64,000 bases of DNA from Tomocerus qinae (taxonomy: Eukaryota > Arthropoda > Collembola > Entomobryomorpha > Tomoceridae): NCBI GenBank assembly GCA_020055645.1, contig CM034549.1, forward strand, positions 3,100,001 through 3,164,000, given 5' to 3'. The notes under the pieces are model-generated. The model had not been told where the DNA came from, made no database searches, and saw only the letters and a program-made list of their open reading frames with translations. The stretch's first letter is position 1, and the number at the start of each line of letters is the position of its first letter. The position numbers were made by a program, and so were the translations under genes. Below, piece after piece: positions 1 to 64,000 of this stretch.

Positions 1-210
1 GGTGGGTTCAAATTAAAATTGTTAAGGGTGGGTTCAAATTAAAATTGTTAAGAGTATGGTTTTACTGGATGAAAATGTTAAGTATTAAGGGGGTTCGAAT
101 TTAAAATGATAAAAGGCGGTTAAAAATTAAAATTTTAAAAAGAGGGTAAAATGAAAATCTTAACAGGAAGTTAAAAATTAAATTTTAAGAGTAGGTAATG
201 GCAAAAACAA
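1..210. repeat. AT-rich degenerate tandem repeat
   Basis: Two near-identical copies of a roughly 26-base unit (core GGTGGGTTCAAATTAAAATT) open the window. They are followed by decayed units alternating G-rich starts with AAATTAAAATTTTAA-type tails up to about position 200. The array is cut by the window edge. It resembles loosely the 43-base minisatellite inside the Helitron in RAD21, but the units do not align base for base. Confidence 0.6.
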
Positions 211-287
211 TAGCATACAGAATTAAATAGCGAAAGATGGTACAATTTTTACTTTCTATATTAATATGATCCTAATCATCATCATCA

Positions 288-542
288 TCAGTTTATATAA
301 GCTGTTTGCATTTAATGTGGGTGTGTGTGTTATTGTTCGAGAGCCTGAATTTGGCTGAGTAGCGTTGAAATGTTACAAACAAATACAGGCTTTCAACACA
401 CACACGAAATTAAATAATATTCTCGGCTTGATAAACTTTAATTATTTATTATTAACTAATTATTTCAATTTTTTTAATTTTCTTTTTCGAATGTTCAAGC
501 GCCCTGTTACTGCCCCGTCCGTAGGACGGGTAACCTTACTCG
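288..542 (+). mobile_element. Short non-autonomous Helitron, family 1 (diverged copy)
   Basis: It shares three blocks with the copy at 29052-29860. The first is a GT-rich 5' region. The second is an inverted pair near the 5' end (GAGAGCCTGAATTTGG and CAGGCTTTCAACACAC, about 330-405). The third is a 3' hairpin CCCGTCC-GTA-GGACGGG at 514-530. The hairpin is followed nine bases later by CTCG at 539-542, a decayed form of the Helitron CTRR end. The 5' TC is placed at 288-289 by alignment with the other copy and is less certain because it lies in an ATC microsatellite. No coding sequence remains. Confidence 0.7.
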
Positions 543-1338
543 TTATAAATAATAATTAATTAAGCAGGCAACTTAAGTTAATTGTTTGTAGGGTGCGTTT
601 TAAGTCGTATGGCACACACCTTAATTCTGTATGGCGGAATTATTGATATTTAGTCTTACCTGATATAATTTTAATAACTCTATTTGCTATAATTAAAATA
701 ACTCATCATCATTGTCATTGAATACAGTTAGTGTGCACGGTAGCAGTTAGCTAGTGAAGGCAATTGTTCGTGTACTGTTGCAGATTGCAATTAATCGCAT
801 TGTTAGGCAGAAAATTGCCACACTTAAGTCAAAATACAGGAAACTGACTACATAGCATCATATTGCAGACGGTCAAGTTAGATATAACATTTAGTACAGC
901 TTTAATTATGGGAAATAGTTTATAATATCATCATGCGATGCTATGATATGTTAGGTACTTGTACTGTAATTTGGCTTGTTTGTATTACAACACACAGTTT
1001 AGTTTACATTTCATTAGAAAGAAGAATTCAGAAAAATTCAACGTGCAGAAAGTTATACAATACTTATAAACATGCTAACCATAATTCTGACATTTGGTCA
1101 ACTTTGTCTGTGGGGTAATGCATTGGAAAACAAGCAACCCTAGTTTCTATTAAAAATTCAAAGCGGAACAGGCTAGTACATATATTAGTATGACTCTGCA
1201 TGATTGTAAGAGCGAATAGGTAGGTGTTTATTTCAATTTCACTTAATATTGCGTAGATGGTAGATCGTAGTAGTTGAGAACATTTATTACATACTTTGAA
1301 ATAGTAATAATATCAATAAAATATTAAATATGTTACTA
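543..1338. other. Gene-free AT-rich stretch
   Basis: I see no supportable gene. Short ORFs here lack splice partners and recognisable protein content. The far end is the 3' flank of the gene starting at 5545 on the minus strand. Confidence 0.5.
1283..1288 (-). terminator. Candidate polyadenylation signal of the 1339-5545 gene
   Basis: TTTATT on the plus strand reads AATAAA on the minus strand, about 50 bases past the TAA stop at 1339-1341. Confidence 0.45.
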
Positions 1339-4300
1339 TTAAGGTTTTAATGGTAATTCTGGATAAGGCAGTAATTCATAATTTCCAGTCTGCCATTGAA
1401 ATTCAGTCGTTGAATTGCGGAATAGTCGGAATAAGTCTCCATCGCTGCCATAGATGTAAACTGATGAAATAAACGATTCGTCTAACCACGAGAAAACGGC
1501 TTCAACGTAATTTATAAACTGAGCTTCCAAAAGGAAGGAAATCGCCTTGGCCAACGATAGGGCTTCGTCGCTTGCATTTTCCGATAGAATTGGTTGTCGA
1601 GAACTGTTATCAAACATATTATAATGAATTGATTGCATTTTGGTTTAGGATGAATAATTGTCGAGAGACAAAGAACTTACTCATCAAAAATAATGCAGGA
1701 ATTGTCATTCAGAGAAACTTGTGCAAAAGCCTTTATTCTGGTTTCCGAAGCTATAGCATCAATTTGGCACATTTCAAAAAATTCTTGCTTTGTAGTTTCT
1801 ACGCATTGTCTCATTGGAACTTCATGTGCTTCAGAGTACTGCCTTGTATTAAAGTCATAATCAGAACTCCAGACTTTTTGCTCTAGGATAAAAGAAGCGT
1901 TATTTTTCTAACAATTGTTGTGTAGTAAAATGAAAATTGTTGATTATTTATGTATACCTTTAGAAGAATCAATGATGTAAAGTCTGCCATTGAGGAATCC
2001 AGCAGCTTCTATTTCGGTGTCCGATGGAAACCCGGGAATAATGCTTTCAATATCCCGCATACCCTTTGTTCCATTTTTCCTAAATGTTTAATTTTATACA
2101 TTGATTTATATTATGAAACACAAATGTTAATACAAATGAAGGTCATATCTGTTTACATGAGAGTCCCGACACAATGAGATTGAACTCCTGAAACGAATGA
2201 CAACAATGTAGGGCTCCCATTCAATATCGAATATGCTGTTCCCCTAATATTTCTCAAGTACCGCTCACGATCTTGGAAACGACACTCCATATCCGTAGAT
2301 TGAGATTCCAAAAGTTGTTTTAAAGATGTTACAGGTTCTTCATCTGGCACAGGGGACTGAGTGGACTCTGTAGAATCCAAACGATGTGAATCCGAATCAA
2401 CACTCTCATCTTCTAGCTTGATTTTCACTACTGTTTTCAATACTATTGACGTTGATCCATCTTGGTTTGTCACCTCTGATACTTCCGCCTTGTGACTGTT
2501 GCTACTTTCGTAAGGAAGATAAGAATATTCATTTTTGGAGGAAGTTTTTTCTGTAGATGATTCTCCAGCAAAAATTCTGTGGCTATTACTAACTTCAGAA
2601 TCAGTCCCAGTTTGTAATTCCGGATGGGTTTCAGGAGTTGCTAAAGGAATCTCAACAATTGCTCCACTTTGTCCATCGCTAAAGTTTTCTGATGAGTGAC
2701 TATTCTCATTGCATTTCACTAATGCAGGAATTCCAATCTTCATTATTTTTTCGCCCTTGATCAATGAAAGTAACGCATTTGGATTATCTGGTTTCGATGG
2801 TACTTCTGTTGGAATGAGTATCGTCTCAGGATGAGATATTGTAGTTTTATCTTGGTTGCCATTTGATTGCCCTTTGGTTTCCTCCTTCGAAATGGTTTCA
2901 GCAACTGACCCTGTGCTATCGACCGTAAGATGATTTTCCGTATCACTCAAATTGGCAGAGGATTCACCACTTCCAAATAATGACCCTTCAGTATTCTCTG
3001 TATCGTCAAGAGTGATCTTGGGTATATCTGTAACAGCATTTCCTCCTACACTGGAAGTGGCGATACCAACATTTTCAGTCTTGGATGGACCAAAGTTTTC
3101 AGATGCTTTGTTTTCAGAATTTTCTGCGGAGAGTAAATTGGCTGAAGAATGCTTCAGGTTATCTGTATTTTCACCCTCGAGTATTGACGATGTTGAGCTT
3201 GAAATAGGAGATACGTTGTTGGATGAAAATCCGGAACTATTTGATGCAACACTGTGCATAACTGAAGAGCTTACATTACTTTCAAATAAGGTTTCGCCTG
3301 GAACGGATGTAGAAGTATGTTTGGGTTCATTAAACAGTGAATCAATTTTTACTGGCTCAATACTCGAAGTTTTAAATGAATTTTGACTGATTTCTGCATC
3401 AGGAGTAGAAGTAACTGCTGAACCAGCATTCTCCGAGATAGACGAGGTGATATTTGAACCAGTTGTAGAAGAATGGTCATTAGAGCCAGCCCCCGCCACC
3501 GCCACTTTAGCCGAATCAGAAAATAATGAATCGACTTTCACTGGTGAAATAGTTGCAGTCTTAAAGGTTGCACTGCCTTCTTCGCTAGAAATTTTTGAAT
3601 TGCTACTTGAACTTGATATTCCAGATGAGGAAATTGAGGAGAAATTACCGGAATCAGTCGTCAATTCTGCAAAAGTAGTAGTACTGGGATTGTGAACTTT
3701 TCCTTCTTGTGATATTTCTGGAGATGAGGATGTATTGTTATCTCCGAACAACGAGTCAGTGCTAGATACATGTACTGGGGCAGTTTTGGTATCAATATTG
3801 GCTCCTTCCACTTTAGACGAATCCGCGAATAATGAGTCGACCTTTACTGGTGAACTATCTGAAGTCTTGAAGGAATTAGTTGCACTGCTTTCTTCACTAG
3901 AATTCCCTAAATTGCTGCTTGAACTTGATATCCCAGATGAAGAAAAGGAGGACAAATGGCCGGAATCAACCTTTCCCTCTGTATTAGCTGTGGTGCTGGG
4001 GTTGTTGATTATTTTTTCTTTTAAGATTTCCGTTGTAGCGGTAGACGAATTGTTTTCTCCAAATAATGAATCAGTGTTGGGTACAACTGGTCCATGTGGT
4101 GTGGCGCTTTCAGAATCAGCAGTAGTATCGATTTTCACTGGTGAAATAGTTGAAGACTCAAAGGTACTAATAATACTGCTTTCTTTACTAGAACTATCTG
4201 AGCCGGTATTTGAACTTGATATCCCGGATGAGGAAATGGAGGACAAGTTGCCGGAATCAGCCGTTAACTCTGCAGCAGTAGTAGTGCTGGGGCCGTTGAC

Positions 4301-5545
4301 TATTCCTTCCTTTGATATATCTGAAGAGGAGGATGTATTGTTTTCTCCAAACAAGGAATCAGTGCTAGGTACATGTAATGGAACACTGTTAGAATCAGCA
4401 GTGGCTCCTGTAGCTGCAGCCGAATCAGTAAATAGTGAATCGATTTTCACTGGGGAAACAGCTGAAGACTTAAACGTATTAATTGCATTGCTTTCTTCAC
4501 TAGAATTTTCTGAATGACTATTCGAACTTAATATCCCGGATGAGGAACTGGAGGACAAATGGTTGGAATCAGCAGTTATTTCTGAAGTAGTAGTGGTACT
4601 AGGACTGTTTACTATTCCTTCATTTGATATAGTTGAAGAGGAGGATGTATTGTTTTCTCCGAACAAAGAATCAGTGCTAGGTACATGTAATGGAACACTG
4701 TTAGAATCAGCAGGGGCTCCTACAGCTGCAGCCGAATCAGAAAATAGTGAATCGATTTTGACTGGGGAAACAACTGAAGACTTAAACGCATTGCTTTCTT
4801 CACTAGAATTTTCTGAATGACTACTTGAACTTAATATCCCGGATGAGGAAAAATCTGCGGCAGGGCTGCTGGTGCTGTTGGCCATTACTTCGTTTGAGAT
4901 TTCTGAAGAAGAAGATGACTTGTTTTCTCCAAAAGACGACTGACTGCAGGGTACATGCAATGGAGCACTACTAGGCTCAACAGGACTCGCTACAGTAGTA
5001 TTACTAGTCGCTTCGGTAAATAAAGGATCAATTTTTATCGGCTCGATTTTTGTATCTGCTGCGGCACAAGGTGGTTCTACCATTGGCAAATCTCTTTTCC
5101 TTAAATAATTTTGATTGTATGCAACATTATCTGCAGTAATTTCGCGAGAATTCCGTACGGCGAAATTTCTGCGGTTAAATTTTGGCAATTTGTCTTTAAA
5201 CATAATTTTGTAAAATAGCTTTCCTGTTTGGAGATTATTTAAATCATCATTAAGGGTAGGCACACAAGTAAAGCTATCGGCAGAATCTCTCAATTGTTCT
5301 GATTCAGAATTCAGTTTGTAAATTGTAATTCCAAGACAATCAGGTAAACCGGAACACTCAGTGGAACACTTAAGAAACAAATGAGATAACCTTTCTTGGG
5401 TATCAGGTGGTAAGAGAGGAAGGTCTTCTGTAGAAGGTGTTAGGGTTACTTGAGATTCTGTCCCCAGCAAACCTAACACAGTATTGAAAAATAATGTTAT
5501 GGAAAATAACTGCAGTAAAAAACGTCTAGACGTTGTAAATTCCAT
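1339..5545 (-). CDS. Secreted Ser/Thr-rich repeat protein, four exons, function unknown
   Basis: Exons on the minus strand: 5545-2157, 2079-1958, 1882-1681 and 1603-1339. Phases agree at every junction and give 1,325 residues. I do not recognise the family. The start MEFTTSRRFLLQLFSITLFF is a clear signal peptide, with likely cleavage near residue 25. A small cysteine cluster follows (C60, C64, C70, C94), loosely like a PAN/Apple fold. Residues about 165-760 hold tandem units of roughly 80-100 residues carrying SPVKIDSLF (seven variants), TDSLFGENN (about five) and Ser runs, rich in N-glycosylation sequons. This suggests an extended, glycosylated extracellular or matrix protein. The last three exons encode a non-repetitive C-terminal domain (about residues 1131-1325) with aromatic-rich strands, possibly globular. 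No membrane segment is seen after the signal. Function is unassigned. Confidence 0.82.
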
Positions 5546-5852
5546 TGTGAGTTTATAAATACTAAATATCTCGTGTTATAAGTTACAAAAACTTGAATTT
5601 CAATCAGATAGTGTTACATTTCTATTAAAGGCAGAATAAGGAGTTTATCGCAGAACAGTGGTCGATACTGATACTCTTCGAGAGCATAATATAGGATATA
5701 ACAAGAAGTATGATCACTAGCTCCAGAGATTGCCTTAATCCAGTTATTTATACTAGGAAAAATAATTAGGCCAGATCAACTAAACGGTAATTAGAATGGA
5801 GGGAGGTCAACAATAATTGGATCTCTACCACTGTCATTATTATCTAAGCTGA

Positions 5853-5897
5853 ATGTATAATATGAGTAATTAATAATTAATTACTCATATTATACAT
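5853..5897. repeat. Perfect 45-base AT-rich palindrome
   Basis: Twenty-two bases beginning ATGTATAATATGAGTAATTA are followed by one spacer base and their exact reverse complement. It could extrude as a cruciform. It lies about 310 bases upstream of the start codon of the minus-strand gene ending at 5545. Confidence 0.9.
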
Positions 5898-7664
5898 GCT
5901 TACTTACTCATTTCAGTTCGGCATTGATTGGGTAACGCGAATTTATGTACAATTGAGAGTTAAGCAATTTGTGTTTCAGATTTGAAGAAAAATTATTACT
6001 AAAATATTATTGGACATTATAAATATATACTATATAGATCCATCATAATTTGCTATTGATATGACTCTACATATCTGAACCCACATACATATAGGGTCTA
6101 AGGTAACCTCAGGGTACATTTAAAAACCAAAATTTTGATCCCATTGGCTTCATCTTCAGTATATACGTGACATGTACTTTTATAAAATTGTAATATTCTG
6201 GCAAAGGAGAAAAGTAGTAAAATATTCAAGAGATATAGCAATAATAGGGTATTGATTACTAAATTATATCTGACTTAATATCATCTGACACCTTACAGTG
6301 TCACATAAGACGTTGGAAAAGGCCATAGAAATCAGTTAAACTACTGAAATCCTTGGACACATACTAATTATCATACTAATCATACTAATTATCAGACTAG
6401 CAATGAAATAATACGGATTAACGGACAGAAATAGATATTATAAGTAATTATTCTAAAGTCTAAACTACGACAGAATGCAATTACTAAGAAAAGTTTGACC
6501 CACCCACATTAAGTACTTTCATAATATTGATTGACTAGCAAATTCTAAAGTGTGCGACAAGACTTCATGAATACTTTTAGGTACTATTAATTGATGTGCC
6601 CTCTTTGCCCTAACTTTGATTTCCTTCTTCATCGCACAAGGCTTTTTAAGAAAAGGCTAGTTGGTTAACCTGTTAACCTTTATCTATTCTTGTGTACTAA
6701 TGAATGTTTTCCAACTATCACACTTTTAAGACCTTTTTGTCACTACAAATGGTGGTCGATTCTGCTTCTACCTTCTTTTAAAACGAAATTATAATTGTAA
6801 CAGACTTCCCGTTTCAAAAACCCGCACTTTCATATCACTTTCACGTTATCTATTATGCTAACTTCCTTTCAATATGATGTTTTTCAACTTTCACCACAAG
6901 TCGAGTTAGTTAAAATTCGGGTGAAAGTATCGGTGAAAGTACTTACAAATTAAGTAATCTAGTTTAACCGTACATTTAAAAAGGATTGAAACATCAAAAT
7001 TGTTATTTTTAAGTTGAGATCCGCCTTGCTAACCGAACTCAATACTACAGGGCGGTATCAAATGTCAGTTTTGACATTACACAATTTCAATGCTTTCATT
7101 TAACTTATCTATTGATTTCTTCAGCTGACATTCATAAAATGAAGAATGATACTTTAGCATATACGTAACTAACATTTTCTCAACTTGGAATATAATGCCA
7201 ATAATATGGTAATTTTTATCGGACTCTTCACTATTCTAAATCTAATAAAATTACTTTCATCACAATCATGAACCACAAGTATAATGTTAACTTAACTTTA
7301 TTTCAATCATCATTTTTACTATACGAGGATACAATTTCATTCATATGAGATGGTCACATTTCAAACCCACATTAATTTAAATCGTAATGTTAACCATAAC
7401 GTTCTTGAAAAATCTACACACTCAAAATCAGAGTGATTCTAAAAAGTTAGCTTAGTACTCTCATTCTCAAACATATATTTATCTATTTATTAGTTCAATC
7501 AATTATGCACAAATACCAATTCCTGAGAAAAAAACGTCTTCAATTTTTTCGATACGCATTAGCTAGGTGCGACGATTACTTCTGCTCATTGACAAATACT
7601 TATTTTCAAGGTTTATAGATTTATAAATGACAAACTGGCAATCAAACAGCATCACTATTATAAC

Positions 7665-8345
7665 ATTAAGGTCTGTCAGAGTAGAGCAACTACACTTCTT
7701 TTGCTACTTGTACGTAAGATTATCAAAACGTACAATAATTTAGCTTTCAACTGTCACTCTGTCCTGTCAAAATCGATAGTAGAACCCAAATCAAATGAAA
7801 GTCCGATAAAGACAATCGAAAAGAAATCTGATAAATGTTAAATAATTCAGATTTGTTTGTATTCTAACGACCACTAAAGGATACAGGTATAATATAGCAA
7901 TACTGTTCATCAATAAGAATAATTCTTCGCTCCTGGTCCTAACCATATGTATCGATTGTGTGAATATTAAGACAATTTTAGTTATAAATAACCCACTTAC
8001 GACATAAGTAATTTAATCTAAAAAGTCATCTATTTTGCAACCTCCAATAGGATTTAAGATTTGTTGACCATTAATCGTTGTCTCACTCTAAATGAGCAAT
8101 TACAAAGAAATTGGGAGAAGATTAATGCAGAGTACACTTTACAGCGTTATTGTTTTAAGATTTTATGATTCCGTGTAATAAGACTATTATAAACACTAAA
8201 ATGGGTTAAAGTTGAATGCTGCTTAGATATGACCAAAATTGTCTCATTCATACTTAAAAGCCAAAAAATAAAAAAAACTTGATTGAATATGAACTGAGTA
8301 TGAAATGAAAACATTATAATTGCTCTACTGTTAACAGACCTTAAT
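7665..8345. mobile_element. Candidate inverted-repeat element, about 680 bases
   Basis: The left end ATTAAGGTCTGTCAGAGTAG is matched by an inverted copy with one small indel at 8316-8345. Terminal repeats are about 25-30 bases. The interior has no ORF of note, so this would be a non-autonomous element. No convincing target duplication was seen. Confidence 0.5.
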
Positions 8346-8620
8346 ATTCAAGTGATTCACAATTCCATGTATATATTATTATATTACGATGGTTGTGCAG
8401 TGGCTTTTTATAACGGGTAAAAGTGAAGTGTTGTGAATGTAATTATTAATGTCAACAAAGCTAAAAGCTTCTATTAGCTTAGCTTGCTTCAGTGACGAAA
8501 TGTAGAGCAGTTCATTTCATTAACTCCATTGTATAAAACAAATTGATTCGATTTAGTAGAAGTTTATAGAGGTATAAAAAGATAGTTTGACCGAAGGAAA
8601 AGGTTTTGCTCCAAGACTAT

Positions 8621-9616
8621 TCACAGTCTTTTAAGAGTTTTCTTTTTGTCCTTCCGGATTTTCGACTTTTTGGAAGGTGGTGAACTTGGCTGTGGCTTTG
8701 CATGAATTTCGGTCATTAATGTTGCTCTTTGACAAAATTCATTATAATCACTGATTAATAGCTTCCCAGCCTCTTCATTTAAAGCTGATTCCGCATTTGG
8801 CTCAATCAAAAGACACTTTATCACCTATTTAAAAAGCGCATCAACATTAGCACTACACTAATGAAATATAAAATTTTTAATAAGTTATGAAAATAAAAAA
8901 ATTTATTGAAAAATGAAGTCTTACTAATAGAACGTGTCTCAATCCGAGATCAGGATTCCAGTCCTTCTTTAGAGCATTTACACAGATTTCTCCACTGTTG
9001 GATATATTCGGGTGGAAAATTTTTGTAAGGAAATAGCCTTTAGGTGGTGCAGACGGAAAGTCTTTTCCAAGTACCAATTTGATTTTGAACTCGCCACCAG
9101 CATAAGGAGTTCCGTCTAAAAAGAACGAAATTAAAATGATAAAATCCAAAATCAAGGACTTAACTTAATTGAAGAGAATCAGTCATATCATCATTAAATA
9201 TTATTAAAATAATTACCAGGGCCAGAAATAGTAGCTTGGATATCTGTAAGGTCGTCATAATTCAAATGAAATTGAATTCCTTCTGGTGGTTCTTGACTAA
9301 GTGAGACAACTTCCTTTGATACTCCTCGGAGAACATGAGGAGGTAGATTTTCAACATTTGACACCTGCTAATAGTTTAAAACATTTATTAATTAATTTTA
9401 ATTCTCATCTCAGGTTAAAGGTACGTTGCTTTTTATATCTCACCAACAACATAATATGTTAGGACCATAAAGCTTGCATAACAAATTAGCTTTTACTCTT
9501 TTCTCGAAAAAAATCAACGAAATATTGAAATATTTCATATTTCGGAGCGTACAATGGTACAATAACTAAAAACTTGAAAGATGAACGAGATTAAATGTAC
9601 TAACCGAAGATGCCAT
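8621..9616 (-). CDS. UBE2S: Ubiquitin-conjugating enzyme E2 S
   Basis: Exons: 9616-9605 (MASS), 9364-9217, 9115-8925 and 8824-8621. Phases agree, giving 184 residues. The E2 fold follows human UBE2S closely: SNVENLPPH near the N-terminus, [23 protein letters not shown] at 88-90 and catalytic Cys98 in [12 protein letters not shown]. The enzyme elongates K11-linked ubiquitin chains on substrates of the anaphase-promoting complex. After the E2 core there is a short Lys-rich tail ending KKKTLKRL. It matches the conserved C-terminal Leu-Arg type peptide that docks UBE2S on the APC/C, with Lys replacing Arg at one position. The first coding exon is only 12 bases. It was chosen because ATGGCATCTTCG sits before a GTTAGT donor in the right phase. 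The tail is shorter than in the human enzyme (222 residues). Confidence 0.93.
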
Positions 9617-9914
9617 CGGTGGCTGTATGTTCGCAATTTTGAAACCACGGTAAAAAGTAACACTGGTGAAGATTTAAGACTGGTGATGATTAATTTGTTT
9701 TATTTGTCGATGAAGAGACTTGGTGTAGCAACTGCAGTTTTTGGATTTGCAATTTCCAGCTTGTACGCTATTATTTTGCCTATTAAAAATACAGTCACAA
9801 AGATCATTATTCAATTATCTCATATAGTAATATAATCATGCCTTTATAAATCATCAATGCACCAAAGATCATTTAGCTTTCATATGCCATTATGCCAAGT
9901 GTAGCGTATTAATA

Positions 9915-10447
9915 CTACAGGGTTAGTCATTTAAGAGAGTACACTATGGGATTTTTACAAGTATTTTAATTTCATTTTTACAAATTCTTTACGTTACTAC
10001 CTCCTCTATTCGAATTTCCCATTGTAAGTCGAACATTAAAGAGTTGAATCGGGGTAATCCTTGCAACCTCGGCTACAATTCTTGCGTTCAGTTCAGCTGT
10101 TTAGAGGTCTGGTTTCGTAAATGCGTGACTTAAAAGGGCCCAAAAGAAAAAATGTCAAGTCAATTGTCAAAAATTAAAATCTTAATCTATCATCAGGCCT
10201 GCCCAATGACTTCCTTTGGGGCCACCTTTAGTCACGCATTGACAAAACCAGACCTCAAGACATTAGTGAACTGAGCGCAAGAATTAATTGTAACCGAGGT
10301 TGCAAGGGTTACCCCGATGCAACTCTTTAATGTTCGACTTACAATGGGAAATCCGAATAGAGGATGGTAACATAGAGAATTTGTAAAATTTATGAAATTA
10401 AAATACATGTAAAAATCCCATACTGTCTTAAATGACTAACTCTGTAG
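9915..10447. mobile_element. Foldback-type MITE, 533 bases
   Basis: Both halves are long imperfect inverted copies. The left end CTACAGGGTTAGTCATTTAA is matched by TTAAATGACTAACTCTGTAG at the right. The similarity runs inward for more than 200 bases, including the block around 10010-10130 and its reverse complement around 10215-10370. There is no coding capacity. Confidence 0.8.
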
Positions 10448-10946
10448 AAAATTGAACTCTGATTAACTTAGAATCGGATCAACTATAGAACATAGAAAAC
10501 CTCTTACATATTTTTTAAACATTAAAGATTAACAGTTCACATCTGGATTTTTAAACTAGCCATTTCGTAATATTACTAATCGACAATAATCGATTGTTAT
10601 TTATAAATTAATAATTTTTTAAGTTTTTATTTCTAAAAAATCCTTGAGATCGACCAAATAAGTACTTCTCCTAAGTAAAGGAAATATACTTGTCATAATC
10701 AAAAATCCAAAGATGATAATATGCCAAGTAGTTTACGAGTAGAGACTTTACTTTTCAAAAGTCAGTAGTCCAAATCCAAACCTGGACTGTGTTAGTGTTA
10801 CAGTTTATAGGTTAAACTCCTGGTGCCTGGAAGTGGAACAGTCAAAAGTGTGTAGAGTATTTAATAAATTTTATTGTCTAAACCTTTCAAACTTTTGACT
10901 TTTGATCACCAACAACAGTAACTAAAGGTCAGAGTGCAGCAAACGG

Positions 10947-11795
10947 GGCTGAATTTAGGCAGCGGTACTTTGTTGCCACTGTCCCCGCTGTCGCCGCTGT
11001 TGCCGCTGGGAGGTTTGGGGGGTTAGCGGCAACAACATAATAGCGGAGACAGTGGCAACAGCGGCAACAGTGGCGACACGGTACAACCACTAGCGGCGAC
11101 ACGCAAAATCCACTAGCGGCAACAGCGGCGACACAGCTAAAACCACTAGCGACCTGACCAGCGGCAACAGAGACACATTGGCTGAATTTAGGCAGCGGGA
11201 TCTCGTTGCTTCAATTGCCCCCGTTGCCCCAAGTTAAGCCAATTAACCTATCGTCTTTTCCATTTGCTTCCCGTCACTATTTTTGCATCATTTTTGACCT
11301 AACCTAATTAAAAATAAATATGTTCCATTTTTGTTATGCATTAACAATAAAACAGTTTATTTTTTATTAGGTTAGGTCAAAAAAGATGCAAAAATAGTGA
11401 CGGGAAGCAACATATTAAAGTAATAGGTAAAGTGACTAAGCATGGGGCAACGGGGGCAATTGAGGCAACGAGATCCCGGTGCCTAAATTCAGCCGACACA
11501 TTAATATAGAGCAGCAGTGCACTGGCTTATATATTAGGTTTAGCGGCAACAGAGGAAATCAGATTAATGTGTCCCTGTTGCCACTAGTGGTTTTAGCTGT
11601 GTCGCCGCTGTTGCCGCTAGTGGATTTTGCGTGTCGCCGCTGTTGCCACCTGTGGTTTTTGTGTGTCGCCACTGTTGCCGCTGTTGCCACTGTTTCCGCT
11701 TTTATGCTGTTGCCGCTGACCCCCCTTACCCCCTAGCGGCAACAGCGGCGACAGCGGGGACAGTGGCAACAAAGTACCGCTGCCTAAATTCAGCC
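10947..11795. mobile_element. Inverted-repeat element B, inserted in A, 8-base target duplication
   Basis: The terminal repeats start GGCTGAATTTAGGCAGCGG. The arms continue as GC-rich runs of GCGGCAACAGCGGCGACAG type and their complement. GCAAACGG flanks the element on both sides (10939-10946 and 11796-11803). An 8-base duplication is typical of hAT-like and some other DNA transposons; the superfamily is not assigned. The arms are themselves internally repetitive. Apparent ORFs here are low-complexity shadows. Confidence 0.85.
11180..11494. mobile_element. Inverted-repeat element C, inserted in B, 8-base target duplication
   Basis: A 315-base relative of element B with the same outer terminal sequence (GGCTGAATTTAGGCAGCGG). 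It is flanked by GACACATT at 11172-11179 and 11495-11502. Its arms pair CTCGTTGCTTCAATTGCCCC with the complement near 11443-11473. Further in, CCCGTCACTATTTTTGCATC pairs with a copy near 11380-11405. It sits in the middle of B, so the family was active after B inserted. Confidence 0.85.
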
Positions 11796-11941
11796 GCAAA
11801 CGGTGCGTGAAAGTTAGAGTCCGAAGCCACCTCTATATCTCGGAATATTTATACATGACCCCCCAATGTTTCATCGGATCTTTATCGGATATGACCTAGA
11901 GGTCACGTTTCCAACCTCCCCACCCCAACCCCAACCCCACC

Positions 11942-11963
11942 CCCTAACCTAACCTAACCTAAA
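11942..11963. repeat. Short CCTAA run, telomere-like
   Basis: Four consecutive CCTAA units (TTAGG on the other strand, the common arthropod telomere motif). They lie inside element A next to a C-rich stretch of CCCCAACC units. The run is too short to call an interstitial telomere. Confidence 0.5.
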
Positions 11964-12320
11964 ATAAATAAACATAATGACCGATTTGAGGTCCAAAACC
12001 GGTGGAATGTCATTTTCCCCATACCCCAGTCGGGGGTGGGGAGGGTGTAAACGTGACCTTCAGGTAATTTCCGATAAAGATCCGATGAAACATTCAAACA
12101 TTGGGGGGTCATGTCTAAATATTCCGAGATATAGAGGTGGCTTCGGACTCTAACTTTCACGCACCGTTTGCTGCATTCCAACCGTAACCAAATAATATTT
12201 TGTGTTATTACATTACATCCTTCCCTACCCTTGATCTACGATCAACGATCGATAAAAGAAGAGGTCAATCAATCAAGCACCAATCCCTTTCGACATTGAA
12301 ATACCCATGACCCAACACCC

Positions 12321-12359
12321 AATGTGATTCGAACGTTGAACGTAGGTTCGAATTACATT
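12321..12359. repeat. Hairpin repeat
   Basis: AATGTGATTCGAACG and CGTAGGTTCGAATTACATT form an imperfect stem around a five-base loop. The GTTCGAA motif recalls a tRNA T-arm, but no cloverleaf could be built. Confidence 0.5.
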
Positions 12360-13192
12360 GGAATTACCCATAAATAAATTGATAATAAATCCAATTAATA
12401 GGTCATAAGTCCCCAGGTGTGTCAGGAGACAGGTTTAAATTTAAACCCTAGCTACCGTAGCTAGTTTTGTTGTTGTGGAAAAAGACCATTTTTAATTTAA
12501 GGTTGGCAGTTGTCGAAGCAAACGGATCACTGATTATTTTACTTACAGCTGATAAAGGTATTCATCAACTTATCGACAACAAACAACAAACGAAATGGAT
12601 AATAATATTGGGTATGTACATGTCATAAAAGTTGAAACTGGTAAGTTCGAACCCCGACACCCGATAAACGATAAAGATACGATAAATGATAAACAAATTT
12701 TTCACTGAGCACAGAAATAGGAATAGTTAAGTTGTAAGAATAAATTGCAAAGAAAACCGACGGGAGTTGTAAAAAAACAATGACTAAAACCTGGAATTCG
12801 AAGTCAGAGATAGAGGTCACGGAGCCAGAGCCACCGATTTTCTCAGGATGTGATCAGTCAACAGAATAATAACAATATATTATAGCTTATTGCAATCCAA
12901 TACTTTGTTGATGCTTACAGCCAACAGTGAAAAAAATATAGTAGAAATAGTAGTCAGTAGAAGAAATTTTATTTTATTCCAACCAAAAAAAATATTGACC
13001 AACTTTTAACCAACAACAAAGCTTGCTGATGTTATTTCTCGTTCTCGTTAGTAATGAAATGAATGAAATCGACTAATACCTCTAAACTCTCACATGTATA
13101 TGGATGGAATGAATGAAGCTCGAGCGAACTAAAATCAGAAAACAATCACGTAACGTAAACGTAACGGCTAAACGAACGAATACGAAGAATTA

Positions 13193-13344
13193 ATGTTTTT
13201 AATAATCTACCCCACAGCAGTATACCCGACGTCCACCACACGTAACGTGCTTTTGTCGGGTGCTTTCCGAAGTTACTTGACAAAGGTACCTTGATTATAG
13301 TGGACTTCGGGTAAACTGCTTTGGGGTACATAATTAAAAACATA
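13193..13344. mobile_element. MITE family M1, copy 1
   Basis: Terminal inverted repeats around ATAATCTACCCCACAGCAG and CTGCTTTGGGGTACATAAT, followed inward by an ACCCGACGTCCACCACACGT-type block. It is the same family as 25463-25615 and 25765-25921. It is flanked by TTAA or TAAT-like bases, consistent with a TTAA-type target. There is no coding content. Confidence 0.78.
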
Positions 13345-14255
13345 ATTCAATCTATCGTCTCGTCTCCTTGTACTGGTGTAGTAGAGTGTAGTACTAGTAC
13401 TCGACTCCTACTCCTACTCTACCACTGTTTCCTGGTTGCAGTTGTGGTGCCTTAATGACTTTTTCCGATACCCAAAGCGAACGTACCCAACAACACGACC
13501 CGAGGCACCCGAAGATGCTACCCGCTCTGCTTTCACTTCCCACACCTGACGCCCCAAGTCAACTAAGTCGCCATAATATGACGTTGTCAGGAGGAACAGG
13601 GTCACACCCCCTCCCAAATTCTGGAAAAAATGATACTGTTTTTCAAATGCTACAATACAATGCATGGAAATATTTTTTTCCAGTTTCCAAATTAGCAATT
13701 TTTAGCAACCCGCGGCAGATCCCCATAGTAAAAGTCAAAAATTTCATTTTTCTGCCCGTGACGTTACTTGCAGTACCGTTTAACACGTGTTTTGATAGTC
13801 ATGACGTGACTTAGTTTGCAGTACTTCTATTGATTTTCATAGCCATGGAATTTTTATCAAAATTTGATTATTTGCCTTTGCTTCTGTATTCTAGGTTCTT
13901 TGAATTTTTAGTGTGTATTTGGAACTAATCATTCGGGCATTTTCAGTGTCCTCAAAACAAAGTCAAAATATCTATGACAACGAATTTGCATGGACCGTGA
14001 GTTCCGTCCCAGCGTCCCATTAGATTACAAGACATGTTGACATTGACATCAGCTCACGTCATTTTTGAAATACATGTAAATGTAAAAGTATAGGGACCTA
14101 CTGGAGACCCGAAAGCCGGATACTGCAGACCCGAAAACCGAATGCATCCCTAAAAGTATACACTTTTGTCCGAACCTTTTTCCTTATAATATACTTCTAT
14201 TATCCTTGTAATACTATATTATCAGAATAATTATCACTATCAGCCAAGTTATTAA

Positions 14256-14340
14256 GGTTTTCAATAATGTACCCCAACGCATACCTTCATGTGCTAAATT
14301 TAGTACATGGAGTGATGCGTTCGGGTACATTATTGGAAAC
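14256..14340. mobile_element. MITE family M1, short relative
   Basis: Shares the outer AATGTACCCCAACGCA / TGCGTTCGGGTACATTATT ends with family M1 but has a different 50-base interior. ATTAA stands on both sides (14251-14255 and 14341-14345), suggesting a target duplication. Confidence 0.72.
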
Positions 14341-14848
14341 ATTAAATTGTTGTCCCAGTTGAACAACTAAGTAAAGGGCAGGACAGGATCCATTATCGTC
14401 ATGTAAACAGTAAAATTGTTGACTTTTGTTGAGGTCAGAGCGGTCACCCGTAAGGCCTATGCTAAAGTGAAAACAACATAATATGTGAGGCTGTCACACC
14501 GTCCTGCTGAGAAAGTCATTTTCGATATCATCACTAGGCTAGTCGATAGAAGCGGCATGATATATTTTATGTAACAATTTATAGGAAACGCAATTGAACT
14601 TTTTAATGCTCATTTTCTACTTTGACTATCAAAATGAAGACAATGTGAGCGCGCGGTATCTCAACAACAAATGGACCGATTAACCCGAAAATCAATAGTG
14701 ATCGTCAGTGGTCCATAGGCATCGTTTCTGACATGTTTGGTTGTATTGAGATACCTTTTTGGTTCTTAACCAACGCTTTAAAGGCGTTGGCGTTACCTAA
14801 AAGTAGTATAATATATGGCATCATTAATTCACCATTGTAGGTACGTAA

Positions 14849-15120
14849 TCTTTACTCTACATAAACATAATCTTTTAAACATAAAGTGGGACATGCGCAT
14901 GGAATTTTTTTTGAATGTATTAATGGTTGTATATTTGTCCGTAATATTTTGTAATTAATGAGTAAGGGTAATATTTTGCAATTAATGAGCAAGGACTAGA
15001 CTTAGACTATCAGTACTGAGTCCAATCAACGGTCTATGAATTTCGGGCCAATGCGCAGTCGCTAGAAATTTACTGATTTCAACATTTTCTAGCACACTTT
15101 GTGTGCTAGGATTCAGCTAG
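14849..15120 (+). mobile_element. Non-autonomous Helitron, family 2
   Basis: It begins TCTTTACTCTACATAA after an A. It ends with hairpin AGCACAC-TTT-GTGTGCT, nine bases, then CTAG before a T. These are the Helitron hallmarks: 5' TC, a subterminal hairpin, 3' CTRR and insertion between A and T. It aligns over most of its length with the copy at 57291-57519. It is 272 bases long and carries no ORF, so a Rep/helicase would have to come from elsewhere. Confidence 0.85.
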
Positions 15121-15159
15121 TCTCTATATATAATCGTAGACTTCAATAAATTTACCTGT

Positions 15160-15202
15160 CTATTGTATATATATATTATATATACATACATACATATACA
15201 TC
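15160..15202. repeat. AT and TACA microsatellite
   Basis: Alternating TA followed by TACATACATACATA-type repeats. Confidence 0.8.
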
Positions 15203-16435
15203 ACTTTTGGGTATCTCCTCCTCCCATCAACTGCACACGTAATATATGCAGGCTCCTTAAAAGCAAAAAAGCAAAATGCGCAAGCCCAATTCCTCTAAAC
15301 CAACGAAATGAGTCGTTTCACGTTTCATATTATTATTGTAACGTCTAAATAAAAATAGAAATTTACATAAGAAGGTTGAATGGTGACTGGGGATCGAATG
15401 GAAATGATTAGCGAAAGGGAGCATTTCGTAATAATCGTAATGTGCGTATTAAATAGCATTTCAAAGCTTCTAATCCAAATTGGTTCTGCTATAATATCGA
15501 CAAACTTATTCAACATTTTTTAATAGAGCTGGGTTTACTTTTTACTACCCTTTTAATTTTTTGTGTCAGTTGGGATATCTTTTTGTAGAATTAAATAACA
15601 GTACTGGGAGCCACTATTTATTCTTTAAAAATATTTATTCGTAAGTTGACTCATGGGGTTTGTACGTTTTTCCAAAATCGTAGAGGGAATCTTATTATTT
15701 CGAAAGGAAGCTTTTTGATAACTTTGTGGGAGTTTTTTCGAAAATAGTCTTTCATTGTTCCCTGTATTTGATGCTACGATCTACAGTTAATAGTGTTAAT
15801 TTAAATGTACTTTGCATTTACAAAGTTAACATAACAACCTAATGGGATGTTTTCGAAATTGTTTTTATTACTGTGTTGGATGGCCTGGTGAATTTCTCTT
15901 GAGTGCTAGATTTGCCCCTTAGCTGGGTTCACTAGTATTCCATAAATTTGATTTCCGTCAACATAAATTACTGCTGATATTTCTAGATCTTTAATCCCTA
16001 ATTTGCAAATAAATAATGGCCTTTACGTGAGGTTATTAATTTAGGAGGGCCGACTCCGAGTTCGGGTCCGTTATCTTACCTATAGAGAATTATAGACAAA
16101 TGAAATAATGTTTGTTATGTAAAGAGTACTATGTCACATGGAATGAATCATATGAAACTGTGGGAAATTTTCTATCTCATGCTACATTTTGCTGTTGTCT
16201 CTGGTCTCTGGCCGTCTTCTAGCCGTCTTCCAAGAGTTCCAAGGCAAGTCTCCTCTATTTCATTCATTCGTTAGTTCGTCACTCGTATTTTGTCATTTTG
16301 TAAAACAAGGCTAATTGTCAAAGCAAATCCAACGGTCTTATCTTTTAACCGAAGTTACCCAAGTTTAGTCCAACCAAATTCAGAAATCTAGTTCTAGTAA
16401 GCAGTAAAGCTTATTTTACATTGCCGACTTGCTGG

Positions 16436-16630
16436 CCATCCAAAAGGGATGTCAGCCAGGTATGCATGTGAATTGTCAATGTGAACAAGAAATTTGCGTG
16501 CCATCCCAATTGGGATGCAGCATGCGCCCAATTTAGATGCAGCACCAAAACAATTCAACTAGTTGAACTATTTTGGTGCAGCAACCAAATTGTGGACATG
16601 CGCCATAGTCATTCTTGAATGACTATGACT
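16436..16630. repeat. Cluster of hairpins
   Basis: Three stems lie in a row: CATCCCAATTGGGATG (perfect); GCACCAAAACAATTCAAC pairing across AACTAGTT with TTTTGGTGC at about 16531-16582; and CATAGTCATTC-TT-GAATGACTATG near 16604-16628. The middle stem extends outward imperfectly, so the whole may be a small foldback element. Confidence 0.6.
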
Positions 16631-18235
16631 TGGATTGGTTCTCTATTTGCTTGGAACATTCAAACATTCTACTGTAATCTCTTTCAACCTTTTGTTAGAA
16701 TTGTAGAATTTTGAAAATAGTATTATTGAGTTCTATAAAAAATGAACGAAGAACCCAAAATTGAAGAGCTGGAAGTTTTTTTAGTACAGTGCATTAAGCA
16801 ATCATTCGCAATTTTGCGTTCTTTTGTGACATTATTGGAGACACGTTTTCCAATATCGAATTGTAAATCAGGAGTCAACTAGCTTTTGTGCCAGTCATTT
16901 TGTGTTTCTTTTTGAAATAACGTAAAATATCTGAGAGAATGAGAGAAAATATGAGAAATAATAATCACACAGGTAGGAAGCTGAATTGGTGGTCAAGTCA
17001 TCCATGAATGACTATATTTTATGCTTGCAGGCTGTGCTGTGTCCAAAGTCAGTCATCAGTCATGAATAAAATGTATTGAAAAGTAAATTTGTTATCCATG
17101 ATTATTCAATATTATACTCAAAATTATTATTGGACACAAAAGTACAAAATTTTGGTCTGGTTGCCCTGTTCTGAAATTAAATCAATGGCAGACGCTTTGT
17201 CATTATAGTTAAGAAATCAAAATTCAAACTACAACTCATCACCTGATTAGCACAAAAAGCAAATATTGTATTTCCCACTTTATTTCGCTTGGTTTAATTT
17301 TACCAATGACTGTGTCTTCCAAATTGTGAATATGAATATGATGCAATTGGGATGCATGATTTTGGTGACAGGCAAATATGTGGCACGTAAATATGGAAGC
17401 TACTCGGCAATGTAAAAAGGGCTTAAGTAATAAGTAAACGCAGTATGTAAACCGTAAACCACAATAATGACAAAGTAAAATAAACATATATTCAATATTA
17501 TTATTATTACATATTAAGTTTTTTCCCAATGGTGAATGGAAAATCATACCCAAATTTTTCTAAGTTCTTTTCTGAATGTAAGAATTACGAATTTCAGTAT
17601 AGTCACTTTATTAGGCACCCGTATCCGTCATTATTTTCGCCTTTTTTCTAACCTAACCTAATAAAAATGAATGTATAATAAATGTTTGGTTGTTTCAATT
17701 TTATTAGGAGTCAAAAAAGCGTCAAATAGTGACTGGTTTTGAATATACTTTGTTGAATTGGGAAAAGAACTTAAAAAATTTCCGGTTACTGCGTCCCGTT
17801 TGCAGCAATCCAACCGCAAATATTTAAATTTTTTCATTTCGAAATTGATAGTTTTCGTAACATTATGTAATTTTCCCAAACGTTGAGATACAGTTACTGA
17901 TGGAGTGAAAAGTGGAATACATGCAATTTTTTCGTCCATCATGTCGTCTGAGATAAAGACAAAATATATAAATTTACCAATATCTATGTATATCTGGTAG
18001 GGAAAGCCTAAATGCGCAAGCGCTTATTCAATGTATATTGCATACAACAATGATCTACACTTTGGGTTAATATTAGCATATTTCGAAATTAAACCAAAAA
18101 TGTTGACTAGGAGGAAATAATAGAGGTTACCCACAATTGGTGGCCGGTCACCAAATTAGCATTGAGCATGAGTAGGTATTGAAATGACTCCAATACCTGT
18201 CTGTGTTATCCTGGAATTGTGGGAAACGGTCTATT

Positions 18236-18412
18236 GAGCTGTTTGGTACTTGGATCTTGGGTTGTTTGGAACTTGGGCTGTTTGGGGCTTGGGCTGTTTG
18301 GTACTTGGACTTGGGCTGATTGGTACTTCATACTTGGACTTGTGCTGATTGGGACTTGGGCTGTTTGTTGCTTCGACTGTTTGTTGCTTGGACTTGGACT
18401 GTTTGGTAGTAC
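18236..18412. repeat. Minisatellite of CTTGGGCTGTTTGG type
   Basis: Imperfect units of 12 to 24 bases built from ACTTGG and GCTGTTTGG repeat about ten times. The Trp/Leu/Gly-rich ORF through it is a by-product. Confidence 0.75.
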
Positions 18413-18486
18413 CCCTAGGATGTAAGAAATTAAGAAATCTTTAGTTTAATTAATGCGAAGTTCAAAAGCCGCAGCCGGGGGCCCTG

Positions 18487-18504
18487 CCCCCCCCCCCCCC
18501 CCCC
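18487..18504. repeat. Run of 18 C
   Basis: Uninterrupted C tract after GCCGGGGGCCCTG. The length may be unreliable in an assembly. Confidence 0.9.
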
Positions 18505-18810
18505 GAAATCGAAGAAAAGAGGAATTTTTGCCTTAAAACCCAAACTTTTTTCATCTTTTGACTCATAATTTGTCGGGCCCTCCAAAACTTTTTTCTAGCT
18601 GCGACCCTGGCGTAGTTGTCACATAAATTATCCATATAATTTGAAGCTTGGGTCTCTTGTGTTTTGCGTTGAGACTTGTTGGGACGTTTGATTTCATTGA
18701 GATTTATAAAACCGCCATCATCATCGTCTTATTACAAAACTGCAAAACCTTTTGCTGGTCATGGTAACAACAACAACGCAATTTTTATTGCCTCCGCAAT
18801 GGACCAATTG

Positions 18811-18994
18811 GCTATTCAGTCAGCGCCCCTTCAGCGATACACCACGACATTAAAAAGATAGACCTGTAGCCGACTTTCGGCCGACCGCCTAATGGTTTAT
18901 GGATACTGCGGCGGACCGAAACTCGGCTGTTGTGTCTATCTTTTTAATGTCGTGGTGTCTCGCTGAAAGGGCGCTGATTGAATAGGGCCCGTGT
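18811..18994. mobile_element. Foldback MITE next to the long palindrome
   Basis: CAGTCAGCGCCCCTTCAGCG through CATTAAAAAGATAGAC at the left is mirrored by GTCTATCTTTTTAATG through CTGAAAGGGCGCTGATTG at the right (53-base arms). The inner GCCGACTTTCGG / CCGAAACTCGGC pair leaves a loop of about 20 bases. Almost the whole element is one hairpin. Confidence 0.82.
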
Positions 18995-19001
18995 ATTCGT
19001 T

Positions 19002-21118
19002 ATCACCGAAAGTGTCACCGACCCCCTCCGATTACGACCAAAATCGCTGAGCATATGTCTAAAATAGAGTAATTAACGAAATGGACCTTCAAAATTTTTT
19101 TAAAAATAAGAGGGGGCGTGGGGGGTAAGGGGAAGCTTTTCCATTGGGAAGAAAGATTGTGACCAAACGGTAAGTCATAAAATTCTTTAGTTTTTTTCTA
19201 AAATAGCATAAATAGGTGCTTCATCCTGGCAAGGTATAAATTTTATTCAATTCGAATATTTTGGCGCGAAAAAAAATCGGTGAACCTGAAATTAGCAATA
19301 ATTCAAACATTGTGGGTTGAAAATGGCACATATCGACTAAATATTGAATATAAAAGATGCTAGATCATCTTAAATCTCCTTTCTAAGCAAGAACAAGGTT
19401 ACATGTCCAAAATTTATTAAACCCTGTCCGGGGAAGCGGGGGCAATATAAGTTTGGATATTTAATTTCTCAAAACTTATTACGCCTAGAGACTTTAAACC
19501 ACCGCCAAACAACTCAGCATTATGTAATGCATCATGGCAAGGTGGTGTATTGTGTGTCACCCACCCCCTGAGGGGGGTGTAGGTGAGGCTTAAGTTTGGA
19601 AACCCAATATCTCCAAAACTATTTGACTTACGGACTTGAAACTACCGCCAATCAACTCAGCATCATGTAATGCATCATGGCATGGTAGTATATTGTGTGT
19701 TTCCTAACCCCCTTGTGGGGGTGTAGGGGAGGCTTAAGTTTGGAAACCCAATATCTCCAAAACTATTCGACGTACGGACTTGAAACTACCGCCAATCAAC
19801 TCAGCATCATGTAATGCATCATGGCATGGTAGTATATTGTGTGTTTCCTCACCCCCTTGTGGGGGTGTAAGGGAGGCTTAAGTTTGGAAACCCAATATAT
19901 CCAAAACTAATCAACGTAGGGACTTAAAACTACCGCCAATCAACTCAACATCATGTAATGCATCGTGGCATGGTAGCATATTGTGTGTCACCACACCCAC
20001 TGAGGGCTACCCTGCTACCATGTCATGATGCATTACATGATGCTGAGTTGATGGACGGTAGTTTCAAGTCCGTACGTTGAGTAGTTTTGGAGATATTGGG
20101 TTCCCCTACACCCCCCTCAGGGGGTGTGGTGACACACAATATACTACCATGCCATGATGCATTACATGATGCTGAGTGGATTGGCGGTAGCTTCACGTCC
20201 GTACGTTGAGTAGTTTTGGAGATATTGGCTTTCCAAACTTAAGCCTCTCCTATACCCCCCTCAGGGGGTGGAGTGATACACAATATACCACCATGCCATG
20301 ATGCATTACATGATGCTGAGTTGATTGGCGGTAGTTTCAAGTCCGTACGTCGAATAGTTTTGGAGATATTGGGTTTCCAAACTTAAGCCTCCCCTACACC
20401 CCCACAAGGGGGTTAGGAAACACACAATATACTACCATGCCATGATGCATTACATGATGCTGAGTTGATTGGCGGTAGTTTCAAGTCCGTAAGTCAAATA
20501 GTTTTGGAGATATTGGGTTTCCAAACTTAAGCCTCACCTACACCCCCCTCAGGGGGTGGGTGACACACAATACACCACCTTGCCATGATGCATTACATAA
20601 TGCTGAGTTGTTTGGCGGTGGTTTAAAGTCTCTAGGCGTAATAAGTTTTGAGAAATTAAATATCCAAACTTATATCGCCCCCGCTTCCCCGGACAGGGGT
20701 TAATAAATTTTGGACATGTAACCTTGTTCTTGCTTAGAAAGGAGATTTAAGATGATCTAGCATCTTTTATATTCAATATTTAGTCGATATGTGCCATTTT
20801 CAACCCACAATGTTTGAATTATTGCTAATTTCAGGTTCACCGGTTTTTTTTCGCGCCAAAATATTCGAATTGAATAAAATTTATACCTTGCCAGGATGAA
20901 GCACCTATCTATGCTATTTTAGAAAAAAACTAAAGAATTTTATGACTTACCGTTTGGTCACAATCTTTCTTCCCAATGGAAAAGCTTCCCCTTACCCCCC
21001 ACGCCCCCTCTTATTTTTAAAAAAATTTTGAAGGTCCATTTCGTTAATTACTCTATTTTAGACATATGCTCAGCGATTTTGGTCGTAATCGGAGGGGGTC
21101 GGTGACACTTTCGGTGAA
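19002..21118. mobile_element. 2.1-kb near-perfect palindrome with internal 145-base tandem units
   Basis: The left arm from 19002 (TCACCGAAAGTGTCACCGAC) and the right arm ending near 21118 (CGGTGACACTTTCGGTGA) are inverted copies about 1 kb each, meeting near 19980-20015. Each arm holds about four or five tandem units of about 145 bases, marked by CATCATGTAATGCATCATGG and AGTTTGGAAACCCAATAT. There is no ORF. The whole reads as a foldback element. A 16-base inverted pair, GGACCAATTGGCTATT at 18801 and its complement at about 21140-21157, encloses this palindrome together with the hairpin at 18811-18994. Confidence 0.9.
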
Positions 21119-21503
21119 AATGGAAGTAGGAGCTCAATAGCCAATTGGTCCAATTGGCACTTGTTCACTTCACTTGTACGTTCCAGTCAGTTTAGTCGTT
21201 TGATTGTATAGTATAGTGACTAGTGGCTAGAACTAGAAGCTTCTTCGCTACTAGGGTTGTGTCTGGTCTGGTCCATTTTTTTGACCCCTGGTCCCCAAAA
21301 ACTTGCGCGCCGCTCCGTCCCCTTCAGTCATCAGTAGCTAATAGAGGTTTCTCACAATTCGATGCAGTATAGGTAATCTATTTTATATAACATCATTATC
21401 TTAATATTAGGTTATAAGTTGTAGGTATATATTTAAATATTATTGGTTATTTATTATTGTTATTTATTAATAAATATCAATTATTTTTACTCCTTAGTTG
21501 ATA

Positions 21504-22197
21504 ATGGACTGCAACAGTGTGGGTAATAGCGCTGTTACGACCACGACTCTTTGTGTCAGAAAAGAAGATGTTAAAAATGTTAATCCTACCGTGGAACCGA
21601 GTACTTCCCTTGCTCTCGTTGCTAATAATAATACAGATATCGTTTCACCAGATGAGGAGGCTGTTTGTGCCATTAACTGGCACCCTGGTATTCCAGAAAA
21701 CCATGAAGAAGCGTCCAAATGTCCAAGTTGCGGTTTAGGCTTGCTTAGATGGTATTACATAAGTGAAGAAAATTCGCTACAAATGTGTAATAACGTTTTG
21801 GTAAGTTTTCTTTCATAATATTCTAAATGACATTGAGTAGTTAGTAATTTATTAAATAATATAGTTTATAGGTACTCGTAGAGTATATATTATGAGCATG
21901 ATAGGCTTGGTTTGGTTTGGTTGCTACTGATGCCCTAACTTTTATTTATTGTTTATTGTGCTGTAGTGCAACTATCCTTTTGGGTGCGATCAAATAAAAT
22001 TAAGGCCTAACTCAACATATGAATTGCAACTGGATTCGAATGTCACTACTGTGTATGAGGCCGGGGAACATTATTATTATTCACGATCTTCATCAGTTGC
22101 CGAAAATGAAAGGCCTCTAAGTCCAACTGAGTTACGTGATGAAATGGAATCACTTATCGCTAAATACATTGGAAATGAAGCGGACTCGACAGACTAA
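21504..22197 (+). CDS. Small zinc-motif protein resembling the N-terminus of USPL1
   Basis: Exons 21504-21800 and 21967-22197, phase 0 junction, 175 residues. A motif KCPSCGLGLLRWYYISEENS followed by MCNNVLCNYPFGC places C73, C76, C95 and C100 as a likely zinc site. The spacing and the LCxxxxCxYPxG ending match what I recall of the N-terminal motif of USPL1, a SUMO-linked isopeptidase. The catalytic peptidase domain of that family is absent. The C-terminal third is acidic and probably helical (SPTELRDEMESLIAKYIGN). The start is the first ATG; an acceptor-like TCCTTAG lies just upstream, so a 5' untranslated exon is possible. AATAAA at 22329-22334 is a likely poly(A) signal. The function may be SUMO or Cajal-body related, by inference only. 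Confidence 0.75.
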
Positions 22198-23257
22198 CTC
22201 AAATTAGTTGGGATTTTTTATACTGATAAGTTAATAGATATTTTTTATATAATCCACAATTCAATGTTTAGTGACGATTGTAAAAACATTTTCCTTATTT
22301 AGCCGAGTGAAGTAAAGCAGTCGAATAGAATAAAATAAATTGATCTCAGTTCTGTAAAGCCTATTAACGTTGTGATTGAGCAGCTCTTCTCGTCCGCCAC
22401 ATTTCGATGGCGTTGTTCATACTAAATGTTTCATAATTTCTTGTATTCATTCATAAATATGTGTACTTACTTCCATATTCCGGCAAGCAAATAGTATCGT
22501 AAAATGAAAATGAGCGCAAGTAACAAAAAAGATTGGTGTCCAACTGGCTGTTTAAAAATGAGCGTTTCCTCTGTTTCATGACATTTATTATTTTTGATGA
22601 TGAAATATGAAATAATGTCAAAATATTTATTGGTGCCTCATCTCAGTGATGGAGACCGTCTTTAAACATTGACTAGGTTTTTCAGGTGTAGGAAAAGGGA
22701 CTTTTGCGCTTGGGGATAAATGGCTAATGGCCCCTCAGAAAAATTTGGTACATGTTCTACAGAATATGACCATTTTATTCTACTGTCCACCACCGCACCA
22801 CCATCCAACAATAGCGTTAGCTAAAATTGTTTACCACGTGAATTACGATAGGAAACAAGTGGTAAAGAAAGAGGTCCACCCCATTATAACCCCATTATTG
22901 CTAAAATTGTCACTTTCGCATTCCGATAAAAGGTGCTCAGTGCTCACTGAACGGATGCTTCCCACTCCCAATATTTAATGTCTAAGTCAAGTACACAAAC
23001 AAAATTGCAAGCATCAGTTGGTAATATTTAATACATATACAATAAATAGAGATGTTAAAATTTTCATAATTATTACATTATAACATTTACATTTTACAAT
23101 CTGTTCTGTACGTAATAAACGGTAAAAAAAAGGTTTTTTGTTTCAATATGATTTTGTAAGTTTATACATAAAAGTTATTTTAGCGACTTCACAGTTCACA
23201 TAACTTACAGTTATTAGTTATTGGCTGAGGTACGAAATTTTACAACATTGAAAAGTT
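22198..23257. other. Convergent 3' flanks
   Basis: Between two convergent genes. Holds likely 3' untranslated sequence and no supportable ORF; the 83-residue ORF near 22727 has no recognisable content. Confidence 0.5.
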
Positions 23258-24006
<749 letters not shown>

Positions 24007-25462
24007 TCAGTTCAGGCCAGGCAAACAGCAAAGGGGTCAGACGTCAAACGCCAAGGATAAAGTATAAATTAGGCAAAATTGACGTCGTTAAGCTGAAATT
24101 AACCTGGTTCACTCATCTAGTCATCTCAATCTTCATGTACCCACTTTCCCACTATATACTCTCAATTTTTCATCTTAGTCAGCAGTTTTACATTCCAATT
24201 TCCATCATAAACTATTATTGTTATATAAGATTTATATTAAAGTCATGATAAGTAAATAAAAATTAGAAATGTTTCCTAATAATGTTCAAATTTTGGTGCC
24301 CAATCTATCGCGCAAGAGCATGAAAGTAGCCAAGTACAGAGTACAGACTACAACTACAAGACAGTACATACATTCATACATGCATTTTTTAATAGCTGAC
24401 TACATGCGACTCTGAGAGTATAAAGGTAAAGTAGCGCAGGGGCAAGGTATTAGATCACAGCTGTACAAAGCTGTGATAGAAATATAACCTTCTGGCATAG
24501 CGGGTAGCCGCCGTTGTTGAGCGAGAGAAAAGGAATATCCTTCATGGTTTTACAGCCTCAAAGCATGAATGACTTCTGCAACAAACATAATAATAAAATT
24601 TTTAAACATGTTAATAATTTTAAAAAATGGACTTAAATGTTTGTAATGTCGAAACGACCAACAGTAAAAGTTGGAATTTTAATTTTTGATTGTAATATTT
24701 AGTTCTCGTTTGTATTCAGCAATGAGTTGAAATACGAATAATAGTTGAAGTCGCATCTCCTAATCTAGCACAATACATTGTCATCAAAAGCAAACCATCT
24801 CAAAATTCTCAATGGTTTGATTACTGAAAATGGAACACGCGAATACGTTTTTCCCTAATAAAAAATCGTACCAATTATTTTTCCAATGCAAAAGTCAGGC
24901 AAAAAATTATGAATTAAAATTACACCTAAAAGGGACGTTACGTATAGCTTTAGCGTATTTCGTCGTAGAAAGTCGTGTAATAGCTCATTCAAAGTCGGAA
25001 AGGTTCATTAACACAATTAAATGGTTTGCACACACCCCCTGACCGGGAGAGTTGAGAGTGGGTAAAAACTAAAAATCGATGTAATCTCCGGCCGAGATTT
25101 TCCTCTACTTTTTTACATCCATTTGAACATGGTTATGGGAATGACCAATCTGTCTGTCCGTCTGTCTGTAAGCACGATAGCTTTAAAACTTGAAATAATC
25201 TGTTGAAACTTCCTGTAAGTATTTTAGGGGTAAAAGTGAAGTCGAATTTTAAAATGGGCAACATCGGAGACACACCCTCTGCATTTGGGCGTAGTTGAAA
25301 AATTTGTCGTAACTATATAGGTCTCCACAGGTCAAGTCAGCCAGGGTAACACTCTTGGGGCAAGTGTCTCCCAAAATGTTATAATCTGATGTCGCAAAAC
25401 ATGACTACCTCCCTTCGCTACTTTTTTACATGCATTGACATGGTTTATTTTTATGCGAATTA

Positions 25463-25615
25463 AAGTTTTCGATAATGTACCCCAAAGCAGTTTACCCGAA
25501 GTCCAACACACGTAATGTGCCTACGTCGGGTGCCTTCCAAAGTTACGCGACATAGGCAAATTGCGTGTGGTGGACTTCGGGTAAACTGGTTTTGGGTACA
25601 TAATCGATAACATTA
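25463..25615. mobile_element. MITE family M1, copy 2
   Basis: Outer repeats TTTTCGATAATGTACCCC and GGGTACATAATCGATAAC. Inner arms carry ACCCGAAGTCCAACACACGT and its complement. TTAA flanks both ends (25460-25463 and 25613-25616). About 150 bases. Confidence 0.82.
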
Positions 25616-25764
25616 AGGGGGCGCACCTTTCCGCCGAGATATCTAGCGGAATTTGGCATGAACTCGATGTATTTACATTGAGTTGAGTACAAAAACATTC
25701 AATTTTTACTTTTTTAGGAAATCAAAGAAAACTCAAAAGCGCTTTTCGTTCACCAGGTTTTCAC

Positions 25765-25921
25765 CATGTTTTCGATAATGTACCCCAAAGCAGTTCACCC
25801 AAGGTCCAACACACGTAATTTACCTTTGTCGGGTAACTTTGGATTGGAAGACACCCGACATAGGCACATTACATGTGTTGGACTTCGGGTAAGCTGCTTT
25901 GGGGTACATTATCGAAAACAT
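25765..25921. mobile_element. MITE family M1, copy 3
   Basis: The best-preserved copy: GTTTTCGATAATGTACCCCA and its exact complement form the ends, with nearly complete pairing across 157 bases. TTAA follows the right end. Only 150 bases separate it from copy 2. Confidence 0.85.
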
Positions 25922-26452
25922 TAATACATAAAGACTATATTAAAGACATAACGAATACGAATAAGACAACAGGATAGGGCCCATCATATAATGCTATGTA
26001 TATAAACATTACACTATAATGTTATATATAGATATACCATATAAACATGGTATATATACTATTATAATATGTACTATAATAGTAGTGCATAAATATGATA
26101 TAGATGTTGTTGTACTTTGTGTTTGTATTTATTGTATTGTACTCTGGTACTGTACAGTATGTTCAGCTCATAAAAGTGGCAAGTGTGTTGGATTGGTGGA
26201 TTGAGTTTAAGAAGGTAAGGGGGCAGGTCTTAAAATTCGTATCAGCGAATGATAGGAGCGGCGTCTGTACGGAAGTTCCCCAAAACGTTCACTGAGTTCA
26301 CTCCATCCAGGATTGAGTCTGACAAGCCCCGTTCTTTGGAGGGAAATCTCATTTCATCTATTGATCTATCATGGTGGAGGTGAACAGTCAACTCAACAGT
26401 TAGAAAGTTCAATCGTAAAAATTATTTAGACAGTGTTTAGTGGTTATATAAA

Positions 26453-29400
26453 ATGTTTTACGCACATTTCGTGTTGGCCAAAAAGGGCCCTTTGGCCCGA
26501 ATTTGGCTGGCAGCCCATTGGGACAAAAAGCTGACTAAAGCTCATGTTTTTGAAACTTCTATTGAAAAGTCCGTTGAGGGGATTCTGCATCCTAAGGTAA
26601 GCGTAAGGCGGGAACTTTGATATTGAAGTTTTCCTTGTTTATTTGCCATAAATAAATATTATTTTGCAAATTAAATAATCAATAAAATTACTATTTATTT
26701 ATTATGGATGAATAGTATATAAATGCATGGTTATACTTAATTCGATTAAATTATGATTTAGGTCAAGATGGCTTTAAGGACCAGCGGACATTTACTACTG
26801 GGTGTTGTCAGAATTTATTCTAGGAAAGCTAAATACCTTTTGGCGGATTGTAATGAGGCTTTTGTTAAAATTAAAATGGCTTTCAGACCTGGAATGGTCG
26901 ATTTGCCCGAAGAAAATAGGGAGGCAGCCGTTAATGCTATTACGCTGCCAGAAGTTTTCCATGACTTTGATACAAATATTCCAGAGATAAAGTTAGTTAG
27001 TATTTTGGTATCCATAATTGCAAATTGAAACTCATATGTCGATACTTTTTCTCATGCTACACAATTTTATGAATGTTCCATCAAAACATGCGTATTTTAT
27101 TTTTCATGTTATTATTAGTGATGTGGATATCCAAGCGCAGTTGAGTATGAATCAGTCTCGAGCGGAGGAAATCACAATGAGAGAAGATTACGGTTCTCTG
27201 AATCTTCCTCATCATGATGAAGGATTTGGAGATTTGGAATTTAATGAAGATGCTCCAGAATTAATGCGAGATCCTGCCCCAAGCCATTCAAATCTGTTTG
27301 GAGAGTCAGCCAGTGTTGGCTTCGATGATGGTGTTGTAGCTCGGTCGAGCAAAGAGGGAATGGGGTCTGTTCCAGATGACGGTTTCGGAGCCCCTCTTGG
27401 TCAGGATATGATGGGTGATTATTAATTAATAATTAATATTGATAATCGATTCATGTTCAATTCAATACCAAGTGTTTAATAATATACATAAATCTGCACC
27501 TTTGATGTTTTAGTAGTCAATGAGTCAATCATAAATATTCATTCGTTGTCAACCAATATTATTTAATCTTATTACATATTAAAATGGATTGTTACAGCTG
27601 GAGGGTTATTCGAAGGAGGATTATTTGATGAGCCTTCATTGGGGCCAGATCAACCACCACCTGATATACCAGCAACATCATCTTCTGCTCCAGAGCCAAT
27701 GCATTTGGATTCTGATGACGATTTTGGTGGACCGCCATCCATTGCCAGCTCTGGGGGTCCACCAACTCCTTTACAGCCAGAGGAACCCATGGAACAGAAT
27801 CAAAATAATGAAGATGCTTTTAATCAACTTGGGACAGAAGCTAATGAGCAAAATGACAATTTGGATCAAACGACTCTGTTACACAATGAAGAAGAATCCT
27901 TTGCTTTAGCCCCAATCGAAGCACCGGTGGCTAGAGGTGGGTAGATGACACTGTTTGGTAATAGTTTTTAATTAATCATTAAATACTTATTGACATAATT
28001 ATTTTGGTCGTTTAGGGGTAAGAGGTGGTGGAAAGCGTAAGAGGAAGTTAATCGTAGACGAAGTCAAAAACATTTCCGGAGAAGAGATGAAGGCTCAGCT
28101 ATCAGACACTTCAGATATTGTAACAACCCTTGACTTGGCTCCGCCAACTAAAAGATTAATGCACTGGAAAGAAACAGGCGGTGTTGAGAAATTGTTTGCA
28201 TTACCAGGCCGTCATATTCCCTCTCGAGTAATTGCTCGCAATTACCAAATTCATTTAACATCACGTCCTGCTGAAAATGAAGAATTTGTAATGAACAATG
28301 AAAACGTTGATCCTCTGCCATTTGACGGTCCACCAGCACTTGGACCCCCACACACTCCAGCTCCAGCTCCTTCCCCCAAAGCACCTGCATCCAAACCCAG
28401 GAGGAGTAATGCTGGAAGGAAGCGAAAGGCAACGGAACCACTTGAAGAGTTGAGACAAAATGAGGAGAACGAGGAGCCACCATCACTGCCCGTAGAGGGG
28501 GAAATGCCTCCATCCTTGTCTGTATCAGGGGAAACGGCCCCTCCTCAACTGAATGCTATTAGTGGGTTGGATAATGAATCAGGACCAAGTAATATGACTG
28601 CCGTAGGCCTTGATAGCTTAGTTGATCCCCCGTCCAATGCCTTTTTCCCTCCCCCAACGCCCGGCGCCTCTCTCCAAGCTAACGAATCTGAAGTAGTTGC
28701 CCCTGATACTCCAATGGTTCTTCCTTCTGCCAACGGAACTGCCCACGACGTTGACAACATTAATCTCTCTATGATGGAAAACATGGGATACGACGGACCT
28801 GACCATACAAACCAGCATCTACCTACTCCTGGTAAACAAAAATTTTGATTTAAAAATGTGCTCTTTTTGTGTAAAATGTTCTCTGATTGATATACTTTGT
28901 ATCTGTTTTCACAGCTGAAAATATTGCTGCCGCTCCTCTAGGTTCTGTGTTACCTCAAACACCATGGGGCGGCCACGAAGATTACGATTTCCCTGCTTCT
29001 GTTGGAGCGGTAAAATAATTTTTTTTCATTTTCGATAATTCGATTTTGTAATCTCTCTTATATTTTGGGTGCATTTGTTGTGTTTGTGTGTGTTATTATT
29101 TGAGAGCCTGAATTTGGCTCAGTGGCGTTGGAATGGTACAAATAAATCCAGGCTCTCAACACACACAAGTCACACAAAACAATAATATCTCAGCTCATTC
29201 CACTTCTTTGCTGCTCTTCTCTCTCGAAGCAGCACAGAAGTGGAATCCAACGGAGCCACTTTAAACAAAAATTAGTAAAAGGGTGTACCATAAGTGGGAG
29301 ACTTTAAACTAAAATTAGTAAAAGGGTGTAGCATAAGTGGGAGACTTTAAACTAAAATTCGTAAAAGGGTGTAGCATAAGTGGGAGACTTTAAACTAAAA

Positions 29401-30191
29401 TTCGTAAAAGGGTGTAGCATAAGTGGGAGACTTTAAACTAAAATTCGTAAAAGGGTGTAGCATAAGTGGGAGACTTTAAACTAAAATTCGTAAAAGGGTG
29501 TAGCATAAGTGGGAGACTTTAAACTAAAATTCGTAAAAGGGTGTAGCATAAGTGGGAGACTTTAAACTAAAATTCGTAAAAGGGTGTAGCATAAGTGGGA
29601 GACTTTAAACTAAAATTCGTAAAAGGGTGTAGCATAAGTGGGAGACTTTAAACTAAAATTCGTAAAAATGGGTATAGAGTTAAATTCATAAGTTTAAGGG
29701 TTTGTTATTTAGAAATAAAAAGAAATATATAAAACATTTTTGTAAATAATAAATTTTCGAATATTTTTTAAAATAGTTTTCTTAAATATTTTTATTATTT
29801 TTTTTGAAATTTCAAGCACCCTGTTATTAACCCCGTCCGTAGGACGGGTCACTGTACTAGTATAACAATAAAAACTAATCCCGCATTGATTTAAATTTTT
29901 AATCAGGCTGACGAACAAGCTACTGACGAAACGTACGAACAATACGAAGAGCGAGTGTTGAACAAGCGGGCGGCACAAATGTATCACATAGTCAAATCAA
30001 AATTAGATGTAGAAAGCAGCATAGGGTTTTCTTCGATGTGCACCGTCCGAAACAGCAGAAAACAGGTTGCCCAGAAATTTTACACTCTCTTGGTACTTAA
30101 AAAAGCCCAGGCGGTGGAATTAGTACAAAACTCGTCGTACGACAACATCATGGTTACCAAAGGTCCTAAGTTTTTAACGGCATCTTTGTAG
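26453..30191 (+). CDS. RAD21: Cohesin subunit RAD21 (SCC1)
   Basis: Seven exons: 26453-26596, 26762-26991, 27119-27414, 27598-27936, 28016-28831, 28915-29009 and 29907-30191. All phases agree, giving 734 residues. The N-terminus [20 protein letters not shown] through PEVFHDFD is the SMC3-binding Rad21/Rec8 domain. [12 protein letters not shown] follows at about 136-147. ELMR at 172-175 fits the separase consensus ExxR at the place of the human first cleavage site. [20 protein letters not shown] and [11 protein letters not shown] mark the conserved centre. Exon 7 is the winged-helix domain that closes on SMC1. The linker at about residues 410-600 is Pro-rich and diverged. RAD21 is the kleisin that seals the cohesin ring in sister-chromatid cohesion and loop formation. 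A Helitron occupies most of the last intron. Confidence 0.96.
29052..29860 (+). mobile_element. Non-autonomous Helitron, family 1, in the last RAD21 intron
   Basis: It begins TCTCTCTTATATTTTGGG after an A. It ends with hairpin CCCGTCC-GTA-GGACGGG (29832-29848), eight more bases, then CTAG (29857-29860) before a T. Near the 5' end an inverted pair (GAGAGCCTG...CAGGCTCTC) can form a second stem. A 43-base minisatellite fills the middle. There is no coding sequence. Same orientation as RAD21; the splice sites at 29010 and 29906 are untouched. Confidence 0.88.
29259..29668 (+). repeat. 43-base minisatellite inside the Helitron
   Basis: About 9.5 units of 43 bases (TAAGTGGGAGACTTTAAACT then AAAATTCGTAAAAGGGTGTA and GCA). 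The first two units have TTAGT where the others have TTCGT; the later units are almost identical, so the array expanded recently. Confidence 0.95.
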
Positions 30192-32936
30192 TCAGTAGTG
30201 TCTCAATCACAATAGGCTATTTAACGGCTATCCAATGAATAGATATTGTATTCACATTTTTCTGTGTATGTCTATATAGTTAGGTGGTTAATAATCTTTT
30301 ATCTTTATCCGTATCTCGTCGTGACTGCTGGTATTTATGACATATAGTGACACTATAATATATTATGTTCCGTAATAATGTAATTTAGACATTAATATTA
30401 TTACTAATAATCTTTTAAATGTTATCTGCCAAGCTGTTATTGTTGATTGGAAAATGGTTTTATGACCATAATATTTTTGCGTCTTACTGAAAAAATTTCA
30501 ATTTACACTTGACAACGTAGATGTAGTAAAGCTACGTTCAGGGTCTCATAATTGCTAGAAGAGTTAATTGGCAATGATTATTATTTAATGCCGAAACTTA
30601 TTTCCAGCTATCTATAGACAATATAGAGTGCAGACAGTATAGAATTTTGTCTAAATATACTTACGACATATTTATTTGTTATGTATATTATTTTATTGTT
30701 GACACATTCCTATTTTTTAACTGTTTACATTTTGTTGTGTTGAGTTGACTATATAAAGTGAAACAGAAAATTGTACATCTTCACCAATGTATAAATGTTA
30801 GATAAAAGCTACAGTGTTAATTGTTTGTGTAGAATTGTTGCTAATTGATAGTAGGTTGGTATTCGCTAAGTTAAAAAATGATATACGAATATATGTATTG
30901 CAATATTATTGTTAGTATGATACAAATTATACCTCTCCCAATCAAAAAGAAAAAGCCAGATAATATGTAATTTTTTTAAAAGCTTCTCACATTTACCATA
31001 CCATACCAAGCGTTAGTCAAGTCGATAATCGGATATTTACAATACTACGACTATGTATCTTTTGTGTAAACGATATCTAACCGAACTCTACCCTGACCCT
31101 GCCCTAGCCGAACAGAAAACCAAATGAATATCTCATTGTATTTATATCAAATTTTTACGTTATCTATTGTAATAGTTTTGAATTGAATTTTATTCGAAGT
31201 CAAGAACTTAGGCGGCTGATTAAGAATTAAATAACAGTTATTATTTTTAATTTATTTCTCACATTAAGTTGATTAACCAATTAAAGCTAATCTCCGCCAA
31301 AGTTTTAATATAATATATTGAGTATTGTATTATGGAAAGTTAGGAAGTGTTTTGTATCTGTATATATGGGGTTTGCACCTGACTCGAAGCTGAATCTATC
31401 TATTCTAAATATTCTAATAACAATTAATTATTTTATTTTTTAACGTTGCTAGATTCTCTTTATCAATAATTAACTAATGGCTAACCTTAACAATTAGTAG
31501 AATAAAACCAAATAAACTCACGATTGTTAATTACGGAGAGTAGATAAATAGAGATAAATAAATAATGTTCTAATCATATTTGTAGCTAATTTAGTAGGTT
31601 ATGATACTGTTATGATATTAATGTTACTAAAAAAACTATTTGACAGATAATTGGGTTATATTTATTATTTTACATGGTAATTATTACGGCTTTTAGAGTA
31701 TGCTTGGCTTGTAGAGATTTATTAGAAACTGTAGGTAAGCTGGGGCGCTTACAATAATAGTGTCATAGTAAAACGATGAAATTAAATACTAATACGTTTA
31801 TTAACTGTATTCGGTGAAGTTATTTAAGTTAAATAAAATGTCTGTACTTGTCAACTAATTTCTACAAAAATTGTAACAATATTATTGTTTATTAATGTGT
31901 CTTCTTTGGCAATTTACATGAATTTATGTAAATAAACAATAAAAAGGTAATAACAAGTTGTGGAACTAATCTACTACATACTTTTAATAATTTAATTTTC
32001 TCTTCACTACACTCAAAACATTTCACCGTGTGTTCTGTTTTAAGGTGTGCGGAATGTATCATAATTAGGTATGTAGATGAATATCATGTAGTGCATATAA
32101 TATATTTATATGTATATTTATAATAATAGGAAATCGATAATCATCTAATCATTAGTAAAACGAACCAGCTTACAGAGAACAAGCTGCAAATTGAGCCATT
32201 TCAGCTTTTTTGTTAGTCTAAAGGAGGAGTAAAATAGATACCACAGCTTAGACATTTTTAAGCTACTTAGCATATATACTTGAGCAGTGTCTTGTTTCTT
32301 ATTCTCATCTCGATTTGAAACCTGAACTTCTTTCTATGTAATGAGATTGTTAAATACTTACAATATATTAATACTAGTAGCTACTTTCATGAGATCACAT
32401 GGCAAATTATTTTTAGAGGTTAGTTATTTTACACTTTTTAAATGTTCAGTTACATGTTATACATTTTTTGAGTGCATACCAGCAGCAATATGGTAGTACA
32501 ATACAAATTAATTCTAGAAAAAGGTCTAGGTCTAATTTTTGATAGGTCTAATCTATGTCTGTACTCTATACACAAGAATAAAATTAATTTGGACACGTCA
32601 ATGTAGTAGAGTAGAGTATGGTACTCACAGATGGAATGTTTTATAGATTATTAATTGTAGTAAAGAAGAAAATTGGCAAAATGGTATGGTAAATAGATAT
32701 TCTTTCTTAGTACCTTTACTTTTTGTAAATAAATAGGTAAATATATGGATCATTTGTCACATTTATGATAAATATAATATTATGGGAGTAGGTGTGAATT
32801 TAATTTCCGGCTACGTTGACATTACCTCTGTATCTACTATTTATATCTATACCTAGTTTATTATTCGTCTTCCGTCCTCCTCCTATTTTCCTCAACGAGC
32901 TGTCGAAATAGTTGATTTAGATGATTTCGAGTTGAG
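30192..32936. other. Convergent 3' region of RAD21 and NKAIN
   Basis: 2.7 kb of AT-rich sequence with many AATAAA and ATTAAA motifs and no supportable ORF. Probably long 3' untranslated regions of both genes. AATAAA on the minus strand at 32857-32862 lies about 75 bases past the NKAIN stop. Confidence 0.5.
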
Positions 32937-35190
32937 TTAAATTACCGTTTCGGAATTAATGGGTTGACGATTGGGAAAAGAACGAGAGGTAGGATTAGGG
33001 GGATGACGGTACGGAGGATTGTGGGGAAAGTTAGGCGAAGGTACCTGAGATTGGGCCATTCCCCACATCGGGTACGAATCCTGTTAGCAAAATTTTTAAA
33101 AAAATTTAGAAATAAATTCCCATTCCCTAAATATGTAGGGTAAACAGTACTAGGTATATAATATTTATATTACATACTATATTTGATTAGTGTGTGTATT
33201 TTGAATTTACTCACTTGAGAGATGGGGGAATGAGCCAAGGGGTAGACGAATGTCGGATTGTCAGTCTTTTTTGTGTAAGGATCTCCTAGCGGGCCGTCCG
33301 TAATGGTTCTAGCACCAACAGCCCCATTTTTGATGAGATGGTTTGAATTGAAAGCGTATCCATTGGAATGATGAGGTATAGGGTTTGAGCGGATGTTTGG
33401 CGAGACAGAAGCCATGGTCATCATCTGAGAATGTGGAGAAAGATTTGGTAGAATAGGACTGGAGTGGAGGTGATGCTGTGGGCTGGGATGAAAATGAATT
33501 TCATCCTCGTATAAAGTGTTACTAGTATTATTGGAATGCTGAGATTCATTGTACTCTGGAGAATTGTCAAAAGCCGGGTTTGTAAAAATGTTCTGGTTCA
33601 AGTTGAATACATTTGGGTTTACGTTTGGATTCATGGGGGAGTTAATCGGGATTCTAGCTGGATGGTAGTTAGAATATGAGGAGCGAGCGGAAGGCGGTCG
33701 TGGAGGGGGCGGAGGATGCTGTCCCTGTGGCCCGAGGTAAACAGGATTTATATGACCCTAATATTTACAAATATTCATTACATTTATTTACAGTTTCTAA
33801 ATTGCAACCAAAGTGTGCGTAGGAATTTTCTGTAAGGAATACGTACCTGATCTCGCATTGGATAACGCTCATCGTGAGAAGTTTCTGAATCCACCTGTTG
33901 CATAAGTCGGTTGACGGGCGACACGAAGTGATTCGTTTTCCTTTTGGAATTCCGGTGATTCATGCTTCGTCTGCTCGCATTGCTCCGCAAGGAATTCCGA
34001 GCACTGCTAGTGGCGGAGTTGGCACGAGTGGAAGGCTGCGACTCCCGGTCAATGGCATTTTGCTGGGGATGATTAGAATGCGATGGACCGAATCTTTGGG
34101 ATTGGATGCTCCGGGCCGAGCGTCTTTTGACTTTCCTCGGAGTCATCGGTCTCAGTCTGTCATCTGTGTAGGCGGAACTCGCACCCGCCTCTGCACTCGA
34201 CCCTGGAATACTCAGCGGTGCCCTATTCGCATTTCCGTGGTGCATTCGACTTCCTGGACGACTGGCCAACGACCCAGTTCCCCGAGTTCCGCTTCGTCCG
34301 ATAGAGAAGAAAGAAGGAGGAACGGGGGTTTTGTTCGCCTCCCCATTCCGCGAATCTTTATCCAAGGGCGACGGAGGTGGATAAACAATTATGGAAATGG
34401 CAGTAAAGATTCCCGTAAGGGCCAAACACACTTGGACAGCCCCTTGAACCACTTCAACCACGCGAGGATTCAGAAGACAATTGGTCACCACGATCTGCGT
34501 CGGTGATTCGCTGGAACCCCAATCTGGAACACATCCCGGTGCTCTAGTCCACCACCAGGAAATACCGCCAAGGCCTAAATCAACATTTTCTATGCAAATC
34601 AACTCATTTCTTTTTTAACAGTACGCAGCAGAGCAGGGCTGCAGTTTTTTCTGGCTGCGACCCTGGTACGCAGTATATACGCACTTTAGGAATACTTACC
34701 AAAGCTCAGTATTGATGACTTGAAGATTTCTAATTCTGGAACAGGGATGTAGAGCAGGATAATCAGTAAATTCCATCCTGCACACGCTACTGACCACAGT
34801 ATATACTAAAAAGTAACATCATGTTATAGATAATTGATATTATTTATAATTTAATTATAATTTTGGCTAAGCTTATCACAAGCAATAAAATAATAAGGTT
34901 CTTACCCAAATGAGATAATGTTTTCTTCGGGTGTATCCTCCAAAAAATCCGAAGATAGCGAATACTATTGTTAAAAAGTTACTACATATCATGGACCACA
35001 GAGGTCCAAGGAAGTCAAAAATCTGTCGTACTCCCGAGGTGACCTGTGGGACAAATCGTCGTTAAAATCATCGTAAGGTACATTGAAAGAGCATATTCCA
35101 AGTAATTTTTCAAGTGTTTTTTCTTACAATTTGTAGAATGGTTACAGTCAAAAAGAGGACATAAACTCGCCGTTTGGTACACAGACCCAT
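32937..35190 (-). CDS. NKAIN: Na,K-ATPase-interacting protein NKAIN with long C-terminal tail
   Basis: Exons 35190-35128, 35043-34906, 34805-34700, 34574-33847, 33757-33215 and 33080-32937. Phases agree, giving 573 residues. MGLCTKRR, then RQIFDFLGPLWSMICSNFLT, WNLLIILLYI and SWWWTRAPGC match NKAIN proteins. Four membrane segments lie near residues 9-25, 36-56, 68-90 and 140-165. NKAINs interact with the beta subunit of the sodium pump in neurons. Residues after about 170 form a tail of some 400 residues that is Ser/Arg- then Pro/Asn/His-rich, probably cytosolic and disordered. Vertebrate NKAINs are only about 200 residues, so this tail is the unusual part. The last two exons are in phase and end at a TAA, but their inclusion rests on splice signals only. 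Confidence 0.88.
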
Positions 35191-38100
35191 GGCCCATCAT
35201 TCCTCTTGTCATGTGATAATAAATATTTCTGTTCTACAATTTCTGTTTATCATCTTTCACATCCTTCTCTTCCTTGTCAGGATAGCCATAATTGCAACAA
35301 TAATAAATAATCTTTCTCTTTTTATCGAAACATATCCTTTTGTGATAAGTCCTGCCAGACAAGTACCTGCACTCAATAAGGCAACATACTCTTTGTATCT
35401 AAACAGGTAGCAGTTTCGTAAATATACACTACAGTTGCAAAATGTTAACTTTATCACGTTTATTATTTGTTCATATGTGAGTAGAGTCTGCAGAGTGCGG
35501 AAACTCGTTAAGAATGAGTTTATTTAGGGACGAACGACAGGACAACGACAGCCACCACTGAAGGAGTGAGTGAATCCAATGAATTCATTAGCAAATAATA
35601 TCTCATGCCTGAAAGACACCGTTACAGCTATATATAGTGCCACATTTCGCGTATCTTGCGAATGTCAATTGAAGTTGCATGAGTTTTTGGTATGTTAGAA
35701 GAAGGTACAGTAAAGATGTGACATTTGCTGATTTAGTAGCTTCATTAGAATTGCCTTGGTCGTCTTCTGTCGTTACAGTTCACGCTCTCGTGAAAATAGC
35801 AACAATGTCATGTACTAATGGGAATGCAGATGAGGACACATACGAATAAAGTAGTTCACCGTTTGCTAGGACACTTGTTCGTACACTGAAATTATACCTT
35901 CTATTTAAATCAACAAGTGATACGAACGAATTGCTATTCCGCTCAAAGACAACACACCCACGCTAAATTGAGATGGCCAATCCTCTTTATGTCAATTGTT
36001 CTTCTGATGCAATATGAACTTGCTCCAATTTATTCACAAATAGAGCAGAACTTTTTACGTGACACGAACCCTTTATATTATTTGTACCATTACAGTCGTG
36101 TATTCACTCTAGAATATTAATAAGCAAAAAAATAATTATTTGCTTCAAATTACAAACTTTGCACTTGATGCACTATTATTACTAAGTTTGTGTTTTACTA
36201 GATATTTGGAAAAAGCCTCTGTAACTGGTACTATATGATGAGAGTGACTGCTCTGCTATGTAATAACAAGTCCATATAAGGTATATATAATTTGTAAATC
36301 AGAAACAAAGAACACAAGAGAACAGAACACAAACCACTTGACATAAAGGCTACTGGATTTAATTGTGGTCTAGACAGTTATTCTAACTAATAAATATAAA
36401 ATTGTAGTAAAAATGTCAACAAGGAAGGGAAGTTGGGGGCAGGGAAAACGAGCCAGGAGCGTCTGACTGATGGGAAGGCTCCGAGTGAAAGATGATACAC
36501 ATTAGAACTGAGCTGAACTCTCCATTGTATCCGATTAGAAAGATCCACTTGTATATACCCAATAAAAATATGCACTCTGCTCACTCACACGACCAGCAGA
36601 CAGATATAAGAACTCACGAACGGTCGACAGAATATTATGAAGAGACGTTAGGGACCTAATAGCCCAATATTTGTTCCTCACACTCGTAGTAGAGAAATAA
36701 CAGTGCACCAGCCAAAGCTGTAACTTACAAGTGGTAGAGAGAGTACTCAACTCCTTAGAAGGTGTTTGTGCACATAATAATAATATGAAAAGTACAAAAA
36801 CGGTATATAGAAAGGACGTTCGTTCTCTGTTGTGAGTTATGCATGTAATGTGGCTGTAATAATGTACAACAATCCACTCACATACTTATAATAGACATTG
36901 TTGTATTGCTTGGCTGTGAATGCAATGTGTTGACTGACTCAAGCATTATGGATACCAAAGATTTTTATGGGAAAGGAAGTAATGGTTTCAGTTGAATTTG
37001 CTTCAGTCCCGACTCTCCTACATCCACATCTATAGGCATACACATTACTATAATATTATACAGTATATATGTAGAGGTTGTTCTGTTAAAATGCTGTCAG
37101 TTAGCTGTAGGCAAGGCAAACCAAGGTAAAGCCTTTTAGATTTACATTAGTGAAGCTAAAGAGCTGTATAAATGCTATAATATGCACTAGTGCTACTTAC
37201 CCTCATGCTTATTATTGGATTCAGTCTAATATTGACTCGACTCTTTACTTGTACCTGTCTCTCTCTCTACATAGATCCAAAGAGATATGCCAGTGCATTT
37301 ACCTTACCTATACAATTTCAGATAATGATATAATGATGATAATATGAGATTTCTTTAGATACTTTGTCTTCCCTTCTATACGTGCATATAACTGCATGCA
37401 TATGCCAAACTTTAAGGGAGCATATTATGACAATATAGCTTTATGCATGGAATTATTTAATTCGAAGCAGTATAGATTTCATTTTGACATTTTGGATGTG
37501 GTGAGTGTAATTGTGGATGTTAGCCCTAGCTACAGAGTGGAGTAGAGCTGGGCTGGGAGTACATCCGTCCTCTGCTCTCCTACCTGTCTTTCTTTAGAGC
37601 GATTATTTATCAGGAGAGCCAATCAGCGCCTTCGCCCACCTCACTCACTTACCTGTCCTGCTCTTTTACTTACACACACACACAAGAGACTCGTTTACTT
37701 CACAACAGTTACCTGTTTTTATATCTACGTAGATTTTTCCATTAAAGCTATTAGCTCCCTTAGTTGGCTTTAGTGCTCCCATGCACTCTTCTCTGTCCCG
37801 ACTCATGGCATTGGCAGTAGTATTGTCAGTCGGATAAAGAAATCTCACTACCCTCACTACTCAACTGCTATGCATATAGCCAGATGGAAATATAGAGCGT
37901 GTGGAACTAGACCAGCAGAGGCTGAGACCGTTCAAATGCAGAGGATTATTACATACAGAGACAGGTGAGAACGACGAGAAGGGAATTTTGCTCCCTGCTC
38001 TGTACTCAGACTGACATTAGGAGGGAATACTGCTATAAGGCAACATTTTGTCATGATTCACTATACTCAATGAATTTTATAGCAACTAATTCAAGTTTAT

Positions 38101-41100
38101 GGGCATGGGAAAGTGTACAGAGAAATGTAGCAATGTCAAGTCGTCATTCAACCTATTTTTACATATACCTACCTACTCACATTATCATACCTATAACACC
38201 GACAACGCATATTTATTATAGAGAGGTAATAGAAGAGAGAAATGAAGCAAACTGCCTGGAGTTACAATGCTATTTGTTTTTCTTGGTGTCGATCCTGCTG
38301 GATATACATTTTGGCCGGGATGCTGGCAAAGGCATAGAAACATGAAAGGGTCTCTTTGGATATAGAGAGTGGGATCACTGATGCTGAAACTGGAAAGTGT
38401 ATTAAGAAAAGAGAATATAATAGCCTACAGACCTCTAAATTGTTACCTGTCTGCTTTTTGTATAAAATGTATGTTATTCGTTGGCTTTCCTCTCTGCGTC
38501 GGTTAGATCCGTCGGGTCGGTGACAGCAGGTGTAGCTCTTCTAACTAAGCAAGGGCACCGTCTAAAAAACTAACCCTCCGACTCTTCTACTTAAATATCT
38601 ATATAGCGTGTTCACATCGCAGTCATAGACCAAACTGGATACAATAACTATTGTACACCTCAAGTAATCAAATTCTAAAGAGATTACATAATGTTTTCTT
38701 CAGCTCAGCCAAGAAAGGCATCTACATAGTCTATCCTTACACATTATCATTGTTGTTATATGTAAGTACAATCTTTGTAGATACAAAACAAGAGTAATCC
38801 CTCACCATTTCGTTGTATACATAGTCAAGCAAACTATAAATATTATCGCTAATGTATGCGCTTACATCAAAGTAAAAATAAGCAAATAAGCTTTATTGTC
38901 GAGAGATTTCAATGCAAATCAGTTTCAGTTTGAGAGATTTTCCAAAAATGGAGACCAAATGTATCCTTCATCCTTAGGTCATAGCAGATTATTATCAAAT
39001 AACTAAAGTAAATGTAATTTTATTGTATCTATTTCTTTGGTGGGAGTTGTACCAGATTTAATCAGATACACCAAGATTATAACAATAATAATAACACACA
39101 TACTTAGCATTGGTATGACATAATAATATGGTATAATGGTCTAAGATTTCATTTAAAAACATCTTTTAGACATAGGACCAATCAACCAGCAATTACATTT
39201 ATTCATTAAAAGACAAAATATGTAATTATTTGTAAAACTATTGGTGGGTTAGCTATACCGGCTACTCAATGTTCTTTTTTAATGAGTGTACTTCTTACTG
39301 CATTACAGGATAAGTTATTGCATTTTATAGACTGTAACCTGATCGACTTCTCGAAATTTTTAGTAGGGTTATAGTAATAAAACGTATACATATAGAGTAC
39401 AAAAAATAATGAAGGAGTAGAGTTTCATGGAGTACAAATTGAGTTGCTCGCTTACATACCAGACATACCCTGTAATTGGATACTATCCATTAACAATCTA
39501 CTTTTTGTACTTAATTACGATAAGCGATAAAGATGTTAGATAAAGATACTTTCTATGTTGCTATTGAAGAACTGAACATAATATTATACAAACATTAACT
39601 CCTGCACACTAACTCTAAGATATCGAATGCTGAAACAACATTGCATTTTATATATCGATATCGGCATTGCTGTGCCTTAATTCATTCACCCCATTCATTG
39701 CTACATGCTTATGTACTACACTTTATTATAACATTTACATGCGTGGATCCTTTTTAGCAATTAATTTCATTAATCCAATTTATTGAGCGATGCGATTATG
39801 TGAGACAGATGTGGAGCTGAGGAAGTTGTTTGCACAATTTGCATTTGCTTGCATTTGCACTAGTTGCATTGTTTAAAATGTGAGAGAGAAAATAAAAAAT
39901 TCGCAATTCGCATACAGTTATGGAAGCATTCGTTTGTAGAAGGAGTTATACTTTAATGTGCAAAAAAATTGCCTCGGGTTGGAAACTCAAATGAGAGCAA
40001 ACTGTACTAATTCTCCAGAATTGTAGCTGTATAAATACTTTTACAAATGGAAGCGAATAAAAATAGGTTACTGTCTCAGTTTCAGAACATTCAAACAAGT
40101 CACTTATGGTCTGCGTTTTACTTTAGATATGAAGAACGTATCTAAGCATTTAGAAACTTATTATGATAAGAATTTTTGACTACACGCTAGTAGATAGGAA
40201 TGTACATGCAAACTAGTATAAGAATACATTGTCGGCAGTTCGTAGTATTACGTATCATAAAATCTATTCATTTTAACCATTTAGTGTCACGGATGATGGG
40301 GAAGGAGGAATTCATTGCGTGCTGTTGGATTGTTGGACACGCCATGAAATAGTTTTACATATACCTACATCTAATACATTATTGGGATGATAATGCGCAG
40401 ATACGTATCTGTATAATATGTAAATAGTCACATAGACTGAACAATAGCGAAAGGGCAAGTTTATTCAGATAGGGTAAGGGAGATTAATTTATGAAAAATA
40501 TTTATTTAAAGTGCTTATGCATCAAGTTGGCTTCTGGCTTCCAGTTTTTGAGTTCCATCCACGTCCGGCTGTTAAGGGTTGGTTAGAATAGAACCATTCG
40601 AGGTTGAGTGAGCTGGGCATAGGGCGGTCAGATTCCAGATAAGAACTCATTCATGCAAAAATTGTTCGACGTACGCACGGCAGATACCATTTCCGATTTC
40701 AATCTCCCTTTATACTTCCAAGTTTTTATTTCCCTTCATGTATTTCACTGGAATCCATATGCTTAAAGCAACATGCAATTGCAGCACTAAATTATTACTG
40801 CCCTTCAGTGGTCCTAATTTATGTAGGTTAGAGTATATAGTAATGGGTTCTAGTAGTAGTAATATCTCGGCAATAAAATGATTTTTGAGATCGCTCACCA
40901 TCACATCTACAAACACATCACATCACAATGTAATCAGACACCCACTACTACAACGTAACAATCATTACTCATGCATATAATATGACAATGCATTTATCAT
41001 TTATATTTACATTTTATATTTACTATGTACATTTTATGTATATGTTATCTATATAATATCATCACAGAACCGGGTAGGGCTCGAGAAACCAATCGTTAAT

Positions 41101-42553
41101 CGCTTGCTTATAATAACAAATAATATTTCGACTGCAATGCAAGGTCACAGACACATAACACAATTTTATGAAAGAAATATAAGGCCAATTTCGAACAGTA
41201 CAAGTTCTATGCAATTTCATGGTAAATTTCAATCTCAATACTAAAATTACAAATGCAAACTCATCTGTCTACTAAGCCTAATTTCATAGATTTTGCATAT
41301 AACATAGAACCAATAACCTCTAACTTTAACTAACCGAGAGGTAAATTCTAGTTGATACCAAAAAGATGAGACAGAGACAACAGAGAAAGTTAAAATTATA
41401 TTTTCCCTCGATGATGGAATTAGAAATAGAAACTTTCACAATGCCAAATGGCATTTATTTCATTTTTCAGGAAATATTTCTTGAAAAGTGAAATATTTGA
41501 AATATTTCGCGAAAAATGAAATAAATGAAATTTTTGAAATAAATGAAATAAATTAAACGCGCATGTGTATAGACATGCGCAGTTAATTTATTTCACTTGA
41601 AATAAATTGAAATAAATTGAAATAAATGCCATGTACCCTATTTATTTCATTTATTTCAAATATTTCATTTTTCAAGGAAAGCACAAGTGAAATATTTCGC
41701 GAAATATTTCAAAAATTTCACCTATTTATTTCAAGCGAAATATTTCAAGTGCCATGTCTTGGAAGCCTACATGTTGCGAACCAAACGCGTCCCATAGCTT
41801 AAAAGTTACAATTGGAATAAGTTTGTGCGAATTTCTCCTATTGTTGCGAATTTTAAAAAAATTTAAACATTTTAATAAATAAATTATGTAGCACCAAAAT
41901 CAAATACACTGTTAAATAGAAAAAAAATATTATAGTACTGACTTCTCATTGATATCTTGTAATTTTGGTGAGCAATAATTTTTTAATGATTAATGAAGAT
42001 TTAATATAAAATATTATGCATATGACTGTCAATATCAAACATTCAACATATAAATCAAACTGCTAAAATCGTCATCGGTACATTGTCTCATTCTAATTAT
42101 TAACATAACATAAACATAACCTACTAGTAAGCTGACAACTTAATAGTATTTTAAGTCTACGTCTAATTAAGGGCTACGTCTAATGCATTTTTCATTTTCA
42201 ATGAACAAGTAGCCTAAATTCGACCTTTTAACTATTGATGAAAACAACCGCGGTAATCAGACAACGACGTATATGACATTGACCTTTTTCGTCGACTTTT
42301 TAGAAATTCAAAAACATGTAAGTCAACTTATATATTGACTCTTTTTGACATTTTACAAATGTGTAGTATTTATGCTAGCAATTGCGAAAGGGGAAAAATA
42401 TAGAACCTGTTAAAACTACAAATATACCGAAATGATTCTATGCCGTTTGCGTGCGAATCTCCAGATGTAAATTTTAAATATATTTATCATCATTTTTGTA
42501 AAGTGAGCTTATATAAAAGTTTCATTGTGTCTATTTAGCACCATCTGCCGTCG
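35191..42553. other. Gene-poor 7-kb region
   Basis: No coding exon could be supported on either strand. It lies upstream of NKAIN (minus) and upstream of VHL (plus), so it may hold 5' untranslated exons and enhancers, but I see no diagnostic motifs. A CA microsatellite is at 37673-37684 and an inverted-repeat element is at 41450-41755. Confidence 0.5.
41450..41755. mobile_element. Inverted-repeat element built from GAAATA/TATTTC motifs
   Basis: The ends TGGCATTTATTTCA and TGAAATATTTC...GTGCCA are inverted. The interior is almost entirely ATTTATTTCA, GAAATATTTC and complements, around a stem GCGCATGT-GTATA-GACATGCGC. It can fold as one long hairpin. No coding content. Confidence 0.7.
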
Positions 42554-43296
42554 ATGGAACACTGGGAAATATTTCGAATGTATGAACCAGATAATGACGA
42601 CAAGAAAAAAAGGGCCGAGCTGCCTGTAGCAGCGGCACAGCCATTACGTTCCAGAAACAGCAATCGAAACGCTTATATCCGGTTTCTAAACACAACAAAT
42701 AGGCGAGTTGATGTCATTTGGATTAATTATGAGGGAGTTCGTGTCAAATATAAGGTAAAAACATTCTTCTAAATTTATGCTTTTTTGAATTAAAAGCTCT
42801 ACGTCTAATTTGACTCATAGACGCTGGAACCGAATGAGCATTTTGATGTAACATCGTTTGTTAATCACCCATGGATATTCCGGGATGCAGAAACTCACAC
42901 AAAATTAGTCGTCAGCTCCAACTCGAGAGAAGTTTTCGACTGCCCTGAGGTATGTCATTACTTCAGCAAAGAATATCAAATACCTAATAATAAGCATTCA
43001 TATCAACTGTTTTATATAAAAGTAATTAGCCTTAAACCATAAGAAACGTTATTATTGTATGTAAACTAAACACCAGATTGAATTTGTAGCCAGTGTACGT
43101 GAAGCTCCGAGAGGGCCTGGTAAAGCCAACAAGATCTATTGTGACCATAACACTGCCGCTTTTTCCTCTCAGAGAACTTGCTCTACAATGCATTCAACGG
43201 TCAATAGGCAATCCAGCAGATATTTACAAACTGGAAATTCCAGCGTCGTTGCAAAAGGAGCTCCATAATCGCTGTGAAGTTAAGCCTAGATCATGA
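42554..43296 (+). CDS. VHL: Von Hippel-Lindau tumour suppressor homolog
   Basis: Exons 42554-42754, 42821-42949 and 43090-43296, all phase 0, giving 178 residues. The beta domain runs from [20 protein letters not shown] to about residue 130. The hydroxyproline-HIF contacts of human VHL (Y98, S111, H115, W117) are kept as Y66, S79, H83 and W85 in KYKTLEPNEH...[12 protein letters not shown]. The alpha domain [15 protein letters not shown]...[14 protein letters not shown] aligns with the elongin-C-binding helix. The BC-box Cys (human C162) is Ala141 here, with a Cys three residues later. VHL is the substrate receptor of a cullin-2 ubiquitin ligase that removes HIF-alpha in normal oxygen. AATAAA at 43332-43337 is a likely poly(A) signal. 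Confidence 0.93.
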
Positions 43297-44915
43297 TCTC
43301 GCTCAAGACATCCAACACAAGTGGTACTAAGAATAAAATAACCGGTAACACATCATATATTTGAATGCTTATAGAAAGAGGGAACGGGAGAAGTATAATC
43401 CCCTTATTCTTAGTAAAGTATATGCCGAAAATATTTCACAGCTAATACTTATTATCTGTAGAATATAAAATTGCAAAAAATGAAAGTTAATATTTCATGA
43501 TACAATTAATTATTGTTTGAGGTATTTTAACTGACTTTTACAAATGTCTATAAAATACTGGGAATATCTGAGTTTGACCATCTTTGACTTTTGACTAAAT
43601 CAAAATCCCCAGAAAGTTTACTTGAAGAAAGAGATTATGTTACAATGTTCAAGCTTCTAAATGTGGCTTCCAATCCAAATAATTGTATTCCTCTGTTAGC
43701 AACTATATAATTATAATATATATAACTGTACTATATAAAGTACTAACTTTGATTTTGTTCAAAGGAAAATAGGCATTGAAAAACTAATCGTGATTGTAAC
43801 TGTTGTTAAATAGTATATCATAAAACGCATAAAGTTTTAGTCAAAGATAGCCTGCTACTAAAACTGACCATAGCTAAAATCGAAATGTTTCCAACATTAC
43901 AGACAGAATGTTTGTATAAAACGTTCCTTACAGATTAAATATACATCTCAGCAGTCCGGACTGTATGTCGTCTTACAATGCTGTTGTCTGTTACAGGGTT
44001 TATAATAACATTTGTCGACTAATGGATTGTGCAGTGCTTTAGTAGAAAAGAACTTAACAAATATGTAATTTTGAATGGGAATGTAAAGATAACTATTATA
44101 GTACATGATTATTTAGTTTAGAAGTTAGAACTATGTAAAACAAGGCAAAAATTTCTACTTTTTCTGCCGTGCTTGCTTAAATGGTGTTTCATGTGAAATT
44201 GTAACAAACTGACCGATGGTAATATTGCTAGTCGGATTCTTATAACCAAATAATGAATATTGCTTATTAGCCAATATTATAATTATAATCTATTAATCTA
44301 TAAAATGCAGTACAATCACAATCTAAATATTTCCCAGATAAAAAAGAAAATGCAGACCTCAAAGACTCATCACGATAATATTCCTCACAGTTTCATTGAG
44401 GAGGGTCACATGGGCTTAGTGTAGAAAATGAATATTAAGTGTAGATGTTTTCGTGAGAATTTATTTTCTAATCAATCTTTGATGTAAATTGTCAACTCCG
44501 TATTATTAGTTAAGGAATTAATGTAAACCTAAATTGTCCTTGTAATTGTGGTGTGGATCGTAGATCAAAATGGTGTTGTGAAATCAAATTCTTGTAAAGT
44601 GTTAAATATTTCCGGTTGTTTGCTGAATTGTAATATCACTATGAATATAATACCGATAGCTGACAGAAACGCGTTCAGTGTTCAAATGCGGTCATCATAA
44701 TATTATATTATTATCATGTTTTATTATCTTACTCAAACTTCGGTTTACTAGTTGTTTCCAAATCACTTGTTAAGTAATGCTACAAAAAAACTATACTATC
44801 CATAGTTATAGATGTACGGTTATACCTTTTATTTTAACTAAATAGCTTACATTGTTCGCATGACTGTAATGTATGTAATGCATACATCTTACACACTAAA
44901 TGAGTTCATCAGTTT
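43297..44915. other. Convergent 3' region of VHL and DYNC2I2
   Basis: No supportable ORF. AATAAA on the minus strand at 44828-44833 is a candidate poly(A) signal of DYNC2I2. Confidence 0.5.
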
Positions 44916-47738
44916 TTAATCGGGTGGAAACTCCCCAGTGAGAACCTCTTGGTCAGCTGGATGGCCTAAATCGATCAATAATTCCATTTCTTTGGTTTCA
45001 TGGGAACTTAAAGATTGTGGCAATTTCCAAATGTGAAGGAATCCTTTTGAGTCACACGCCGCAATGACTCCAACGCTTAAATGAGAAATTATAAAATATT
45101 TAAGGGGAAATTGGATAGAAGACTTGCTTACCACTATTTGCTTGACACTCGTACAAGCACACTTTCAAGTACATGCTATAATGTACTATAATGTAATAAA
45201 TGTAATATAATAGCAATGGTATGTACAATCATAGAAGGGTACACTATAACTTTCGTCGACTATTGTGTCTACTTGATGTATGTATTTTATCGACTAAACT
45301 TTTTTCGATGTATTATTCTTATATACGGATTGTATAGTCACAAATACATTTACTATTACTATTGTGCAGATTTGAATGTACTATGATATAACTGTTAAAT
45401 AAAAATGTACTTACTCTGTGCAGTTGAACGAAATCCTCATTAGCAAATCATCGTGTTCGATTACCAAAGAAGGTTTTTTCCTGTCTAGACTTAGATCAAC
45501 TATTGCTATTTTGTTATTATCTATTGCAGCAAACATCATCGGACGCTTTGACCATTTTACATCTGTAGTGCCGCTAAGAAACAACTCTGTTGTAGGTTTC
45601 ATGGGCTTTCGATCAACAAAACATTTCACTACTTAAACATTGGACTGATGTAATAGACGGATCATTATTTTAGTCGGCACTACCTGCAACAAATTCTGCA
45701 ATATAACATTTCCATCCATTGTTGCTGCTAGAAAAAGATTTCTATGATAGGGAGAGCAATCGACACTGGAGACCAGACTTTGGTGCTTACTGACGCATAA
45801 AGACCCAGGTTCAAAAACGCTTTGGCTGTCTCCTTGGCCGCTTAAGATGGGATTGCTCCCATCACTGTCATCTGTAAAGCCAAATTACGAAGGATAAAGT
45901 ATTGGAACAAAGAAATCTATAGGTCAAGCATTTTTATTCATATTCTTACTTATTTGAACTTCGCTGAGAAGATTCCCCTGGAAGATGTACCCTCCAAAAG
46001 TAGCAAACACAAAAGCCGTTGGATCGTCCTTACAGGTACTTAAATCATTTATTCCAATTTCTTGCATCCCAGTTGCTGTTCGATTACCAACTCCGAAATT
46101 CTCAGGTAGCGTCTCGGCCCAGACGACGAACTTTTTCTCAAGCAGCAATTGATTATTAGCTTTATTAACGGACCACAAGCAAATGAATCCGTCTTTCCCG
46201 GCAGAAAGAATGCAGTAATTGGAAGCGTTCCTGTTCTTCTTAATTATATCTTTACACTGAGACGCTGTCAAAGCGATCCAAGTGATAGAGACAACTTTCA
46301 GGCTGTGGCCCGAACCTTCGGAGACATAAATTTCGTTAGCAGTCCGACTATTTTCAGACGAAATCTGTTTTGCATGTTCATGGTCCCCTGATGAAGGATC
46401 AGCTTCTGTTGCTGTAGCTTTAATTCGGTCTGCAGCAAATAAATCGATCAAAGCAATCTCCCCTGAATGCAATCCACAAGCCAGAATAGTGGAGTCTGTT
46501 GGGTGAAAATCCAATGCAGATGCACAACTAGTCAAGATGATTTCACTGTGTGGAACTTTCTCGTTCAATGTACGGTTGATATTCCAAATAGAAATAGGAG
46601 TGCTGTGAGTACACCAACCATTATGTTCCCGAACGCCGTACCCAACGGCTATCTGACTTCCCGTTTTGCTCCAAGCAATACATGTTCCTTCAAACTGAAA
46701 TTAAGATTAGATTACACGTTGTAGCCAAAGTGGTGTTTAAATGAAAACAGCATTTGCATTAATTGTAAACTTAACGGTGAAAATCTTATATCGAGTTAAT
46801 AGTCGACAGTCGATAAGAGAAAGTACACTCGTCGAGTATTAAACTTTTACACAAGATTGATAACAATGATCTTTCTTATGCCAAATCAATTAAAACAGCG
46901 GGATGAAGAAACATATCAAACTGCACGGCTATTTCTTTCTCCCAACAAATGCTGACGAAGAATAGGAATCGCAACAAATAAATTTCTCTTCTCTATATTA
47001 ATATAATTTAATGTCTTAAACATAAAATATATGGCGGATTCTACTACTACAATGAGCAATATAATTTAACCACTACCCCAAATTACTTGGCATGGGGATC
47101 AAATTACTGTGGTAAAATGGTTACCTCAGGGGGAGCATTTGAATTACGTAGAGTATGGAGTTTGATCGCCTCGGCATCCCCAATGTTCTTTAAGTCACTG
47201 TTATTGTAATCACTGAATATTTTTGAACAGAAAGCGTCCTCGTTTTCTTTCAAGTATTCACATAAAGGGTCGGTGACTTTGGAAAAGAAAGCGTACAGAG
47301 AAGGTGGATATGGTTCACCAGCTTTCATTGGGGCAGGAATCTGCAAATCTGTGTCCTCGACAGTCTGAACCTGAAAATTAGTAACCATATTGTATAAACG
47401 TCAGTGAACGTACCTATAATTGACAATATGTACACCTTTAATAATATAATAAATGTATGAGGAGCAATTTAATATTATATGCATTACTTCAACGGACTTA
47501 GATGTACTAGATTGAGACGACTTTTCTTCTTGGATGACCTCTTCAGTTTGACAGCCATGGCTTGACTTTTCCCTGGAAAATATTGACAATTGAAACAAAC
47601 GACTTACTTCATTCATGTAGAACCTGTAGAAGAAAAATTCAATAAAATAATATTATGAGCATAAACTCACTGCGTTCCCTTCCAACTCGAGAGAAATCCT
47701 TGGGGTGAAGAATGCCATTCGGAGAAATTCGAATCCAT
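44916..47738 (-). CDS. DYNC2I2: Dynein-2 intermediate chain 2 (WDR34), WD-repeat protein
   Basis: Exons 47738-47671, 47623-47488, 47370-47125, 46694-45950, 45871-45684, 45605-45415 and 45075-44916. Phases agree, giving 577 residues. The N-terminal part carries two QT motifs, GCQTEE (about 47-52) and VQTVED (about 69-74), at the place where human WDR34 has CQT/VQT sites for dynein light chain LC8. The rest is a WD propeller: FEGTCIAWSKTGSQIAVGYG, LDFHPTDSTILACGLHSGEI, ILSAGKDGFICLWSV, HRNLFLAATMDGNVILQNLL, DVKWSKRPMMFAAIDNNKIA and GVIAACDSKGFLHIWKLP. Dynein-2 drives retrograde intraflagellar transport, so this predicts cilia. The acceptor at 45605 was chosen because it alone keeps frame and alignment. 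A possible 36-base intron within 47572-47607 was left unspliced. Confidence 0.88.
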
Positions 47739-48098
47739 GTCTTCTGAGCACTTGAATAAAACTTGATATTTTTATCAGGGTGTCTTCTATTAGGTGTCTT
47801 CAATTCTACAGTAGAGAATGCCGTCAAATTCGTCAATTATTGCTCCAAAAACAATGGGCTCAGGCATGGATATGAACAAGCTATAGTCTGGGGTCGGAGT
47901 CGGAATTTAGCACCTCACTCCATTTTCCCCTCAACAACCTCTTCGCATAAATTGGCACACCAAAGTATGATAATACACCGAATTGATGCCTTTGGTACCT
48001 ACATTGTACAGTTTTATGCTAAGAGGAAGAAGAGGGAGTTTAAAGCCCAGGTGCATGGAAACGAAAATGATTTCTCGACTATCATTTGCCAGTAACTT

Positions 48099-48639
48099 TT
48101 TTTTGGAAATTCCCTAAGGATCTGAGACCACTGGTCCTACACCCATGCAATAATTTTTAAAAAATTTTTCGAAACTTATTCTTCGGTAGTTATGTTGAAA
48201 ATTCCACATTTTGGGTTTTGACTTGAAGATATAAATTCGCAATATAATAATGCACAAAAAAACACACATTTTTCGGTTTCAAACGATGATATCTTCAAGT
48301 CGAAGACCAAGATGTGGAATTTTCAATATAACTACCAAAGTGATTTGAATGTTTCCAGGGCTCCGCCCTCAGGGACAAAGTGACGACATGCTCCAGAAAA
48401 CTGGTTTCCCCCAACCAGTTCTCCGAATCGAAATCGGGGGTAAAGTGGTTGGAAAGAACTGGTTTGGGGAAACCAGTTTTCTGGAGCATGTCGTCACCTT
48501 GCCCCTGAGAGGCGTAGCCATGGGACCAATCAAAGCATCTTGATAACTACTATAGAATAAGTTTCGAAGAATTTTAAAAAAATTATTGCATAAGTTTAGG
48601 ACCAGTGGGCTCAGATCCTTAGGGAATTTCCAAAAAAAA
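48099..48639. mobile_element. Foldback element with a smaller hairpin in its left arm
   Basis: TTTGGAAATTCCCTAAGGAT at the left is matched by its complement ending at 48639. Pairing resumes through CGACATGCTCCAGAAAACTG (48384 onward) and its complement around 48470-48496, with the centre near 48430. Between about 48187 and 48346 the left arm has an extra hairpin (TAGTTATGTTGAAAATTCCA and complement) that the right arm lacks, which looks like an insertion. No coding content. Confidence 0.75.
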
Positions 48640-48871
48640 GTACGAATTTTTCCGATTCCCATTTACCCTCTATGATAATTTTTACTGGTTACCCAGCAAC
48701 ATCCCCATTTGTGGCAAAAACAATCTGAGTCTTTCGAAACATGCACCATTGCCTTAAATTAAAATTAGCTAGTAGCTAAGGTGATTTTCAAAAATTTGAC
48801 TCCGACTCCTGATTCTCTTACCCGCGGCACATCCCTATGGGGAATTAAAAATGAAAAGTGGGTGGGAAAAG

Positions 48872-48895
48872 CTCGCCAATGACGTCATTGGCGAG
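48872..48895. promoter_or_regulatory. 24-base perfect palindrome centred on a CRE (TGACGTCA)
   Basis: CTCGCC, AATGACGTCATT and GGCGAG form a perfect dyad. TGACGTCA is the consensus site of CREB/ATF bZIP proteins. It lies about 1.1 kb upstream of DYNC2I2 and 1.7 kb upstream of the UBTF-like gene. It may be functional or only the tip of a small foldback repeat; flanking TCCCTATGGGGAATTA and ATAGAGATCCCC pair weakly. Confidence 0.5.
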
Positions 48896-50556
48896 TGTTT
48901 ATTTACATAGAGATCCCCAAGTGGGGGGAATTAGGGATCGGCTGTAGTTATAATGTAATTTTTCCACACATTTTCACTTGTTCCGAACCCCCAATAAATC
49001 GAATAATATACCATTTCTTCTCAGCATTTATTCTATTTTCCTTGGATTCTCTTATTATGAAATAATAAGAATAGAAGAATAGAATACAGGAAGTCTTGAT
49101 TAAACAAGCTATACTATGCTGCTAAATTATTAGGCTGCATCATGCAATTCTTGCAATGGATCCATGGCTTTTGGAGAATTATTAATATTTTCAATAATAT
49201 GCACCCCAACGCAAACCTCCATGTCAACCTCCATGTACTAACTTTAGCAACGTCTTGTACTATAACAACGTCCATGCTCCTTGGAGATAAAACTATAATC
49301 AATAATATTATGGTAATGTTCGAGCTTCATTCATTGTACTTCAAATCATCGTACAAAACTATTAGATTAGAAGTATTAGAAATTAGAACTCCGTTTCGAA
49401 GGTTGGGGATAGGGATAGGGACTAGACTAAACAACGTCATAAGTCAGCCAAATTAATCAATATTTGCACGGGGCTCTAAAAAGTTATGCTATTTTTGCCA
49501 AAATAAATCAAAATGAAACTCATATCCGAAAAACTTAAACGTGTCCACTTGGCTTTATTTAAAATGAAACTGTAAAAAATGCAAAACCAAACTTTTGTAG
49601 CTAAAATGAATTTCCACTATAACCAAATTACTTCGCCGGAGGTAGTGACCCTGCCTGCTGCCGGACAGATTAACATGGGGTGTCGGCTGCTATCATGACA
49701 AAAAATTCTGTGTGTAGATTTATCACAAATTGGTGGCCTTCGGCCGTCTGAAATGTCTCTAATACCTGTCGATTGGGCATAGAAATAGAACTGAACACTA
49801 TGAATTTTTATTTTACTCTTTTTATGTCATTTATGTCAACACTCATGATTGTCAAGGAAACACAATTGATACATGTGATGATATCCTCAGCCAGCATGTA
49901 ATAATAATAGTTCGAGGCAAATTCAAAAGTTGTAATCAAAATAGCTTATGGCGCCTTTGTGGCATCAGTAGCGTAACGTGCTTGGATTTGGATTATTATA
50001 ATATTTTGTAGCTGGCAAATCATTGAAAATTGTATTGTGTTGAGAATGACTTAATTACTGACTGTGGTGTTGATCTTAAAAGGAATCGGCCATTAAAATA
50101 GGAATTTTTCAGTTTTTGGTTTTTGAAGTTTAGCAAAACAAATGTTTTGTGTGTAGCTGCTACATGCTAAGAATCTTTCAAGTTGTCATTCCGTCAGTTA
50201 ATAGTTGATAGTTAATACCGTCACCGTTTCGTGTGCCTTTCTGCCTTGTTGAATGGCAAGGTCTTGTGCCGATTTTTATCCTAATACTAGTTAGTAGTTT
50301 AGTAGTCATTTATAGTCATTAATTCAAGAATTTTGAATTTTGTTTACTTATCTTATTATTATTATTATTACATTATCAATTATTGATTACTATGAAGTAA
50401 TAATTTTATTAGTCATAGATGATGTAGGGTCAAAATCAACACGAGTCTTAAATTAAAATTTGAATTGAAATAAATATCTTTATTTTTGATGTGTGTTGCA
50501 GGTTAATAAAATAGCAGTTCGATTTGGGAGATTGGAAATATTTTGTAGAAATCAAA

Positions 50557-53500
50557 ATGGGCAGAAGTCAGTCGTCCAGATCTGTTAGTGCTTCACAGCC
50601 TGTCACTGCAAAAGAGATACAGGAAGTTGAAGAGAATGAAAAAAAGGTTAAGAGCCCCAGCCCCAAAAAGAAAACAGTACAGTCGTCAAATTTACCAGAC
50701 ACACACATTGACCCTATAAATGAGGATGAAATCAAAGTCTTTTCAAAAGAGAAAGGAGAAGATGAAATATCAGAAAAAGATCTTGAGAAGGGAATGAATT
50801 TGTTGGTAGCAATGAGTAATGAAGATTTTCAAACATTGCTTGACAAAATTGATGCCCAAAGTCCGAAGATAGATAAAATCAAAGCGAAAATACGAAATGG
50901 ACGCCTTGATTGGGATAAAATTGCATTTGGAATGTACGCACCGCGAGAATGCAGTCTCATTTGGCAGTTTTTGTTGTCAAATGCTAGAAGATATAGAATT
51001 ATGAGTGAGGTTGTGCAAGAATTTCGGTACGCAGTGGAACACAATCCAAGATATGTGTCGACCATTAGTAATATTCCTCAGCAACCCCCAGGAGCTAGGG
51101 GAGGATATCAGGTGTATGTTCGAGAGTTGTGGAAGATTCATCAAACAAAATGTAGTGCGACTGGACAAAAACATATGAATTGGTGTCAGGTAAAGCATTG
51201 ATTTTTAATTTCACACATCATCAAATAACTAACTAAACAGAATATACACCCTACCCAATAAACCAAGATGCAAATCAAGTAACCAAGAATTAATTGTTGT
51301 ATGCGTATACTACGCATTAATACATCTATAGTATTCCTAATTTGTTATAATATGGCAGTTGATGTGTCAATAAAAGTCTGTTATTGTATTAATTAAATGT
51401 AATTAATTTTATTTAGTTTTACAAAGTAAGTCAAGATGGATATCAGAAACTGACTGAAAAACAGAAAGAGCATTATGAGAAAGAGTCGAAAAAAGAAAAT
51501 GACAAATATCAATCACAACTACAAGCGTATTTAAAAGAACATCCACATCTGGTCAAGGGTAAAACGACGGAAACTGAAAAGGTTCCCAAAGTGAGGAAGC
51601 GTAAACCTACGACAGTTAAAGAATTTCCTGATGCACCTATACCTCCTGTTCCCCCATACTCGGTAAGTTTTTTTACTGACAACACTATAAGGATGAGCGT
51701 AAACAAAATTAGTCTTTGTTAAACATTTCTAATTGTATTGTTGTTCTGATTGTCTGCTTAACAGTTTTTCATTCAATCTAAGCTGCAAAAGTTAGAAACT
51801 ACTCCATCTGCTGAAGAATTATCAGATTTGAAGGGAAAATTTTGTTCAAAATACCACAAATTGTCGGACAAAAAGAAAGCTAAATGGATAGATTACACGA
51901 TTAATTATAGTCAAAATTATACCAAAGAGGTGGAGATGTTTCAATCTGCGAATCCAAGCTATTGTCCTAAAGTTTTAAAAATTAAATCTGTTGTTAAAAA
52001 GTCGGATATTGTCATATGGGAGAAGTATCGTGACAAACCACCGAATCCGAAAAATAGTGTTTATGCCATGTTCATCGACGACTTCTGTAAAAACGAGGAG
52101 AATGCTGATATACCCATTGATGAACGACGACGGGAAGCCGAAAATGCCTTCAAAGAATTGGACTGGTATCAGCGAGAAACGTACAAAATAAATTTTAAAT
52201 TGAGCAGTATGAAGTATAGAAAGGAAATAGCGGAATATTTTCAAAATGTCCCAGATGTGGTTAAGCCTATAGTTATTGATACCATTCCGAGAAAGTACAG
52301 AGCAGGTTTATTAGATGTGGGGAAATTTCCTATTGTTGATGGGATGGAAGATGAAAATGCTGATAAAGAGGAGTTTGGGGAATACACCGGTAAGTACTAG
52401 ATTTCGTATGTACTTGGATTTGATATTATATGTATCTTATTTTCTGCTTCTGAACTTCAATTAACATGGTTAAACGGTTATATTACGATGCTATTGTAGA
52501 AGAGGAACCATCCCCCAGAAAGAGAAAGAAAAAACGCCGAAATGATGAATTGTCTGAAACTGATGATCCCACATCACCTTCCAACAAAAATAATTTAGAC
52601 GAGGAGAGTGAGGAAATCGTATCTGATGCTAGTGCTTCTAGACGAAAAAAGAAGAAAAGGAAAGACGGATTTGCGACTTCACAATCACCAGATGACCACG
52701 AGGTTATTACTGGTGATATAAATGTTGAAGATGATGACCAGAGCATTAAAATTGAAGAACCGTTCCATATTGAAGTAAAACCACAACCACGCTTCTCTCC
52801 AAGACGTGATCTCCCGAAGTTAAAACCTGTTACTCAAGAGCAACCTATTTTATCTAATACTACCGTAGTGCCAAAGCCTTCTGCCTCAAATTTCGTACCC
52901 CATAAAGTTGGTCAACGTAAGAGCGGCTTTTAAATCACTGGTTAAGTTATTCAACATTGAGGAATTGTAGTATTGTAGCTAGCCACAAAGTCTTATTTCA
53001 TTGCTATTAATTAATACTCAATTCGAATGTTGATGTTAGCATTTAAATAATAATTACAGAAAATAGTAATAGATTTGTATTTATATCTTTGTGGAAATAT
53101 TTTAGCCTCCTGAGCGCTTTTCCCACACATTCTTACTTTGCAAGTTCGAAAACAATACTTTAAATTGTCATTTCATGGTCAATTCCAATGAAACTAATTT
53201 TAACATCGATTTGTAAAAACACCACATGTTTAGAAGTGGAAATGGCAGTTGCTTATAAGAAGCTATGTAAATTTCGCATTTACTTTAATTATTATTGAAT
53301 TAGTAGTCTAGTCCAAGGCTGCTATAAAGGTTAATACTGTATTAACCGTATACCACAAACTTCCCTTGGCCTAGTCTACGTCTAGAATAAAATTTTAAGG
53401 ATAGGTTTGGAGTAGAGTAGTGCTCAGTAGCATAGTAGAATTGGCACTGGAATTTTAGTAGATTATTATACTTATTAGTATTATCTGGTATCACCAATAA

Positions 53501-56500
53501 CAGACTTACAATCATGGTGAATAGCTTTCGTACTTTTCTTATTAATAATACTGTAAGTTATTTTTCTGTTACCAGTTTCCACCAAATTGGCTAAACTGCA
53601 GTTCAGACCAAGTCCTATTATTAGCAGAATTGTTTCATGACTTCTTAATTCAAAACTATTTAGGGTGATTTTATAAATCGAGATATAATGTTGTTACATG
53701 CGAATTGGGTCTTATATTGAAACATTTTTTAAAGAGAGAATGAGTAAGGTGAGATCAGAGATCTTAAGATGACTATTTTACTGGTTTATACTTATAATAT
53801 ACTATATAGTTGTTATTTACTAAATACGTATGACTAATCATACTAATGGATGACAAAATACGATGTACCTTTGACTTTGATGAAACAACTATTGCTTCAC
53901 GCATAATAACAATTTATTAATAATAACAAGTGAATTTATAATAATATTGTATTTAGTCAGTTCGCATTTGTTGTGAATCAAATCAGCTTAGGTATTTTTC
54001 AAATGTTTATAGATTATAAATAATGTTACTAGTTTTGTGTTTAGGTTATGCTAAAAAATTAGTTTAGTATTATTGCTAGTATTTAAGTAATTTTCATCAT
54101 TTACTCGTCAATGCAGATTGTTGTAGTGTATTTACTCAAGGCGTACTATTTTGAAACGGATAAAATGTAATTAATTTTAATTGGTTTAAATGGCAGTACT
54201 CCCTTAAAATTTGATAATTAATTTATCTCTTATCAAAATTTTGACATTGACATATAATTATTTTGTCCAAATAAATCACACGTAGTTTTTAATATATTAA
54301 GTTTTGTTTGCTGGCTTCTCCAATCATGTTCTCTAAATTATTTATTTTTCCAAATAAAGTTGAACGATCTTTCAATACGTCGATATTTTGGCTCGTTGAT
54401 TAATTAGACGTAATAATTATACGAATACACCTCGGATTGCATTGATTATTAATTGATGAAATTGTGTGAAAAAATTTGTATACTGTATTCTGTAACTAGT
54501 ATCTTTTTAACAATATTGAAATTTTATTTATATTGTAGAAGACATAGACGATGCAATCCGGGGTATATTCGACGGTCGTGCTGTCTTCGGTCGAAAATTT
54601 TCAGTTTATTATTATTATGCAAAGTATGTCTGTCAAGATAAAAAGTGGGTTGCGCACACCGACCTTTTTGGCATACTGGAAACAGCAGACAAAATCGTTG
54701 CAGCTTTTATAGAACTTAGCGATAAACAGAAGGTAAGGGACACAAAATAACCCACTCTTCCATAAAATTCGCATAAATACAATGGATATATCCAATATTC
54801 ATTTAATGATGTACAATCCACAGGATATTTTCATTGCTCAATCGTACAATTTCTTCTTGCAAAAGCGATATGGAATAACAATGAAAGGAACAAAAAAAAT
54901 CTATGAACCGGAGGACGGGATTGGGATTAATCGTTTTCCTGGAGAGCCCCGATTGCCGGCCAGGTAGAGTTAGATTAGTGCTCGGCTAGAATTAGTATTA
55001 TAGCTTAAGATCAACCAGATTTATTTATTTCGGATTCGATTGTCACCAATTTATTTTATGAAAGGACTGCAGCAAAACTATACGAAAAGGAAGTTGAGTA
55101 CCTTATTCGCAAAAATGTTTCCCTCGATTTTCCTAAATGGGAGGATTTGCACGTGGACACTCAAATGATTTTCGTAAAAAAATTGTATCGAGAGACTCAG
55201 TTATATATGAAGAAGTACGAGGAATTTGTTTTGGTAAGCATTCGATCGAATACGATATTTTAATATCTGTAATTAGTTGGTACCAAGTTTTTCGACCACA
55301 CAAAAAAATAAAGTAAAAGTTTATCTAATAATTTTGATTTTTTTTTCTTTGTTTTCAGAATATGTCACCAAACGGTAATCTATTTAATTGTTTTCTGTAT
55401 CTTTATCCTATTATAGTATACTAAAAGTAGTTAAATCACGGTTTCAAATATTTGGCCATAAATATAGCAGATTGCATTATATTTCCTAACAATGTTATGT
55501 AGATGTTCTATACATAATATAATTTCGATCTGTCAACTAAAATTATTGGACTTTTAAATTCCAGATATGGTGAGTTATGTTCTATTTCGAGCCAAAAATT
55601 GGGAAAATAGATATTTGAAAGACAGTGCTGCTTTAGATTCAGTTAAAGGATTTGTTTTTCCCTTGCCTCGAAACGGAAAAGACGGTGACGGTTACGAGTC
55701 CTGTCCAGATGTAATGGATGACAACGTGCCTGGATTGGCTGCCGGCTGCCGGGTTTACCTTCGGCAGAAACGACACCAGAAACTTAATCCTTTCACAGTT
55801 GAACGACCGGATTTCTGTTCGATCTCCAATAGTAAGTCCCAAGTACAAATTAGTCGGAGTGCCGAGGCCGGGGAAGACGCTGACGAATCGACATGCGTCT
55901 CTTCCGATGACGAAACTATGACGCCAGCAAAGAACTATATCAAAGACCAGACGAATATGAGACATTTAAATGAAGTCAAGGATCACTTTTTTCCAATGGG
56001 AGTACTAACCAAGAAAATGTTGTCTCCGACAAAAGTGAAGAAACGGCTTTCCAAAGTAGAATTGGAACGAATGCGGAAAGCACATGAGGCACTTGCTGCC
56101 AGCAGGAGAATGAAAAGGCCGAAAGGAATTGAAGCTCGGATACGCTACAAGAATCGCGTCAAAACTATCGGATTTGCAAGAAACAGGAAGGCTAAAGTAA
56201 TGTTGCCCAAACAAAGGAATTTTAATGATGGAGATGGAAATGAGGACGCAGCGAAGAAAAAGAAGGCAAAAGTACTGTTACCGCAACATCAACGTTGTGG
56301 AAATGTCGCTCTGGAGGAGTCTGGTAGTGACGGTGAAATCGGGGGAGCAGATTTCGACGAAAATGCTGACGAGGCAAACTTGGATTGTTCCGAATTTGTC
56401 AGCAGTCTTCAATCACCCAAAAAACGAATTCATTTGAAAGCGGTTCCTGATGATACTACAGAAGAATGCCCTGTCAATGTTTGGGGAGAGGGCGTTAATC

Positions 56501-56637
56501 AGTCTGATGGACAACTAATTGAAGAGGTGATTCTGGAACCTTTCAATGCCTATGCACGTGATATTGAACAAGATACTGAAAATGCGGAAGATTCTTTTGC
56601 TGGCCCCGTATTTGACATTTCAGATTTTAATCTATGA
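50557..56637 (+). CDS. UBTF: UBTF-like protein with multiple HMG boxes
   Basis: Exons 50557-51189, 51417-51662, 51765-52389, 52500-52916, 54539-54732, 54824-54963, 55065-55233, 55359-55374 (16 bases) and 55565-56637. Every phase agrees, giving 1,170 residues. Residues about 85-165 match the region of human UBF preceding and entering box 1 (SNEDFQTLLDKI...RLDWDKIAFGMYAPRECSL). HMG-box-like units follow near 177-255, 285-365 and 380-455. Basic KRKKKRR and acidic segments come next, then two weaker boxes near 645-735 (KFSVYYYYAKYVC...) and 745-810 (LPARTAAKLYEKEVEYLIRK...). The tail is long and mixed basic and acidic. UBTF organises rDNA chromatin for RNA polymerase I. If the donor at 52917 is not used, a stop at 52931-52933 gives a shorter form. 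The ATG at 50557 is the first in frame. AATAAA is at 56716-56721. Confidence 0.82.
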
Positions 56638-56715
56638 GTGACATTAGATAAATTAATGTAAGCATTTTTAATACCAGTTACTAAATATCCATCGTTTTCT
56701 AAGTGTTTTTTTTTC

Positions 56716-56721
56716 AATAAA
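56716..56721 (+). terminator. Candidate poly(A) signal of the UBTF-like gene
   Basis: AATAAA 79 bases after the TGA stop. Confidence 0.55.
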
Positions 56722-57290
56722 ATTTATAGCTGGTAAGCAAATAGATTTTATATTTGGTATTTCCTACCGAAAAATATTGAATTTAGTGGTATTGGGGCAT
56801 TTTTATTATAATTAGTCATAACTATCAGTTTTTGGAAAGGATATTTTAAGCCTGATTTCGATAGTTCATTTTATAGTAATACACGTTACACTACACTCTT
56901 AGCAGAGTTCTATTTCAGCCGTTTTTTTACATTTTGCCTCCCCCCACTCGGTCAAAAGAGGGTAAAAGCCTAGTCTAGTATGTTGTATTTTGCCTGCTCA
57001 CTATAGCCAGTGGCTAGTAAAACTCTGTCTCTTAGACTTGATTCTGTATAGGCCCCCCAGTACTAATGCTGAATTTCAAAATGATTAGTCATATTAACAA
57101 TGTTTAATTTTCGAAATAAGCTAATGTTCACTCATATTGAACTTCCTTGTTTTATGAAATATGCATTGTATACGCGCAAAGCATTGCAACAAAAAGCCGC
57201 TCGTCCATGGCATAGGTAGATTTAGATAGTTACCTAGATAGATAGATAGAGACATACGAAGTACGTATAAACAGCTTAATTATACAGAAA

Positions 57291-57519
57291 TCTTTACTCT
57301 ACATAAATGTAAAGTGTGACATGCACATGGAATTCTTTCACTATTCTTGAATAAAAGTTTGTATATATGTCCGTAATATTATGTAATTAATGAGCAAGGA
57401 CTAGACTATCAGTAGTGAGTACAATCAACGGTCTATGAAATTCGGGCCAATGCGCAGTCGCTAGAAATTTACTGATTTCAACATTTTCTAGCACACTTTA
57501 TGTGCTAGGATTCAACTAG
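57291..57519 (+). mobile_element. Non-autonomous Helitron, family 2, second copy
   Basis: It begins TCTTTACTCTACATAA after an A. It ends with hairpin AGCACAC-TTTA-TGTGCT, then CTAG before a T. It aligns with 14849-15120, sharing for example CAATGCGCAGTCGCTAGAAA. It is 43 bases shorter through small internal deletions. No ORF. Confidence 0.85.
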
Positions 57520-57563
57520 TTACAAATAATATTTGTAATACTATTATTATTATTAGTTAAATC

Positions 57564-57615
57564 CTAGTTGAAGTTGAAACCTAGCATCTACAGTGTGCTA
57601 GAAAAATATTGAACT
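57564..57615 (-). mobile_element. Diverged Helitron 3' end, family 2, opposite strand
   Basis: Read on the minus strand: TTTTTCTAGCACACTG, TAGATGCTAGG, then CTAG at 57567-57564. It resembles the family-2 hairpin and end but with a broken stem, and faces the copy at 57291-57519 tail to tail. The 5' extent is not visible. Confidence 0.5.
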
Positions 57616-59631
57616 ATCTCACGGGCACTAACATACGGAATTAATTATTCGTCAGTTTACATTTTTGTACTATAGTCATGATGGTAGACCACCAGTACTG
57701 CTTTTCAAAAGATTTCCATATGAATATTGTTTGGTTTAATTTCGAAATAAACCAAGAGTGTAGTTCATTGTCTTATGTAATATGCTTTGCATAGGCGCTT
57801 GCGTATTTTCCATTTAGGACCACACGTAATATATAGACAGGCATATGTTTCGATAGACAGGCAAATTTATTGCTTTATCTAAGAAGGTCGTTATAATATA
57901 GAGATAATCTAGAAGTTGTTTATAATAACATTATTTTTACAAATGATGATTTTTAGCTCTCCTGACGAGCTTATTTGAAAATTTTGCCAACATAAATTAT
58001 TAGTTACAATAGTCGTCATCTTTTCATTGTGCGAATAAGAACTATAAATACATATGCAGATATTTTCATTTTGGTAAATTGATACTGCGTTAATGAGTTC
58101 AGTTCAAGGTAGTTTGAAAGCTGCGGAACTATGTCTTGCAAACTCAATAAAACGAGGTGTGCTCAATCGCATTCTACTAATATTATTTTATTTGTAAGTA
58201 TGTAACATTATTAACATGTACCATAAAATTCTAAATTAACAGTGATTTAATATTTTTATTTATCTAGTACATAAGACATTATCCAAAACTGCCTAATTTC
58301 ATTCCCACTCAAGTCCTCAAGTGTTATTTTATAATATTTTTCAGCATAAGTAGCCATTATTGTTATTGTTATTAGTATTGTATTTGTATATAAACATTTC
58401 TCAACAGACCTGACTCCAGCTATAATAGTTGAACGTATATGCATAGCATAATAATTATTACTCTGTACAAGTGTAGGCACGAAATGAATTTCCACGTTTA
58501 CAAATACATAGTTAATTACTTTAATTATTACCATTAGAAATTACGTGTGTAGATCTAAAAGTCGTACTCGCATCACGCCCAGCCTGTGCTGTTGTAGTAG
58601 TGTCTATCCACCAGGATCTGGTCTTGTTTTCAAGTGTTTTTAAGCAAGCGTACCATAATAATTATATTGGATTATTATTATTACAGTACTGGTATTAATA
58701 AGAGAGGTTCGTAGATTAACTTCTCAACACATATACAAATAAGTTATTTTTAGTGATGACTTTATGTTTATGCTATATTTTTATTTAGCAGATTGACTGA
58801 ATCAAGGAGATGCAAGATGCAACGAATATTGGGTTTCGTTGTTTCAGCTTTACATAATAATTGAAATTACAACTCTACAAGTTTATTATACGTTTACTTG
58901 GCGCAAGTAATTTGATTCTAAACAATAATCTTAAGGCAAACATATTCATTCATAATAGTTATTATTGATTTGTGTTTTTACTTTACATGTCTAAAGTTGA
59001 GCCATTCATCCTGTAATATCCTACCATTACATTATATAGAGCCTTTTGTCTTTAATATTTTGAAGGAATTTGAAGCGTTAACATTTTATCTAAATTAATA
59101 TTATCCAATGTACAATAACCGTATAATTAATACGTAAGTGCCCCAGCTAAGCTAGATCATCAGTCAGACCAATCAAAGTCAAAAGGGTGCTTACAGCGTA
59201 TTTGTTGCACAACCTTCCTAAATTATTATAAGTCTTCGCAAAGTGCAAATAATGCCAAGGTGAAAATAATTGGAAGAGTTCATAATATTCCTAATATACG
59301 TTTTGACAATGACAAAGGTTATAAAATTAAATATCAGATGGACAGTGCAAGGTTATAAGTAACTGAAGCAGTTTACTTTGACGAAGACGTCGAAGCACAT
59401 TATAAGCATCTTTTTTAGAATAGAAAGTGTACTAACTATGTGCTGCTTGTTTGATTTTGCATAGTAGTACTATCAATTATTGTATCATACATGTTTTACT
59501 TATTTGTTACAATTAATTAATTAGTGTTGTGTTAGCTTAAAACGGTCTGGATTTGGTAGAATAGTATGCAGTTGTATTGTAATGAGTAGGATACTTGGGG
59601 ACAGGTTATTTTTCTCTCATAACATTCGACA

Positions 59632-61889
59632 TCAATCATCGTAATCACTCGATAGAAGGAAATTGGCCGCCAGCGTCTCATTTTTTTCACACGCAAAATA
59701 TGCTTGCACTACCAAATGTTCAGGAAATCCAAGAGATTTCAACTACATAAAGCAAAATTATTTGGAAATTTACATTTTCATTAAGGATTTCAGGTTACTC
59801 TTAAAATATGGTTAGCGTCAACTTACTCTTTCGATAGCTTCTTTATCTTGAGGTGATATTTGAATTTGGAATCCTCCAGAACCAGCTCCAGGCTCACGAC
59901 CAGTGGAAGAACCAGAAGATGAAGGTGGCCCTTCTTCGTTTAACAGGCGGACAAATTCTTCCTACAATGACAGTAAAATATTGCTTATAACAAAAATAGG
60001 AGCCAAAAAAGGTGAGACGAACTGGAATATATTACGGAGTTTAAATTAATATATTACCTGATTTTCTGATATAACTTGAAGAAGAGCTGGATTAGTCTGA
60101 CCGATTTGTTGGAGTACTGCATTAAGAAGTGAAGGATTTTCTCGAACTACAGCTCGCATTTGTTCAAACTGTGGCTGTGTACGAAGAAATCCTAGAGGGT
60201 CTGCCCCACCTGCTGCTGGAGCTGCGGTACCGGTGCCACCTCCACCGGGAGCTATATTTCTCACACCGGGCTCCTGAAAATTAAACCCATACAATTAAAC
60301 ATCACACAGTATTAAACCCAACATGAACACAACTTTTAAAAGACTACTTTACGTACCGCTAGATCAAATTCGGCAGGTATTCCAGTAAGGAGGTATTCGA
60401 CAGCACGGTCAGGATTATTAAAAGAGGCTCTGAGAGCTCGTTCTACTTCTGTTTTTTCATACCCCATTGCCATTATAGATTCTACGGTCCTATCGAATTC
60501 TGGTCCAGTCAATAAAACAGACTCGCCACCGGGAGTTGCACTGTTTGATATTGAGAAAAATCAAAAGCGTGTTCTCTAAATAGTAACAGTAATTAAGGGT
60601 AATTATTACCTTGCCGCAGCAGGAGTAGAAGATTCAGTACTTGCAGGCGTTGTTTCGGTTTTGACCTCAGCTGCTGGTGTAGGTGTTGGTTCACTGGCAG
60701 CGGCGGCTGCTGCCGGGAGAGTCGATGTCGTGGCAGGAGGAGGTGCAGAACTTGCTGCTTTAGGTTTTGAAACCATTACCACTATAAATTTTTTTTCATC
60801 AATAGAATATTCAGATAGTAACGTTTCGTCAGTTAAAATTTTGCCAGAATATATAAGCTTTTGTGCTCCAGCCGGGTATTCGGATCCTTTCAAGGACTCA
60901 ATTTTTTCCTTCAGATTTCGAACCTGTAACATTGGAATGAAACATGTAACCGTTATTATTTACCTAAGTCCCAAATATTTGTATTTCCTGTGAAACAAAA
61001 AGGAAAAAAAATTCTTTTTGTACTATTTACTATTTTTTGCAATTGCAATGTATTTATTAACACCTCATAATAACTCTTTAACTAAAAATGGTGAAACTAT
61101 TGGCTTGTGTTAGTAGCTATAATCAACAAAGATAAATATGAATACTACCATTTCAGTCATCAAAATATTTTAAGCCGAGTTTTTACATTTCAGATTCAGA
61201 TAATTTGAGGAGAATTGAGGGTTTTAATTTGTGTCGGCCTACCGCCAACCGCTTAAAATTTGCACAATTCAAACCAAGCATGTCATATAATACTTTTTTA
61301 TTCAAAAATCGAAAACAATACAGTAGAAACCCCAAATCATCTTCAAATTGTCTGAAACTTAAAAATATGCAGCAAAAGGCAAAAACATAAATGTTTCATT
61401 ACATTAGTTACGAATGACGAAAGTCTAATCTCTCAGTAATAATAGTGATAACGAATAAAAATTAGCATGAAAAGGTTAACAGTCAATAGTAGCGGGGCAG
61501 CTGGCAGCCAAAGAAAAACAACAAAAGTTAATCAAACATTAAATAATTTATACATACACAATAGTTAAAAACATCAACTTTTAACTCATTATTATGCATT
61601 ACGTAAATAATGAAGCATTATAAAGTCTACAGCATCATTTAACGTAAAAAACAAAAGGAAATGATGAGTCAATTTTTTATTTACAAAATTACCAATTGCA
61701 ATAATTATTAACTTTGAAAATGAAGTTTAGCGCCAGTGTGAATGATGACAATGCAATTGACTGCTATTCTTTGCTGATAATGCATCAGTTGTCAAAAAGT
61801 GTAAAATAAACAAAAAATCTCACCGTTTGGTCAGGTTCAATTTCTACAGTGAAGGACTGCTGCTGTAGATTTTTGAGCGTGACCAACAT
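59632..61889 (-). CDS. RAD23: UV excision repair protein RAD23
   Basis: Exons 61889-61824, 60923-60610, 60540-60357, 60273-60058, 59961-59827 and 59742-59632. Phases agree, giving 341 residues. Order: ubiquitin-like domain ([20 protein letters not shown] through [11 protein letters not shown], 1 to about 80); Ala/Pro/Thr linker; UBA1 ([20 protein letters not shown], about 140-185); STI1/XPC-binding domain ([20 protein letters not shown], about 205-260); and UBA2 ([20 protein letters not shown]...[10 protein letters not shown]) in the last exon. RAD23 stabilises XPC in nucleotide excision repair and shuttles ubiquitinated proteins to the proteasome. The final 36-residue exon was found by reading the minus strand near 59700. 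The first coding exon is short (22 residues), followed by a 900-base intron. Confidence 0.96.
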
Positions 61890-62300
61890 TTTCCACACGG
61901 GCTGATGAACGTTGTCCAAGCTCAAAAAGGATGTAAATTTTGACAAAAAAGTGTCCAAAAACGCCGAAAAGACAAATTTCGCCAATAGCCAAGCGGGAGC
62001 GTGATTCGCTTACAAGCAAAGGAAGAACTGAGTCACACGATGATATTCAAAGGTCACTTTTACCACGAGAATCTCTATGCACATAAATAGGCAATCGACT
62101 CTCCTCCTAATCCCTACGACAACACAACAGAGAGTGCTGTTGTCCCAAATGAAATACTCATGTCTAGTCTACTTTTATTTTTAGGAGGTAGTATAGTGTA
62201 GTAGTGATATTATGATAGGCATATTAGGCCATTTGGGGCTTTACGATAAATTCGTCTTCTCTGTAAAGGATTCTCTTTCTGTCTGTCCGTCCGGAAATCC

Positions 62301-63678
62301 ATGTGGCCACTGTGGGCGGACCCATAGAGGCCTGTGATATTTATTATGCTTAATATATCTTTTATTACTGTTATCAATTATTGATAATTGCCGATACGGA
62401 CACAGTACTAGGAAATGAACAATAATAATATAATCATCATCAAAACATTAATGAACATAATTTAGATACAAACAATTATAATAAAAACATATTTGAAATG
62501 AATAAATAATACCAAATATCACTGAATACAGTCCCAAAGGACTCAAATAACAATAGTATCTAATACATTTTTGTGGAAATTTTTTTAATGGATTTGGAGC
62601 TAAGTCCACCCCCTTTTGAGGTAAGGCCTTCAAAATAATATAGCATCTGTCTCAAAGGTAGGTGAGGTTAACTACTGAGTTTCATTGCGAAATTCGTAAT
62701 GCTTTTGGTGTTTTGGGACCTAATTTGACCTCATATACAGTCAGGGAGTTAGCTCTTTCCCTGGCTCTTTTATAGCCAGATTTGGCTCCAAAAAAGGAGC
62801 TGGTTCTAGCTCCTTAAGCGCTAATATTGGCTCTGTTTTTTGAAACCCACGAAGGAAACTAAAACTACTTTTCCGTCCGAAACTGGACGGTTGGTAGTGA
62901 AGCTACCCGACATTTGACAAAATTAGCAAAGAAAGCATGCATCTATCTACCCACAGTGTTAACCTAATGAGAAAGAGGATTGTTATAATTCTTCATTCTT
63001 TCCGATTTTCGATATACCACCTCCTTTACTCAGGCCACACCCCCCCAATAGTCGAAAAGCAAGGTTGAAACTACTCCGAAACTACTCGACCGATTCGAAT
63101 CATTATTATTGATATAGTGAGAAAATTGTAACTTGAGTCACACAGTACTGGGCCTCTAGTTTTATATAATTATTTTAAATTGCGTTAAGAAAATATTCGT
63201 CATATTGCATAGTTTTCTGCATTTTGTACTACACCATATTTATACTGTCAGCTGCGTACACGATACAGCTTTCGTGTCCGGCCCAATCTCCTTTGTTTAA
63301 TTTTTCTGAGATGTGATCTGAAAGAGTTGGTTGTAGAATGCATTCTATTATAGGAACCAAAAAGTCCATCGGTGAAAAGATAGATTTTGACACGCTCTTT
63401 CCAATGGTGATGGTTAGAATGAAATCGGTCGTTGGCTTTTTTGGCTCTGGAGGTTTTGGTGAAATAATTTGATAGAAGAGCTACTTTCAGCGCCTTAGGA
63501 GCTACAATTTTGTGTAAAAAGAGCCAGTTCTGGCTCCAGAAGCCCATATTAGCGCCATAAGAGCTAGATCCAGCTCCTTTTTTAGGAGCTAAATCTGGCT
63601 ACAAAAGAGCCAGGGAAAGAGCTAACTCCCTGACTGATATATCTACCGCCTCTATGGGTCCGCCCACTTTGAGCAGGA
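62301..63678. mobile_element. Outer inverted-repeat element
   Basis: GTGGGCGGACCCATAGAGGC at 62312-62331 and its exact complement at 63648-63667 form an inverted pair about 1.3 kb apart. The bases just outside remain partly complementary (CCATGTGGCC versus the complement of GAGCAGGACATGG). It appears to host the element at 62738-63636. Confidence 0.65.
62738..63636. mobile_element. Inner terminal-inverted-repeat element, 899 bases
   Basis: The ends start CAGTCAGGGAGTTAGCTCTT. The terminal repeats run about 95 bases, rich in GGCTC/GAGCC units (AGCTCCTTTTTT, CAGATTTGGCT). ATATA-like bases flank both sides and may be the target duplication. An interior 99-codon minus-strand ORF (63547-63248) has no recognised domain and partly overlaps the repeat; I do not call it a gene. 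Confidence 0.75.
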
Positions 63679-64000
63679 CATGGTCAGGGTAATTTTTAGG
63701 TTAGGTTAGCACTTTTTCATTGTGGTCAATAGCTGTCAACATAAATGAAAACTGTCGCATTTCATTGGTGTTGTGTCATAGTCAGGACATCGGTTGACGA
63801 AAGAGCCTCAAAATCTGATTTCAAACTGGTGGCTGGTTTTGATGGTTTTGGAAAGTGGAAATTATTAAGGAACAAAATCTGAAAATAATGTCGACCGGGG
63901 GTCATGTTGGTATCAGGCAAAATGAATTGCAGCTTAATTTTTACGGAATCATTCCCAGTAAACATCATCCTGAACAAATTATGTCGGATATAGACAAATG

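Follow-up and report, generated by a model that had tools for sequence, protein, structure and literature searches.

Foldback elements with arms in which tandem units follow a flanking domain have already been described, namely Tetris (PMC4079207) and Galileo F and G (PMC3573991, PMC3688188). As far as the available excerpts of these papers extend, the arms of Tetris consist of an external flanking domain of up to 866 bp and then of tandem repeats of about 220 bp; the element is non-coding, its repeat number differs among alleles, and a transposase-coding partner was not found in the excerpted account (PMC4079207). Galileo belongs to the P superfamily, and some of its subfamilies have long arms with internal tandem repeats (PMC3573991, PMC3688188, in excerpt). 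The sites repeated in its arms bind the THAP domain of the transposase, according to the accessible part of PMC3688188. Furthermore, Tm1 is a Mutator/Phantom foldback element of root-knot nematodes (PMC3169594, in excerpt).

In the present study, we analysed a palindrome in a 64,000-nucleotide stretch of Tomocerus qinae DNA, referred to here as the window. We consider it likely that this palindrome is a non-autonomous, foldback-type DNA transposon, because it has exact inverted ends and the arm anatomy of such elements, and because a second foldback family is present in the window. The initial annotation had likewise proposed a foldback transposon, and this is the best fit to the ends, the arms and the other foldback family. 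Its further suggestion, that the kind may be a new one, is unsupported; as a structural class, the element probably belongs to a known kind. Judged by its sequence, it would work like a foldback element. Its parts are the following.

19003 to 21117, no strand: whole foldback-type palindrome, 2115 bp, outer boundary within about ±3 nt
19003 to 19022, plus strand: left terminal 20-mer TCACCGAAAGTGTCACCGAC, located by pattern search
21098 to 21117, minus strand: 20-mer at the right end, inverting the left one exactly, located by pattern search
19003 to 19447, plus strand: left flanking domain, non-tandem (unit homology by BLASTN begins at 19448)
20673 to 21117, minus strand: right flanking domain, mirror of the left one
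19448 to 20006, plus strand: left array, units L1-L4, spacing 143-144 nt, L4 shortened at the centre
20114 to 20672, minus strand: right array, units R4-R1, mirroring L4-L1
20015 to 20105, minus strand: central partial unit C, no mirror partner, 129 nt to the next unit

An inverted-repeat search, with which self-BLASTN agrees, gave arms at 19000-20006 and 20114-21120, each 1007 nt long, 97% complementary and separated by a gap of 107 nt. Cut back to their common 20-nt ends, the mirrored arms (19003-20006 and 20114-21117) differ at 28 of 1004 nt, and these long terminal inverted repeats make up 2 × 1004 of the 2115 nt. The terminal 20-mer matched twice in the window at up to 3 mismatches, with 0 matches expected by chance, and the two inverted copies are exact. 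Arm similarity ends at matching positions on both sides, within about 3 nt, and extends to 19000 and 21120 across one mismatch. Outside the ends the flanks are unrelated, except for 3 positions of which 2 match. Each arm begins with 445 nt of non-repeated DNA and continues with about four tandem units of 143-144 nt. The ninth unit, a partial one in the centre, has the orientation of the right arm. The initial annotation had counted four or five units per arm; four are mirrored in each arm, and the single partial one is unmirrored. The spacings it gave, about 145 bases and 129 beside the centre, agree with the measured 143-144 nt and 129 nt, the latter separating the central partial unit from its neighbour and falling 15 short of the other spacings. 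The centre, previously placed near 20000, had to be moved, as the mirror centre is 20060 and the unit orientation switches near 20007-20014.

The likeness of the two arms is layered. The best change point was found at 19831, with 4 mismatches in 828 nt outside it and 24 in 176 nt inside it, and 0 of 2000 permutations gave as good a division.

19003 to 19830, plus strand: homogenised left outer arm, 4 mismatches in 828 nt to its mirror 20290-21117
20290 to 21117, minus strand: homogenised right outer arm, mirror of 19003-19830
19831 to 20289, no strand: diverged centre, 459 nt, mirrored parts differing at 24 of 176 sites

The palindrome with mirrored tandem arrays is real, and the earlier description of it as near-perfect holds for the outer 828 nt and fails for the inner 176 nt. 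Among the mirrored pairs, L1/R1 are 98.6% and L2/R2 100% alike, and L3/R3 are 97.9-98.6% alike with gaps and 95.8% without (6 mismatches in 144, all from 19831 on). Neighbouring units compare at 79.7% (L1/L2), 95.1% (L2/L3) and 91.7% (L3/L4) in the left arm, and at 79.1% (R1/R2), 93.7% (R2/R3) and 89.6% (R3/R4) in the right arm. Mirrored units are therefore mostly closer to each other than to neighbours of the same arm, and the innermost pair, L4/R4 at 91.5%, is no more similar than neighbouring units are. These identities, taken together with the change point, indicate that the units already differed prior to the last equalisation of the outer arms, and the drop at 19831 indicates that this event stopped inside the third unit. 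The pattern suggests that the outer arms were recently equalised by copying from arm to arm.

In addition, a 16-nt motif starting at 19012, close to the left end, reappears in the outermost units, in the same orientation as the end in L1 and mirrored in R1.

19012 to 19027, plus strand: terminal motif GTGTCACCGACCCCCT, left end
19554 to 19569, plus strand: internal copy of this motif within L1, matching at 15 of 16 letters
20551 to 20566, minus strand: internal copy of this motif within R1, matching at 15 of 16 letters
21093 to 21108, minus strand: terminal motif, right end

When the terminal 40 nt were compared with the rest of the outer left arm, the best ungapped score was 13, and the maximum in 200 dinucleotide shuffles was 10. 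In the whole window the motif occurs at four places with at most 1 mismatch (the two ends and the two units) and at eight with at most 4, three of them outside the element. It lies 10 and 552 nt from the end of the element, and degenerate forms then follow every 143-144 nt. The 15/16 form is confined to 2 of the 8 mirrored units, which are one mirrored pair; the other six have degenerate forms with an extra base at the same place, so the case for a repeated motif depends on that one pair. A wider similarity between flanking domain and units was considered and rejected, its score being reached by 53 of 300 shuffles in the forward and 228 of 300 in the reverse orientation.

Target-site duplications were sought by shifting both ends together over 8 positions at lengths 2-10. 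None was found for the palindrome: no length of at least 4 had more than half of its letters equal, with at most 3 of 7 equal for a 7-bp duplication of the Galileo type and at most 4 of 9 for a 9-bp duplication of the Tm1 type. Two other elements of the window served as controls. The first, at 10947-11795, is the second foldback, with short tandem repeats in both arms, arms of unequal length and a perfect 8-bp target-site duplication, GCAAACGG. The other is a 315-bp element nested in the middle of it (11180-11494), with the same terminal letters and a perfect 8-bp duplication of its own, GACACATT. Both gave 8 of 8 letters at length 8 in the same test, which shows that the test works and that such elements did transpose in this genome. 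Because no duplication was found at the palindrome, its own mobility is something that we infer. The missing duplication may reflect recombination between copies, a later change of the flanks or an origin without transposition.

Further palindromic structures were seen in the window. By eye, the foldback at 10947-11795 lies within one end of a further palindrome (11793-12174). A palindromic repeat family of about 160 bp occurs at 13187-13348, 25460-25616 and 25766-25921, with a possible relative, judged by eye, at 14252-14345. Two structures of about 540 bp each (9915-10447 and 48095-48641) have no target-site duplication evident by eye. An inverted-repeat pair at 62733-63642, with ends CAGTCAGGGAGTTAGCTC and TA-rich letters alongside, presumably resembles a Tc1-type element.

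By pattern search and BLASTN, no further copy of the element was found within the window. The terminal 20-mer and the unit pattern each had 0 matches in viral contigs, and the end pattern had 0 in prokaryotic genome contigs, collections in which near records may be absent. Since the collections searched are viral or prokaryotic, these zero counts say little about an animal element. The terminal 20-mer was not found mentioned in the open-licence PMC literature.

Among the other readings, we tentatively entertain a chimeric or rearranged foldback, in which ectopic recombination joined two copies of the same family so that each supplied one end; this is a sub-case that overlaps with the transposon reading. 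Such an origin would account for the target-site duplication not found at the element, and chimeric Galileo copies have non-matching flanking 7-mers (PMC3573991, in excerpt). The arms of those chimeras are, however, unusually divergent in the excerpted account (PMC3573991), against 4 mismatches in 828 nt here, although later conversion could mask such a difference.

The surroundings of the element contain one more symmetric feature.

18800 to 18816, plus strand: outer 17-nt inverted repeat, left copy, outside the element
21136 to 21152, minus strand: outer 17-nt inverted repeat, right copy, outside the element

This inverted repeat is exact, and 0 of 956 random region pairs (1000 drawn, 956 kept) reached 17 nt, the longest being 13. 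As a 19-nt pattern it matched twice in viral contigs, about the chance level by an estimate in which the collection size was guessed. A 174-bp palindrome of other sequence lies at 18812-18985, ending 17 nt from the left end of the element. The outer repeat looks as if the symmetry had formerly extended outward, as would fit a local inverted duplication that never transposed, in which template switching during replication gave a second, inverted copy of a block carrying a short tandem array. The lack of a target-site duplication and of a second copy within the window would also fit. We nevertheless regard this origin as quite unlikely, as each end of the symmetric region lies next to a motif repeated within the arms, and the same window holds foldbacks with target-site duplications.

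The initial annotation saw no coding sequence in the palindrome, and our results agree: in all 17 stop-to-stop stretches of at least 45 aa inside the element, no Pfam match was obtained at E≤0.1. A transposase remnant was rejected as a candidate on these 17 of 17 stretches, and no P-type transposase was found in them by Pfam. Across the window, ARAGORN run with the bacterial code predicted no tRNA, and Rfam gave no match at gathering scores. One folded tandem unit (19563-19706, DNA parameters) had a z of -1.11, with 25 of 200 shuffles equally stable. Cruciform extrusion, genetic instability and double-stranded RNA, all suggested earlier for this palindrome, are possible consequences of such a sequence. 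The outer arms could pair as an RNA duplex of 828 bp, near-perfect with 4 mismatches, but a hairpin-RNA locus maintained for small-RNA production is very unlikely, given that no Rfam match was found, that nothing in the sequence analysis indicates transcription or selection, and that the single folded unit was no stabler than its shuffles, a result uninformative on the long duplex. An assembly or library artefact (a fold-back read or chimera) is hardly credible, although amplification and unsplit hairpin-adaptor reads are both known to produce long palindromes. We would expect such an artefact to extend the mirror into the flanks; we would not expect it to leave a central unit unpaired, to end next to a motif that the arms repeat internally, or to show 28 mismatches that cluster towards the centre.

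About 390 bp downstream of the element, an ATG at 21504 opens a reading frame. We read this frame as a gene, a reading that is unproven; the open frame (21501-21815), just downstream of the element, had no Pfam match. Elsewhere in the window, Pfam detected two N-terminal pieces of RAD21 at 26441-27025 and an NKAIN match of 30.4 bits (cut-off 25.9); RAD21 marks the host as a eukaryote, and NKAIN is the match that suggests an animal. A 43-bp tandem array with 9.5 copies and 99% matches (29258-29667) was noted just downstream of the open stretches of the RAD21 region.

With the palindrome taken as a non-autonomous foldback transposon, its history may be pictured as follows. A transposase encoded at another locus would have recognised the terminal motif and mobilised the element in trans. 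By analogy with Galileo, the motif copies in the arrays may be secondary binding sites, clear in the outermost units and degenerate in the rest. The arrays could have expanded through unequal exchange or slippage. Later, one outer arm would have been copied from the other, by gene conversion or by repair of a hairpin-prone break, in a recent event whose tract presumably ends within the third unit, at about 19830 and 20290. It seems rather unlikely to us that the element represents a foldback family from a transposon group still undescribed, with tandem growth multiplying the end-recognition sites inside the arms and copying between arms keeping the sites of the two ends alike as the centre ages; the identity drop at 19831 would, if that were true, represent a copying tract frozen in place. 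Should the family be confirmed, the element would document cleanly how the arms of foldbacks evolve, with unit divergence from before the copying, a tract with a sharp boundary and an array that repeats the end motif; one could then test whether selection favours tandem arms as additional transposase sites. If the family is not confirmed, it would be one more foldback in a repeat-rich genome.

Likened by description, the element appears to have its closest parallel in Tetris of Drosophila virilis, and Galileo F and G and Tm1 seem looser parallels; we assign it to none of these families. The comparisons that follow use the available excerpts of the cited papers. Tm1 is similar in its composite foldback arms, its variable number of tandem units and its groups of copies without a transposase gene (PMC3169594). 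Its units are of 13-15 bp, whereas those here are of 144 bp; its outer 7-mers are asymmetric, and its target-site duplications are mostly of 9 bp, unlike the present element, where no duplication was found (PMC3169594). In Galileo, the arms within one copy are 98-100% identical (PMC3573991, PMC3688188), which we count as a likeness. Its near-end transposase-binding site recurs in the array, lying 63-80, 561-577 and 701-718 bp from the end (PMC3573991, PMC3688188), and the motif here lies at 10 and 552, a likeness of position. The 7-bp target-site duplications of Galileo, and the P-type transposase of its nearly complete copies, were not found here (PMC3573991, PMC3688188). Tetris copies have target-site duplications of 8-10 bp, in contrast to none found here (PMC4079207). 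Tetris also has an inner arm domain and a middle domain, whereas the units here reach the centre, and its flanking domain and units share a similarity of 37 bp at about 80%, whereas here only the 16-nt terminal motif is significant (PMC4079207). In both elements the same order is seen, with a flanking domain (866 bp at most in Tetris and 445 here) followed by tandem units (about 220 and 144 bp, respectively) in non-coding DNA (PMC4079207).
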